Shown here one piece after another: positions 1 to 47,525 of a stretch of DNA of 47,525 nucleotides. The stretch spans positions 1-47,525 of the forward strand of contig JANLFN010000018.1 of NCBI GenBank assembly GCA_024655885.1, written 5' to 3'. The DNA comes from Eubacteriales bacterium (GTDB lineage Bacteria; Bacillota; Clostridia; Acetivibrionales; JANLFN01). Each line of letters opens with the position of its first letter. Within the stretch, counting starts at the first letter, position 1. The notes beneath the pieces are model-generated. The model was given only the letters and a program-made list of their open reading frames with translations. It ran no database searches and had not been told where the DNA came from. Position numbers and translations under genes: made by a program.

Positions 1-94
1 AAGGATTTTTAAAACACACTTGTCCGAAACTAAGGGTATTTGAAAACTGCTGCTGCCTATTCTATAGGGTACATTTTAGACATTAGTGTATAAA

Positions 95-129
95 AATACC
101 GAAAACCCTTGAAATTCAAGGGTTTTCGG
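95..129 (-). terminator. Intrinsic terminator of tRNA-Ser(GGA)
   Basis: A 15-bp perfect inverted repeat (arms at 99-113 and 115-129) forms a strong hairpin. Read on the minus strand it is followed by a T-rich run (TATTTTTAT). It lies just downstream of the minus-strand tRNA-Ser, so it most likely ends that transcript. Confidence 0.75.
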
Positions 130-138
130 ACAAATTGA

Positions 139-229
139 TGGCGGAGAGTTAGGGATTCGAACCCTAGGTACAGTTTCCCGTACACATGATTTCCAGTCAT
201 GCCCCTTCGACCAGCTCGGACAACTCTCC
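139..229 (-). tRNA. tRNA-Ser (anticodon GGA)
   Basis: On the minus strand the gene opens with acceptor strand GGAGAGTT, which pairs with AACTCTCC before the discriminator base and an encoded CCA (139-141). It has the long variable arm of class II serine tRNAs, a GGTTCGAATCC T-arm, and an anticodon loop CTGGAAA giving anticodon GGA, which reads UCC/UCU. About 91 nt including CCA is normal for tRNA-Ser. A second tRNA-Ser (CGA) lies 4.2 kb away in the same orientation. The island between them is visibly decayed. Confidence 0.95.
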
Positions 230-239
230 ATTTTAAAGT

Positions 240-543
240 GCTCGTCTATAACTCAATATACGGCAAGAATGTCTTTATGCAGTTGTACACCATTTATTTT
301 ACTCTACCACTTATCCTCTATCTGCACGACTATTATATTTTAATGGAATGCTGGCCTTTTGTCAAGGCAGAATAAACCTTTATAAACTGGTTTTTACAGG
401 AATTCATCCTGCAAATTATAATGGAGAATAGCTTAATGTTGGGCTACTCTTACTTGTAAAAATATAAATTCAGAATTGGCAGATGAAATTTTAGTATATA
501 ATAGATATAGGGCTGAACTCATATTTGAAAGCAAGGTGTAATT
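240..543. other. AT-rich spacer without a recognised gene
   Basis: No ORF with a plausible start is visible. A TATAAT-like box near 496-504 followed by AAGGTG at 533-538 and GTG at 544 suggests that this once was the promoter and leader of a gene now interrupted by the transposase unit. Confidence 0.4.
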
Positions 544-560
544 GTGACTGTAATTAAGAG
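544..560 (+). pseudogene. Possible 5' stub of a gene cut by the IS
   Basis: An AAGGTG ribosome binding site precedes a GTG at 544 by about 5 bases. The reading frame (V-T-V-I-K-R) runs straight into the end of the transposase unit and stops within it. This looks like the first codons of a gene interrupted by insertion, but the stub is too short to identify. I cannot show that it belongs to the headless XRE gene on the other side of the IS. Confidence 0.25.
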
Positions 561-1854
561 GCCTATTTTAAAAATACCTCTATCTTTTTAGATTCAACAT
601 TAAATGTTGTGGAGGTATGATCATTCCGATATCCATAAGCTCTGCGTTTGATATTCTTCACCTTGTGGTTGTTACCCTCGGTCAGGCCGTTGGATATCCG
701 GTAATCGTAGTAGTTCAGAATATACGGCAGCCAGTTATCCAGGGTCTTACAGAAGGTTTTGAGTTCGGGAATATCATATTCTGCAACCAAGCCCTTATAA
801 TACTCGATGAAGGCGATTGCATCTTCTTTTGTTTCAAGATTGAAGAATTCCCTGAATTCTTCTTTTAGGTAATGCAACCCTTCTATCACAGGATACTTGG
901 TGCAGGCCAGGATCAGTGGTAGGGCTTCATCTCTTTTAAGATCCTCTACATTCTTTAAAAGTGCCCAGCGGATCTTGAAAACCTCTTGTTTCTTGCCGTA
1001 CTTTCGAATATGGTTTTGAATGTGCTTTCTTGCATTATCCGCACACTTACGGAAGTTCTGTGCCAGATGGAAGCGGTCAACTACCGGCTTGGCATTGGGG
1101 AAACACTCAAGGATAGAGTGGCAATAGCTGCGGCTCATATCTAACGAGACTGCTTCAACATTAAGCCTTACCTCTTCCGGCCATTCCTTAAGATAGGTAA
1201 TCACATCCTCCTTTTTTCTACCGGTTATCAAGGCGGCAACATTGCCTGTTTCCTGGTTATACACTACAGTATTGTAATTGTGTCCTTTCTTACGGGCAAT
1301 ATCGTCAATACCCAACAACCTTAAGGATTCAGGTTCCCTGGCTTCTAGCACGAATTGGGCATAGTGATTATATATCCCCTGGCACTTGCCTTCGCTGATA
1401 CCAGCAATTTCAGAAGCATTCTTGATGGTGTTCTTATGAGTGAGTATAAATACACGCTTCTCAAAAGCCACTGTTTGCCTCTGATACTTGCGGACGAAAT
1501 CAAATTGTTCATCAAATGGATGCTTAGGACCACAGTCACATATATAGCGTTTCTTTAAAAGCATAACAACCGTATCCATTCCCCAGATAGGCAAATGCTT
1601 TAAAGGCTGCCACCTGCGGTCATGCACATTCTGAGTTATCCTTCTACAGCGAGGACATACAGCAAAGTTATGAGCTGATGATGCGAACACCTGAAATATG
1701 CCATTATTTACATTGGTATAAAGTACCTCAATTCCTTGCAAGCTAATATGTTTTTCTATAAAATCATAGTTGGTTTTAACCATCCGATATCACCCCTTAT
1801 TTTGTTTTATTGGCGTATTTCAGAATAAACGGGATATCGGATTTTTTTGTACCC
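561..1854 (-). mobile_element. ISL3-family insertion sequence (ends approximate)
   Basis: The unit is one full-length ISL3-type transposase gene with short flanks. The promoter-side end probably lies at about 1854, where the minus strand begins GGGTACAAAAAAATCC. The other end is placed near 561 only because an interrupted reading frame and the transposase stop meet there. Its sequence (GGCCTATTTTAAAAATACC) matches the right end only loosely. No target-site duplication could be found, so the borders are tentative. The transposase frame is intact, so the element may still be active. Confidence 0.6.
563..1783 (-). CDS. ISL3-family transposase
   Basis: DDE transposase of 406 aa, the usual size for ISL3. 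The N-terminus carries a zinc-finger-like region with Cys43/Cys46 and Cys82/Cys84, then a basic HTH-like stretch around 105-145. The catalytic core shows the ISL3 hallmarks: an L-L-G-I-D-D motif near Asp160/161, a second acidic position near Asp215 (S-L-D-M-S-R) followed by V-V-D-R-F-H, and Glu369 in the T-E-G-N-N-H-K-V-K motif. It catalyses cut-and-paste movement of its own element. The start codon at 1783 is the natural one, and no frameshift is seen. It sits between a possible gene stub and a headless regulator, both likely casualties of insertion or later deletion. Confidence 0.93.
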   Translation of the reverse strand: MVKTNYDFIEKHISLQGIEVLYTNVNNGIFQVFASSAHNFAVCPRCRRITQNVHDRRWQPLKHLPIWGMDTVVMLLKKRYICDCGPKHPFDEQFDFVRKYQRQTVAFEKRVFILTHKNTIKNASEIAGISEGKCQGIYNHYAQFVLEAREPESLRLLGIDDIARKKGHNYNTVVYNQETGNVAALITGRKKEDVITYLKEWPEEVRLNVEAVSLDMSRSYCHSILECFPNAKPVVDRFHLAQNFRKCADNARKHIQNHIRKYGKKQEVFKIRWALLKNVEDLKRDEALPLILACTKYPVIEGLHYLKEEFREFFNLETKEDAIAFIEYYKGLVAEYDIPELKTFCKTLDNWLPYILNYYDYRISNGLTEGNNHKVKNIKRRAYGYRNDHTSTTFNVESKKIEVFLK

Positions 1855-1922
1855 TTTTTACCAACTCTTTGCCAAGGTGCTTTATGGAATTGTCAAGGAG
1901 CCACAAAATTTATCATTGAACC

Positions 1923-2198
1923 AAAAATAATAATCTAACACGAGAACAATTAGCAGAAAAAATAAACATATCACCCCGCTACCTGATGTCCATTGAAAAT
2001 GAAAATAAAAAGCCAAGTTATAATGTTCTTTTTCGCCTCATCCGCGAATTAGGCATTTCTGCTGATGCAATCTTCTTTCCTGAAAATAAATCCGCTAATA
2101 CCGAAGTAGAGCAGTTGACCCGGTTGCTTCGTCTGTGCGATGAGCGTGACCTTAAGATTGCAACAGCCACGGTGAAAGCTCTGCTGGATACCAAGTAG
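1923..2198 (+). pseudogene. Headless XRE-family HTH regulator
   Basis: From 1923 the frame reads T-R-E-Q-L-A-E-K-I-N-I-S-P-R-Y-L, a classic XRE helix-turn-helix (helices 2 and 3), then a C-terminal part ending at 2198. The frame is closed by a TGA at 1917-1919, so the first helix and the original start are missing. The internal ATG at 1986 would give 70 aa that lack most of the DNA-binding fold and have no ribosome binding site. The lost 5' end lies toward the ISL3 element about 70 bases away. This resembles small phage- or element-type repressors, and I infer a dead remnant. Confidence 0.7.
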
Positions 2199-2314
2199 CT
2201 AAAAATTGGATACCTAAGCACTATCGTTTCCTGATTGCAAATTGGAAAGCGGTGGTGTTTTTATATGCTTTTTGCATTTTAAATTTTTGTTCTGCCTGTT
2301 TCTCTTTACTATTC

Positions 2315-2350
2315 AAAATACAAAAACCTGCCGATAAACAAGGGCAGGTT
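2315..2350 (-). terminator. Terminator of the c-di-GMP riboswitch (expression platform)
   Basis: AACCTGCC (2325-2332) pairs with GGCAGGTT (2343-2350), and the minus strand continues into TTTTTGTATTTT. It begins 13 bases after the conserved 3' end of the aptamer, the usual position of the regulated terminator in GEMM-I switches. Confidence 0.8.
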
Positions 2351-2362
2351 AAATCCAAAACC

Positions 2363-2450
2363 TACGCGGCAGCCAGGCTATCATAATGCTTCCGCATCTT
2401 AGATCCTATGGCTTTGCGTCCTTGCCTTTCGGCAAGTTTGCCCTTAATAC
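2363..2450 (-). promoter_or_regulatory. c-di-GMP-I (GEMM-I) riboswitch, orphan
   Basis: The minus strand carries the GEMM-I signature: GGGCAAAC, a GAAA-capped P1b hairpin (TTGCC/GGCAA), then GGACGCAAAGCC, a second hairpin capped GGAA, and GATAGCCTGGCTGCCG at the 3' end. These are the positions that bind cyclic di-GMP and form the tetraloop-receptor contact. A terminator follows at once, so it acts in transcription. The gene it should control is missing: downstream on the minus strand there is no start with a ribosome binding site before the transposase unit. The ABC gene lies upstream of the switch, so the switch cannot control it. Confidence 0.93.
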
Positions 2451-2470
2451 AACTATATTAAATTTTGAAA

Positions 2471-3151
2471 TTAAATAATCGCGCCATCCTTGACGTTGAT
2501 GATTCGGTTGCTGTACTCTGCGGCATCGGCGGAGTGCGTTACCATAATAATCGTTTTATTGCTCTCCCTATTGATTTCCTGCAGAAGCTTCATAATTTCA
2601 GCGCCGGTCTTGCTGTCCAAATTTCCGGTCGGCTCATCCGCGAAAATAATTTCAGGGCTGCTTATAAGCGCTCTGGCAATCGCCACACGCTGCTGCTGTC
2701 CGCCCGACAATTCTCTTGGCGTATGCTTTCTCCTATCGGCAAGGCCGACGATTTCCAGAATGTCATTCATCTGCTTTTTATAATCCCTAACATTCTTTCC
2801 GTCCAAGAGAATGGGAAGAAGAATGTTTTCCTCCACATTCAAATTGGGAATCAGGTTATAAAACTGGAATACAAAGCCGATGCTTCTGCGCCGCATGATG
2901 CTTTTTTTATAGTCGTCAAACTTTGAAATGTCCTCGCCGCTTATAAATACACTTCCGCCTGTTGGGCTGTCCAGGCCTCCCAGGATATAAAGCAGGGTGC
3001 TTTTTCCGGAGCCGGACGGCCCCATAATGGATACAAATTCACCTTGCGCAATTTGCAGCGAGATATCCTTAAGAACTCTGATAACGGTATCTCCCATTCT
3101 GTATTCTTTCGTTATGTTTCTGCCTTCTATGATAATATGGTTGTTATTCAT
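2471..3151 (-). CDS. ABC transporter ATP-binding protein (MacB/LolD type)
   Basis: Complete 226-aa nucleotide-binding subunit that powers an FtsX-type permease. It has Walker A G-P-S-G-S-G-K-S-T (44-52), Q-loop Gln96, signature L-S-G-G-Q-Q-Q-R (148-155), Walker B I-I-F-A-D-E (168-173) and switch His206. The insert after the Q-loop (Y-N-L-I-P-N-L-N-V-E-E-N) and the G-N-L-D motif are typical of the MacB/LolD/BceA group, which handles lipoproteins, peptides or envelope stress. The permease gene lies 18 bases upstream in the same direction but is truncated. The pair is therefore probably not functional even though this subunit looks intact. The substrate cannot be told. Confidence 0.92.
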   Translation of the reverse strand: MNNNHIIIEGRNITKEYRMGDTVIRVLKDISLQIAQGEFVSIMGPSGSGKSTLLYILGGLDSPTGGSVFISGEDISKFDDYKKSIMRRRSIGFVFQFYNLIPNLNVEENILLPILLDGKNVRDYKKQMNDILEIVGLADRRKHTPRELSGGQQQRVAIARALISSPEIIFADEPTGNLDSKTGAEIMKLLQEINRESNKTIIMVTHSADAAEYSNRIINVKDGAII

Positions 3152-3169
3152 ATGTAAGCCTCCTATAAT

Positions 3170-3922
3170 CTATTCAAATTTTATTTCTTCCACAAGCTGC
3201 ATTTTGGATCCTTTCAAAATCGGTATGACAGAGCCGATCAAAGTAATGATGATTCCCGCGAGGCCGGCCATGATAAATACACCGGCATCAAGCTCAGGTT
3301 CCACGGAAATCCTTGGACCCGCCACAATAAATATTGTCTTTATCTCCATATATGAAACAAAAAGCCCAACTGCCGCGCCGATTAACCCAGATGTAAAGCC
3401 TTCTGTCATTGTCATTTTGACATTCTGCCTGTTGCTCAGGCCGACAGATTTGTACATGGCGATGGCGCGTCTCTTTTGGATGTAATTGATGAGCAGATTA
3501 TTGATAATTCCTATAGCGGCAAGCAGCAGGATGAAATAAGTCAGCTTGTGCATCGGCTCCAAAAATGAATTGACAGTGCTCAGGGCGTCATTGTTGAATT
3601 CCTCAACCGTACGGCTCCAATTTGACTTGTTTCCGAACAAATTGCGGATCTGTGCCATTACGGCATCCGGATCAGCGGCAGTATAGGTAAGCATCCCATA
3701 ATTCTCCACGCCAAAGTCGCTTTCAGCATACCTGGCGGGAATTATGGCCTCGGAATTGTCAGCCCTTGATTGAAAACTGCCGACGACTTTATACTCGTGT
3801 ACTTTACCGTCACAGCTCAATCTGATTGTATCTCCTATATTTACCTTGCGCTGTTTTAAGCAGTCTTCACTAAGCAGAATGTTCCTCTTCAGCGAGTAGC
3901 AAATCACCGGAAAACCCTGTAT
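3170..3922 (-). pseudogene. FtsX/MacB-type permease, 5'-truncated
   Basis: The C-terminal quarter to third of an FtsX-family ABC permease. It shows an extracytoplasmic end (I-L-L-S-E-D, then V-N-I-G-D-T), then three membrane segments around residues 120-145, 165-190 and 210-235, with the conserved cytoplasmic R-R-A-I-A-M-Y-K-S-V-G-L-S loop that contacts the ATPase. Full MacB/BceB-type permeases run 400 to over 800 aa. Here only 245 aa remain, from a GTG at 3907, and the frame is closed by a TGA at 3923-3925. No ribosome binding site precedes the GTG. A deletion has removed the first membrane helix and most of the external domain. Confidence 0.8.
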
Positions 3923-3965
3923 TCAAGCCGTTTTTCAGGCTCTTATTTATTTTTTACATTTTGCA

Positions 3966-4151
3966 TCAATACCACGCACTCAACATGGTTTGCAAGAGTG
4001 AAGCATTCCATTTCAAATTGTCTACCGTTTCAAGCAATGGGGCGGTCGTGGCCCCGGAGATGAGGTTGATTTTGTCCTGGCTGATTTCATTTTTTGAACT
4101 GAGGATGCCCTTGTTTATGAGCGCGTCATAGTTGATGCTATTTTCGTTCAT
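3966..4151 (-). CDS. 61-aa peptide with an SGAT motif, function unknown
   Basis: ATG at 4149-4151 is preceded by AAAGGAGG at 8-base spacing, far better than the upstream ATG at 4199, which gives 77 aa. The product is hydrophilic at first, then carries D-K-I-N-L-I-S-G-A-T-T-A and ends in S-A-W-Y. The I-S-G-A-T run resembles the C-terminal motif of FMN-binding (RnfG/NqrC-like) domains, where the Thr carries covalent flavin. The remaining parts of that domain are absent, so it may be a remnant, or a short secreted or modified peptide tied to the ABC genes behind it. No membrane segment or signal peptide is visible. The function is not known. Confidence 0.6.
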   Translation of the reverse strand: MNENSINYDALINKGILSSKNEISQDKINLISGATTAPLLETVDNLKWNASLLQTMLSAWY

Positions 4152-4226
4152 GGTCTTTGCCTCCTTTGCAATCACACGTTTTTCCTTGTTTTTTCCCATA
4201 GGCTTTTATAGCCGTCCGCACAGTTT

Positions 4227-4320
4227 GATAACATTTTTACAACAATTCTTGAAGATCATTGTTACACATATGGAATAAAAAGGATGGATTTTGATAACAA
4301 TTTAGATAACATTAATAACA
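4227..4320. repeat. Cluster of GATAACA-type direct repeats
   Basis: GATAACA occurs at 4227-4233, 4293-4299 and 4305-4311, with a variant AATAACA at 4314-4320, all in one orientation and upstream of the 61-aa gene. The spacing of the last copies (12 and 9 bases) suggests a regulator binding region, although simple AT-rich sequence cannot be excluded. Confidence 0.35.
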
Positions 4321-4362
4321 ATTAGGGCAGGGGATTCTTTTTCCGCCATGAGAAGGACATGA

Positions 4363-4398
4363 AAAAACCCACACAAACGTAGTGTTTATGCGGGTTTC
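4363..4398 (-). terminator. Intrinsic terminator of tRNA-Ser(CGA)
   Basis: Minus-strand AAACCCGCATAAAC pairs imperfectly with GTTTGTGTGGGTTT and is followed by a T-run (TTTTTTC). It lies 12 bases past the CCA end of tRNA-Ser(CGA). Confidence 0.7.
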
Positions 4399-4409
4399 CG
4401 CGTTCTGAA

Positions 4410-4498
4410 TGGCGGAAGAGGTGGGATTCGAACCCACGGTACGTTTCCGTACACCTGATTTCGAGTCAGGCCCGTTATGACCGCTTCGATACTCTTCC
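4410..4498 (-). tRNA. tRNA-Ser (anticodon CGA)
   Basis: Acceptor GGAAGAG pairs with CTCTTCC, and CCA is encoded at 4410-4412. There is a long variable arm (TGTACGGAAACGTACC), a GGTTCGAATCC T-arm, and an anticodon loop CTCGAAA, giving anticodon CGA for UCG codons. Two truncated copies of serine tRNAs lie immediately upstream on the same strand, and tadA follows them. Confidence 0.95.
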
Positions 4499-4530
4499 GT
4501 GTATAATTATTCAGTTTTTTATGCACCCAT

Positions 4531-4578
4531 CACATGATTTCGAGTCAGGCCCGTTATGACCACTTCGATACCTCTCCA
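4531..4578 (-). pseudogene. Truncated tRNA-Ser copy (5' half, CGA type)
   Basis: The 5' half of a serine tRNA (GGAGAGGTATCGAAGTGG, then the D-arm and anticodon stem with loop CTCGAAA) matches the intact tRNA-Ser(CGA) nearly base for base. It breaks off after the anticodon arm: no variable arm, T-arm or acceptor 3' strand follows. It is a dead partial duplicate. Confidence 0.75.
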
Positions 4579-4593
4579 CATGAAATTGTGCTG

Positions 4594-4635
4594 CCTGCAT
4601 CTGATTTCCGGTCATGCGCCTCAGACCGGACCGGC
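4594..4635 (-). pseudogene. Second truncated tRNA-Ser copy (GGA type)
   Basis: Minus-strand bases read CCGGTCTGAGGCGCATGACC then GGAAATCAGATG. This matches the D-arm/anticodon region of tRNA-Ser(GGA) with several changes, and the loop still spells GGA. Both ends are lost. It overlaps the last codons of tadA, so the tadA C-terminus and stop are written in tRNA-derived sequence. Confidence 0.55.
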
Positions 4636-5103
4636 CATATCTCCGTATAGAGAACCTTGCCTATTTTTCTTTACAGCCCGCAGTTCCTTGAAAAAATCTT
4701 TCAAAATACCCGAGCACTTATCCTCCAGCAAGCCATATATAACTTCTACCTTGTGATTGAATTTTTCAACGCCCAGTACGTTTATTAACGAACCCACCGC
4801 ACCGGCTTTTGGATCTGCGGCTCCGATGTACAATCTGCGTATCCTTGACATTATCAGAGCGCCTGCGCACATGACACATGGTTCCAAAGTAACATACATG
4901 TCGCAATCGTTCAATCGCCAGCTGCCTATTTTTTTACAGGCTTTTCTTATAGCGGACATTTCTGCATGGAGTGTGGCGTCTTGTTTTGTTTCCCGCTCGT
5001 TGTGTGCCCGGGACAGTATTGCGCCGTCTTTTACAATAACTGCGCCAACCGGGGTTTCACCCTTTTTATATGCCTTTTTTGCTTCTTTTAGGGCCTCATT
5101 CAT
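4621..5103 (-). CDS. tadA: tRNA-specific adenosine deaminase TadA
   Basis: Converts wobble A34 of tRNA-Arg(ACG) to inosine in the cytoplasm. The 160-aa product shows the cytidine/deoxycytidylate deaminase zinc site: H-A-E at 46-48 (proton-shuttle Glu48) and P-C-V-M-C at 75-79 (Cys76, Cys79). The Asn in A-H-N-E-R that contacts the anticodon is present. The ATG at 5103 is chosen because GAAGGG lies 4 bases upstream and the family alignment begins there. The longer frame to 5235 adds 44 unlikely residues. The last four residues and stop fall in a tRNA-Ser-like fragment. In Bacillus tadA lies next to ffs-dnaX; here those genes are 33 kb away. Confidence 0.93.
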   Translation of the reverse strand: MNEALKEAKKAYKKGETPVGAVIVKDGAILSRAHNERETKQDATLHAEMSAIRKACKKIGSWRLNDCDMYVTLEPCVMCAGALIMSRIRRLYIGAADPKAGAVGSLINVLGVEKFNHKVEVIYGLLEDKCSGILKDFFKELRAVKKNRQGSLYGDMAGPV

Positions 5104-5411
5104 AAACCCTTCATTCGATAAGGGTTTTGCTTGAGATTGTACGCCGGTCCCAAGTTTCAAATTACAGCCTCCAAAAACAAAAATGACGCGCACCGCTATA
5201 AATGTGTATCCAGAGAATAAGCATTTAGTGCACATCTATTATACTATAACATTTTGCCACAATCAAATAAATTTTTGAGGAAAATTATGCTTGGGGCTTT
5301 TGACCTATTATATAAGGCTTTAAGCCTATGATATACTTTAAAATAAAGCATATATTGTACAAGGGTGCCAAAGGCCAAGATTGATTGACTCCGTTTTTTT
5401 GCAAATTCCGT

Positions 5412-5439
5412 TTGCGAAATTTCATACAAATGTTATAAT
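5412..5439 (+). promoter_or_regulatory. Sigma-A-type promoter of the 54-aa gene
   Basis: TTGCGA (5412-5417) and TATAAT (5434-5439) are separated by 16 bases and lie 37 bases upstream of the small gene's ATG. Confidence 0.5.
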
Positions 5440-5475
5440 AATCGTACAAAGACTTAATTATGAGGTAGTAGTGGT

Positions 5476-5640
5476 ATGAGAACTGCTTTAAAAAAATATA
5501 GGGTCTGGTATAAAGCTGTAGGATCGTATACAAGGCAATGCGCCTATATAGAGGCATCGACAGCGGCCGATGCAAAAAAAATAGTTGAAGAGAGGATACC
5601 GGGAAGCAAGGTTGTGAAGGCCTGGCGAGTTGAGCAGTAA
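5476..5640 (+). CDS. 54-aa small basic protein, function unknown
   Basis: A short frame starting M-R-T-A-L-K-K-Y-R-V-W-Y and ending A-W-R-V-E-Q, with GAGG about 10 bases upstream and a promoter-like pair before it. The composition is a mix of Lys/Arg, aromatic and small residues. The pattern Y-K-A-V-G-S-Y then A-S-T-A-A-D-A-K-K-I-V-E-E suggests a small beta-strand plus an alpha-helix, as in dsRBD-like or YcfA-like miniature folds, but I do not recognise a family. No membrane segment is present. It stands alone, with a terminator about 270 bases downstream. Confidence 0.6.
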   Translation: MRTALKKYRVWYKAVGSYTRQCAYIEASTAADAKKIVEERIPGSKVVKAWRVEQ

Positions 5641-6269
5641 TCAGGCTGGAAATTCTATTCCTTCCAATCGCCCCTGTAAATTCGCCGGATTTGCTTTTTG
5701 ATAGTTCCTTTTACCTTATACGCCAGGCAGGTAAATTATATAGGCTTTTACTGTATTGTTCCAGGGGTTTATTCTCCAGCGGCAAAACTGTTTTATTACT
5801 ATTTACAGAATATTCATAGAATCTACACACTTTTTTAATATATAGATTGTAATATAAGACTAAATAAATCATTCTTTTTCTTTTTCCTCTACCCTATACT
5901 TACTATAGAAAGCCCCGGCATATGCCGGGGCTTTTGGCATCACTTCCTCAGGAAGTTTTGCTGTGCCTGCGGCTGCAAGCAATGGACCAGAATTGGTTTA
6001 AAAAGTGATAAAAATAAAGGATAATTGTGAAAACGGGTTTCATGCGTTGAGAATATTCAAATATGGGATTATGGCATTTTAGGAGCGCGTTCCCTGTTCG
6101 CCCGGGTCTATTTCTACCTGTCCGACATTACATATTTATTACAATTCCGTTAAAGTTCAGTTTCAATGGAGAAAAAACATCAATATTGTTATATTATGTA
6201 GATTGATAAAACACTGCATGAAATTTTCTGTTAGGGTTACACGAAAGATAAATGGAATGGGGTACTTAA
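5641..6269. other. Intergenic region with a palindromic terminator only
   Basis: No credible gene. It contains the symmetrical hairpin at 5910-5935. The rest up to 6269 is AT-rich, presumably the promoter and leader of the amidase. I see no riboswitch motif here. Confidence 0.5.
5910..5935. terminator. Strong palindromic terminator
   Basis: AAGCCCCGGCA and TGCCGGGGCTT form a perfect 11-bp stem with a 2-base centre, followed by TTTT on the plus strand and preceded by A-rich sequence, so it can work in either direction. Confidence 0.75.
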
Positions 6270-7916
6270 ATGTATAAACACAGGTTGGCATATAAACTCA
6301 AACCGGTTTCCGTTTGGAGCATATTTTTCATTGTCTTGATTATGGTATTATTTTGTAATAATTTTACGGTGTTTGCCAATGCTGTCGATATATTGAAAGA
6401 TATACAAGGGCACTGGGCTCAACCGGATATTGAAAAAGCCATGGGGTCCGGGTATGTCCGTGGTTATTCCGATTCCACATTCAGGCCCAATAACGGGATT
6501 ACCCGTGCTGAATTTATTACCATGCTTAATACGGCTTTTTCGGTGCCCCTAAACGGAGCAAATATCAACTTTAAAGATGTTCACAGCGGCGATTGGTTTG
6601 CCCTAAATGTTTGGTCCGCTGCCAAAGCGGGATACACGAATGGCTATCCCGATCACACATTTAGACCTAACCAATTTGTCACCAGACAAGAAGCGGCCTG
6701 TACGATTGCAGCTCTGACCAAAATGGCGGACGGATTTCCTAAAAAGTTCAAGGACAGTAATCAAATTGCACCCTGGGCGCAGCAGGCAGTAAATGCCCTT
6801 GCTTCCAATGGCGTTCTATCCGGGGATTCCGGCGGGTACCTGCACCCTTTACAAAATCTCACACGTGCGGAGGCGGTGGTGCTGGTTAACAGGACTAAAA
6901 ACATTACCGGCAGTACTCCTGTTCATCTTACTCTTAGCGTGACCGGCAGCATAGTAAATATCCGCTCCGGTCCGGACATTTCCTCCGATGTGATTGGCAA
7001 AGTAAAGCGGGGAAGCATTTTGACAGCCCTCGAGCACTCAAGCAATGGCTGGTATAGGGTCCAATTCAATAACTCTACAGGTTGGATAACGGACCAATAT
7101 GTGAAACCCAGTTATGCCAATAGAGGGTCGGATACTGATAGAGAAGAGGATGGCAGCAGTGTAGATAATTCCAATACGGGGACTGACCCCGGCAGTGAAA
7201 CCAACTCAGGGGTAGAAGCGAGTCAGGACGAGGCCATTGATCCTGCTGCAGGAACAGGCACGGATACGGGTGCCCAGCCCGGCACAGTTGATAAACCCGG
7301 CACGGAGGCTAATCCCGGCACGGATACCGACTCTGCCGCAGGAGACGACGCCGGCAAAGAAAAGATAATTGTTATCGATCCAGGCCATGGTGGCTCTGAC
7401 CCTGGAGCTATTGGTCAAAGCGGAACCAAGGAAAAAGATATAACCCTGGATATCGCACTGATGGTATCAGACTATTTAAAAAATGCCGGATATCAGGTAA
7501 TCATGACCCGCCAGGACGACCAATACGTTTCTCTGGCCGACAGGTCCGCAGTAGCTAACGATGCACATGCGGACGCCTTTATCAGCATCCATTGCAATGC
7601 ATACAATCATATTGCCGGCGGAACCGAAACCTTTACCGAACCGATGTCAGGTAATCCGGTTTATAAGCAGCAAGAGGACAGCAAACGTTTGGCCCGGTTA
7701 GTGCAAAGTGAGCTTGTACAAGCCCTGGGATTGACAGATAGGGGAGTCAATGAAGAAGGCCTATACGTATGCCGCGAGACCAATGCACCGGCTATTTTGG
7801 TAGAGACGGCATTCATCGACAACAAGAGCGAAGAAAAGCTGCTCAGTGACCCCGAGTTTCAGAAAAAAGCGGCGGAGGCTATCGGACGCGGGGTTGACGG
7901 CTATTTTGCCAAATAG
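6270..7916 (+). CDS. SLH-SH3-N-acetylmuramoyl-L-alanine amidase
   Basis: Surface-anchored autolysin of 548 aa that cuts the bond between N-acetylmuramic acid and L-Ala in peptidoglycan. In order: an N-terminal hydrophobic export signal (15-37), three SLH repeats (about 42-85, 100-145, 160-205) for cell-wall polymer binding, an SH3b domain (220-280), a linker rich in Gly, Thr, Asp and Pro (285-363), and an Amidase_3 domain (365-548). Zinc ligands His373, Glu388 and His441 and catalytic Glu512 (V-E-T-A-F-I-D-N) are all present, so it should be active. It starts at ATG 6270. It stands alone between terminators; its likely roles are cell separation or sporulation-related wall turnover. Confidence 0.95.
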   Translation: MYKHRLAYKLKPVSVWSIFFIVLIMVLFCNNFTVFANAVDILKDIQGHWAQPDIEKAMGSGYVRGYSDSTFRPNNGITRAEFITMLNTAFSVPLNGANINFKDVHSGDWFALNVWSAAKAGYTNGYPDHTFRPNQFVTRQEAACTIAALTKMADGFPKKFKDSNQIAPWAQQAVNALASNGVLSGDSGGYLHPLQNLTRAEAVVLVNRTKNITGSTPVHLTLSVTGSIVNIRSGPDISSDVIGKVKRGSILTALEHSSNGWYRVQFNNSTGWITDQYVKPSYANRGSDTDREEDGSSVDNSNTGTDPGSETNSGVEASQDEAIDPAAGTGTDTGAQPGTVDKPGTEANPGTDTDSAAGDDAGKEKIIVIDPGHGGSDPGAIGQSGTKEKDITLDIALMVSDYLKNAGYQVIMTRQDDQYVSLADRSAVANDAHADAFISIHCNAYNHIAGGTETFTEPMSGNPVYKQQEDSKRLARLVQSELVQALGLTDRGVNEEGLYVCRETNAPAILVETAFIDNKSEEKLLSDPEFQKKAAEAIGRGVDGYFAK

Positions 7917-8022
7917 GAAGTATTGGGGCTGTAGATCCAAGCATAAACCAATTTATAAAGGGGATGGTTGACCTTAGGTCTTTTGAAACAGCGGAAAAGC
8001 TGTTGAGAGCACAATCACCGGC

Positions 8023-8973
8023 CTAAAAATAACTTTCTTTGGCTTTTATCAGATTATACAGCATTGTGTTATATGGCGTAGATATTCCCAACTTTTTACC
8101 TAGCCTTACGATGCTTCCGTTTAAGCTGTCAATTTCAGTTTTATTCTTTTTCTCGATATCTTGAAGGGTGGAAGACCTATGGCTGTATGTTGAAGGGATT
8201 AGCTCCCCATAAAATGCCTTCTGGTATTCATTCGCACTACGCCAATATGTCTGGTATCCTGCGGCAGTCATAACTGCAAATATTTCTTCTATAACCTGAT
8301 TCATGATAAATATGGAGCTCTCACACTCCGCAAGCCGGCCATAGCATACATTCAGTATTGCTCCCAAGGGATTCAAGGCACAATTATACAGCATTTTTGC
8401 CCAGAGGGCTTTGTGTATTTCATTTGTAGTTTCACATGGAATTCCACCTTGGGTTATAGCATCTGCCAGAGACTTTACCGGATCCGCCGGCTGGTTGTAC
8501 AGGCTTCCGATAAGGATAGGTGAAGAGTGCACGGTAACTTCGCTTATATTTCTTTCAGGCCTTGAGAAACCTGTAATCACTCTTGCGCTATATACCTGGC
8601 TTTTATCAAAATATCGCAGATAGGATTCATCCGTTCCCCATCCATTTTGGAAAATAACAATCTTGCCATGGGCCTTTAATAAATTTTTATTATGGGATAG
8701 GTCCAACGCGCTTTCTTCATTGGAGACTGACTTTATACAAATTAATATGAAATCGTACTCTCCATATGGAATATCCGATAGCCGTTCAAAAACTTTTACC
8801 CTTGACGCCGGTATATCAATTTCTTTAAAAAGGCCGACCCGCTTCACACCTTTTTCATTTATAAGGTCTTTCGTTCTACCGGAAGCTTTTATGTCCACTT
8901 CCCAGCCGCAATCTAAAAGAGAGGCCGCTATGCCAAGTCCTACCGCACCGCTGCCATATAATAATGCTCTCAT
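8023..8973 (-). CDS. Ketopantoate reductase family protein (PanE/ApbA-like)
   Basis: 316-aa NADPH-dependent reductase of the family that reduces 2-dehydropantoate to pantoate for coenzyme A synthesis. The Rossmann motif G-S-G-A-V-G is at 7-12. K-A-L-W-A-K-M-L-Y-N (middle) holds the catalytic Lys, and the C-terminal helical domain carries S-S-T-L-Q-D-I-E-K-K-N-K-T-E-I-D, the usual PanE substrate motif. ATG at 8973 is supported by GGAGG 9 bases upstream and by family length; the longer frame to 9036 is not. No panB, panC or other pantothenate gene is nearby, and Clostridia often hold paralogues of other function, so the substrate is uncertain. Confidence 0.88.
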   Translation of the reverse strand: MRALLYGSGAVGLGIAASLLDCGWEVDIKASGRTKDLINEKGVKRVGLFKEIDIPASRVKVFERLSDIPYGEYDFILICIKSVSNEESALDLSHNKNLLKAHGKIVIFQNGWGTDESYLRYFDKSQVYSARVITGFSRPERNISEVTVHSSPILIGSLYNQPADPVKSLADAITQGGIPCETTNEIHKALWAKMLYNCALNPLGAILNVCYGRLAECESSIFIMNQVIEEIFAVMTAAGYQTYWRSANEYQKAFYGELIPSTYSHRSSTLQDIEKKNKTEIDSLNGSIVRLGKKLGISTPYNTMLYNLIKAKESYF

Positions 8974-9113
8974 AATGGTTTGCCTCCAGCCTTTTACAAT
9001 AAAAAAGTTAGCTCTTACTATACTGCAATGTACCATGATGGATAAAAAATGTCAATGCGATGGACACGTAGTGACGGCAATGCCAAACTTCCTACAGGAT
9101 AAAGAGGGATATA

Positions 9114-9143
9114 AAAAAGCCCTGAAGCTACTGCCTCAAGGCC
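9114..9143 (-). terminator. Intrinsic terminator of tRNA-Arg
   Basis: On the minus strand GCCTTGAGG pairs with CTTCAGGGC (one wobble), followed by TTTTTTATA. It lies 6 bases beyond the CCA end of tRNA-Arg. Confidence 0.7.
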
Positions 9144-9148
9144 TGGAT

Positions 9149-9225
9149 TGGTACGCCCGACACGATTCGAACGTGCGACCTGCGGTTTAGGAAACCGACG
9201 CTCTATCCTGCTGAGCTACGGGCGC
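9149..9225 (-). tRNA. tRNA-Arg (anticodon CCT)
   Basis: Minus-strand cloverleaf with acceptor GCGCCCG / CGGGCGT, D-arm TAGCTCAGCAGGATAGAGC, anticodon loop TTCCTAA (anticodon CCT, reads AGG), T-arm CGTTCGAATCG and encoded CCA. Confidence 0.95.
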
Positions 9226-9349
9226 ATATCTTAAGGAACGTATAATAGTATACTAAAAATTTTTACAAATTTCAAGTGTATTTTTAATCCATGTATTGTA
9301 AAATAGAGGTATTGAAAGCTGCCATATTGATTTAAGGTGGGATAAAATA

Positions 9350-9715
9350 ATGAAATACACCGAGGGTTTGGATTTGTCCGAAGCTGTAAAGGCATTGTTA
9401 AAATTCAGGGAAGAGCGGGACTGGGAGCAGTTCCACACCCCTAAAAACCTTTCCATGTCTGTGGCCATTGAGGCGGCGGAGCTTATGGAGCACTTCCAGT
9501 GGAAAAACGACGATGAAATCGGCACATACCTCAAAACAGAGGCAGTGGAGAAGGTCAAGGAGGAGATCGCCGACATATCCGCTTATCTTCTGATGCTGTC
9601 CCATGACCTGGGGATAAACCTGAATCAGGCCATCCTTGAAAAGATAAAAAAGAATGAGCGGAAATATCCGTTGGAAAAGAGCAGGGGCAGGCACAACAAG
9701 TACGACGATTTATGA
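9350..9715 (+). CDS. MazG-like nucleotide pyrophosphohydrolase
   Basis: 121-aa all-alpha NTP pyrophosphatase (RS21-C6/dCTPase-like MazG branch) that hydrolyses non-canonical or excess (d)NTPs to NMP and PPi. The metal-binding signature is visible: E-A-A-E-L-M-E-H-F (42-50) and, after a spacer, E-E-I-A-D-I (71-76), i.e. the EExxE...ExxD arrangement. W-E-Q-F-H-T-P-K-N-L near residue 26 is typical of this branch. AAGGTGGG lies about 9 bases before the ATG. It stands alone upstream of pepF, with 177 bases between them. Likely a cytoplasmic house-cleaning enzyme. Confidence 0.88.
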   Translation: MKYTEGLDLSEAVKALLKFREERDWEQFHTPKNLSMSVAIEAAELMEHFQWKNDDEIGTYLKTEAVEKVKEEIADISAYLLMLSHDLGINLNQAILEKIKKNERKYPLEKSRGRHNKYDDL

Positions 9716-9820
9716 TGCGGACAGAAGGAAATAAACCAAGCAGGATAGTATTAAAATTTATTACTGGCAAATTATATAATATATACTTATAATAGAAGGA
9801 GACCTATTTTTCGGGTAAAT

Positions 9821-9861
9821 ACCGGTCGTCCGGGGCTTGAAAAATACTGTCCCGGACCGGT
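9821..9861 (+). promoter_or_regulatory. Stem-loop in the pepF leader
   Basis: ACCGGT (9821-9826) and ACCGGT (9856-9861), extended by TCCGGGG/TCCCGGA, form a long GC-rich hairpin 31 bases before the pepF ATG. No T-run follows, so it is not a standard terminator. It may protect the mRNA or be a regulator site. Confidence 0.4.
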
Positions 9862-9892
9862 GGAGCCATAAATTGTTTTTGGAGGGAAAAGA

Positions 9893-11701
9893 ATGGCGGG
9901 ACCAAAGAACAAGACACTTCCTAAGCGGGAAGAAATAAGCGGAGGATATAAGTGGAAGCTGGAGGATATTTACAGCAGCAATGACCGGTGGGAAGAAGAT
10001 TTTTCTCAAGTGAAGGCGCTTTCGGGGAAAATAATCCGGTTCAAGGACCATCTGGCCGAAAGTGCCGGAACCCTGCTGGAATGCTTAAAGGAGAAAGATG
10101 AACTGCTGGCGCTCAATGACAAGGTTTTTGTCTATGCCAGGATGCGAAGGGATGAGAATAATGGGGATCCCGTATACCAGGCCCTTACCGACCGCGCCAT
10201 GGCCTTAAGCACCGAAGCCTATGCCGCCGTTTCCTTTATTGTCCCCGAAATCCTGAGAATCCCTGAAGATACCCTGCGGGATTATATGGAGGGCAGTGAT
10301 GCCCTGAAGCCGTATAAGCAGTTTATGGATGAGATCCTGAGGCAGAAGCAGCATATCCTTTCCGAAAGGGAAGAGGAGCTGCTGGCTTTAGCGGCCGAGG
10401 TAGCCCAGGCCCCCCACGATATTTTCACCATATTCAATAACGCGGATATTAAGTTTCCCTTTATAAAGGATGAGAGCGGGGAAGAAATCGAAGTCACAAA
10501 GGGCCGGTATATCAAGCTTCTTGAAAGCAAGGACAGAAGGGTACGCCAGGATGCATTCCACGCCCTATACAGTTCCTACCATGCACACAGGAATACACTT
10601 GCATCCATGCTGATCAACAATATAAAGAAAAACAGGTTTTTTGCCAGTGTGCGGAAGTATGGATCCAGCCTGGAAGCCTCCCTGGATTCAGATAACATAT
10701 CTACCGGCGTTTATGATAATTTGATTGACACCGTGAATAAAAACCTGCACCTTTTGCACCGGTACCTGGAGCTGCGCAAAAGGGCATTGAAGGTGGATCG
10801 GCTCCATATGTACGACCTGTATGTGCCGCTGGTTGAAGAGCCGAAAACGGATATCCCCTATAGAGAAGCGCTGGCGATGGTGGAGGATGGGCTCAAGCCC
10901 TTGGGGGACGAATATCTAGGCTACCTGAGACAGGGGTTCAACTCGGGCTGGATTGATGTATACGAAAATGAAGGGAAAACCAGCGGAGCATACTCATGGG
11001 GCACTTATAAGACCCATCCCTATGTGCTGCTGAATTACCAGGGAACAATCAACGATGTGTTTACCATAGCCCATGAGATGGGGCATGCGCTGCACTCTTT
11101 TTACACAAACAAGACCCAGCCCTATATTTATTCCGAATACAAAATTTTTGTGGCGGAAGTGGCCTCCACGGTAAACGAATCGCTGTTAATGAGGCATTTG
11201 TTGAATAGCACTTCGGACAAAGGCGAAAAGGCCTATCTGCTGAACCATTATCTGGAGGAATTCCGGAGCACCGTTTTCAGGCAGGTGATGTTCGCAGAGT
11301 TTGAAAAAATAACCCACTCATGGATGGAACAGGGCCAGGCTCTCACGGCACAATCCCTGAACGGCATTTACCGGGAACTGAACCAGAAGTACTTCGGCAA
11401 CCGGGTGGTTGTGGATGAGGATATAGACATAGAATGGGCGAGGATTCCCCACTTCTATACAAGCTTTTATGTCTACAAGTATGCCACCGGCTTTTCGGCG
11501 GCAACCTCCCTTTCCCGGCAGATTCTGGATGAAGGCGGGACGGCTGTGAACCGGTATTTGGAATTTCTGCGCAGCGGGAGCTCCGACTATCCCCTTGAGC
11601 TTTTGAAGAGAGCCGGAGTGGACCTTTACACGCCAAAGCCCGTACAGGATGCGTTCAATGTGTTTGAGGAAATATTAAACGAATTGGAGGGATTGATTTG
11701 A
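9893..11701 (+). CDS. pepF: Oligoendopeptidase F (M3B)
   Basis: 602-aa cytoplasmic zinc metallopeptidase that degrades oligopeptides of roughly 7 to 17 residues. The active site H-E-M-G-H (394-398) and the downstream acidic ligand in E-V-A-S-T-V-N-E (near 422) are present, as is the M3B N-terminal helical domain (A-G-T-L-L-E-C-L and the E-E-E-L-L-A-L-A region). Length is normal. ATG 9893 follows GGAGGGAAAAG. Its stop overlaps the TTG start of the M29 aminopeptidase by 4 bases (TTGA), so the two form an operon that turns peptides into amino acids. Confidence 0.95.
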   Translation: MAGPKNKTLPKREEISGGYKWKLEDIYSSNDRWEEDFSQVKALSGKIIRFKDHLAESAGTLLECLKEKDELLALNDKVFVYARMRRDENNGDPVYQALTDRAMALSTEAYAAVSFIVPEILRIPEDTLRDYMEGSDALKPYKQFMDEILRQKQHILSEREEELLALAAEVAQAPHDIFTIFNNADIKFPFIKDESGEEIEVTKGRYIKLLESKDRRVRQDAFHALYSSYHAHRNTLASMLINNIKKNRFFASVRKYGSSLEASLDSDNISTGVYDNLIDTVNKNLHLLHRYLELRKRALKVDRLHMYDLYVPLVEEPKTDIPYREALAMVEDGLKPLGDEYLGYLRQGFNSGWIDVYENEGKTSGAYSWGTYKTHPYVLLNYQGTINDVFTIAHEMGHALHSFYTNKTQPYIYSEYKIFVAEVASTVNESLLMRHLLNSTSDKGEKAYLLNHYLEEFRSTVFRQVMFAEFEKITHSWMEQGQALTAQSLNGIYRELNQKYFGNRVVVDEDIDIEWARIPHFYTSFYVYKYATGFSAATSLSRQILDEGGTAVNRYLEFLRSGSSDYPLELLKRAGVDLYTPKPVQDAFNVFEEILNELEGLI

Positions 11702-12813
11702 AGGACTCACGCATTGAAAAACTTGCGGAAAACCTGATTCACTATTCGGTGGAACTCAAACCGGGAGAGAAGGTCCTGATTGAAAATTTCGGCAATGAGG
11801 TGCCCCTGACCAGGGAACTTATAAGGCAGGCGTATAAAGCCGGAGGAGTTCCGTTTATATCCATTAAAAACAATGAGCTGCTGCGCGTGCTGCTGAACGG
11901 CTGCACCGAGGAGCAGATCAGATCCATGGCCTCCTATGAAATTGCCAGGATGAAGGAAATGGACGCGTATATCGGCATCAGGGGCGGGGAAAATGTGAGT
12001 GAAATGGGGTCTGTCCCTCCCGAAAAGTTAAAAATTTATATGGCCCATTATTTAAAACCGCTGCATTCCGACGTCCGGGTGGAGCACACCAAATGGTGCG
12101 TGCTCCGGTATCCCAATCATTCCATGGCCCAGCTGGCGGACATGGCTACCGAGGAATTCGAGGATTTCTACTTCAGGGTGTGCAACCTGGATTACTCCAA
12201 GATGTCCAGGGCCATGGACAGCCTGGCGAAATGGATGGAAAAGGCGGAAAGGATAAAAATCACGGGGAAGGATACCGACCTTGCCTTTAGCAAAAAAGGG
12301 CTGCCTGCCATAAAGTGCGAAGGCAAGCGGAACATTCCCGACGGAGAAGTGTATACCGCCCCTGTCCGGGATTCGGTCAACGGGGTCATCACTTATAATA
12401 CTCCCGCCGTATACCAGGGGATCACCTTCGAAAACATCAGGCTTGAATTCAAGGACGGCAAAATTGTAAAGGCTATGGCAAACAATACCGAAAAAATCAA
12501 TAAAATATTTGATACGGATGAGGGAGCAAGGTATGTGGGAGAGTTTTCCATAGGCTTGAACCCTTATATTGAAAAACCCATGAAGGATACCCTGTTTGAC
12601 GAAAAAATAAAGGGGAGCATCCATTTTACTCCCGGAAGCTGCTATGAAGAGTGCAACAACGGCAATAAATCAGCCATCCACTGGGATCTGGTACTGATTC
12701 AGAGACCCGAGTACGGGGGCGGGGAAATCTGGTTTGACGACGTACTGATAAGGAAGGACGGGGTCTTTGTCCCCCAGGAGCTGCAGTGCCTGAACCCGGA
12801 GAACCTGGTATAA
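11698..12813 (+). CDS. M29-family aminopeptidase (AmpS/PepS-like)
   Basis: 371-aa thermophilic-type metallo-aminopeptidase that removes N-terminal residues from peptides. Family features: R-I-E-K-L-A-E-N-L at the N-terminus, E-G-K-R-N-I-P-D-G-E-V-Y-T-A-P (metal-ligand Glu region, about 200-214), E-F-S-I-G-L-N-P (near 280), and H-W-D with His328 and Asp330. TTG at 11698 is the start: GGAGGGA lies just upstream and the family begins here. It is translationally coupled to pepF through the TTGA overlap. Cytoplasmic peptide breakdown is the likely role. Confidence 0.92.
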   Translation: MKDSRIEKLAENLIHYSVELKPGEKVLIENFGNEVPLTRELIRQAYKAGGVPFISIKNNELLRVLLNGCTEEQIRSMASYEIARMKEMDAYIGIRGGENVSEMGSVPPEKLKIYMAHYLKPLHSDVRVEHTKWCVLRYPNHSMAQLADMATEEFEDFYFRVCNLDYSKMSRAMDSLAKWMEKAERIKITGKDTDLAFSKKGLPAIKCEGKRNIPDGEVYTAPVRDSVNGVITYNTPAVYQGITFENIRLEFKDGKIVKAMANNTEKINKIFDTDEGARYVGEFSIGLNPYIEKPMKDTLFDEKIKGSIHFTPGSCYEECNNGNKSAIHWDLVLIQRPEYGGGEIWFDDVLIRKDGVFVPQELQCLNPENLV

Positions 12814-12832
12814 AATAATTTATAATCAAAAA

Positions 12833-13060
12833 TCAGCGGCTTTTATTTACGATGATCTGGTTCCTTCCGTTTTTGAAGGACTTTTTGACATCGTAGCCTC
12901 TCAGCACAAGCGTGTCGTATATGACATCCGTCTGGTGGAAATAATTGTTGCCTACGTCCAGAATAAGGGTCTCGCCGGATTTGAGTTCCCGGGAAATTTC
13001 ATTTAGGGTGGAGTCGATATTCAGGCTTTCCGCATTGATGATTTTTTCGTTGTGGTCCAT
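12833..13060 (-). CDS. 75-aa small protein, twin paralogue B
   Basis: Starts M-D-H-N-E-K-I-I-N-A-E-S with AAGGAG 8 bases upstream; the longer frame to 13186 is not supported. It aligns without gaps over all 75 residues with its neighbour at 13183-13410. Shared features are E-K-I, A-E, L-x-x-E-L-K, E-T-L-(I/V)-L-D, H-(Q/H)-(T/S)-(D/N)-(V/I)-I, G-Y-D-V-(K/R)-K and I-I-V-N. Predicted pattern: an N-terminal helix, then alternating strands and helices as in a small alpha/beta domain. No signal or membrane segment. I do not recognise the family. The two genes lie in tandem and probably share a transcript. Confidence 0.75.
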   Translation of the reverse strand: MDHNEKIINAESLNIDSTLNEISRELKSGETLILDVGNNYFHQTDVIYDTLVLRGYDVKKSFKNGRNQIIVNKSR

Positions 13061-13182
13061 GGGTCTTCTCCTTGTGTTTATTGGCCTTTCGGGATATGAA
13101 AAACGGCATGGCAGAACCGGGCTCTGCCATGCACCATCCTGTATACCATGAAAAATGTGTAAGGTATAAGCCCTGCATAGTT

Positions 13183-13410
13183 TCACTGCTTTACGTTGAC
13201 GATGATGGCGCTTTCCTCGTTATTCAGCTGCTTTCTCACGTCGTATCCCGTCAATGAAAGCTTGTCAAAAATGATATTTGAATGGTGGATAGTGGTATTG
13301 CTTATATCCAGGACCAGGGTTTCATCCGGCTTAAGCTCCAGGGGCAAATTTTCTATTTTGTCCTGCATGTACGCCTGCTCTGCATCAACGATTTTTTCAT
13401 GGCCGTTCAT
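13183..13410 (-). CDS. 75-aa small protein, twin paralogue A
   Basis: The ATG at 13410 (second Met) lies 8 bases after GAGGAGA, while the first ATG (13416) would be only 2 bases from it. This start also gives exactly 75 aa, the same length as the neighbour at 12833-13060. The core reads E-T-L-V-L-D-I-S-N-T-T-I-H-H-S-N then L-T-G-Y-D-V-R-K and ends I-I-V-N-V-K-Q. It is a cytoplasmic protein of unknown function, first gene of the pair, with 122 bases between the two. The moderate identity between the copies indicates an old duplication. Confidence 0.75.
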   Translation of the reverse strand: MNGHEKIVDAEQAYMQDKIENLPLELKPDETLVLDISNTTIHHSNIIFDKLSLTGYDVRKQLNNEESAIIVNVKQ

Positions 13411-13567
13411 ATTCATTCTCCTCGCATCAATAGAATAAATTTAGTCTTTTCTTTATAGAAAGTATCAGGATTCCGCACTAATATTATTTGCAGTTCTATG
13501 TTATTATAATACAGGAGGTTCAACGTATTTTTTGGTGAAATGAGCAAATTATAGCTAGGAGGATGGG

Positions 13568-14083
13568 ATGGATAAAAATATTGTGTTGATAGGGATGCCG
13601 GGGGCCGGAAAAAGCACCACGGGGCTGCTGCTTGCAAAAACCTTGAATATGCCTTTTGTGGATACCGATTTGATCATCCAGCAGAGGGAGGGAAGGCTGC
13701 TGCAGGAGATTATTGACTATGACGGCATCGGCCCGTTTCTCTCCATTGAGGAAGATGCCATCCTGCAAATGTCCGTCCGCGGATATATCATTGCCACAGG
13801 CGGGAGTGCCGTATACAGGGAAGCTGCAATGCGGCATCTGAAAAAAAACGGAATCCTCCTGTACCTGCAGCTTGAATATGGAGAAATTGAAAAAAGGATC
13901 AATAACATAAAAAGCAGGGGCATTGTCATGGATAAAGGCAGAAGCCTGATTGACCTATATAACGAAAGGGTGCCTCTGTATGAAAAATATGCGGATTTGA
14001 CCATCCGCTGCTCGGGGAAGCACATAGAAGAGGTGGTGGATGAGATCCAGGAAAGGATGAGGGGGAATAAAAAATTTTTTTAA
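13568..14083 (+). CDS. Shikimate-kinase-like P-loop kinase, atypical
   Basis: 171-aa P-loop protein of the shikimate/gluconate kinase fold. Walker A G-M-P-G-A-G-K-S-T (9-17), V-D-T-D with Asp32/Asp34, and a lid R-S-L-I-D-L-Y-N-E-R-V-P-L-Y (125-138) are all in place. Two shikimate-binding signatures differ. The F-R-x-x-E motif reads P-F-L-S-I-E-E (56-62), so the Arg equivalent to Arg58 of AroK is Leu. The G-G-G triplet reads G-G-S (78-80). It also lacks aro neighbours. I infer phosphorylation of another small molecule, and AroK activity is doubtful. The start follows AGGAGGATGGG. Confidence 0.8.
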   Translation: MDKNIVLIGMPGAGKSTTGLLLAKTLNMPFVDTDLIIQQREGRLLQEIIDYDGIGPFLSIEEDAILQMSVRGYIIATGGSAVYREAAMRHLKKNGILLYLQLEYGEIEKRINNIKSRGIVMDKGRSLIDLYNERVPLYEKYADLTIRCSGKHIEEVVDEIQERMRGNKKFF

Positions 14084-14168
14084 AAATTTGTTAAGAGGTG
14101 TATAAAATGTGAAGTTTGGTCAATAATAATGAATGACCTCACAAAATACATTTTGACCCCCTTTACAT

Positions 14169-14197
14169 GGCCAGTCCAAGGACTGGCCTCTTTTTTT
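14169..14197 (+). terminator. Intrinsic terminator after the kinase-like gene
   Basis: GGCCAGTCC and GGACTGGCC form a perfect 9-bp stem with a 2-base centre, followed by TCTTTTTTT. It lies 85 bases after the kinase-like gene. Confidence 0.85.
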
Positions 14198-14200
14198 GCC

Positions 14201-14217
14201 TGAGCCAATGGGGACGG
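14201..14217. repeat. REP-like repeat arm (TGAGCCAATGGGGACGG)
   Basis: Matches the left arm of the palindromic element at 25841 (GAGCCATGGGGACG) with one inserted base, and is followed 6 bases later by ACTCA. I see no paired right arm here, so it is probably a partial copy. The 71-aa frame across it is not a credible gene. Confidence 0.4.
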
Positions 14218-14356
14218 TTTTACTCAGAGGATAGTTTACCAAGTGATGACAGTGATCCACTGCCCCTGAATTTGTACACGTATTGGCATAATACTCCGGT
14301 GTTGTGCTTTTTACGAGGTATGAAGAAAAATATTGTTGTAAACAGTAGCAAATCGG

Positions 14357-14405
14357 AAAAAAAGGCCACGTCCAAAAAATGATCCGAGGGACGTGACCTT
14401 TTTAA
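14357..14405. terminator. Bidirectional terminator
   Basis: AAAAAGGCCACGTCC pairs with GGACGTGACCTTTTT (one mismatch) around a 15-base loop. There are T-runs on both strands, so it can end transcripts from either side, including the minus-strand gene at 14482. Confidence 0.75.
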
Positions 14406-14481
14406 TGATTATAAAGTGGTTGGTTTAGGTTATAAAACCCAATCAGAGGTTTACAGCTTCCCAAGGTAAGGTGTTTTGCGA

Positions 14482-15222
14482 TTATCTAAAAATTTCCCAT
14501 GAATATGAATCTACTTTGGCTTCTTGATTAGTGTTTTTGTTTACCCATCCTTTTTCTTGAGTCCATTCATACGATTCACCATCAGCCGGCATATCTATGA
14601 GTAAATAGTCTTTTTTCATAGATACTGTTTTTATTTTTGATTTCGTTTTGGTTAATGGATCATAATCATAAACCTCTATACGCTTAATTTCATCCTTTTC
14701 TACGCATTCAACTTCATTAAAGTAACGTATAAACCCGGTATTGGAAAAATACATTTCTGTGGGAAAAGGTAGAACAAAAGCGTAACTTGACTCAGGAGAC
14801 AGAACTATACCGTTGTTACTGATATTTGACTTCAATACACTGTTCATCATCCGGCCCTGTCCAATATACTTGATTTCACCCGACGCATTGACATGTGCAA
14901 AGTAGACTGATTTCATTTCCTCTTTACTCAAATCCTCAGAGGTATCATATAAAATATATTTCCACGAAACTCCATCATTCGAATCAATTTCATTGATTAA
15001 ATGACTATCAACGCATGCTACTATAGCAGCAAGACCATCTGTTTTCTTACCGAATTGACTCAGAGTCTCAATCACTTTAGCATATGCTTCATTTTTTTCC
15101 TTAACAGAACTTGCTGACTCAGATGTATTGTTTTGTTGCCGAAAAACGATAAGGGCAATTAACACAATTACAGCAAGTAATCCAACAAAAATTGATTTCT
15201 GAACAACTCCCATGGACTTCAC
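14482..15222 (-). CDS. Membrane-anchored extracellular protein, unknown
   Basis: 246 aa with a single N-terminal membrane helix (residues about 10-28) and short basic cytoplasmic tip (M-K-S-M-G-V-V-Q-K). A Ser/Glu-rich stalk and an exported alpha/beta domain follow. It contains S-W-K-Y-I-L-Y-D, Y-I-G-Q-G-R-M-M-N, and a C-terminal Y-E-W-T-Q-E-K-G-W-V-N-K-N region. No Cys pair, lipobox or catalytic motif is recognised. AGGAGG lies 7 bases before the ATG. The gene is isolated between terminators, has lower GC than its neighbours, and could be recently acquired. I cannot assign a function. Confidence 0.75.
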   Translation of the reverse strand: MKSMGVVQKSIFVGLLAVIVLIALIVFRQQNNTSESASSVKEKNEAYAKVIETLSQFGKKTDGLAAIVACVDSHLINEIDSNDGVSWKYILYDTSEDLSKEEMKSVYFAHVNASGEIKYIGQGRMMNSVLKSNISNNGIVLSPESSYAFVLPFPTEMYFSNTGFIRYFNEVECVEKDEIKRIEVYDYDPLTKTKSKIKTVSMKKDYLLIDMPADGESYEWTQEKGWVNKNTNQEAKVDSYSWEIFR

Positions 15223-15503
15223 AAACTTTACCTCCTAATGTTCCTCATCCTTTCTTTAAATTCTTTTTTCATTTATTAGACGTAGAAGCTGTATCATTTG
15301 TTCTGTATAAGTTTGATTTTTTACATCACCTAAAATTTTTGGGATAAGGTAAGAAAAAGCATATCCTCAAAAGATATAATACGGGCGGCTTTGATGGACT
15401 TTTTCAGAAAACATGGATATATACGGAATAAAAGCAAAAATAAACCTGGAGGTATAGTATTTTAAAATGATATCTGATAAAATATAAAGGGGGAAAAGGA
15501 GGG

Positions 15504-15914
15504 ATGGAAGTGACTAACGAGGAATTTCAAAAATTAGTGTTAGAAAAGCTTACAGGCCTTGAGAGTGATGTAAAGGGCTTGAGAGAAAGTCAAAGGATTC
15601 TTGAGAAAGGCCAGAGAAGCCTTGAGGAAGGCCAAAGAAATCTTGAAGAAGGTCAAAGGAACCTTGAAGAAGGCCAGAGGATTCTTGAGAAAGGTCAGAG
15701 AAGTCTTGAGGAAGGCCAAAGAAATCTTGCGGAAGGTCAACAACGGATGGAAAAGAAATTGGATGCAGTATATAACCAGACGGCTAATTTGACAGAGTTT
15801 AGGACAGAAATGAATATGAAACTTGATAACATAATGGAAGATAATAAGTCTATACATGAAGTTGTTGGAGAACACGAGATATCCATAAGAACTTTGAGAA
15901 GAAAGCCAGTATAA
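15504..15914 (+). CDS. Heptad-repeat coiled-coil protein
   Basis: 136 aa. A short N-terminal region (N-E-E-F-Q-K-L-V-L-E-K-L) leads into about eight tandem 7-residue units of the form (I/S/N)-L-E-(E/K)-G-Q-R between residues 30 and 80. These make a regular parallel coiled coil with Leu at one core position and Gly-Gln-Arg outside. A C-terminal part (N-L-T-E-F-R-T-E-M-N-M-K-L-D) continues the coil. GTG at 15510 has ideal spacing from AGGAGG (8 bases), while the ATG at 15504 is only 2 bases away, so the real start may be GTG (134 aa). It resembles small clostridial proteins of unknown role. No membrane segment is seen. Confidence 0.75.
   Translation: MEVTNEEFQKLVLEKLTGLESDVKGLRESQRILEKGQRSLEEGQRNLEEGQRNLEEGQRILEKGQRSLEEGQRNLAEGQQRMEKKLDAVYNQTANLTEFRTEMNMKLDNIMEDNKSIHEVVGEHEISIRTLRRKPV
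15595..15747 (+). repeat. 21-bp tandem repeats encoding the heptads
   Basis: About seven to eight units of 21 bp, each near the form GGCCAAAGAAATCTTGAGGAA (for example at 15610-15640 and 15715-15735), encode the heptads. Units alternate between attcttgagaaagg and agccttgaggaagg types, so larger blocks appear to have been duplicated together. Copy number is likely to vary between strains by slippage. Confidence 0.8.
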
Positions 15915-15957
15915 AAATTCAGGATTCAAAATTCAACAGAGAGTCCTGATTTTTTTA
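15915..15957 (+). terminator. Terminator after the coiled-coil gene
   Basis: AAATTCAGGA and TCCTGATTTTTTT form an imperfect stem with a T-run directly after the stop codon at 15914. Confidence 0.55.
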
Positions 15958-15991
15958 TTTGCAAATATTGTGTGCATTTTTTGCCCTGACA

Positions 15992-16022
15992 AAAAGAGCC
16001 GCTTAAAAACAGCGGCTCTTTT
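15992..16022. terminator. Bidirectional terminator
   Basis: AAAAGAGCCGC (15992-16002) and GCGGCTCTTTT (16012-16022) form a perfect 11-bp stem with A/T tails on both strands. It separates the coiled-coil gene from the minus-strand SLH gene. Confidence 0.85.
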
Positions 16023-16040
16023 GCAGGGGGGGGGTCCCAT

Positions 16041-18197
16041 TTATTTCTGTAGGTAGTTGTACAGGATGACTGCGGCCTGGGCCCTGGACACGGCGTTCTT
16101 GGGATAAAAATACCCGTTTTGATCGCCGTTGATTATATTGAGTCCCTGGGCAATGGTTACATAGCCCAGCAGGTCCGGGTTAATTTCTGCGGCATCCTTG
16201 AAAGGATTGGCGTAAATCCCCTTTATGTCGGCCACCTTGTCGTATTTCAGGGCCCTTATAATGAATTTTGCGGCGTCTTCCCTGGATACGGCGGAATCGG
16301 GAGCCTTTTCGCCGGCTTTCACGATTCCTTCATTTATCAAAAGCTTATAGATGTCATCCAGCTCCTTGTCCGCGTTGGCAGAGCTGTAAGGAATATAGTA
16401 GTTCAGTGTTTTTGAAAGGAGGCGGAAGAAATCTGCCTGTGTAATGTTCTCATTGGGCCTGAACTCCTTTCCCTCCAGTGAAACCCCATATTCTGCCAGG
16501 GCGGTGATCTGCTTTTCCGCAAAATTCCCGGCGATATCGGTATACGCGGCGGGTTTCACTTCCTTGTAGGGCTGTCCGTTGTAGTCCAGAATTACGCCGG
16601 TGTTTGCGTCAAAGGATACGGGTTTGCCGGGCTTTACGGCGTAAACCAGCTTTATGCTCTTGGCGTCCGGCTGCCTTATCACGACCTTATCGGAGGACTC
16701 GTCGTAGTAATTGTTCCTGTACTCCAGCTCCAGGCCGATGTCTTTAAACAGCGTGTCATATGCGCTGTCAAGGGAGACCGCCTTGTCAACGGACGGGAAG
16801 GAGGCGTCAAACCAGTTCAGGTTAAAGCTTGTGACCTTTCCGTTAACGGCATCATAGGTTGCCGTCATGGAGTTGCCGGGGAAGGGGACTCCGTTTACGT
16901 TTCTTATATAGTTGAAGGTATACTGCTGCGGGGGAATCTTCCCCATTTTTTGATAGTAGACGGCCTCGGTGTTTTCCTCATAGGTGGTATTGCTGTACTT
17001 ATCCGGCTTAAAAGTCTTTAAAAACGCTTCCACAGCTGCCTTTGAGGCGGCTTCGTCATATTTTGCGGTTGCATTGGCATCATAGGGGGTGCTGCGGTAA
17101 AAGCTCTTGACTTCCCCCGTGGCCGCGTCGATGGTCACACTGGCGTATAGCCCCTGCTGGCCCGATTGGGCGGCCGGCTTCTGGAAGCTTAAATTCCAGG
17201 AAAAGCTGTTCTTAAACATCCAGTCCTTGAAGAGATTGGCATTGGTCAGATTGAAATCAGAGGTCAGCTCAAGCTCTTTCACCCCCCGGGCAATTTTTTC
17301 CGCCTCCTCCTGGGTCATCAGCTTAGATGCATCCTCAATGGCCTTCAGCTCCTGGGGAGAAAGGTTCTGGGAAGCCCGGCTTTCTGTTTTGGCGTTATCA
17401 AAATAGACGCCGCCGCCCCCGCCGCCGCCGTAGCCGTAATAGGGACTCAACAGGACCTTATCCCCTGTCAGGGCGTCAATGTAATACATGGAACTGTACT
17501 TGGGGGCATATACGGCGTAAACCTTTAAAACGTCGCCATTGTAGACATAATTATACTGGAGCCTGAGTCCCAGCTTTTCCTTATAAGCCTTCTGGGCGGC
17601 TTCAAGGGATATGGCCTTGGTGGCGTCGGGGAAGGTTAAACCATCCGTCCAGTTCATATAATAGTTGACAACCTCTCCACGCCCGCTGTTCACGGTGACG
17701 CTCACATTGTTATCCGGAAAGGGGATGCCGTTGACTGTCCGAACATAGTTGAAATAGTACTCATTGCTCAGATTAAGGGGCTGACTGTCCTCCTGGAGCT
17801 TTATCTGGCTCAACAGGGAGGGGCTTATCCTGCCTATAAATTCTTCTGCTTTTGCTTTCGCCTGCTGCCGGGTTATTGCAGGAAATTTTCTTTGGTTGTT
17901 GTAGTCACTGGGCTTATAATAATTGTAATTCAAAATATTTCCATTGACGTCTACCGATATGTTTATACTGCCGTCCGTCCCGTCCTTGCTGTTCCAGCTG
18001 AGGTTCCAGACTTTCTTGGACCCCTGGTTGTAGGAGCTGTAGCTGAACTCGCTTAACGAGTCGGGAATGGTAAACTTGCTTTTTGCCGTGTTTAATGCGT
18101 TTTCAAGTTCCTTGTCCGCTGCGGCAAATATATTGACCGGCGCAATCATAACCGCAACAAGAACCAGGGATAAAAACAGGGCGACCTTTCTTTTCAT
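16041..18197 (-). CDS. Surface protein with YcdB-type/PepSY-like and SLH domains
   Basis: 718 aa exported protein. Signal peptide 1-26 (K-R-K, a hydrophobic core, then F-A-A-A). Two related YcdB/YcdC-type halves (about 30-270 and 295-550) each hold the pattern (N/T)-(Y/F)-N-Y-(V/I)-R-x-V-N-G-(I/V)-P-F-P and a PepSY-like stretch with A-x-x-x-A-E-x-F. A run of Gly (Y-G-Y-G-G-G-G-G-G-G-V) lies near residue 262. C-terminal SLH repeats (about 555-718, e.g. F-R-P-N-E-N-I-T-Q-A-D-F and F-Y-P-K-N-A-V-S-R-A-Q) anchor it to the wall. YcdB-type domains are thought to inhibit or regulate proteases, and the true target here is unknown. The start follows GAGGTGTTGGT. Confidence 0.9.
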   Translation of the reverse strand: MKRKVALFLSLVLVAVMIAPVNIFAAADKELENALNTAKSKFTIPDSLSEFSYSSYNQGSKKVWNLSWNSKDGTDGSINISVDVNGNILNYNYYKPSDYNNQRKFPAITRQQAKAKAEEFIGRISPSLLSQIKLQEDSQPLNLSNEYYFNYVRTVNGIPFPDNNVSVTVNSGRGEVVNYYMNWTDGLTFPDATKAISLEAAQKAYKEKLGLRLQYNYVYNGDVLKVYAVYAPKYSSMYYIDALTGDKVLLSPYYGYGGGGGGGVYFDNAKTESRASQNLSPQELKAIEDASKLMTQEEAEKIARGVKELELTSDFNLTNANLFKDWMFKNSFSWNLSFQKPAAQSGQQGLYASVTIDAATGEVKSFYRSTPYDANATAKYDEAASKAAVEAFLKTFKPDKYSNTTYEENTEAVYYQKMGKIPPQQYTFNYIRNVNGVPFPGNSMTATYDAVNGKVTSFNLNWFDASFPSVDKAVSLDSAYDTLFKDIGLELEYRNNYYDESSDKVVIRQPDAKSIKLVYAVKPGKPVSFDANTGVILDYNGQPYKEVKPAAYTDIAGNFAEKQITALAEYGVSLEGKEFRPNENITQADFFRLLSKTLNYYIPYSSANADKELDDIYKLLINEGIVKAGEKAPDSAVSREDAAKFIIRALKYDKVADIKGIYANPFKDAAEINPDLLGYVTIAQGLNIINGDQNGYFYPKNAVSRAQAAVILYNYLQK

Positions 18198-18296
18198 ACC
18201 AACACCTCTTTGAGTATTTTTTATTAATTAGAAAGACGGATAAGAATTCCTAAAGTTCCATTGAATATAAAAAAGAAGGGAGGTGTTCTACGGTGC

Positions 18297-19505
18297 TCAA
18301 TTGACTGTATCAGGCTTCCCTTTATGAACTTTATAAAAAAGAAACATCATGGCGGCGGCCAGCAGAGCTGTTGAGGCGCCGAAATAGAAGGGAGCGCTGT
18401 AATTTACCCTGTCGTAAAGGATGCCTGCAATAAGGCTTGCCGGAAGCAATGTAATTCCGAGAACCGCATTATATATGCCCAGGCCCGTTCCTCTTTTATC
18501 TCTGTGGATCAGGTCGGAGACCAGGGCCTTTTGTACTCCGTCCGTCAGGGCGCTGTATAACCCGTAGAGGGCAAACAGCAGTATAATAACCGCTTTTACA
18601 TTGGATCTGCCGAATCCGAAATACACTGCGGAATATAAAAGGTAGCCCAGGATGATCAGACGTTCGCGCCCGATTTTATCGGACAGCGTGCCCATGGGAA
18701 CGGCGAATAAAACCGAAACCGAGTTGTATATCAGGTATACCAGGGGGATATAAAGTGCGTTGATCCCAATGTCGTTTGCTTTAACCAGCAACAGTGCGTC
18801 TGTAGAATTGCCAAGGGTAAATATAAAAGTGATAAACAAAAAGATGTAGTACCTGCTTGAAAAATCCTTTAGGACAATCTTTCCAGGCAAGCTTTCCTTT
18901 TCTATTTTAGCTTCTTTGATGAAAAATATAATGGTTATTACACCTGCGAAGGCGGGTATGGCAGATATAAGGAATATCTTCCTGTATTCACTGGGAAAAA
19001 CCATTAAAATACAATAGGCAAGGAGAGGTCCCGCAATAGCGCCGCAGTTGTCCATTGCCTTATGGAAGCCGAAATTTTTGCCTGATTTTTTCTGCTTTGA
19101 CGAACCGGCGATCAAACTGTCTCTCGGGGCTGTCCTTATACCTTTTCCCACTCTTTCTATAAACCGGAGGTACAGTATTTGCAGGGGCACTCCCGCCAGT
19201 GAGTACAGGGGCGCAATAATTGTAGTAATGGCGTAGCCGATAACCATAAACGGCTTGTTTTTGCCTATTTTATCGCTCCACCAGCCGGATAATGCCTTGA
19301 GTACCGAGGCCGTGCTTTCCGCTATGCCCTCGATAAGGGAGAGATCCGTTTTGGTGGCCCCTATGGATAAGAGAAAAAGAGGCATAATGCAGTAGATCAT
19401 TTTCGTTGTGGTATCTGTTAAGAAGCTGGTCAGACCGGAAAAAAAAACGTTTCTTTCCAGACCGGCGATTTTTTTCCCCTGGCTGGCATCGTTTTGTTCA
19501 GTCAT
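18297..19505 (-). CDS. MFS transporter
   Basis: 402-aa major facilitator with 12 predicted helices. Typical marks are G-W-W-S-D-K-I-G-K-N-K-P (loop 2-3), R-F-I-E-R-V-G-K-G-I-R-T-A-P-R-D-S-L-I-A (helix 4 and after) and G-T-L-S-D-K-I-G-R-E-R (loop 8-9). The R-x-G-K-G-x-R-T-A-P-R-D motif is common in a subgroup of bacterial MFS efflux proteins. ATG at 19505 is preceded by AGGGGG and is preferred over the ORF start at 19553. It lies 19 bases behind the ChrB-like gene, as its operon partner, so export of the compound or ion that gene responds to is the likely job. The substrate is not known. Confidence 0.88.
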   Translation of the reverse strand: MTEQNDASQGKKIAGLERNVFFSGLTSFLTDTTTKMIYCIMPLFLLSIGATKTDLSLIEGIAESTASVLKALSGWWSDKIGKNKPFMVIGYAITTIIAPLYSLAGVPLQILYLRFIERVGKGIRTAPRDSLIAGSSKQKKSGKNFGFHKAMDNCGAIAGPLLAYCILMVFPSEYRKIFLISAIPAFAGVITIIFFIKEAKIEKESLPGKIVLKDFSSRYYIFLFITFIFTLGNSTDALLLVKANDIGINALYIPLVYLIYNSVSVLFAVPMGTLSDKIGRERLIILGYLLYSAVYFGFGRSNVKAVIILLFALYGLYSALTDGVQKALVSDLIHRDKRGTGLGIYNAVLGITLLPASLIAGILYDRVNYSAPFYFGASTALLAAAMMFLFYKVHKGKPDTVN

Positions 19506-19524
19506 GTGATTTCCCCCTGAAAAT

Positions 19525-20070
19525 TTATAGTGAGTGACCCAATATAAACTCATATACCGTATTACTGAAATCCTCCAGCAGCTTTTTGCATTTATCCAGG
19601 CTTTCTTTAGCAGCTTTTCCCAGGGAAGCCTTAAAAAGATCCCTGGATTCTATCTTGCGGTACCATAATAAGAGCTTATCCAGCTCTTCCTCATTTTCCT
19701 CCACCTCTGCGAAAGAAAAGTTTTTCCTTGCGGTTTCCTTTTCAATTTCTGCGAAAAAATCCCCGCACTTTTCTATAAGCTCCTTATACTCTTCGTCACG
19801 TGCCCTGTTAAAATATGAGATCGCCCTCTCCTCGTCCTTTTCATCCAGAAAAACCGATTGCATCAAAAATGCCTCTCCGCTGTTTTTCCGTATATCCTGT
19901 GAAACTGAAGCCAGGGCGGAGCAGTTGTCGTCGCTGTACGGCAGTATCCACATGGACTGCTGGGTATTGACTGCACCCAGTTTTTTCAGGTTTCTCCATG
20001 TGGCCACCCGGATTCTTGACGGCTCTGTGGGAAGGTTATAGTTAATGACCAGCCATTTTTTCTGTTCCAT
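19525..20070 (-). CDS. ChrB N-terminal-domain-like protein
   Basis: 181 aa, matching the N-terminal domain of ChrB proteins: W-L-V-I-N-Y-N-L-P-T-E-P-S-R-I-R-V-A-T-W-R-x-L-K-K-L-G-A-V. ChrB proteins regulate or assist chromate resistance, but similar domains occur in other stress operons. The rest is charged and helical, ending in a coiled-coil-like segment. It leads an operon with an MFS transporter 19 bases downstream. AAGGTGAAGAA precedes the ATG. No chrA gene is present, so chromate is not established. The promoter has two identical operator-like palindromes, and this protein is a candidate to bind them. Confidence 0.8.
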   Translation of the reverse strand: MEQKKWLVINYNLPTEPSRIRVATWRNLKKLGAVNTQQSMWILPYSDDNCSALASVSQDIRKNSGEAFLMQSVFLDEKDEERAISYFNRARDEEYKELIEKCGDFFAEIEKETARKNFSFAEVEENEEELDKLLLWYRKIESRDLFKASLGKAAKESLDKCKKLLEDFSNTVYEFILGHSL

Positions 20071-20085
20071 TTCTTCACCTTAAAA

Positions 20086-20135
20086 TGTAATATCCGTTAC
20101 AATATTATTATAACATAATGTAATATCCGTTACAA
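20086..20135 (-). promoter_or_regulatory. Promoter with two identical operator copies
   Basis: Minus-strand promoter: TTGTAA (20130-20135), 17 bases, TATAAT (20107-20112). The 16-bp sequence TGTAATATCCGTTACA occurs twice, exactly, at 20086-20101 and 20119-20134, 33 bp apart (about three helical turns) and with 5-bp TGTAA/TTACA inverted ends. One copy overlaps the -35 box, the other the transcription start region. This is a classic repressor layout for the ChrB-like/MFS operon. Confidence 0.8.
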
Positions 20136-20293
20136 TAAAAATTTTTGTTTTCAGCAGATAAAAAGGAATTTTTATGGTGCATGTAGAATATAGGTGGGAC
20201 GGAAAAATGTAAAAACCATGGTTTGAGTTTATTTAGAATTGAGGATAACGCACTTTTTTAAAGAGAGATGTCTGTATCGGATGTGATCTGTCT

Positions 20294-21037
20294 ATGAAAA
20301 TAATTTTTAGAGCAGGCGCCATGCTTCTCGTTACACTGCCTTTACTCTTTTTTTGTTCCTGCGGCGATGTACGGGAAACTATGCCCGGGAATGGGCCGGA
20401 AAGGGCGGCAAACCAGAGTGAACAGTTTAAGCCGCCTGCGGGCGAAAGCCCGGCTGCCGGGCCGGTGCAGCCGGCTTCTGAAGGCGGTGGCAGCGAGTCC
20501 GGCGTTAATAAAATTCCGGCAAAAGCCCCGGACCCCCAACAGGTGGAAGAGGCTGAAAAGCTCTATGACCAGGGATTCCAGGCCTATATGGAGTGGAAGC
20601 TGGATGAGGCGGTGCAGCTTTTTGACAGGGCTGCAAAGCTGGACCCCGGGTGCTATAAGGCCTATAACGGCAAGGGAATTGTGCTCTGCTACAAGAAGAA
20701 TTACAGGGAGGGCATGAGCCTGATTTCAAAAGCCCTGGAAATGAAACCGGATTTTGTCTATGCAAATTTCAACATGGCCCTGGCCTACAAGCTGCAAAAG
20801 GACTACAAGCAGGCGCTGGTGTGGTTTGACAGGGCGCTGTCCTACGACCCCAGGGACACCTGGAGCTATTTTGGAATAGCCTGCATCTATGCGGAGTGGA
20901 AGGAGGCGGACAAGGCCCTGGAATACCTGAAAAAAGCCATAGAAACCGACCCCGGGGTTAAGGATGTGGCAAAAAGGGAGAAGGACCTTGACCCCATCAG
21001 AAATGACCCGCGGTTTGTGCAGCTGGTAGAAAACTGA
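20294..21037 (+). CDS. TPR-repeat lipoprotein
   Basis: 247-aa exported protein: signal peptide with a hydrophobic core (8-20) and lipid-attachment Cys at 21 or 23 (F-F-C-S-C), a disordered Pro/Gly/Ser/Glu-rich linker (25-80), then about four TPR units (about 84-220; e.g. A-Y-N-G-K-G-I-V-L-C-Y-K-K and N-F-N-M-A-L-A-Y-K-L-Q-K-D-Y-K-Q-A-L). TPRs form protein-protein scaffolds; this one sits on the outer face of the membrane. Partner unknown. No clear ribosome binding site is visible before the ATG. Its last codons overlap the opposite-strand frame at 20997. Confidence 0.85.
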   Translation: MKIIFRAGAMLLVTLPLLFFCSCGDVRETMPGNGPERAANQSEQFKPPAGESPAAGPVQPASEGGGSESGVNKIPAKAPDPQQVEEAEKLYDQGFQAYMEWKLDEAVQLFDRAAKLDPGCYKAYNGKGIVLCYKKNYREGMSLISKALEMKPDFVYANFNMALAYKLQKDYKQALVWFDRALSYDPRDTWSYFGIACIYAEWKEADKALEYLKKAIETDPGVKDVAKREKDLDPIRNDPRFVQLVEN

Positions 21038-22043
21038 TTCTGTGGGAGGCTGTGAAAAAAGGGGCTCTGTAGGTTTTGCTACGCCGCATGTAGTGTACGA
21101 AAAGCGGCCCGCAGAAAAGAGCCCCTAGATTTTTCACAGCCTCCTGTAGGACTAAACACATATGAATGCCGGATTTTTCTATATGCAACACACCTGCCCG
21201 GTTTTTCCATTCCCAGAGATATGTCCTTTTCCGGACAGCAATATCCGCTAAGACCTTTACAAGGTACACAAACAGCAGCACATTCAGGAGCGAAGTGGAT
21301 ATGAGAACAGGACCGTAAGAGGCGGAATTGATGCCGTTGAGCGTCCCGAAGAGGACGGAATGGGTGTTGAGGTAAACGGTGGCGCTGAAGCCGGCGGCTA
21401 ACAGCAGCAGCCTTTTGTCCCTGAGGTATAGGAAGGCTAAAAGGGACAGGGCAACGGCGGGGAATAAATATCTTTCGTGCATGCGGGCGGAAAAGGTAAA
21501 TACCCCGGCAATCTGGAGAAGGGCGGCTGTGGCCCAGTTTTTGAAGGTGTTCAGGTCAAAAGGGTGTCCTTCCATCAGCGTGGCTGAAGCAATCCGCAAA
21601 AGCAGGCCGGTGCAGAGCAGGGCCAGCATCAGCCATTTCCCGCGTCCGGGGCGGATTTGGATCTTTTTTTCGGTCAAAAGTCCGTAGGCGGCGGCAGAAA
21701 CGCATAAAAACAGGACTGAATAAAGGATCAGGGGCAGGGCATAGGAAGTGCCCCCGCTTTTGGCTCCTCCCCACAGGGGTCCGCCGGAAGGCGCCCCGCG
21801 CCGGGCCGTGCCGGAATGGGGGACCGGTCCCTGGGGCCTCTGGGCTCCGGCATTGGAGGATTGACTCCTTTCACCTGCCAAGGAATTGCTGCGTTCTATT
21901 CTGCTTTGCACCGGAGTGGTATTCCCATGATAATTCCAAAGGGCATATATGCATAAGAAAACGGATGTCAATAGGACAAAAAGCAGACTCAGGCCGAATA
22001 TGCGCTTTTTAAAAACAGTTGTTCCCGCTGCGGCTGCCTTCAT
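20997..22043 (-). CDS. Rearranged GT-C-type membrane protein (remnant)
   Basis: 348-aa frame with a strong ribosome binding site (AAAGGAGG) before ATG 22043. N-terminal membrane helix (12-35), a low-complexity Gln/Gly/Ser/Pro stretch (42-100), further helices, and two pieces of a mannosyltransferase-like GT-C protein: G-H-P-F-D-L-N-T-F-K-N-W-A (near 158-170), then directly A-R-M-H-E-R-Y-L-F-P (near 186-195). In full-length relatives these motifs are hundreds of residues apart, so an internal deletion is likely. The last ~70 residues run through a palindromic element into the antisense of the TPR gene and look accidental. Last gene of the glycosylation cassette; probably inactive as an enzyme. 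Confidence 0.6.
   Translation of the reverse strand: MKAAAAGTTVFKKRIFGLSLLFVLLTSVFLCIYALWNYHGNTTPVQSRIERSNSLAGERSQSSNAGAQRPQGPVPHSGTARRGAPSGGPLWGGAKSGGTSYALPLILYSVLFLCVSAAAYGLLTEKKIQIRPGRGKWLMLALLCTGLLLRIASATLMEGHPFDLNTFKNWATAALLQIAGVFTFSARMHERYLFPAVALSLLAFLYLRDKRLLLLAAGFSATVYLNTHSVLFGTLNGINSASYGPVLISTSLLNVLLFVYLVKVLADIAVRKRTYLWEWKNRAGVLHIEKSGIHMCLVLQEAVKNLGALFCGPLFVHYMRRSKTYRAPFFTASHRISFLPAAQTAGHF
21045..21144. repeat. 100-bp palindromic element (MITE/REP-like)
   Basis: GGAGGCTGTGAAAAAAGGGG with CTCT at 21045-21068 is mirrored by AGAGCCCCTAGATTTTTCACAGCCTCC at 21118-21144, around a 50-base centre. It lies between the TPR gene and the 3' end of the minus-strand membrane gene, and supplies part of that gene's final reading frame. 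It could also work as a terminator for both genes. Size and symmetry fit a small non-autonomous element. Confidence 0.55.
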
Positions 22044-22064
22044 ATGCGTCCTCCTTTCAAAAAG

Positions 22065-22502
22065 TTACCGCCTGTCGAATACCCACAGCTTGTAGCCCGT
22101 ATAATTTACAGCCTGTATTAGGCCTGTTACCAACACTTTGGAAATATACAGGTTGACTCCCAGGTTTCCGCTGAGGCATTGGATGCCTAAAAGGGATACC
22201 CCGAGGGAAACGGCATTCACAGCCACAAACCGCACCATCTGACCGGCAGTGCTCAATCCGGACTTCCTGTTTCCGAAGGTCCACAGTTTATTCAAAATGA
22301 AGCTGTTGGCAATGCCTGCTCCATATCCCGCGGCCTGGCATATCAGCTTATCAAGGCCAAAGAGGCCGTGAAGGGCAGTGAATGTCAAAAAATCCACGCC
22401 TGTGTTGAGGCAGCCCACAAGCAAAAAACGGAATACGGATCTGTATTTTTCATATAAGCTGAGGATGCTGCCGTAGGGACCGGCCTTGACGGCCTTATAC
22501 AT
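22065..22502 (-). CDS. GtrA-family membrane protein
   Basis: 145 aa with four membrane helices typical of GtrA: F-R-F-L-L-V-G-C-L-N-T-G-V-D-F-L-T-F (helix 1), G-Y-G-A-G-I-A-N-S-F-I-L-N-K-L-W-T-F-G (helix 2 and loop), a third helix after V-R-F-V-A-V-N-A, and a C-terminal N-Y-T-G-Y-K-L-W-V-F. GtrA proteins are thought to flip or retain polyprenyl-phosphate-linked sugars. It starts directly after the GT2 gene (adjacent stop and start) and is followed by the GT-C remnant. The GtrA/GT2/GT39 trio is a standard set for adding sugars outside the membrane. Confidence 0.93.
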   Translation of the reverse strand: MYKAVKAGPYGSILSLYEKYRSVFRFLLVGCLNTGVDFLTFTALHGLFGLDKLICQAAGYGAGIANSFILNKLWTFGNRKSGLSTAGQMVRFVAVNAVSLGVSLLGIQCLSGNLGVNLYISKVLVTGLIQAVNYTGYKLWVFDRR

Positions 22503-23474
22503 TTAGAACCCCTCCTTTTCATCAATAATATAGAGGGGCCTGCCCTTAGCCTCGTCGTAAATACGGCCTACGTACTCGCCGATGATGCCCAGCAGGATAA
22601 ACAGGAGCCCGTTGCAGAGCAGGCATAGGGTGACGGCAGGGGCCCAGCCGGCAACAGGGCGGCGCGTAAACAGCTTTTCAAGCAGAAACAGCAGATAGGC
22701 AAAGCTGGATAGTGAAAGGACTGTGCCTGCGTAAGTGGCAATTTTCAAGGGCTTGTATGAAAAGGAAGTGATGGCGTCGGCGGCAAATTTCACCATTTTC
22801 TTCAGGGGATATTTTGTCTCTCCGGCAAATCTCTCCTCCCGCACAAACTCCACGCCGGTCTGCTTAAAGCCCAGCCAGCTTATGAGGCCCCTTACATACC
22901 GGTTGCGCTCGGGTATGGACTTCAGCGCATCGCAGACCTTCCTGTCGATGAGCCTGAAATCTCCCGTATCCACGGGGATATCCACCGAGGTCATGCTTTT
23001 TAAGACCCTGTAGAAAACAGCGGCAGTGGCTTTTTTGAGGAAGGTTTCGCCCATCCTTTTAATCCTCCGGCCATAGACCACCTCATAGCCTTCCTTCCAT
23101 TTTTCAATCATCTTCAAAATAACTTCCGGGGGGTCCTGCAGGTCTGCGTCTATGACAATGACGGCCTTCCCGCCGGCATAGTCCATGCCGGCGGTTATGG
23201 CCACCTGGTGCCCGAAATTTCTGGAAAAGCCCAGCAGCTTTATACTTTTATCTTCACGGCACAGGGATCTTGCGATTTCAAGAGTCTTGTCCCTGCTTCC
23301 ATCATTGACGAAAATGATTTCATAGGATTCTCCTGTTGAATCCATCACGCTTTTCAGCCTTTTGTAGGTTTCATGAATCACAAGCTCTTCGTTGTATAAC
23401 GGAACGACGACTGAGTATTGAAGCTCCTGACTGTACACGATAGGATCCCTCCTTTGGTTCAGCTTTTTCTCCAT
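22503..23474 (-). CDS. Family 2 glycosyltransferase (GtrB/DPM1-like)
   Basis: 323 aa. GT-A catalytic domain in the N-terminal two thirds: S-V-V-V-P-L-Y-N-E-E (start of the fold), F-V-N-D-G-S-R-D, V-I-D-A-D-L-Q-D-P-P-E (DxD), then G-E-T-F-L-K-K. Two C-terminal membrane helices (about 235-260 and 270-295). Such enzymes transfer a sugar from a nucleotide donor to undecaprenyl phosphate on the cytoplasmic side. The start codon overlaps the GT39 stop by one base (23474). It presumably makes the lipid-linked sugar used by the GT39 enzyme, with GtrA as its flippase. Confidence 0.93.
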   Translation of the reverse strand: MEKKLNQRRDPIVYSQELQYSVVVPLYNEELVIHETYKRLKSVMDSTGESYEIIFVNDGSRDKTLEIARSLCREDKSIKLLGFSRNFGHQVAITAGMDYAGGKAVIVIDADLQDPPEVILKMIEKWKEGYEVVYGRRIKRMGETFLKKATAAVFYRVLKSMTSVDIPVDTGDFRLIDRKVCDALKSIPERNRYVRGLISWLGFKQTGVEFVREERFAGETKYPLKKMVKFAADAITSFSYKPLKIATYAGTVLSLSSFAYLLFLLEKLFTRRPVAGWAPAVTLCLLCNGLLFILLGIIGEYVGRIYDEAKGRPLYIIDEKEGF

Positions 23475-25675
23475 TACTTTGTGCCTTTTTCCGGCGCCAG
23501 GTCATAAAGTACGGTCCCGTTTCCCATCCTGCCGTCCGGCTGCCCGAACCCGTCCTGCCTATCGGTTCTATCCGCCTCTGAGGCCGTATTTGTCCATTGA
23601 TCGGAAGAAACCACAGTTCCGTGTTCCATGACCCATCGGGTTATTTCGGACTGTGAATTCCCCATACCCGATACCTGGAAATACCTTATCTCTCCGTTTT
23701 GCACCATTTTTTCCAGCTTGTCTGCCGTCAATATGGGGTCCGACCCCAGGAATCCGCCTACTGCCATCACCGGCTGGCCGGTTTCCAGGATAATGGGCGC
23801 TGCCGTTGTGGCATTGGATACCGCAACCAGGTATTTCTCATCCTGCTTGTTGCGCAACAGGAAATCAATCAGCGCGGAAGTCTGGGCATTTTCCGGCGAA
23901 GGATTCATTCCCCCCCGGCCTTGATTACCTCCTCCCCCAAAGCCGCCTGAGGCCAGCTCCGGCCCCGCATAGGGCAAAGTGGTCTGGGAGCCGTACATAA
24001 TGGGCGTGTAAGACCAGAGGGCAGGCGCTATAAGCAGTGCGGCGAAGCCTGCCGCCGCCAATATCCTGGCGGATTTTTTGAGGCCGCCCTTTTTGAATAT
24101 TCTCAGTCCTATGAGGGCCAGTGCCGAAGCCGTGCTCATCCCGCATACCACAGGGATAAGTATTTTACCCCACTGGGGGTATCTGGACAGCATGAGGCCC
24201 TGGAGCGCCGCGTTTGCAACCAGTGCTGCCGGAAGCATAAAGCCCTTCCTGCCTTTTTCCCCATAGGCCCTTCCCATTTCAACCACACCGATGCCGGCCA
24301 GGGCGGCGATTCCCGGCGCAAGCATGGAGAGGTAGTATCTGTGGAAAAAGCCTGCAATGCTGAAGTACACGAACATGGGCGCGATCCATGCCCCCCACAG
24401 CAGCAAGGACCTCCGGGCAGCCCTCTTACCCGTAATCGCCCTCCGGCGCGCTCTTAAGGAAGCGGTCAGGAGGCCCAACAGGGCCAGGGGGATGAGCCAG
24501 CTGATCTGCCCCGCCAGCTGCCGGTTGAAAATTCTGAAAACACCCTGGGTCCCGTTTTCTCCTGTCCCCCCGGGCCCTCCGAACCCTCCGGGGCTTCTGC
24601 CCCCGCCGTCCGGCATATTGGCGCCGTCCCGGCCGTCCATCCCCTCCGGCAAACTTCCGCCGCCGTCAGGGAATTGCCCATCCGGCCTCATATCGCCCCC
24701 TTGGGCATCCCCGTCCGGCGGTACCTGCCCATTGGGCTGTGAAGCATTCCCCTGCATGTCATTGCCCCAGGCGGCGGAGCCGGCGGCGTCGTCTTCTCCG
24801 CCGGCCCTGCTCGAGCTGTTTTCAAAGTCAAGCCTGTCTCTCCCGTTCCCGCCGCCGTCAGGCGTTCCCATACCCATGGCGCTTCCGTTGGGGACAACCC
24901 TTTGTATCCCGTTATAGCCCAGGGCCAGCTCCAGGACCGAATTGGTCCGGCTGCTGCCCACATAGGGCCTCTGGTCCGCAGGCGTCAGGTCCACGATGAC
25001 CGCCCAGGAAAGGGAGACGGCCAGCAGCAAAACCGTAGCTGCCGTAAGGTGCAGTATCTTTTTGCCTGTCTTCAAAGACGACGTAAGGAAGTAGACAAGG
25101 TAGAAGGCCGGCAAAACCATGAAAGCCTCCAGCATTTTCACGTTAAAGCCCAGTCCAACAAGCGCCATGGAGAGCAGCAGCAGCTTAACGCTGCTCCTTT
25201 CGGCGGCTACCGTCAAAGCCCATGCCGCAAAGAGCAGGAGCATCACAAGGGTGGCATCCAGGTTGTTGGTCCTGCTCACTGCCTCAAGGATGGGTGTAAA
25301 GGCGAGGGCCAAAGCTGAAAGAAGCCCTGCCGCTTTGCCGAAGGTCCTCTGCACCAGGTGGTACAGTACGGCTACCGATAGGACTGTTGCCAGCGCCTGG
25401 GGAAGAATAAGGCTCCAGCCGTGAAACCCGAAAATATAGGCGCTCAACGCCTGCAGCCATAAACCGAGAGCCGGTTTATCCACGCTTACGAACCCACCGG
25501 GATCCAGAGAGACGAAGAAAAAGTTATGCCAGCTGGTCAGCATGCTTTTGACGGCCGCCGAATAATAGCTGTTGGCATAGCCTTCGTTCCAGACGCCGTA
25601 GAAGCTTAAAAATCCGGCGGCTGCCAGGATCAAAACCAGAGCAATTCTATACCAAATATTTCTATTGAGTTTCAT
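23474..25675 (-). CDS. GT39/ArnT-type glycosyltransferase with Gly-rich loop
   Basis: 733-aa integral membrane GT-C enzyme, first gene of the cassette. It starts with a helix, then E-G-Y-A-N-S-Y-Y-S-A-A-V (31-42, the acidic catalytic loop) and D-K-P-A-L-G-L-W-L-Q (66-75), conserved in ArnT/YkcB-like transferases that use polyprenyl-phosphate sugars outside the membrane. Helices run to about 235. An extracellular insert (about 255-380) is very rich in Gly, Asp, Pro and Asn; a second helical block follows and then a soluble C-terminal domain (about 570-733). The ribosome binding site AAAGGAGAC precedes the ATG. The acceptor is unknown (teichoic acid, glycan or protein). Confidence 0.9.
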   Translation of the reverse strand: MKLNRNIWYRIALVLILAAAGFLSFYGVWNEGYANSYYSAAVKSMLTSWHNFFFVSLDPGGFVSVDKPALGLWLQALSAYIFGFHGWSLILPQALATVLSVAVLYHLVQRTFGKAAGLLSALALAFTPILEAVSRTNNLDATLVMLLLFAAWALTVAAERSSVKLLLLSMALVGLGFNVKMLEAFMVLPAFYLVYFLTSSLKTGKKILHLTAATVLLLAVSLSWAVIVDLTPADQRPYVGSSRTNSVLELALGYNGIQRVVPNGSAMGMGTPDGGGNGRDRLDFENSSSRAGGEDDAAGSAAWGNDMQGNASQPNGQVPPDGDAQGGDMRPDGQFPDGGGSLPEGMDGRDGANMPDGGGRSPGGFGGPGGTGENGTQGVFRIFNRQLAGQISWLIPLALLGLLTASLRARRRAITGKRAARRSLLLWGAWIAPMFVYFSIAGFFHRYYLSMLAPGIAALAGIGVVEMGRAYGEKGRKGFMLPAALVANAALQGLMLSRYPQWGKILIPVVCGMSTASALALIGLRIFKKGGLKKSARILAAAGFAALLIAPALWSYTPIMYGSQTTLPYAGPELASGGFGGGGNQGRGGMNPSPENAQTSALIDFLLRNKQDEKYLVAVSNATTAAPIILETGQPVMAVGGFLGSDPILTADKLEKMVQNGEIRYFQVSGMGNSQSEITRWVMEHGTVVSSDQWTNTASEADRTDRQDGFGQPDGRMGNGTVLYDLAPEKGTK

Positions 25676-25985
25676 CCTTTTGTGTCTCCTTTCAAACTGT
25701 CCTGCCGATGATGTATATTTTGATATATGAACCTTAAAATAGGCTTAAAACAATTGTGAACTTTTTTTTAATAAAATTTTAAGGTAAGAGGTTTATGATA
25801 TAGTAGATATGGTTATGAAACTATAAAAATAAAAATTGGTATTGAGCCATGGGGACGCACCTGGGCAAGCAGGTATTCCTTTTTGAGGAATGTCCCCGAT
25901 GTCTCAATTTTGAAGGGCTTCGCCCCTTAAACCCCAATTTTTGGCTTTAGAATTCCATAGCTATCAAAGAAGAGAGGTGGATGCG
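25676..25985. promoter_or_regulatory. Divergent regulatory region with OmpR-type repeat sites
   Basis: This region separates the glycosylation cassette (minus) from the two-component system (plus). CTTAAAA occurs at 25733-25739 and again at 25744-25750, exactly 11 bp apart, the spacing used by OmpR/PhoB-type regulators. ACCTTAAAAT (25731-25740) is mirrored by ATTTTAAGGT (25776-25785). The adjacent response regulator probably binds here and controls both units. The rest is AT-rich apart from the palindromic repeat at 25841-25907. Confidence 0.55.
25841..25907. repeat. REP-like palindromic element
   Basis: ATTGAGCCATGGGGAC at the left is mirrored by GTCCCCGATGTCTCAAT at the right with two mismatches, around a 35-base centre. 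A second hairpin (AAGGGCTTCGCCCCTT) follows. Related arms occur near 14201 and 36800-36870. Such elements are often mobilised by REP-associated tyrosine transposases, but none is in the window. Confidence 0.55.
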
Positions 25986-26660
25986 GTGAGACTGCTGCTC
26001 ATAGAAGACGAAGTCAGGCTTTCCGAAGCCCTGGCATATATTCTCAAGAAGAACAACTACGGTATTGATACCGCTTATGACGGAATCACGGGCCTTGAAA
26101 TGGCGGAAACCGGAATATACGACCTGATCATCCTTGACCGGATGCTCCCGGGAAAAGAAGGGCTGGAGATTTTAAAGGAAATGAGGAAAAAGGGCATCCA
26201 TACGCCGGTGATTGTTCTTACAGCCAGGGATGCCGTCCGTGACAGGGTGGAAGGACTGGACAGCGGGGCCGACGACTATCTTGTCAAGCCCTTCTCCACC
26301 GAAGAACTGCTGGCCAGAATAAGGGCTTTAAGCAGGAGGCAGGGTGAGGTTCTGCAGGCCGGCCCGCTGGTGCTGGGCTCTCTTGTTTTCGACCCTTTAA
26401 AGGCTGAAATTGCCTGCGGAGAGGAAGCGGTCAAGCTGACTTTGAAAGAGTCCATGATCCTGGAGCTTCTCATGCGGAACAAAAACCAGGTGATTACCAA
26501 GGACCTCATTCTGGACAAGGTGTGGGGCGTGGGCTCGGATATTGAAATCAACAATTTGGATGTGTATTTATCCTATCTCAGAAAAAAGATGGCCTCGTTA
26601 AACTGCGGCGTTGTTATTGAAACGGTGAGAGGCGTCGGATACTGCCTGAAGGAGGGCTGA
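25986..26660 (+). CDS. OmpR-family response regulator
   Basis: 224 aa. Receiver domain (1-115): acidic pocket Glu7/Asp8, phosphoacceptor Asp51 in I-I-L-D-R-M-L-P-G, Thr79 (V-L-T-A) and Lys101 (V-K-P-F). Winged-helix DNA-binding domain (125-224) ends in E-T-V-R-G-V-G-Y-C-L. GTG at 25986 is the start: GAGAGGTGG lies before it and the protein then begins M-R-L-L-L-I-E-D-E like its relatives; the frame from 25941 adds 15 unlikely residues. The kinase gene begins 1 base after its stop. It faces the glycosyltransferase cassette across a shared regulatory region. Confidence 0.95.
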   Translation: MRLLLIEDEVRLSEALAYILKKNNYGIDTAYDGITGLEMAETGIYDLIILDRMLPGKEGLEILKEMRKKGIHTPVIVLTARDAVRDRVEGLDSGADDYLVKPFSTEELLARIRALSRRQGEVLQAGPLVLGSLVFDPLKAEIACGEEAVKLTLKESMILELLMRNKNQVITKDLILDKVWGVGSDIEINNLDVYLSYLRKKMASLNCGVVIETVRGVGYCLKEG

Positions 26661-26661
26661 C

Positions 26662-27882
26662 ATGTTCCGGAAATTAAAAAACAAGCTGGTGTTGATCAAC
26701 CTGTTTTCGGTAGGCATGATACTCCTGCTTTTATTTTTAGGGGTATACGGGCTGATAAGCCATAATTTCGACAGGGAAGCGCAAAACACCCTGCGGGAAG
26801 TGACAAGAGAAGCCTTTGCACCGGTCCAGCCAAAGCCTCCGCTGCGCCCCCCCATCCGGGACGCCTCTTTTATCAAAACAGACAGTGAAGGCCGGATTAA
26901 AACACTTTCGCCGAATTTCCCCTTTACGGACGAGGAAGCCCAATGGCTTATGAAAAAAGCGGATGGGGCGCAAAAAGGCGCCGGTTCCTTGAGCTATGAC
27001 GGGCAGAGCTATAAGTTTTTGAAAACCTCCCAGGGACAGGACACCGTGTACGCCTTTTTAAATACCCAGGCCCAGAAAGGCATGCTGGCCAGCTTGATCT
27101 TTGCCTCTTTGGTCATAGGAATTATCAGCCTGCTGCTTGTATTTTTCAGCAGCCTTTTCCTAGCCAGCAGAGCCCTTGTGCCCGTCAAGGCCGCATGGGA
27201 AAGGCAAAAGGCCTTTGTAGCCGACGCATCCCATGAGCTGAGGACCCCTCTGTCGGTGATCGGGACCAACCTTGAACTTGTGCTGGGCAATGGAGAGGAA
27301 AGCGTATCCAGCCAGATAAAATGGCTGGAGAATATCCAGGCTGAAACCCAGCGCATGACAAAACTGGTAAATGACCTGCTTTTCCTGGCCAGGGCGGATT
27401 CCGGCGAGGAAGCGCTGCCCATGGACCGGTTCGACCTTGCAGATATGGTGAAAAAAGTAATACTGCCTTTTGAGCCTATTTTTAGCGGAAAGGGAATCCG
27501 CTTAAAAGTAAACGGCCCGGACCACATCCTGTACTATGGGAATGAGGGAAGGCTGGGCCAGCTGATTGCCATCCTCCTGGACAATGCCATAAAGCATACG
27601 CCCAGGGGCGGTGAGGTCGCCATTTCCCTGGTGGATGCCGAAGACTTTGTGGAAATTGAGGTTTCGGATACGGGAGAGGGCATACCGAAGGAGCACCTGG
27701 ATAAAATATTCCACCGGTTTTACCGGGTTGATCCGTCCCGTTCAAGAAACCAGGGAGGGTCGGGACTGGGGTTGGCCATTGCACAATGCATAGTAGGGGA
27801 GCATAACGGCTCCATAGCCGCATTAAGCAAGGATACTCCGGGGGCTGTATTTAAAATAACGCTTCCCAAAAAACGCAATTGA
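26662..27882 (+). CDS. Sensor histidine kinase
   Basis: 406 aa. Membrane helix 1 (about 10-32), an extracytoplasmic sensor (33-135) with a Pro-rich run near residue 55 (P-V-Q-P-K-P-P-L-R-P-P), helix 2 (about 138-165), then directly HisKA with H-E-L-R-T-P-L (phosphorylated His191) and HATPase_c with N-box D-N-A-I-K-H, G1 D-T-G-E-G-I and G2 G-S-G-L-G-L-A-I. The short stretch between helix 2 and HisKA leaves little room for a full HAMP. It pairs with the response regulator 1 base upstream; the signal is probably at the envelope. Confidence 0.95.
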   Translation: MFRKLKNKLVLINLFSVGMILLLLFLGVYGLISHNFDREAQNTLREVTREAFAPVQPKPPLRPPIRDASFIKTDSEGRIKTLSPNFPFTDEEAQWLMKKADGAQKGAGSLSYDGQSYKFLKTSQGQDTVYAFLNTQAQKGMLASLIFASLVIGIISLLLVFFSSLFLASRALVPVKAAWERQKAFVADASHELRTPLSVIGTNLELVLGNGEESVSSQIKWLENIQAETQRMTKLVNDLLFLARADSGEEALPMDRFDLADMVKKVILPFEPIFSGKGIRLKVNGPDHILYYGNEGRLGQLIAILLDNAIKHTPRGGEVAISLVDAEDFVEIEVSDTGEGIPKEHLDKIFHRFYRVDPSRSRNQGGSGLGLAIAQCIVGEHNGSIAALSKDTPGAVFKITLPKKRN

Positions 27883-27883
27883 T

Positions 27884-28066
27884 TCTGGTGGTTGACGGCT
27901 CCGTCGGCACACTCACCGTCGGTGAGGAGGCGGCGGGAGCAAATATTACGGTTGCCGGCGGCACGGTGGGACAACACCATTGCCCAACTTAGCGGCCCAC
28001 GTGGATGTAAGCGGGGAAGACCGGCAAAAATATAGACCTTGAAATCTTGCCTGCAAATTAATGCTG
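27884..28066 (+). pseudogene. Fragment of a repetitive surface-protein gene
   Basis: Directly behind the kinase stop, one frame reads V-V-D-G-S-V-G-T-L-T-V-G then A-G-A-N-I-T-V-A-G-G-T-V-G, and after a frameshift near 27975 another reads N-L-A-A-H-V-D-V-S-G-E. These match the beta-strand ladder found in clostridial surface proteins (V-D-G-x-V-G-T-L-T-V). No start or stop frame links them, so it is a degraded fragment. Confidence 0.4.
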
Positions 28067-28110
28067 CAATGACATGGAGGAGTTTCTCTACAGGATCAGC
28101 TTTGCAATTT

Positions 28111-28160
28111 GTCCGGATAAAAAAGAGAGGAAAAATCCCTTGGGATCTTTTTATCCGGAC
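28111..28160. terminator. Palindrome between convergent genes
   Basis: GTCCGGATAAAAA (28111-28123) and TTTTTATCCGGAC (28148-28160) are a perfect 13-bp inverted repeat between the converging two-component system and the DhaL-DegV gene. The A/T blocks sit inside the stem, so termination is plausible in both directions but not certain. Confidence 0.5.
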
Positions 28161-28211
28161 CATTGTATAACGGAAAATAAAGGATAGATGCCTTTTCTGC
28201 ACTGATTTTTC

Positions 28212-29993
28212 CTATTCGTACATGAATGCGACGGCAACGGCCTGAGCTCCTGTATTCAGGCTTGCCGAGGGAGCGGCGTCCATAATAAACGCGGGCTCCG
28301 CGCCTACTGTTTTTGTCAGTGCTTTTTTATAGATCTCCGCCATTTTAGGGTTGTTCGCATGCATAATTACATACTTCCAAATGGGTTTCTTCCTTTTGGC
28401 GTCTTTAATATAGCTTGTGATTTTTTTAAGAGTTCCTTTTGAGCTGAAGGATTTTCCTAAAGCAAAGGCCTTGCCCTCACCGTCAATGGATACAATGGGC
28501 CTTATGCCCAGGAGGTTTGCAAAAAAACCTTTCCACGGGCTCAGGCGCCCCCTCATGACCAGGAATTTTATGGAATTGACGCCCACGTAAATTTTGGTGC
28601 TCTCCACATATTCCTCCGTCAGCTTTACTACTTCCTCATGGGTTTTTCCGTCATCTATGGCCTGGGCTGCCCTTAATACGATAAGCCCCAGGGCTCCCGT
28701 CAGGCACCTGGAGTCGATGACCGTAATTTTGCCGGGGTTCACTTTTTCCGCCGCCAGCCTGGCGGCATTTAAGGTCCCGCTCATTCCTCCCGAAAGGTGA
28801 ATGGAAATAACCGAGTCAAAATGGCTGCAAAGAAAGGAATACAGGTTTCTGAAAGAGATTTCGGAGGGCTGTGAGGAGTTGGGGTACTTGGCCTGCTCAT
28901 CCAGCATTTTATAGTAGCTCTCAGGATTGATGGTAATTCCGTCCAGGTACTCGCCGTCCTGCATTATAATGGTAAGGGGTACGATGCTGATCTGGTAAAA
29001 ATCCAGCAGCTCCCTGGGCAGGTCACAGGTGGAATCGGTGACCAGAGCGATTTTTTGCTTTGCTTTTTTACTGAGGACATTTTGCTTTTCCATGTCGTCC
29101 ACCTTTTGCTGCAGGGCTCTTCCATGCCTTTTTAAATGGAATAACAGCTGGGCAGGCGTATTGGTGTGGACATGGACCCGGACATTGCTGTCGGTACCCG
29201 CCACAATGACTGAATCTCCAAAGCCCTTGATGTCTTTCAGCAGTTCATCTTTGTCGATGTCTTTTCCTTCTATCAACGCTTCGGTGCAATACCTGTAGTT
29301 AAAATTTTCATGAGTATCGTAAAAAACCGTTTCGCCCGGTTTCACACTCTCAGGGAGCTCGGACTTCAATTCTCTCAGCCTGCCGTGAAGGATAAAATTC
29401 ACAATGCCTTCGATAAAGCTCACAAAACCCTTGGCGCCTGCATCCACAACGCCGGCGGATTCAAGGCTTTTAAGCTTGCGGGTGGTGTTGATCAGGGATT
29501 CTCTGGCCGCCTTTAAGGATTCGGGCAGAAGCACGTCAAAGTCATCCGTTTTTTCTTTCAAACGGTTTACACATTCCGCCCATTCCCGCATAACCGTTAT
29601 AATTGTGCCTTCCACAGGATGGCTGATGGCTTTATAGGAATAGCTTACCGCTTTTAGTGCCGCTTCTCCGAATGCACTCGTATCAATGGATACGCCTTTT
29701 TTCAATTCGGCGCTGAGACCATAAAAGAACTGGGACAAAATAATGCCCGAATTGCCCCTGGACCCGGTTAATGCGGAATTGGCTATGGATTTCATGGTAT
29801 CCTTGACACATTTGGATATCACCGTGCCTTCAATCATGGACCTCATGGTTGAGGCAAGGTTTGTACCGGTATCCGAGTCGGGCACCGGAAAAACATTGAG
29901 CTTGTTCAGGTGGTCCTGCTGTCTTATGATTTCTCTTGCTCCGGACAAAAATGCATAATAGATGCGTTTTCCGCTGATACGTTTAATCGGCAT
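28212..29993 (-). CDS. DhaL-DegV fusion (FakA/FakB-like fatty acid kinase)
   Basis: 593 aa. The N-terminal DhaL (Dak2) domain (1-200) has N-V-F-P-V-P-D-S-D-T-G-T-N with metal-binding Asp39/Asp41 and G-S-R-G-N-S-G; a middle domain follows (200-310). The C-terminal part (about 315-593) is a full DegV domain with V-T-D-S-T-C-D-L-P, H-L-S-G-G-M-S-G-T-L and R-G-R-L-S-P-W-K-G, matching FakB fatty-acid-binding proteins. In most Firmicutes FakA kinase and FakB carrier are separate proteins that phosphorylate exogenous fatty acids; here kinase and carrier appear joined. ATG 29993 is chosen by homology; its ribosome binding site (TGGGG) is weak. Confidence 0.88.
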   Translation of the reverse strand: MPIKRISGKRIYYAFLSGAREIIRQQDHLNKLNVFPVPDSDTGTNLASTMRSMIEGTVISKCVKDTMKSIANSALTGSRGNSGIILSQFFYGLSAELKKGVSIDTSAFGEAALKAVSYSYKAISHPVEGTIITVMREWAECVNRLKEKTDDFDVLLPESLKAARESLINTTRKLKSLESAGVVDAGAKGFVSFIEGIVNFILHGRLRELKSELPESVKPGETVFYDTHENFNYRYCTEALIEGKDIDKDELLKDIKGFGDSVIVAGTDSNVRVHVHTNTPAQLLFHLKRHGRALQQKVDDMEKQNVLSKKAKQKIALVTDSTCDLPRELLDFYQISIVPLTIIMQDGEYLDGITINPESYYKMLDEQAKYPNSSQPSEISFRNLYSFLCSHFDSVISIHLSGGMSGTLNAARLAAEKVNPGKITVIDSRCLTGALGLIVLRAAQAIDDGKTHEEVVKLTEEYVESTKIYVGVNSIKFLVMRGRLSPWKGFFANLLGIRPIVSIDGEGKAFALGKSFSSKGTLKKITSYIKDAKRKKPIWKYVIMHANNPKMAEIYKKALTKTVGAEPAFIMDAAPSASLNTGAQAVAVAFMYE

Positions 29994-30272
29994 GTTTTTA
30001 CCCCACATATACAAATCAATTCTATAAATTTTTATGCTGTCCCGTGTGCTTATGCTCCCATCCCTCTTTTGCCGCGCGTGGATAAAGAAAGATGTGACTC
30101 CGCCGGACATCCGCCGGTTGCAGGTTGGTTTTCAAACAGGACTTATCACAGACTGACGAGGATATATTACTTTAATCCTATCATATACCGGCTCTTTAGG
30201 CAATATTTTATTCAAGGGATTTGCAGATAACATACATTTAAAATGGGAAAGCTGAATTGCTCTGTAATAAAT

Positions 30273-30599
30273 TTAAGTGATAAATGCAAATAGCAAGGAA
30301 GTTATAATAAGGAATGCAATAATTATACTGCTCAAAATCAATGCAAGCTTGGACAAAAGCTTGGCTCTTTCCTTCCTCCTTATATCGATGATGGAAAGTA
30401 TGAAGGAAGAGAATAAAGAGACTAAGGTGATTAAGCTTAAAACCGCGGATAAATAAGGGGAAAGCCTGAGGAAAATTCCATCCGTAATCATATTGACAGC
30501 AATCAGTGTAAAGGAAATTATACAAAGTATAAAGGATATAATGGCGATCCCGGAAGGCTTAAGTTTATTTAAACTGGGTTTCTCTTTCCTATTCATCAT
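30273..30599 (-). CDS. Small three-helix membrane protein, unknown
   Basis: 108 aa with a short basic N-terminus (M-M-N-R-K-E-K-P) and three hydrophobic segments (about 19-38, 48-70 and 85-106), separated by a charged loop D-I-R-R-K-E-R-A-K-L. GGAG lies 5 bases before the ATG at 30599. DUF4190-like arrangement (I-S-F-I-L-C-I-I-S) is possible but not sure. It stands alone next to tRNA-Pro. Confidence 0.65.
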   Translation of the reverse strand: MMNRKEKPSLNKLKPSGIAIISFILCIISFTLIAVNMITDGIFLRLSPYLSAVLSLITLVSLFSSFILSIIDIRRKERAKLLSKLALILSSIIIAFLIITSLLFAFIT

Positions 30600-30674
30600 A
30601 AACACTCCTTTTTTTTAAAATTATAAGCTTTTTTATGGCAGGATGCTATAGTTTGGTGCATTTTCCCCATTTCA

Positions 30675-30716
30675 GCACAAAAAAACAAGGGCCTGCAAAT
30701 TCTGCAAGCCCCTGTT
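30675..30716 (-). terminator. Intrinsic terminator of tRNA-Pro
   Basis: On the minus strand AACAGGGGCTTGCA pairs with TGCAGGCCCTTGTT (near-perfect), followed by a T7 run. It lies 8 bases past the tRNA-Pro CCA. Confidence 0.85.
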
Positions 30717-30723
30717 TTGCCTC

Positions 30724-30799
30724 TGGTCGGGGTAAGAGGACTCGAACCTCCGGCCCCATGGTCCCAAACCACGTGCGCTACCAGCTGCGCTATACCCCG
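30724..30799 (-). tRNA. tRNA-Pro (anticodon TGG)
   Basis: Acceptor CGGGGTA / TACCCCG, D-arm AGCGCAGCTGGTAGCGC, anticodon loop TTTGGGA (anticodon TGG, reads CCA and other Pro codons), T-arm GGTTCGAGTCC and encoded CCA. The gene is isolated, with its own terminator. Confidence 0.95.
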
Positions 30800-31161
30800 A
30801 TTTTTTGAGACGGATTATATTTTACTATAAAAAACCGCCGTATTCAATCCCACATTACTGTGCTGTGACATGTTTATGCCGGGGTTTCTCTTCAATACTT
30901 TATTATAGTGCATTTTATATTTGCTATTGTACTTTTGGACAGGGGGACGACGGAGCTTCTCCCAAATTGCTTCTACGTCCAGATGGGGAAATATTTTAAA
31001 AATATTTTCCTTAATATTCCTTTATATAATCTATTTTACATGACTATTAAAGAAATTCCAGATTTATTCCATATTTTTTTGAAAAAAGTAAAATACCATT
31101 GAATAGGTAAGATAGGAATGATTTCCTTTGCATAAGCGCTTTTTTTGCGGTTGTCCTCTGT

Positions 31162-31190
31162 TTGACACCCGGTAGCGGGAAAAGTATAAT
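31162..31190 (+). promoter_or_regulatory. Consensus sigma-A promoter of the NlpC/P60 gene
   Basis: TTGACA (31162-31167) and TATAAT (31185-31190), both perfect, with the ideal 17-base spacer. Transcription should start near 31197, at the 5' edge of the c-di-AMP riboswitch. A full-strength promoter needs a strong OFF control, which the riboswitch can give. Confidence 0.85.
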
Positions 31191-31192
31191 CG

Positions 31193-31374
31193 TGTTGCTG
31201 AGCTATACAGCTGAATCCTCTCGAAAGCAAGAGAGGTACGGAGGAACCAAAACGATGGGGTTAATCCAAATCGGAAGCGGGACGCTGTCTATCCGGCAGC
31301 CAACTTCCGGGATGGTAGGGGTGATCCTATTACCCGAACCCGGCAGCTAACTTCGGAAGCTGAAAATAGGAGGT
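31193..31374 (+). promoter_or_regulatory. ydaO-yuaA c-di-AMP riboswitch
   Basis: Conserved ydaO blocks in order: TTGCTGAGCTATACAGCTGAATCC, GAGGTACGGAGGAACC, GGGGTTAATCC, a variable hairpin, GGTAGGGGTGATCC, CCCGAACCCGGCAGCTAACTTC and GGAAGC. The aptamer ends about 5 bases before the gene's start, after a ribosome binding site (AATAGGAGG) near its 3' end. In this class, c-di-AMP usually turns off genes for wall hydrolases and potassium or osmolyte uptake. The gene here is an SH3-NlpC/P60 hydrolase, a standard ydaO target. Confidence 0.93.
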
Positions 31375-31378
31375 TAGG

Positions 31379-32314
31379 ATGTTTCACATTAAAACTTTGT
31401 TGTACTGTACGGCGGTCTTGGCCCTATTTACTTCTTTATGTTTTATTGGTCCAAATCTATATGATAAAAAGATCAGCGAGAGGATTGGTATGGATGCCGC
31501 TGATCCTCCAAACGGCACTTTATCGAGTACCCCCTCCGAACCGGCGGATGCTATGCAAATCACCTATACAAACAGTTTAAGCTACTCCTCTAACCCCGGC
31601 TACAGCAGTCTGCCAAGCAGGGGTACCAATGATCCGGTTTTGGCTTCAGACCCGGATACCTTAACAGGGGTAATAACGGACAAAAGTATAAACTTGAGAA
31701 ACTATCCCAGCACAACGGCTTCAGATGTCATCCGAAGCTTGAAAGAAGGGGAAAAAGTCAGGGTAGTAAGCCGCTGGGAGAATTGGTACAAGGTGCAAAC
31801 ATCGGGGAAAACCATAGGGTGGGTTAGGAATGACCTGATACGTATTGACGGTGCAAATGCGCCGGAAAATTCTGCGGCTCCCTCCACACCAAAGCCCATA
31901 CCTCTTGAAAAGCCCAAGGAAGTGGTCCCACGGGGGCAGCAGGTTGTAAACTATGCCAGGAAATTCCTGGGTGTCCGGTATGTGTGGGGAGGCACCTCTC
32001 CCAGGGGCTTTGACTGTTCGGGCTTTGTCCAGTACGTGTATAGGCAGTTCGGCGTCAGGCTCAACAGGGTGGCTGCGGACCAGGCTACACAGGGAATAAA
32101 GGTGAGCAGGAACAATTTGAAACCCGGGGACATGGTTTTCTTTGATACCGATGGGGGACGCAACAATATAAGCCATGTCGGCATTTATGTGGGCGGTGGG
32201 AAGTTTATTGAAGCTTCGTCGGGCTATTCCACCCATAAGGTGATCATAACCGACATGTCCAGCGGTTATTACAGCCGTAAATTCATTACGGCAAGACGTG
32301 TCCTGTCCAACTGA
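31379..32314 (+). CDS. SH3-NlpC/P60 cell-wall hydrolase
   Basis: 311 aa. Signal-type helix (6-25), a Ser/Pro/Asn-rich segment (40-90), an SH3b domain (about 95-155; N-L-R-N-Y-P, G-W-V-R), a Pro/Lys hinge (160-185), and an NlpC/P60 peptidase domain (187-311). Catalytic Cys213 (F-D-C-S-G-F) and His266 (I-S-H-V-G-I-Y-V-G) are present; the usual third polar residue position reads E in F-I-E-A-S, not the common His/Asn. Such enzymes cut D-Glu-(meso-DAP or Lys) bonds in wall peptides. It is under a c-di-AMP riboswitch and followed by a strong terminator, so a one-gene unit. Confidence 0.93.
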   Translation: MFHIKTLLYCTAVLALFTSLCFIGPNLYDKKISERIGMDAADPPNGTLSSTPSEPADAMQITYTNSLSYSSNPGYSSLPSRGTNDPVLASDPDTLTGVITDKSINLRNYPSTTASDVIRSLKEGEKVRVVSRWENWYKVQTSGKTIGWVRNDLIRIDGANAPENSAAPSTPKPIPLEKPKEVVPRGQQVVNYARKFLGVRYVWGGTSPRGFDCSGFVQYVYRQFGVRLNRVAADQATQGIKVSRNNLKPGDMVFFDTDGGRNNISHVGIYVGGGKFIEASSGYSTHKVIITDMSSGYYSRKFITARRVLSN

Positions 32315-32344
32315 TGGCGGAACGGATCATCATAATTTCAACTC

Positions 32345-32394
32345 AAAAAAAGCTTCGTGTCCCGATGCCTTTAAACGAGCACGAAGCTTTTTTG
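32345..32394. terminator. Bidirectional terminator
   Basis: AAAAAAGCTTCGTG and CACGAAGCTTTTTT form a perfect 14-bp stem around a 20-base loop, with a T-run on each strand. It ends the NlpC/P60 unit and the minus-strand def gene. Confidence 0.88.
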
Positions 32395-32414
32395 TTTTTC
32401 CAGAAATCGCCGGC

Positions 32415-32870
32415 TCACGGTTCCACATATTCCGTGACTTTGTCTATGAACAGGATTCCATCCAGGTGGTCCACCTCATGGCACAGGCACTTTGCCAAAT
32501 CCCCTTCGGCGGACAGGAGAAACTCTTCTCCCCTTTCATTTAACGCTCTGACCTTGACCTTTTCAGGTCTTAACAGTTTGCCGAATTTGCCGGGAATGCT
32601 GAGGCACCCCTCGATCACTTCATGACTCCCCTGGGTCTCCACTATTTCAGGATTGATTAAATTGATCACACCCTGTCCCATATCAATGACCACCACCCGT
32701 TTGAGAATTCCTACCTGAGGTGCGGCCAAACCGGCCCCGTTTGGGGAACTATGCAGCGTCTCCGCCATATCTTTAAGCAGGAGCAGCACCTTGTCATCTA
32801 CTTTTTCCACCGCCCTGCTCTTTTTTCTCAATATCTCATCTCCCAAGGTCCGTATGTTTCTTAAGGCCAT
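32415..32870 (-). CDS. def: Peptide deformylase
   Basis: 151 aa metalloenzyme that removes the formyl group from new protein N-termini. The three motifs are intact: G-A-G-L-A-A-P-Q (45-52), E-G-C-L-S (87-91, metal ligand Cys89) and H-E-V-D-H (131-135, ligands His131 and His135, catalytic Glu132). ATG at 32870 has GGAGG 7 bases upstream; the longer frame is not supported. The gene is not linked to fmt or priA here, and stands between a terminator and the TtcA-like gene. Confidence 0.95.
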
Positions 32871-33143
32871 AGAAAAACCTCCGTTCAAAAGGTCTTCAAT
32901 ATTTTCCACCTATATTAAGCCATGAATTTTGAAATTAATCAATATGTTTTATTACTATTTTGTAACATGTTTGAAATACGATGGTAACTTGATTCGTGTT
33001 TTCTTCTGTTTTATAATTAAAAGAGAGAATATATAGTATTATGTAAACTATAAGGTTTGCTGTTTGTGTCCGACAGGTGGATTACCGGCCATAAGCTGCA
33101 TGGATACTGCCGCATATAGCAGTTGTAGAGAGGTGTTTTTGAA

Positions 33144-33848
33144 ATAAAGAGAATATTAGGGAAAATAAGGAGAGCCATACAGGACTACGACATGATTCAG
33201 GATGGGGACAGGATCGCGGTGGGAGTGTCGGGGGGCAAGGACAGCCTTGTGCTTCTTATTGCCTTAAACCGCCTGCAGAGGTTTTATCCCAGGAGGTTTG
33301 AGATAGAAGCCGTAACCCTTACCATGGGCATAGGAGAGATGGATTTAACGCCTGTTCAAAAGCTGTGTGACGAGATAGGCGTCCGTTATACCATTGAAGA
33401 AACTCTCATAGGAAAAATCGTATTTGACGAGAGGAATGAAAAAAATCCCTGTTCCCTTTGCGCCAATCTGAGGCGGGGTGCGCTTCACAACGTGGCCAAA
33501 CGCCTGAACTGCAACAAGGTGGCGCTGGCCCACCACCGGGATGATGTCATTGAGACCATGCTTTTGAGCACCTTCTATGAGGGAAGGCTTCATACCTTTT
33601 CCCCTGTAACCTACCTGGAGCGCAAGGAAATTTTTCTCATCAGGCCTCTGATTTATACAGAAGAGAAGGAGGTCAAAGGCTTTGTAAAGGACAGCGGGCT
33701 GACAGTGGTCAACAATCCGTGCCGCGCCAATGGGAGGACAAAACGGCAGTATATGAAGGAACTTTTGACCGAAATGTCCAGGGAAAACAGGGATATAAAA
33801 AGCAATATTTTCGGGGCTGTTCAACGTTCCCACCTGGACGGCTGGTAA
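33144..33848 (+). CDS. TtcA-like PP-loop ATPase, possible AUA start
   Basis: PP-loop protein of the TtcA/TilS superfamily (adenylation-dependent tRNA thiolation). S-G-G-K-D-S (29-34), C-S-L-C with two Cys, A-H-H-R-D-D and a third Cys in N-N-P-C-R-A-N-G-R-T-K-R. The first ATG in frame is at 33192, but the conserved R-I-L-G-K-I-R-R-A-I-Q-D-Y-D block lies upstream of it. No ATG, GTG or TTG precedes that block. An ATA at 33144 sits exactly 8 bases after AGAGGTG and would give M-K-R-I-L-G-K. The start is therefore placed at 33144 (234 aa), or 33192 (218 aa) if ATA is not used. Most such proteins in Clostridia have unproven substrates. Confidence 0.8.
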   Translation: MKRILGKIRRAIQDYDMIQDGDRIAVGVSGGKDSLVLLIALNRLQRFYPRRFEIEAVTLTMGIGEMDLTPVQKLCDEIGVRYTIEETLIGKIVFDERNEKNPCSLCANLRRGALHNVAKRLNCNKVALAHHRDDVIETMLLSTFYEGRLHTFSPVTYLERKEIFLIRPLIYTEEKEVKGFVKDSGLTVVNNPCRANGRTKRQYMKELLTEMSRENRDIKSNIFGAVQRSHLDGW

Positions 33849-33894
33849 GCGTTTTCAACACAGAGCAGCAAATCAAATTTTACGGGAGGTCAAA

Positions 33895-36732
33895 ATGAAA
33901 TACATAAGAAAAGGGTTGGCGGTAACGCTGATCTCAGTTTTTTTTGCCGTACTTGCATTGAACACGGGAGAGGCTTATGCCTATACCCTTTATGAAACTT
34001 CTACCAAGCAGACGGTCACATCGGGGGCAACACTTGAAAACATCGTCCGGTTTACCGACAGCGGATGGGTGAATATCTATGTCTTAAGGGTTGATTTGAC
34101 CAACCCGTATATTAATGTCGACACCATGATTAATCAGGATTCGGTTAAGAAGCTGTCTCCTGTGAAAACTCTCGCCCAGGAAAGAGGGGCTGTCGCAGCC
34201 ATCAACGGGGGATTTTTCAACTGGCTGAAGGAGGCTGGAAGCGGTTATCCCGACGGTCCTGTGGTTGAATCGGGGAAAATTATCACGGCGGATAACGAGT
34301 ATAACAGGTATAACGATTCCATGGCTACTTTTGCGATCAACAACCTGAACCAGGCTCTGTTCAGCTATTGGAAGACGGATATTTCGCTGGCGGCCCCCAA
34401 TGGGAATTCTACTGTGGTAATGCATTACAACAAAACCAGCAAGGACTACTGCGACTTTACGGTGCTGGACAGGAGGTGGGGGGATACTTCCATCGGAGCG
34501 GATGCGGAGCGTCCCGATCTTGCGGAAATGCTGGTGGTGGACGGGAAAGTGAAGGAAATACGCCAGGGCCAGCCTGCTTTTTCCATTCCTGAAAACGGGT
34601 ATGTGGTGGTGACCAGGCAGGCAGGATACCAGTTTTTAACGGACAATTTCAAGGTTGGGGACCAGGTTTCGTTGAACATTGCCACCAATCCCGACTGGAA
34701 GACGGTGAAAATGGCTGTAACGGGCAGTGCCATCCTGGTAAAGGACGGTCAGATACCGGCCGCCTTTTCCATGAACATTTCCGGAAGACAGCCGCGGACG
34801 GCGGTGGGAAGTTCGCAGGACGGCAAGCAGCTGATTATTGTTACCGTGGACGGACGGCAGAACAGCAGCATCGGGATGACCCAGGACGAGCTGGCACGGT
34901 TCATGATCGACTGTGGTGCGTACAACGCGGTGAATCTCGACGGAGGGGGTTCAACGACAATGGTGGCCAGAACTCCGGGGACAAGCGAGATCAATGTGGT
35001 AAACAGTCCTTCGGACGGATATCCCAGGTCCATATCCACGGCGGTGGGAGTGTTCTCCACAGCGCCGGCGTCCGAACTGAACGGTTTATTGATAGGGACG
35101 GAGGACAGGAATGTTTTTGTAAATACCTCCCGCTCGTTTACAGTAAAGGGAGTGGATAAGTACTTCAATCCGGCGGCTGTGGACCCCGCCTCGGTGACAT
35201 GGAGCGTCTCAGGCGTAGAGGGGTATTTTAAGGGGAGCACTTTTTATCCCACATCAGTGGGAGAGGGAAAGGTAAAGGCGTCTGTGGGCGATATCAGCAG
35301 CGAATTTGACATCAGCGTTTTAAGCGCTCCGGTGCAGCTGGACATCAACAAAAAATCCGTCAAGCTCCCTGTAGGCGGGTCCCAGGATTTTTATGTGACG
35401 GGAAAAAACAAGGATGGCTTTTCCGCAGCGATCAATCCCGGGGATGTCCACTGGTCCGCTGTGGGAGGCATGGGCAGCATGGACGGGAATGTGTTTACCG
35501 CGGCTAAAACAGGGACGGGATATGTCGATGGGGCTGTGGGAGATGCCCATGCGTACTGCGCGGTTTCGATAGGCGGAGATACCAGTGTTTTAAAAGATGG
35601 ATTTGAAACTGTCAACGGTTCCTTTACTTCCTATCCTGCAACGGTCCCGGGCAGCTATGGGATTTCCACCGAACAAAAGCATTCGGGCAAGTCTTCAGGC
35701 AAGCTTACCTATGACTTCACCAACACCGAAGGCACCCGTGCGGCCTACATGGTTTTTGCCGACGGCGGGATGCCTATTGCCGGCAATACGGTAAGACTGG
35801 GCCTGTGGGTCTATAACAGCCATGCCAATGCAAACTGGCTGCGGGCCGAGGTCAAGGATTCCGGCGGAAAAAAGCACCTGGTGGATTTCACCAGGAACCT
35901 GGACTGGACCGGCTGGAAGTATGTAGAAGCCTCTCTTGAGGGCATCGACTCGCCTTCGGCGGTTACCAGGCTGTATCTGGCGCAGCCGTCGCCGGTGGCA
36001 GATTCGGGGAGTATTTACCTGGATGACCTGAGTGCCGTCACCTCGACCTACCCGGCGGTGGATATGGGCAGCATCCCCAAGGCCACACAGGTTGTGGACA
36101 GCGACTACAAGAGCATTGTTTACAAGCCCAGCGAGGATTCCTTCCGTTTTTCGGTGTTCGGACAGGCGCGGGACCCTCAAAACCCTGTGGAAGAAATGCT
36201 CACAAAAAAGCTGGCTGAAAAAATAAATGCCTATATTGAAGTGGGTGCGTTTGTAGGCAGCAACAGGCATGAGGTTACCGGGCTGGTAAAAAAACCTGTT
36301 GTTTCGGCAAACCAGGGCTACAAGTCTTTTGATATAAAGAACAGCCGGTTTATCCAGCTGGATGTGGACAGCAAAGGCATAAGGTCGGTGGACCCGGCGC
36401 AGTGGAACTGGTTTAGAGACCAGTTGAATACCGCGGCGGGAGATCATGTGTTCATATTCATGGAAAATTCCCACAAGGCTTTTGGAGACAGCCTGGAGTC
36501 AAACCTGTTCCAGGATGTGCTGACCGAATTCAAGCAGAAAACCGGAAAGAACGTATGGGTGTTCTATAAAGGGGATACGAATGCCAGCTACATGGAAAAA
36601 GGCATCAAGTATATTTCAACAGCGGGATACGATGTCCAGGGACTGACGGGCAGCAACACGGATATTGTGAAGTACGTGCTGGTCACCGTCAAAGGAGACA
36701 CCGTAACCTATGAATTTAAGCCCATAATATAA
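33895..36732 (+). CDS. Secreted phosphodiester glycosidase (NAGPA-like), large
   Basis: 945 aa with an N-terminal signal (1-29, cut after E-A-Y-A). Phosphodiester glycosidase domain (about 100-385; A-A-I-N-G-G-F-F near 103, R-Q-P-R-T-A-V-G and C-G-A-Y-N-A-V-N-L-D-G-G-G-S-T-T-M), the family named for the enzyme that uncovers mannose-6-phosphate and also found in bacterial cell-surface proteins. Two Ig-like/BIG2-type beta domains follow (about 395-565), then a carbohydrate-binding-like beta-sandwich (570-720), and a C-terminal alpha/beta domain (725-945) recalling a degenerate phosphoesterase fold. No SLH or sortase motif, so attachment is unclear. GGGAGG precedes the ATG. Confidence 0.88.
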   Translation: MKYIRKGLAVTLISVFFAVLALNTGEAYAYTLYETSTKQTVTSGATLENIVRFTDSGWVNIYVLRVDLTNPYINVDTMINQDSVKKLSPVKTLAQERGAVAAINGGFFNWLKEAGSGYPDGPVVESGKIITADNEYNRYNDSMATFAINNLNQALFSYWKTDISLAAPNGNSTVVMHYNKTSKDYCDFTVLDRRWGDTSIGADAERPDLAEMLVVDGKVKEIRQGQPAFSIPENGYVVVTRQAGYQFLTDNFKVGDQVSLNIATNPDWKTVKMAVTGSAILVKDGQIPAAFSMNISGRQPRTAVGSSQDGKQLIIVTVDGRQNSSIGMTQDELARFMIDCGAYNAVNLDGGGSTTMVARTPGTSEINVVNSPSDGYPRSISTAVGVFSTAPASELNGLLIGTEDRNVFVNTSRSFTVKGVDKYFNPAAVDPASVTWSVSGVEGYFKGSTFYPTSVGEGKVKASVGDISSEFDISVLSAPVQLDINKKSVKLPVGGSQDFYVTGKNKDGFSAAINPGDVHWSAVGGMGSMDGNVFTAAKTGTGYVDGAVGDAHAYCAVSIGGDTSVLKDGFETVNGSFTSYPATVPGSYGISTEQKHSGKSSGKLTYDFTNTEGTRAAYMVFADGGMPIAGNTVRLGLWVYNSHANANWLRAEVKDSGGKKHLVDFTRNLDWTGWKYVEASLEGIDSPSAVTRLYLAQPSPVADSGSIYLDDLSAVTSTYPAVDMGSIPKATQVVDSDYKSIVYKPSEDSFRFSVFGQARDPQNPVEEMLTKKLAEKINAYIEVGAFVGSNRHEVTGLVKKPVVSANQGYKSFDIKNSRFIQLDVDSKGIRSVDPAQWNWFRDQLNTAAGDHVFIFMENSHKAFGDSLESNLFQDVLTEFKQKTGKNVWVFYKGDTNASYMEKGIKYISTAGYDVQGLTGSNTDIVKYVLVTVKGDTVTYEFKPII

Positions 36733-36870
36733 GAGCGGAAAATCCGCTCTTGAGGGGTGCTGCCGCGTCCCTGCGGTTAATAGAAAAGCAGGCACCCCAT
36801 AGATAGGGGTGAACCAAACGGGACATTCCTCACTATAGAAGGAATCCCCGTGACTCAGAAGAGTGTCCCG
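36732..36870. repeat. Hairpin cluster and REP-like repeat between converging genes
   Basis: Three successive stem-loops: AAGAGCGG/CCGCTCTT (36731-36752), GGGGTGCTGCC/GGCACCCC (36755-36800) and ACGGGACA/TGTCCCGT (36819-36872). The third contains GGAATCCCCGTGACTCA, related to GGAATGTCCCCGATGTCTCA in the element at 25841. No protein is encoded. It separates the glycosidase gene from galU and may end both transcripts. Confidence 0.5.
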
Positions 36871-37734
36871 TTACCTTATCACGGTCTCAAGGTACCGGCT
36901 GAACTCATCTTTCAAGTCGTCCCTCTTTAAGGCAAACTCTACGGTAGCTTTCAGGAAACCCATTTTGTTTCCCACATCATACCTTTTTCCTATAAAATCG
37001 TAGGCATACATGGCTTCAATTTCCACCAGCTTGTTTAGTGCGTCGGTAAGCTGTATTTCCCCGCCTTTGCCGGGAACTGCGTTTTCCAAAAATCCGAATA
37101 TCTCGGGGGTGATGATATACCGACCCAGGATGGCTATATTGGACGGCGCTTTTTCCTTTTCGGGCTTTTCAACAAGCTCCCTGATTTTGTAGACTCTGTC
37201 GTCTATCTGCTTGCAATCTAAGATGCCGTACATGGACACATCTTCTTCCGGAACACGCTGTACGCCGATCACTGTGGTCCTGTACTCATCGTATACCGAA
37301 ATCAGTTGCTTTAAGCACGGCACCTCGGAATCCACAATGTCGTCTCCCAGAAGAACGGCGAAAGGCTCGTTTCCAATAAAGGATTTTGCGCACTGGATTG
37401 CATGGCCCAATCCCTTGGGCTCTTTCTGCCTTATATAATGGATGTTCACAAGGTTTGAAATATCCTGTACCAGGTTCAACAGGTCCTGGGACCCCTTTTT
37501 TTTCAGCTCCTCTTCCAGCTCAAAGGATTTGTCGAAATGGTCTTCGATAGCCCTTTTATTCCGCCCGGTGACGATCATGATGTCTTCAATGCCGGAAGCG
37601 ATGGCTTCTTCCACAATATACTGGATTGTAGGTTTATCCACAATCGGAAGCATTTCTTTGGGCTGGGCCTTTGTTGCCGGAAGAAAACGGGTTCCCAATC
37701 CTGCGGCCGGGATGATTGCTTTGCGTACTTTCAA
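36871..37734 (-). CDS. galU: UTP-glucose-1-phosphate uridylyltransferase
   Basis: 287 aa nucleotidyltransferase that makes UDP-glucose for teichoic acid, glycolipid and polysaccharide synthesis. [11 protein letters not shown] (12-22) binds [18 protein letters not shown] and V-E-K-P-E are all present. TTG at 37734 is the start: GAGAGGTG lies 7 bases upstream and the family begins here ([12 protein letters not shown]). The ORF extended to 37842 adds unconserved residues. Its 3' end overlaps the hairpin region by a few bases. It supplies precursor to the surface sugar machinery. Confidence 0.95.
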
Positions 37735-37972
37735 AGTTATACACCTCTCTCTCGAGCCGCAAAACTTACTGCTTGCAGCCCCTTTGAATCGTATATGAAT
37801 GATGTGCCGGTTTTTTTTTATTCTATCAGATTTTGATGCCAATATACAACAATATTATGAAAGCCAGCTTTTTCGTCCGCTGGAAGGATAAAAATGAATA
37901 TATATGCTCTTTTTTCATAACATAATACTGGATATGCTTTATAGGAATAAAAAGAAAACCGGAAGTGATGTT

Positions 37973-38122
37973 GTGAAAAAAAAGGCCAAATACCCCACAA
38001 CCAAATTAAATGAAAAAGACAGGGAGGTGCTGGGCAAGTACACCAGCTTTTATACAAACTTTATTGAAAGCGGCACAGCCAGGGCACAGATCCCCAAAAA
38101 AGGAGATTTGGAGGAGAAATAG
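37973..38122 (+). CDS. 49-aa charged protein, unknown
   Basis: GTG at 37973 is preceded by GGAAG with 7-base spacing; an upstream ATG (37904, 72 aa) lacks a site. The product is rich in Lys, Glu and Thr (K-K-K-A-K-Y-P-T-T-K-L-N-E-K-D-R-E-V-L), with an aromatic patch S-F-Y-T-N-F-I. It is soluble. I do not recognise it, and nothing beside it helps. Confidence 0.45.
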   Translation: MKKKAKYPTTKLNEKDREVLGKYTSFYTNFIESGTARAQIPKKGDLEEK

Positions 38123-38429
38123 GCATTTTTACAAATTTGTCATACAAATTTAATATTTCTCCAATGAAAAATATGGTATAATAATCTTGCCACAATCAAT
38201 TATACTAATTTTTTATTTTTGTTCCTCCTTTTGATATAGAACTTAAATTATTTTAGTTGTGTTAGAGCACTTACCAGATTGGAATCATTCATTTTTATAC
38301 CAAGTGCTTTTTCTTTTGAAAAAATGCAATATGTTCCTGTCCAATCCCGTTAAAATGACTTGATCTATGGTTTGATTTTGAGTATAATAGGATGTAGCCG
38401 TAAAAAGGCTCTTTATATTTGTTATCTTT
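38123..38429. other. Intergenic region upstream of ffs
   Basis: AT-rich, with no reading frame of note. It holds the ffs promoter (38360-38388). Confidence 0.6.
38360..38388 (+). promoter_or_regulatory. Promoter of the SRP RNA
   Basis: TTGATC (38360-38365) and TATAAT (38383-38388) with a 17-base spacer. Transcription would start near 38396, about 34 bases before the mature SRP RNA, so a processed leader is expected. Confidence 0.7.
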
Positions 38430-38698
38430 GGTCGTGCTAGACGGGGAGGTAGCGGTGCCCTATACCTGCAATCCGCTATAGCGGGGTTGAATTCCTATTA
38501 TAGGCTTTATTCCTGTAGGGTCAGCCCTTCGCAAGTGACAATGAAAACCGGGTCTTACGCAACGGAACCCTGTGAACCCCGTCAGGTTCGGAAGAAAGCA
38601 GCGGTAAGCAGGCACTTTCGTGTGCCGTAGGGTTGCCTGGTTAGAGTTAACTGCGGAGGTTACGCTTGTAGGAGTAAGTCAACGATAGGTGCACGGCC
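38430..38698 (+). ncRNA. ffs: Large signal recognition particle RNA
   Basis: About 269 nt, the size of the Bacillus/Clostridia SRP RNA with Alu domain. Terminal helix GGTCGTGC (38430-38437) / GCACGGCC (38691-38698). The S-domain carries the universal segment CGTCAGGTTCGGAAGAAAGCAGC with its GGAA-type loop that binds Ffh. The middle holds the long helix 5 halves (GGGTCAGCCCTTCG ... CCGTAGGGTTGCCTGG). In related genomes it stands beside tadA and dnaX; here dnaX is 1.9 kb downstream and tadA 33 kb upstream. Confidence 0.95.
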
Positions 38699-38747
38699 AT
38701 TTAAATTATGGCAGACATGGGCTTTATACTAAAGATAAATTTACGGA

Positions 38748-40425
38748 GTGGTACTTTTGCTGGGGATGGCTTTAAAAACGCGGGTAACTGTAATGTTTAC
38801 AGTTGCAATCTTTCTTCCCGTTTCTCTTGTTTTTACAAAGTTCCTTTGGATTGCCAGAATTACTTCCCATATAGAAAGTAAATCGTCTGTATTTTTCAGC
38901 TATATAAGCATGTACAGGTATGAACTGCTGACTTTGGCGGTCCTGGTCCTGCTTTTAGGTCTCATGTTTATTTATATCAACAAATCCATTTTAACTCCTT
39001 CGGGGTGATCTGCGCTATTGACCACGTGTGTACATCCCTGCTGGGGTATAAAAGGTCCGACCTGATCGGTTTGAATTTGGCCAGCATTATTGACACAAAC
39101 AGCACTCCCGTCTCTCTACAGGAGGTTTTTTCCAGAGTTAGGGAGGGCGGTTCCGAGAATAGAAGGCTGGACTTTATCAAGGAAGACGGCACAACAGCCC
39201 ATACCCAGGTCAGGTTTGAGAGCTCTATATATCCAACGGCATCCCTGTGGGCATGGAGGTAAATATAAAAGCCGCAGACCCGGGCACGGACGTGGAGGAA
39301 AAGCTTTTACAGGCAAACCAAGGGCTTTATGGCTTGAATGCGTTCAGCAAGTCGTTAGCGGCGAACAGCAATGTGGAAGACCTATCCAGGTCTATTGTTG
39401 ACGAAATAAGCGGCAAGCTGGGTTTCCCCTTTTGTGTACTGGGACTCTTAGATGACAGCGGGGTAAACATACATATTAAAGCATTTTCCGGAAAATACCT
39501 GGAAAAAACCATAAACAGCACCTTTATATCCTCCGGTATGAGCTTTAACAGTTATCTGGCGGAAAGGGAGGTAATCAGCAGCGAAAGCATCGGGGAAGGA
39601 GATGAGCTGAATAGCTGGTTTATCAGTAGAATAAACAAGAACTTGACTGAAAGCCAGCGCATTAAGGAAATTCTCTATGTCCCCATAAGTGTTAAAAGCA
39701 GGAATCTGGGAGTTCTGGCGGTAGGCTTCAGTTCCCCGATTGAGAGCCGCGACGTAAGCCTGATTTATTCAATTTCAAACAACATTGCCATGGCCATTGA
39801 TAATGCCATTTTATACGAGCGCTGCAGAAAGTACTTTGTCCAGTCCGTCAATGCATTGATTGCGGCTATTGAAGCAAAGGACCGCTATACCAAAGGCCAT
39901 TCCCAGAGGGTTTCAAATTATACGGTACACATTGCTGAAAAGCTCAGCCTGTCTAAAGAGCAGATAGAGGAAATCAAAATGGCGGGAATCCTTCGTGACA
40001 TAGGAAAAATAGGCGTAAACGACAGTATACTCATGAAGCCGGGCAAACTGACCAAAGATGAATATGAGGAGGTTAAGCGCCATCCCATCATAGCCAACAG
40101 GATCCTTCACCATATAGGGTTTCCTCAAAATGCCTTGAAGGCCATAGCCTACCACCATGAAAGGTATGACGGAAAGGGCTATCCCTTCGGTATTTCGGGG
40201 GACAGGATAACACTAGAGGCCCAAATAATCGCTGTCGCGGATGCTTTTGACGCCATGACCTCCAACAGGCCGTACAGAGAGGCAATGAGTGTGGACGAGG
40301 CTTTGAAGGAACTGGTAGCCAACAAGTCAAGGCAGTTCAATCCTGTTGTCGTGGATGCGATGATTAAATTGAAAGACAGTCTTAAGAGTGAACGGATAGA
40401 GGAAAAGGTGCCGCAGCGCATTTAA
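38748..40425 (+). pseudogene. Broken TM-PAS-GAF-HD-GYP gene (c-di-GMP phosphodiesterase type)
   Basis: One ancestral gene is split over three frames. Frame 1 (38748-39008): two membrane helices, ending after N-K-S-I-L-T-P where a HAMP domain should follow. Frame 2 (39005-39262): a PAS domain (I-C-A-I-D-H-V-C-T-S-L-L-G-Y). Frame 3 (39247-40425): a GAF domain (about 30-190) and a full HD-GYP domain (about 200-375, H-H-E-R-Y-D-G-K-G-Y-P). A deletion is likely at the first joint and a one-base shift near 39233 at the second. The HD motif reads L-R-D-I-G-K-I-G: residue 250 is Arg (CGT) where HD-GYP enzymes have His. It is almost certainly inactive as a membrane phosphodiesterase. Confidence 0.85.
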
Positions 40426-40491
40426 GGAGGGAGAATTGCACAGCCCTTCTTCGACCTCAAACCTTGCTTCGCTGCGGTCATCTTCAGCTTT

Positions 40492-40519
40492 AAAATGCAC
40501 AGCTTACGGTGCATTTTTG
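40492..40519 (+). terminator. Terminator after the HD-GYP gene
   Basis: AAAATGCAC (40492-40500) and GTGCATTTT (40509-40517) form a 9-bp perfect stem with a T-run. It isolates the broken gene from dnaX. Confidence 0.7.
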
Positions 40520-40626
40520 TGCTATAATGGATAGGACGAGATTTTTTAGCGGATGGAATATAGAGAAGAGCTATCGGATTTTATTTTTATCAATGCTGCC
40601 GGTTTATGCACAAGTATGGAGGAGTT

Positions 40627-42270
40627 ATGTCATATATAGCATTATACAGAAAATGGAGGCCCCTGGTATTTGAAGATGTGGTGGAGCAGGAGCATGTTGT
40701 CAAAACCCTTAAAAACAGCGTAAGCACCGGGCGCATTGCACATGCTTACCTGTTCAGCGGTACAAGGGGCACGGGGAAAACCACCATAGCAAAGATTTTT
40801 TCTAGGGCTGTTAACTGCCTCAACCCGAGAGACGGGGATCCCTGCAATGAATGCGAGGTGTGCAGGGGCATTTTATCCGGGACCCTGCTGGATGTTGTTG
40901 AAATTGATGCCGCTTCCAACAACAGCGTGGACAACGTGAGGGAAATACGGGACGAAGTTATATATACGCCCTCCAGAGCCAGGTATAAGGTATATATTAT
41001 TGATGAAGTGCATATGCTTTCCTCTGGGGCTTTTAATGCGCTCTTAAAGACGCTGGAGGAACCGCCCCGGCATGTTGTTTTCATACTTGCCACCACCGAA
41101 CCCCATAAGCTGCCGGCTACGGTTTTATCGCGCTGCCAGAGGTTTGACTTTAGAAGGATTTCGGTGGAAAGCATTGTGAAGAGGCTTGAGGAAATAGCCG
41201 GCGCCGGCGGATTAACTCTGCAAAAGGATGCGGGGAGGCTGATTGCAAAAATGTCGGAGGGCTCTCTAAGGGATGCCATCAGCATATTGGACCAGTGCAT
41301 TTCCCTGGGGGGCAGAGAGGTAACCTATGAAGACGTCATGACGGTTGCGGGTGTGGTAAACGACAGTTTCATTGCCGAATTGGCAGATGCCGTGAGGGAA
41401 AGGGATGTGGGCAAAATTCTGGAGCTCATAGAAAAGCTGGTGATGGAAGGGAAGGATATCGCCCATTTTGTGGATGATGTGGTCCACTATTTCAGAAACC
41501 TGATGGTATGTAAAATCAGCCCGGATCCAGGTGCCGTAATTGAGGCTTCCAGAGAAGAACTGGAGACCATGAAAAGACAAAGCGAAGGCTTCAGCCAGGA
41601 TGAAATTATCCAAATCATCAAGGAGCTGTCCGCACTGGAGCCAAGCATGAAATGGACTTCCAATTCCAGAATCCTGCTGGAGGTTTCTTTAATCAAGCTT
41701 TGCGAAGACAGGACAAGTCCGGAGGGGGCCGATATGGCACGGAGGCTTGCGGCACTGGAAGCCAGGGTGAATCATATGGACCTTGTCCCCAGGTCTGAAC
41801 CGGGTGAAGCCATTCCTCCGGGTAAGGCCGAAACCGGGATAAAGAAGCGAAAAGCCCCGACGGCCGCTGTACGGCCCCATAAACCTGTGGGACAGGGCGG
41901 GGGCGGAAAAAGGTACCTGGAAAGTTGGAGCGAGACGGTAAAGGAACTGAAATCAACCGGAAAAATGGTGCTTTACACATACCTGATGGATACCAAGGCC
42001 CTGATACTGGATGATAAGTTTGTGGGGATTGTTTTTAAAGAGGGAAGCAGCTTTAATAAGACTTTTGTTTCCAAACTGGAAAATATGGAAGTTATTGAAG
42101 CGGCATTGAGCAAGAGCCTGGGCAGGGAAGTCCGGGTTAAATGCCTGGAAGAATCCGATGTAAATGACGGACCAGCCGTGCAGGAAGCGGAAGAAAAGGA
42201 TGAACTGGTGGAGAAGGCCCGGGATATTGCCCAAAAGCTGAATGTGCCTTTAAACATCATCGATGAGTGA
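40627..42270 (+). CDS. dnaX: DNA polymerase III subunit gamma/tau
   Basis: 547 aa clamp-loader ATPase. N-terminal A-L-Y-R-K-W-R-P, Walker A G-T-R-G-T-G-K-T (45-52), zinc Cys at 64, 73, 76 and 79, Walker B I-I-D-E-V-H-M-L with the SRC motif in L-S-R-C-Q-R-F-D-F-R. Domain III (about 250-365) and a Pro/Arg/Lys-rich linker (about 385-430) precede a C-terminal tau-like domain. ATG at 40627 follows GGAGG at 5-base spacing. I see no clear slippery-site plus hairpin for a gamma product. It begins the standard dnaX-ybaB-recR order. Confidence 0.96.
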   Translation: MSYIALYRKWRPLVFEDVVEQEHVVKTLKNSVSTGRIAHAYLFSGTRGTGKTTIAKIFSRAVNCLNPRDGDPCNECEVCRGILSGTLLDVVEIDAASNNSVDNVREIRDEVIYTPSRARYKVYIIDEVHMLSSGAFNALLKTLEEPPRHVVFILATTEPHKLPATVLSRCQRFDFRRISVESIVKRLEEIAGAGGLTLQKDAGRLIAKMSEGSLRDAISILDQCISLGGREVTYEDVMTVAGVVNDSFIAELADAVRERDVGKILELIEKLVMEGKDIAHFVDDVVHYFRNLMVCKISPDPGAVIEASREELETMKRQSEGFSQDEIIQIIKELSALEPSMKWTSNSRILLEVSLIKLCEDRTSPEGADMARRLAALEARVNHMDLVPRSEPGEAIPPGKAETGIKKRKAPTAAVRPHKPVGQGGGGKRYLESWSETVKELKSTGKMVLYTYLMDTKALILDDKFVGIVFKEGSSFNKTFVSKLENMEVIEAALSKSLGREVRVKCLEESDVNDGPAVQEAEEKDELVEKARDIAQKLNVPLNIIDE

Positions 42271-42295
42271 CGGACGGGAAAGTTGAGTCAACCTG

Positions 42296-42325
42296 TTGTA
42301 TAAGGCATGGGTGTTACTGTATAAT
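42296..42325 (+). promoter_or_regulatory. Putative promoter of ybaB-recR
   Basis: TTGTAT (42296-42301) and TATAAT (42320-42325), 18-base spacer, between dnaX and ybaB. It would give a ~170-base leader before ybaB. Confidence 0.5.
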
Positions 42326-42500
42326 ATACCTTGCAGGGAAAATCCACGGCATTCAAGGCATGTCTGGCCCTGCTGGCTTCTATGGGGACAGGAACAACAG
42401 GTCAACGGTGCATGAGGTCGAAAAGTGAAATTTTTGTGAGGAAAACGACATATTTGGATCAGCAGCATTGCATAAATATTCAGACTGGAGGAATGAAGTC

Positions 42501-42848
42501 ATGGCAAAAGGCGGTTTCCCCGGATTTGGCGGGGGCGGTAATATAGGTAATTTGATGAAGCAGGCCCAGAAAATGCAAAGGGATATGGAGAAGCTCCAGG
42601 AGGAGCTGCAGTCGAAAACCGTGGATGCCACGGCAGGCGGGGGAGCCGTCACCGTAGTGGTCACCGGCAAGAAGGAATTGAAAGAGATTACAATAAAGCC
42701 AGAAGTGGTTGATCCTGATGACGTAGAAATGCTGCAGGATTTGATTGTGGCGGCTGTCAACGAGGCCATGAGGAAAGCGGATGAAATGGCCAGCTCCGAA
42801 ATGAGCAGGATCACCGGAGGACTGGGCGGACTGCCGGGAATGTTTTAA
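42501..42848 (+). CDS. ybaB: YbaB/EbfC-family nucleoid-associated protein
   Basis: 115 aa DNA-binding protein that shapes the nucleoid and dimerises like tweezers. Gly-rich start ([16 protein letters not shown]), helix [12 protein letters not shown], then [21 protein letters not shown] at 42501 is preceded by GGAGG at 9 bases. The track frame from 42468 adds unlikely residues. It lies between dnaX and recR, its normal position. Confidence 0.95.
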
Positions 42849-42904
42849 TTTTACACGGCTGACCATTGACTAACAGCCAATGGCTGCTGAAGGGTAGTGG
42901 ACGG

Positions 42905-43504
42905 ATGACTTATTATGCGGCGCCTGTGGCAAGGCTTGTGGAGGAGTTTGAAAAGCTTCCGGGGATCGGCCATAAAACGGCCCAAAGGCTGGCATTTCAT
43001 ATACTGAATTTGCCTGAGGAAAAGGTGGAAAGCCTTGCGGGCGCTATTAGAGAAGCTAAGCTGAAAATTAAATACTGTTCGGTGTGCAGCAATTTGACCG
43101 ATGTGGATCCGTGCAGCATATGCAGGGGGGGTACAAGGGACAGGTCGGTCATCTGTGTTGTGGAAGACCCCAAGGATGTGGTGGCTATGGAGAAAACCAG
43201 GGAGTTCAAAGGCCTTTACCATGTGCTGCACGGGGCCATATCACCCATGGAGGGAATCGGGCCGGAGGATATTAAAATAAAAGAACTTCTCGCCAGAATA
43301 AGCGGGGAAAACGTGCGGGAGGTTATCCTTGCCACCAACCCTAATATTGAAGGCGAAGCGACGGCCATGTATATCTCCAAGCTGATAAGGCCTTTAGGGG
43401 TCAAGACTACGAGAATCGCCCACGGAATCCCTGTGGGAGGAAACCTGGAATATGCGGATGAAGTCACCCTTGCCAAGGCTTTGGAAGGGAGACGCGAAAT
43501 TTGA
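42905..43504 (+). CDS. recR: Recombination protein RecR
   Basis: 199 aa, exact family length. N-terminal helix-hairpin-helix ([14 protein letters not shown]), a zinc finger (C58, C61, C70, C73) and a Toprim domain ([14 protein letters not shown]) with [10 protein letters not shown]. Works with RecO/RecF in gap repair. ATG 42905 begins at the family start (M-T-Y-Y-A-A-P-V); an upstream TTG at 42866 is out-competed. The usual neighbours yaaL and bofA do not follow here. Confidence 0.95.
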
Positions 43505-44310
43505 ATTTGCGGTGTTTGTTGTGTCCCTGCGGTGCGGTTTTTCATTGCGTCCGCAGCTTCAGTTAAAACCCGGCAGCCGCCTTCCTCCATTTAGTCTTGC
43601 AGTTGCATAATATTTATTTCCTGCTCCCTCTTCATCCATTGTTCTATTCTGATAGCAGCATCTTACTAATTCTTTTGCGGCTCTTTCAAGTATTGAATCT
43701 TGTCTACATAGTGCATAAGGCTGCGCTTTTAAGGAATGTGATCGGAAGGCATGCAAACGCATTTGGCAGTATATAAGGTGGGCTATAGGAGATATGCCAG
43801 AGACATGCCTCCCTTCAAGAAGATGTCAGCCTTAATCGGCACTGCCATTTTCTTGGGATTGCTTTATCTTTTATGCCTTAATAATAGTAAAAACAGGTAA
43901 AAAAAGTCTAATTTTACTCTGCCTTTATGTTATAATTCTCTTACATGTATTATTTTTATAAGAAGGAAGAGTTCTCCTGCATATCCATGTAACAATATGA
44001 CCATAGGGTATATAAAATTAATAATATAAAAGTTAATTTTGTTTGTCATTATCTGTATTTTAGTATAAAATATTAGGGAGAAATGCTGATGACCATGAGA
44101 ATATAACCTCTATATCAATAAAATGAATTCATATTTTTCAATAAAGAAGGAGTTTAAAAATATGTTATAAAGAGTGAATGGGATGTTTTTGAGGAGGTCA
44201 TCTTGCTCACTTGTAAAAGAAAATTTGTTGATTTCTATAAATATTTAAATGGTAATATTGCTTAAAAAATAATAAAATGCTCATTAAATTAAACGGAAGA
44301 AGGAAAGGAA
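43505..44310. other. Region between recR and the 116-aa gene
   Basis: Apart from the small membrane protein at 43751-43900 nothing convincing is seen. The 67-aa minus-strand frame (43559-43762) has no ribosome binding site. From 43905 to 44310 the sequence is AT-rich with several TATAAT-like boxes, likely promoter of the 116-aa/CBS-GGDEF pair. Confidence 0.5.
43751..43900 (+). CDS. 49-aa single-helix membrane protein
   Basis: Frame M-Q-T-H-L-A-V-Y-K-V-G-Y-R-R-Y-A-R-D-M-P-P-F-K-K-M, then a hydrophobic helix (26-42: L-I-G-T-A-I-F-L-G-L-L-Y-L-L-C-L) and a short tail N-N-S-K-N-R. GGAAGG lies just before the ATG (spacing short). A cluster of basic residues before the helix suggests a cytoplasmic head. 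It has some likeness to small tail-anchored proteins but is not recognised. Confidence 0.45.
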   Translation: MQTHLAVYKVGYRRYARDMPPFKKMSALIGTAIFLGLLYLLCLNNSKNR

Positions 44311-44661
44311 ATGTCGAAAAGTATACATAGTGCTAAAAAAGCTGAAATTACTATGCGTTTGGCGGAATTTGAAATGCCCCCCATGCAGGACGCTCTCATT
44401 GTCGGCAGAAGGGCGCCTATTGGACCGGAGGCGGCAAGACGCATGGTAGATATATTGTCTCCTGGCCAATATGAGATAATTAAAGTAGATCACCCTGTTA
44501 TAGAGGCGCTGGTGGTACGGAAAGCTCTTTTTAATATGCTGCCGCATGAAAAATTGGTTGCATTACTGCTGGATGAGGGGGAAAAGGTTGCTAACGAGCC
44601 AACAATAGTCAAAGCACAGGTCAATATTGTGCTTCAGGTTAGCAAATCTATAGATTTATGA
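44311..44661 (+). CDS. 116-aa protein coupled to CBS-GGDEF, unknown
   Basis: 116 aa, soluble. M-S-K-S-I-H-S-A-K-K-A-E-I-T-M-R-L-A-E-F-E then M-P-P-M-Q-D-A-L-I-V-G-R-R-A-P-I-G-P-E-A-A-R, and a long C-terminal part with alternating beta and alpha stretches (Q-V-N-I-V-L-Q-V-S-K). No known motif. Its stop overlaps the next ATG (ATGATGA at 44658-44664), so translation is coupled to the CBS-GGDEF enzyme. I infer a partner or regulator of that enzyme. AGGAAAGGAAATG precedes its start. The GRR/P-x-G-P-E region could be a nucleotide or phosphate loop, but this is only inspection. Confidence 0.8.
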   Translation: MSKSIHSAKKAEITMRLAEFEMPPMQDALIVGRRAPIGPEAARRMVDILSPGQYEIIKVDHPVIEALVVRKALFNMLPHEKLVALLLDEGEKVANEPTIVKAQVNIVLQVSKSIDL

Positions 44662-45521
44662 TGAGAAAAGTTTCTGAAATAATGATTAAGGATTATATAA
44701 CCATCGATTCACTCTGGGGCATACGGCGTATTCAGGATATTGCGGAAGAAACGGGTGTGGAGTGCTTCCCGGTAACGGATAATGGCAGGATTATCGGTGT
44801 TCTCACCCGGAATGATCTGATAAAAGCCCATCCCAACAGGATTGCATTAGATGCAATGTCTGGAGCTGTTAAGTATATCGAACATGACGAATCCATCTGG
44901 AAAGCAAAAGAGGCCTTGGATGCAAAGGATACTGACATGCTACTGGTGACCCGTGAAAATGAAGTTGTTGGAGTCATTACAAGACAGGCGCTTAATTATG
45001 AACTTGGCAAACATGTTGATTTACTTACATGTTTAAATAAGAGTGACTATATTTACTATAAAGCGGTTGAACTTTTGAGACAGGGCAGCGAAATATCCAT
45101 TGTGTTCTTTGATGTCAATAATTTCGGTTATATTAACAAAGAGCTTGGACATGCCATAGGAGACAAGATTTTAAAAGAAATTGCCTTGCTGCTGAAGGAA
45201 AACACGCCGGATGAGGCGTATTTATGCAGATACGGAGGAGACGAGTTTGTCTTGCTTATCGCTTGCTGTGCCGAAGACTGTAAAGCTTTTGCGGAAAAAT
45301 TGATAAGAACCATAAAAGATCATGAATTCTCCCAAAACACCACGGTAAATGTTTCAGCAGGGATCGCAGGAGGAAGGAGGCGTGGCTCAAGAAAGACAGA
45401 CATATCGAAAACGGTATCAGACCTCATAAACATAGCCAGCCTTGCTTCGACGAGGGCTAAAATGGAAACAAACAATTTAGTGCTGGGCTTTTGCGGATTT
45501 ATTGATGAAATTGCTATATAA
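44658..45521 (+). CDS. CBS-pair/GGDEF diguanylate cyclase
   Basis: 287 aa cytoplasmic protein. Two CBS domains (about 5-60 and 68-118; F-P-V-T-D-N-G-R-I-I-G-V-L-T and M-L-L-V-T-R-E-N-E-V-V-G-V-I-T), which bind adenosine-type ligands, are followed by a GGDEF domain (about 140-285). The core R-Y-G-G-D-E-F-V (191-198) is intact, with F-F-D-V-N-N-F as the substrate loop (Asp152) and E-L-G-H-A-I-G-D. There is no R-x-x-D inhibition site before the GGDEF. So cyclic di-GMP synthesis is plausible, gated by an adenine nucleotide. Translationally coupled to the 116-aa gene. Confidence 0.9.
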   Translation: MMRKVSEIMIKDYITIDSLWGIRRIQDIAEETGVECFPVTDNGRIIGVLTRNDLIKAHPNRIALDAMSGAVKYIEHDESIWKAKEALDAKDTDMLLVTRENEVVGVITRQALNYELGKHVDLLTCLNKSDYIYYKAVELLRQGSEISIVFFDVNNFGYINKELGHAIGDKILKEIALLLKENTPDEAYLCRYGGDEFVLLIACCAEDCKAFAEKLIRTIKDHEFSQNTTVNVSAGIAGGRRRGSRKTDISKTVSDLINIASLASTRAKMETNNLVLGFCGFIDEIAI

Positions 45522-45570
45522 TATATAAGATCTAAAAATAAGGCACATGGGTGCAGGCTTTGTATAATGG

Positions 45571-45606
45571 AAGCTTCTTTAGGAAAAACTAAAGAAGTTT
45601 ATTTTT
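45571..45606 (+). terminator. Terminator of the 116-aa/CBS-GGDEF unit
   Basis: AAGCTTCTTTAG (45571-45582) and CTAAAGAAGTTT (45589-45600) form a 12-bp stem, followed by ATTTTTTG. Confidence 0.8.
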
Positions 45607-45773
45607 TGCGAAGGAGTATTAAATTAATTAATGACAGCATTAAAAAAATTAAGAAAAACAATTGACATTTGCCAAAAATAGTATTACCATAATTCTATAA
45701 ATATTATTTATCACATTATTTAAATATTTAATTTATTTTTGGCAATACATCAATAATTTTAAGAGGTGGTTTT

Positions 45774-46142
45774 ATGACGAGAGAAGCATTAGGAAAGTGC
45801 CCTGTTTGCGGCAACAACCTCGAAGTGACTAGAATAAGCTGCAATGACTGTGGCACGGTCATTGAAGGACATTTTCAACCCTGCAAGTTTTGCAGGCTCA
45901 CTCAGGAGCAAAGGTCATTCATCGACGTGTTTATAAAGTGTAGGGGTAACATCAAAGAGGTGGAAAAAGAGCTGGGAGTTTCCTATCCCACAGTTAAAAA
46001 CAGACTGGAGGATGCGGCAGGAGCCCTTGGATACAAATCCCAGCCTGAGATTGCGGATACAGGCAAAAGAAAGGAAGTACTGGACAGGCTGAACAATGGT
46101 GAAATTACCGTAGATGAAGCCATAGACCTGTTAAAGGACTGA
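45774..46142 (+). CDS. DUF2089 zinc-ribbon/HTH protein
   Basis: 122 aa. Zinc-ribbon-like Cys pairs at C9/C12, C23/C26 and C37/C40, then a helix-turn-helix region (N-I-K-E-V-E-K-E-L-G-V-S-Y-P-T-V-K-N-R-L, about 60-80), and a C-terminal L-N-N-G-E-I-T-V-D-E-A-I-D-L-L motif. DUF2089 proteins are found beside YvlB/LiaX-type genes and may regulate them. AGAGGTGG precedes the ATG. The next gene lies 61 bases away in the same direction. Confidence 0.9.
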   Translation: MTREALGKCPVCGNNLEVTRISCNDCGTVIEGHFQPCKFCRLTQEQRSFIDVFIKCRGNIKEVEKELGVSYPTVKNRLEDAAGALGYKSQPEIADTGKRKEVLDRLNNGEITVDEAIDLLKD

Positions 46143-46203
46143 TTTGGGCCGATCATTGTCAATTCTCCATAAATCATTAACTATTTCGGGAGGGAATTTA
46201 AGT

Positions 46204-47400
46204 ATGTCATTTAGTGAAGAAAAAATGCTTATACTCAAAATGCTTGAAGAAGGAAAAATAACCAGCGAGCAAGCGGCAAAGCTTATTGAGGCGCTGGAAG
46301 AAAATACAAGGCCAGCGGGCGGGGATAGCGGAGCCAGACAGCAGAAGCAGCCCAACTTTCAGGATGAGGTATCAAAGGTCAGGGAAAGGATTCAGCAGTG
46401 GAAAAAGGAATTTAAAAGCAGTTACAGCCAGAAGGATTTTGACCGCCTGCTGGACGAGTTCAGCGAAAAGGCGGAAAAACTGGGAAAGAACCTGGCAGCG
46501 ACTACGGTTGGAGTGGTTGACAAGGTTGTGGACTTTGTGGGCAGCTTTGTGGATACCAACGTTTTTAACCTCTTTGGAAGCCTGCCGGTAGAGGAAAGGT
46601 CTTTTGAAGCACCGGCGGACGAAGGTATGGAACTGGAAGTTGAAGGTGTAAATGGACAGATTGTTGTAAAAAAGCATCTTGAAAACAAGGTGGTTATTAA
46701 GTCAAGAGTAAGAAGCACAGTAAACAATGCGGATGAAATTTTAAGGTTCAGCTCCAATGGCGGAAATGTATCCTTAAAACTCAACAAATATGGGAATATA
46801 AGCGTATCCCAGGAAGTGTACCTGCCTGCGGCGAAGTTTAAAAAAATCAAACTGGAAACCACAAACGGAAAAATCTATGTGGAGGATTCCCTATCCGAAA
46901 GCTTCGAAGCAGCCACCAGGAACTCCCATATAGACCTGATGGGGGTTAACAGCGAGAAAATAGCCGTCAGCACAAAAAATGCCAGGATACAGCTCAGCTA
47001 TGTCATCGGCAGGGATATTTCCATTGACACCAGCAACTCCCTTATCGACATAAAGAACCTTAGAGCGGAAAAACTCAAAGCGGTTACTACAAATGGGAAG
47101 ATATCGGTAGAGAATGTGCAAAACTACCGGGACTCACAGGAAGTCAACCTGCAGCTTAAGACCTCCAACAACAGTATTAAGGTCAATATGAACGATATGG
47201 ACAATAAAGGCTACAAAATCAAGGCCCAGACGGTAAATGGCAGCGTGAACCTGCTCATTCCCGAGATCATTTACCATAACATCAACAAGCAGATAAACGG
47301 CAGCTTTATAGAAGCGGAAACCAGGGACTACAGCAATTATCCCGAAAGGGTTAATATAAATGCGGAAACAATCAACGGGTATATAGAGATTGTTAAATAA
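46204..47400 (+). CDS. LiaX/YvlB-like DUF4097 envelope-stress protein
   Basis: 398 aa. N-terminal helix-turn module (M-L-E-E-G-K-I-T-S-E-Q-A-A-K-L-I-E-A-L-E, SHOCT-like), a coiled charged region (about 45-120), and a long right-handed beta-helix of DUF4097 type (about 150-398) made of repeating units such as V-N-G-Q-I-V-V-K-K and T-T-N-G-K-I-Y-V-E. ATG at 46204 follows GGGAGGG (11 bases); the frame from 46144 adds an unlikely leader. In Enterococcus LiaX senses membrane-active antibiotics and in Bacillus YvlB lies in the LiaR-related yvl operon. Here it is paired with the DUF2089 gene. Confidence 0.88.
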   Translation: MSFSEEKMLILKMLEEGKITSEQAAKLIEALEENTRPAGGDSGARQQKQPNFQDEVSKVRERIQQWKKEFKSSYSQKDFDRLLDEFSEKAEKLGKNLAATTVGVVDKVVDFVGSFVDTNVFNLFGSLPVEERSFEAPADEGMELEVEGVNGQIVVKKHLENKVVIKSRVRSTVNNADEILRFSSNGGNVSLKLNKYGNISVSQEVYLPAAKFKKIKLETTNGKIYVEDSLSESFEAATRNSHIDLMGVNSEKIAVSTKNARIQLSYVIGRDISIDTSNSLIDIKNLRAEKLKAVTTNGKISVENVQNYRDSQEVNLQLKTSNNSIKVNMNDMDNKGYKIKAQTVNGSVNLLIPEIIYHNINKQINGSFIEAETRDYSNYPERVNINAETINGYIEIVK

Positions 47401-47407
47401 GAACTGG

Positions 47408-47441
47408 AAAAAAACGTTAGGCCTATGGTCTGGCGTTTTTT
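47408..47441 (+). terminator. Terminator after the DUF4097 gene
   Basis: AAAAAACGTTAGGCC pairs with GGTCTGGCGTTTTTT (with wobble pairs) around a 3-base loop, followed by more T. It lies 8 bases beyond the stop. The remaining bases to 47525 show nothing. Confidence 0.85.
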
Positions 47442-47525
47442 CTTTCAAAATAGGGACACTCCTTCTTTTTCTCCTGTTTTTTTATCATATATTTATATCA
47501 GCTAGCCTATTGATCATCCGTCAAT

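What the first reader, a model, noticed from the sequence alone, without database searches (positions are those of the whole stretch)
20086..20137. Twin 16-bp operators over the ChrB-like/MFS promoter
TGTAATATCCGTTACA is present twice without mismatch, 33 bp apart on the helical repeat, one copy over -35 and the other at the start site. Exact duplication implies strong selection. The ChrB-like protein leads the operon with an MFS exporter and no chrA, so the ligand is open; the regulator may be ChrB-like itself or an unlinked TetR/MarR protein.
Basis: partly seen in the sequence, partly recalled or inferred. Interest (0 to 1): 0.6.

Follow-up and report, generated by a model that had tools for sequence, protein, structure and literature searches.

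The report
Twin operators of a short ChrB repressor
Two identical 16-letter DNA sites in front of a small regulator gene and its exporter gene look like a control signal that recurs before the same kind of regulator in distant bacteria, sometimes beside genes for resisting fluoride, an ion whose best-studied bacterial sensor is an RNA.

Summary
TGTAATATCCGTTACA lies at 20086-20101 and 20119-20134 (identity runs to 21 bp), one copy over the -35 and one at the predicted start of the minus-strand promoter of a 181-aa ChrB_N gene and an MFS gene. The genome has no other exact copy.

Reoriented, it is TGTAAC-N4-GTTACA with one mismatch. Of 73 dereplicated upstream regions of short (ChrB_N-only) genes from several phyla, 17 have that motif exactly and 39 within one mismatch; a reversed-pattern control gives 0 and 0. 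Five full-length ChrB genes lack it. In 20 genomes carrying the gene, 22 of 25 exact sites lie at its locus. Best reading: operators of the short ChrB_N protein, which represses its own operon. Its model has a Cas2-like domain and a three-helix bundle, no winged helix.

The chromate name is probably misleading. Fluoride riboswitches lie in 15 of 81 short-ChrB_N loci and within 5 kb of 7 of 77 MFS matches, far above expectation. Fluoride is my leading candidate signal, by association only.

Against: two complete genomes keep sites before the MFS without ChrB_N; 27 of 73 genes lack a direct site; the window has no fluoride riboswitch; binding is untested.

The parts
20119..20134 (-). operator copy 1 (coding strand TGTAACGGATATTACA), over the -35 hexamer and spacer
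20086..20101 (-). operator copy 2, identical, over the predicted transcription start
   Evidence: start site inferred from the -10 position
20107..20135 (-). sigma-70-type promoter: -35 TTGTAA (20135-20130), 17 bp, TG-extended -10 TATAAT (20112-20107)
   Evidence: consensus match, not shown to function
19525..20070 (-). short ChrB gene, 181 aa, PF20229 ChrB_N with no ChrB_C match; proposed autorepressor
   Evidence: 150.8 bits; model, pLDDT 93.6
18297..19553 (-). MFS transporter, 418 aa from the first ATG, overlapping the end of the ChrB_N gene; proposed target

Best explanation
The two dyads are operators for the 181-aa ChrB_N protein encoded directly downstream. Dimers, contacting DNA with a Cas2-like domain that carries the invariant arginines R21 and R26, occupy the -35/spacer and the start site, keep RNA polymerase off, and so repress chrB_N and the MFS gene; a toxic-ion signal releases them and the exporter is made. 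Shown: the sites, their overlap with a promoter-like sequence, and conservation of the sites with this gene family. Inferred: binding, dimerisation, repression, export. The signal is not known: fluoride, or the ionic stress that goes with it, is my leading candidate at about 0.35. The confidence below is for operator plus autorepression by ChrB_N, not for fluoride.
For: Motif TGTAAC-N4-GTTACA within -250..+30 of 73 dereplicated short-ChrB_N genes: exact 17, up to 1 mismatch 39, up to 2 mismatches 46; reversed control 0, 0, 2; full-length ChrB 0 of 5 at up to 2 mismatches (best 3 mismatches, L120). Over whole loci L012-L047: 38 sites (up to 1 mismatch) in 25 of 36 loci, control 0, some at the head of an operon rather than at chrB_N. 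Twenty genomes scanned whole: 17 have exact sites, 25 sites in all, 22 inside the fetched ChrB_N loci; 3 elsewhere against 5 for the reversed control. In 398 phylum genomes, 16 of 49 with ChrB_N and 54 of 349 without have an exact site; of 14 listed sites in ChrB_N genomes, 8 lie within 250 bp of the ChrB_N match. Same layout elsewhere: in L103 and L110 the site forms the spacer after TTGACA; L072 has one site at the -35/spacer and one after the -10. R21 and R26 are invariant in A1 and in A2, which includes full-length ChrB, spaced like Arg18 and Arg23 of O. tritici ChrB, whose Ala mutants were constitutive (PMC3817168, abstract and passages). Fluoride link: RF01734 in 15 of 81 short-ChrB_N loci; MFS relatives downstream of one on the same strand.
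Against: G295 and G320 (one contig each) carry sites before a 71-72% identical MFS with no ChrB_N found by family or profile. 27 of 73 short genes have no site within two mismatches directly upstream; some have it at an operon head, others (for example L018, L034, L044) nowhere in the locus. In the phylum sample most genomes with an exact motif have no ChrB_N, so the motif alone is not specific. O. tritici ChrB cut to its N-terminal part did not regulate, and ChrB still bound the promoter with its repeat mutated (PMC3817168, passages). No binding or expression data for a short ChrB_N were found here. The window has no fluoride riboswitch; the genome's own clear one precedes a crcB pair elsewhere. 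In G120 and G269 sites precede what look like an ABC operon and a membrane-protein gene, with no obvious fluoride link (named by eye).
Confidence: 0.74

Rival explanations
1. Another, unlinked regulator (TetR, MarR or other) reads the sites, and ChrB_N is only a regulated gene with some other role.
For: G295 and G320 keep sites upstream of the MFS without ChrB_N. No HTH is evident in the predicted ChrB_N fold. A TetR gene (L115) and a heavy-metal-responsive regulator (L116) stand beside ChrB_N in two plasmid loci.
Against: In genomes that carry ChrB_N the exact sites are mostly at its locus, and the association holds across phyla. G295 and G320 belong to a genus whose third sampled member, G369, has both; in G295 the second site has three mismatches and in G320 two, so loss of the regulator with decaying sites is possible.
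Confidence: 0.17
2. It is a classical chromate switch: ChrB senses chromate and the MFS exports it.
For: ChrB_N domain; O. tritici ChrB makes its own promoter chromate-inducible (PMC3817168).
Against: ChrB_C is absent from the window protein; R180, R187 and H229, needed for the chromate response in O. tritici, are placed by that paper in the C-terminal part. No chrA in the operon, and no motif around the genome's chrA pair. 5 of 5 full-length ChrB genes examined lack this operator.
Confidence: 0.06
3. Same operator and repressor, but the signal is a divalent metal or a general ion imbalance rather than fluoride (a rival for the signal only, so its odds are not exclusive with the best explanation).
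For: Neighbours include a Na/Ca exchanger, a P-type cation ATPase, phosphate transporter PHO4, CDF and TMEM165/GDT1 transporters, and Nramp with an iron-dependent-repressor-family gene beside an operator-bearing MFS. A run of conserved acidic residues (FAEVEENEEE) could bind metal (inference).
Against: The recurrent RNA neighbour is the fluoride riboswitch, and MFS relatives sit in riboswitch-led operons.
Confidence: 0.35
4. The repeat is a recent tandem duplication without regulatory function.
For: Identity covers 21 bp with no mismatch.
Against: Twin sites with different inner letters recur in distant relatives, and the dyad itself is conserved.
Confidence: 0.03

Closest known systems
ChrB of Ochrobactrum tritici TnOtChr (PMC3817168, abstract and passages)
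   Same: Regulator that heads its operon, binds its own promoter and keeps it off without chromate, according to the paper; two arginines spaced five apart whose Ala mutants were constitutive
   Different: The window protein lacks ChrB_C; its operator is TGTAAC-N4-GTTACA, not the GTAGAT...ATCTAC imperfect repeat; it is joined to an MFS gene, not chrA
PaaX (E. coli W structure 8a39; PF20803 PaaX_M)
   Same: Cas2-like domain; 8a39 aligned over 170 residues, Z 7.8, rmsd 6.7 (a middling score); PaaX_M match at its cut-off
   Different: The aligned part of PaaX starts at residue 106; that PaaX has a winged helix before it is recalled; the window protein has no such part in its model
Short ChrB_N gene before mcr-5.1 (Tn6452-type cassette)
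   Same: 180-aa ChrB_N-only protein, 41% identical; a two-mismatch site upstream; an MFS gene in that operon according to PMC9462459 (passage)
   Different: Followed by a lipid A transferase gene; a single, diverged site
Fluoride riboswitch (RF01734) operons
   Same: Relatives of the window MFS stand downstream on the same strand in L043, L045, L205, L206 and L208 (the L208 RNA is below the gathering score)
   Different: The window operon has dyads of protein-operator type and no riboswitch

Membership tests
ChrB chromate-responsive regulators | ChrB_N domain (PF20229) | tested here: met
   150.8 bits against cut-off 23
ChrB chromate-responsive regulators | ChrB_C domain (PF09828) | tested here: not met
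   No match in the window protein; present in both full-length proteins scanned, L117 and L120
ChrB chromate-responsive regulators | Adjacent chrA | tested here: not met
   The next gene is an MFS; chrA is on contig C36
ChrB chromate-responsive regulators | Induction by chromate | not testable with these tools
   No expression data
PaaX family | Cas2-like central domain | tested here: inconclusive
   PaaX_M at 24 bits against a cut-off of 24; Cas2 chains up to Z 8.9, Rv0674 (3kfw) Z 8.9 and PaaX Z 7.8
PaaX family | N-terminal winged helix-turn-helix (recalled) | tested here: not met
   The model starts with strand 6-12 and helix 18-31; no further Pfam match
Operator set of short ChrB_N genes (described here) | TGTAAC-N4-GTTACA dyad at the gene's own promoter | tested here: met
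   Two copies, one mismatch each to the 12 fixed letters
Fluoride-riboswitch-controlled operons | RF01734 upstream | tested here: not met
   No match in the window at gathering score

The most novel reading that the evidence does not exclude
Short ChrB_N proteins are an HTH-less repressor family that reads TGTAAC-N4-GTTACA and is released by fluoride or a metal-fluoride complex: a protein counterpart of the fluoride riboswitch, with the riboswitch and the repressor having replaced one another in front of related MFS exporters in different lineages.
Probability: 0.28. Interest if true: 0.86.

Novelty: new variant of a known kind. Interest (0 to 1): 0.62.

Why it matters
It gives a defined DNA code to a widespread gene family that annotation calls chromate resistance although the short members lack ChrB_C, and it suggests a DNA-binding mode without a helix-turn-helix. 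If the signal is fluoride, it would fill a recognised gap: a 2024 review says only about 15% of Flucs and 30% of fluoride CLCs are under riboswitch control and that other unknown regulatory mechanisms exist (PMC11139923, passages). The same family heads the mobile mcr-5 cassette, where it is described in print as a chromate (chromium efflux) regulator (PMC9462459 and PMC13373230, passages).

Tried and rejected
Wider regulon in the window's own genome: TGTAAY-N4-GTTACA with one mismatch gave 41 rows against 66 for the reversed control, so none is visible. The one-mismatch copy on C35 falls inside an open frame, and the C25 match lies before an integrase-like frame (named by eye). Sequence search for a solved relative: best E 0.057. 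The sites of PMC545781 (passages) are nickel-transporter sites with a 13-14 bp gap and a table of another regulator's sites, not this motif. Strict helical phasing was rejected. A first count found a site within one mismatch in the 200 bp before 8 of 38 genes (control 0); it stopped at the start codon and so missed sites that overlap it in Nitrospirota-type loci, hence. In the structure comparison neither a solved ChrB nor an HTH family was listed, which shows nothing by itself; the highest Z values were for unrelated three-helix bundles.

Literature, within the held open-access library only: no paper linking ChrB with fluoride regulation was found (12 of 17 papers listed, all 8 listed, one opened at its single passage, a water analysis). 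One search found no paper holding its three terms; one search listed 15 of 44 papers, of which one was opened at passages. PMC6429828 was opened at passages and holds neither ChrB nor chromate. Papers were seen as listings except those cited. Subscription journals are mostly missing.

Rows dropped or selected: L023 (near-copy of L021) and L034 (stop inside) were left out of alignment A1; 7 near-identical loci were merged; L105 and L109 (further copies of the mcr-5 cassette) were left out, and L105 of the Rfam scans. The 81 loci of the Rfam count are not dereplicated. The 20 genomes were picked from 38 loci, partly because a site had been seen there, so the number of sites at ChrB_N loci is selected; their scarcity elsewhere is not. 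The 20 plasmid regions were picked by hand from two listings of 149 records. L160-L162 were fetched because a riboswitch was known on the same contig. The place lists were cut and one search scored at most 4 candidates a genome, so counts of near sites are lower bounds. The expected numbers for riboswitch proximity (about 0.3 for the loci, about 0.2 for the MFS set) are hand estimates from densities; the Poisson line used 19 riboswitches, the recount is 18. The riboswitches on G111:C107 are below the gathering score, were not listed, and are not counted. One full-length ChrB (L118) is followed by a transposase gene in the stretch shown, not chrA.

Full report
Observation. On the coding strand each reads TGTAACGGATATTACA. 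A promoter-like TTGTAA-17-TATAAT has its -35 inside the upstream copy, and the downstream copy covers the expected start. The genes downstream are a 181-aa ChrB_N protein (PF20229) and a 418-aa MFS transporter. On the other side, on the plus strand from 20294, is a gene for a TPR protein. Exact copies elsewhere in the genome: none. The genome shows no excess of one-mismatch forms.

Footprinting. Homologues of the ChrB_N protein came from relatives (3 of 100 genomes including its own), from 36 loci of named genomes labelled mainly Bacillota, Nitrospirae/Thermodesulfovibrio and Deltaproteobacteria, from 49 of 398 genomes of the phylum (30 loci held, one the window's own) and from plasmids (149 records, short and full-length; 20 regions fetched). 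Their upstream regions share TGTAAC-N4-GTTACA. Of 73 dereplicated short genes, 17 have it exactly, 39 within one mismatch and 46 within two, against 0, 0 and 2 for the reversed pattern. By set, a site within two mismatches directly upstream is found in 15 of 37 (relatives and named genomes), 19 of 23 (phylum sample) and 12 of 13 (plasmids). In several Nitrospirota-type loci without a site at chrB_N itself (for example L020, L029, L036), the site stands at the head of a cluster that starts with a PHO4-type gene and runs to chrB_N (PHO4 confirmed by Pfam in L014 and L039). Over the 36 loci L012-L047 there are 38 sites within one mismatch, in 25 loci, and none for the control. Pairs are frequent, with spacings from 16 to 45 bp. 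Window-like layouts recur: L072 has one site at the -35/spacer and one after the -10; in L103 and L110 the site is the spacer after TTGACA.

Dedicated use. In 20 whole genomes carrying the gene the exact motif occurs 25 times, 22 of them at the fetched ChrB_N loci; 3 lie elsewhere, against 5 for the reversed control. The three precede an Exo_endo_phos-like gene (below Pfam's cut-off) plus an MFS 45% identical to the window's (L122), a PHO4-type gene with a Usp-type gene next (L123; named by the similarity of their first residues to L013), and another MFS, 28% identical (L124). In 398 phylum genomes, 70 have an exact site: 16 of the 49 with ChrB_N and 54 of the other 349, so the motif is not specific by itself. 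Of 14 listed sites in ChrB_N genomes, 8 lie within 250 bp of the ChrB_N match, one of these (G149) a partial match. Five full-length ChrB genes, 4 of them followed by a chromate transporter gene, have no such site; ChrB_C was confirmed in the two scanned. The P. aeruginosa one (L117) shows GTAGAGA...TCTCTAC before its start, like the GTAGAT...ATCTAC repeat of O. tritici (PMC3817168, passage).

The protein. The model (pLDDT 93.6) has strand-helix-strand-strand-helix-strand (6-72) and then three long helices (77-114, 120-143, 151-180). The first part matches Cas2 chains at up to Z 8.9, Rv0674 (3kfw) is aligned over 148 residues at Z 8.9, and PaaX (8a39) over 170 residues at Z 7.8, rmsd 6.7; Foldseek gave no match below E 0.001. 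These Z values are middling, and the helical part matches unrelated bundles. No winged helix is seen. R21, W25 and R26 lie on the first helix; R21 and R26 are invariant in the 37 sequences of A1 and the 10 of A2. O. tritici ChrB R18A and R23A were constitutive, and that protein ran mainly as dimers on crosslinking (PMC3817168, passages). That window R21/R26 equal O. tritici R18/R23 is inferred from spacing and position; the O. tritici sequence was not in hand. The same paper found the N-terminal part alone inactive, and the mutated repeat still bound; the first argues that short proteins have their own way of working, or against the model.

What the signal may be. ChrB_C is absent, and the residues that matter for chromate in O. 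tritici are placed by that paper in its C-terminal part. Rfam scans found fluoride riboswitches in 15 of 81 short-ChrB_N loci (18 riboswitches, loci not dereplicated): 9 of 17, 3 of 13, 2 of 20, 0 of 15, 1 of 14, 0 of 2 (mcr-5 cassettes); full-length ChrB loci 0 of 5. About 0.3 would be expected from the density in such genomes (hand estimate). In L043 and L045 the order is chrB_N, riboswitch, MFS, the MFS being 39-40% identical to the window's. In L122 the off-locus operator precedes an MFS that lies between riboswitches at 1437 and 7370, with a third at 10231; the cluster holds CLC and CrcB genes and, by its first residues, an enolase gene. In the phylum, L160 has chrB_N and an MFS between two riboswitches (one at 34.1 bits, cut-off 34), and L161 and L162 have riboswitches some 6 to 8 kb from chrB_N (chosen because a riboswitch was known on the contig). 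Of 77 MFS matches, the window's own included, in 71 of 398 genomes, 7 lie within 5 kb of a fluoride riboswitch listed (one below the gathering score), about 0.2 being expected. In L205, L206 and L208 the MFS is downstream on the same strand, in L208 after crcB. Of 30 riboswitch loci fetched blind to the MFS, 2 (L141, L153) hold a relative 41-43% identical. In the phylum sample, 34 of 49 ChrB_N genomes have RF01734 against 122 of 349 others (odds ratio 4.2, Fisher p 5e-6, not corrected for kinship).

Results against. G295 and G320 carry sites before a 71-72% identical MFS but no ChrB_N by family or by profile; three other close MFS relatives, 63-73% identical (L167, L172, L173), have neither an adjacent ChrB_N nor a site within two mismatches in the 700 bp upstream. 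Twenty-seven of 73 short genes lack a site directly upstream. In G120 and G269 sites precede what look like an ABC operon and a membrane-protein gene. Few loci of the window's own phylum or other Bacillota show a nearby riboswitch: 0 of 7 (L010-L012, L024, L032, L033, L038) and 1 of 29 in the phylum sample, whose flanks are only 1.5 kb. Of 19 MFS loci scanned none had a riboswitch; the one hit was L141, already known. The window has none; the genome's own clear riboswitch precedes two crcB genes on C41. So fluoride is association, strongest outside the window's own phylum.

Verdict. Twin operators of a short ChrB_N autorepressor: likely (0.74). Chromate: unlikely (0.06). Fluoride as signal: open, about 0.3 to 0.35, testable with simple reporters.

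Noticed in passing
L102:1447-1462 and 1500-2042: The ChrB gene that precedes mcr-5.1 is of the short type without ChrB_C, with a diverged dyad (two mismatches to the motif) upstream; in print it is described as a chromate or chromium-efflux regulator.
   Followed up: partly
L168, L169, L171; L196:5622-8814: Close MFS relatives carry operator-like sites without adjacent ChrB_N, next to an Nramp transporter and (in L196) an iron-dependent-repressor-family gene; two of the three genomes have no detectable ChrB_N.
   Followed up: partly
L212:6537-6583 and 2360-2375; L213: In two related genomes, sites (a pair 31 bp apart, and one exact) precede what look like an ABC transporter operon and a membrane protein gene a few kb from ChrB_N.
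   Followed up: partly
G000:C24:6075-6119 (L129:1576-1620): Two near matches (TGTAATTAATATTACA and a poorer one) 29 bp apart just before the start of a 516-aa open frame at a contig end in the window's own genome; AT-rich, so possibly chance.
   Followed up: no
window:2365-2452, 31199-31376, 38432-38696: c-di-GMP-I riboswitch, c-di-AMP riboswitch and large SRP RNA.
   Followed up: no
L117:1838-1997: Full-length ChrB upstream region with a GTAGAGA...TCTCTAC inverted repeat ending at the start codon, resembling the O. tritici repeat; possibly the operator of the full-length branch.
   Followed up: no
window protein residues 118-129: Segment FSFAEVEENEEE: F118, F120, A121, E122, E124, E125 and E127-E129 are invariant in the short proteins of A1 and not kept in the five full-length ChrB of A2; a possible ligand or metal site.
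   Followed up: no
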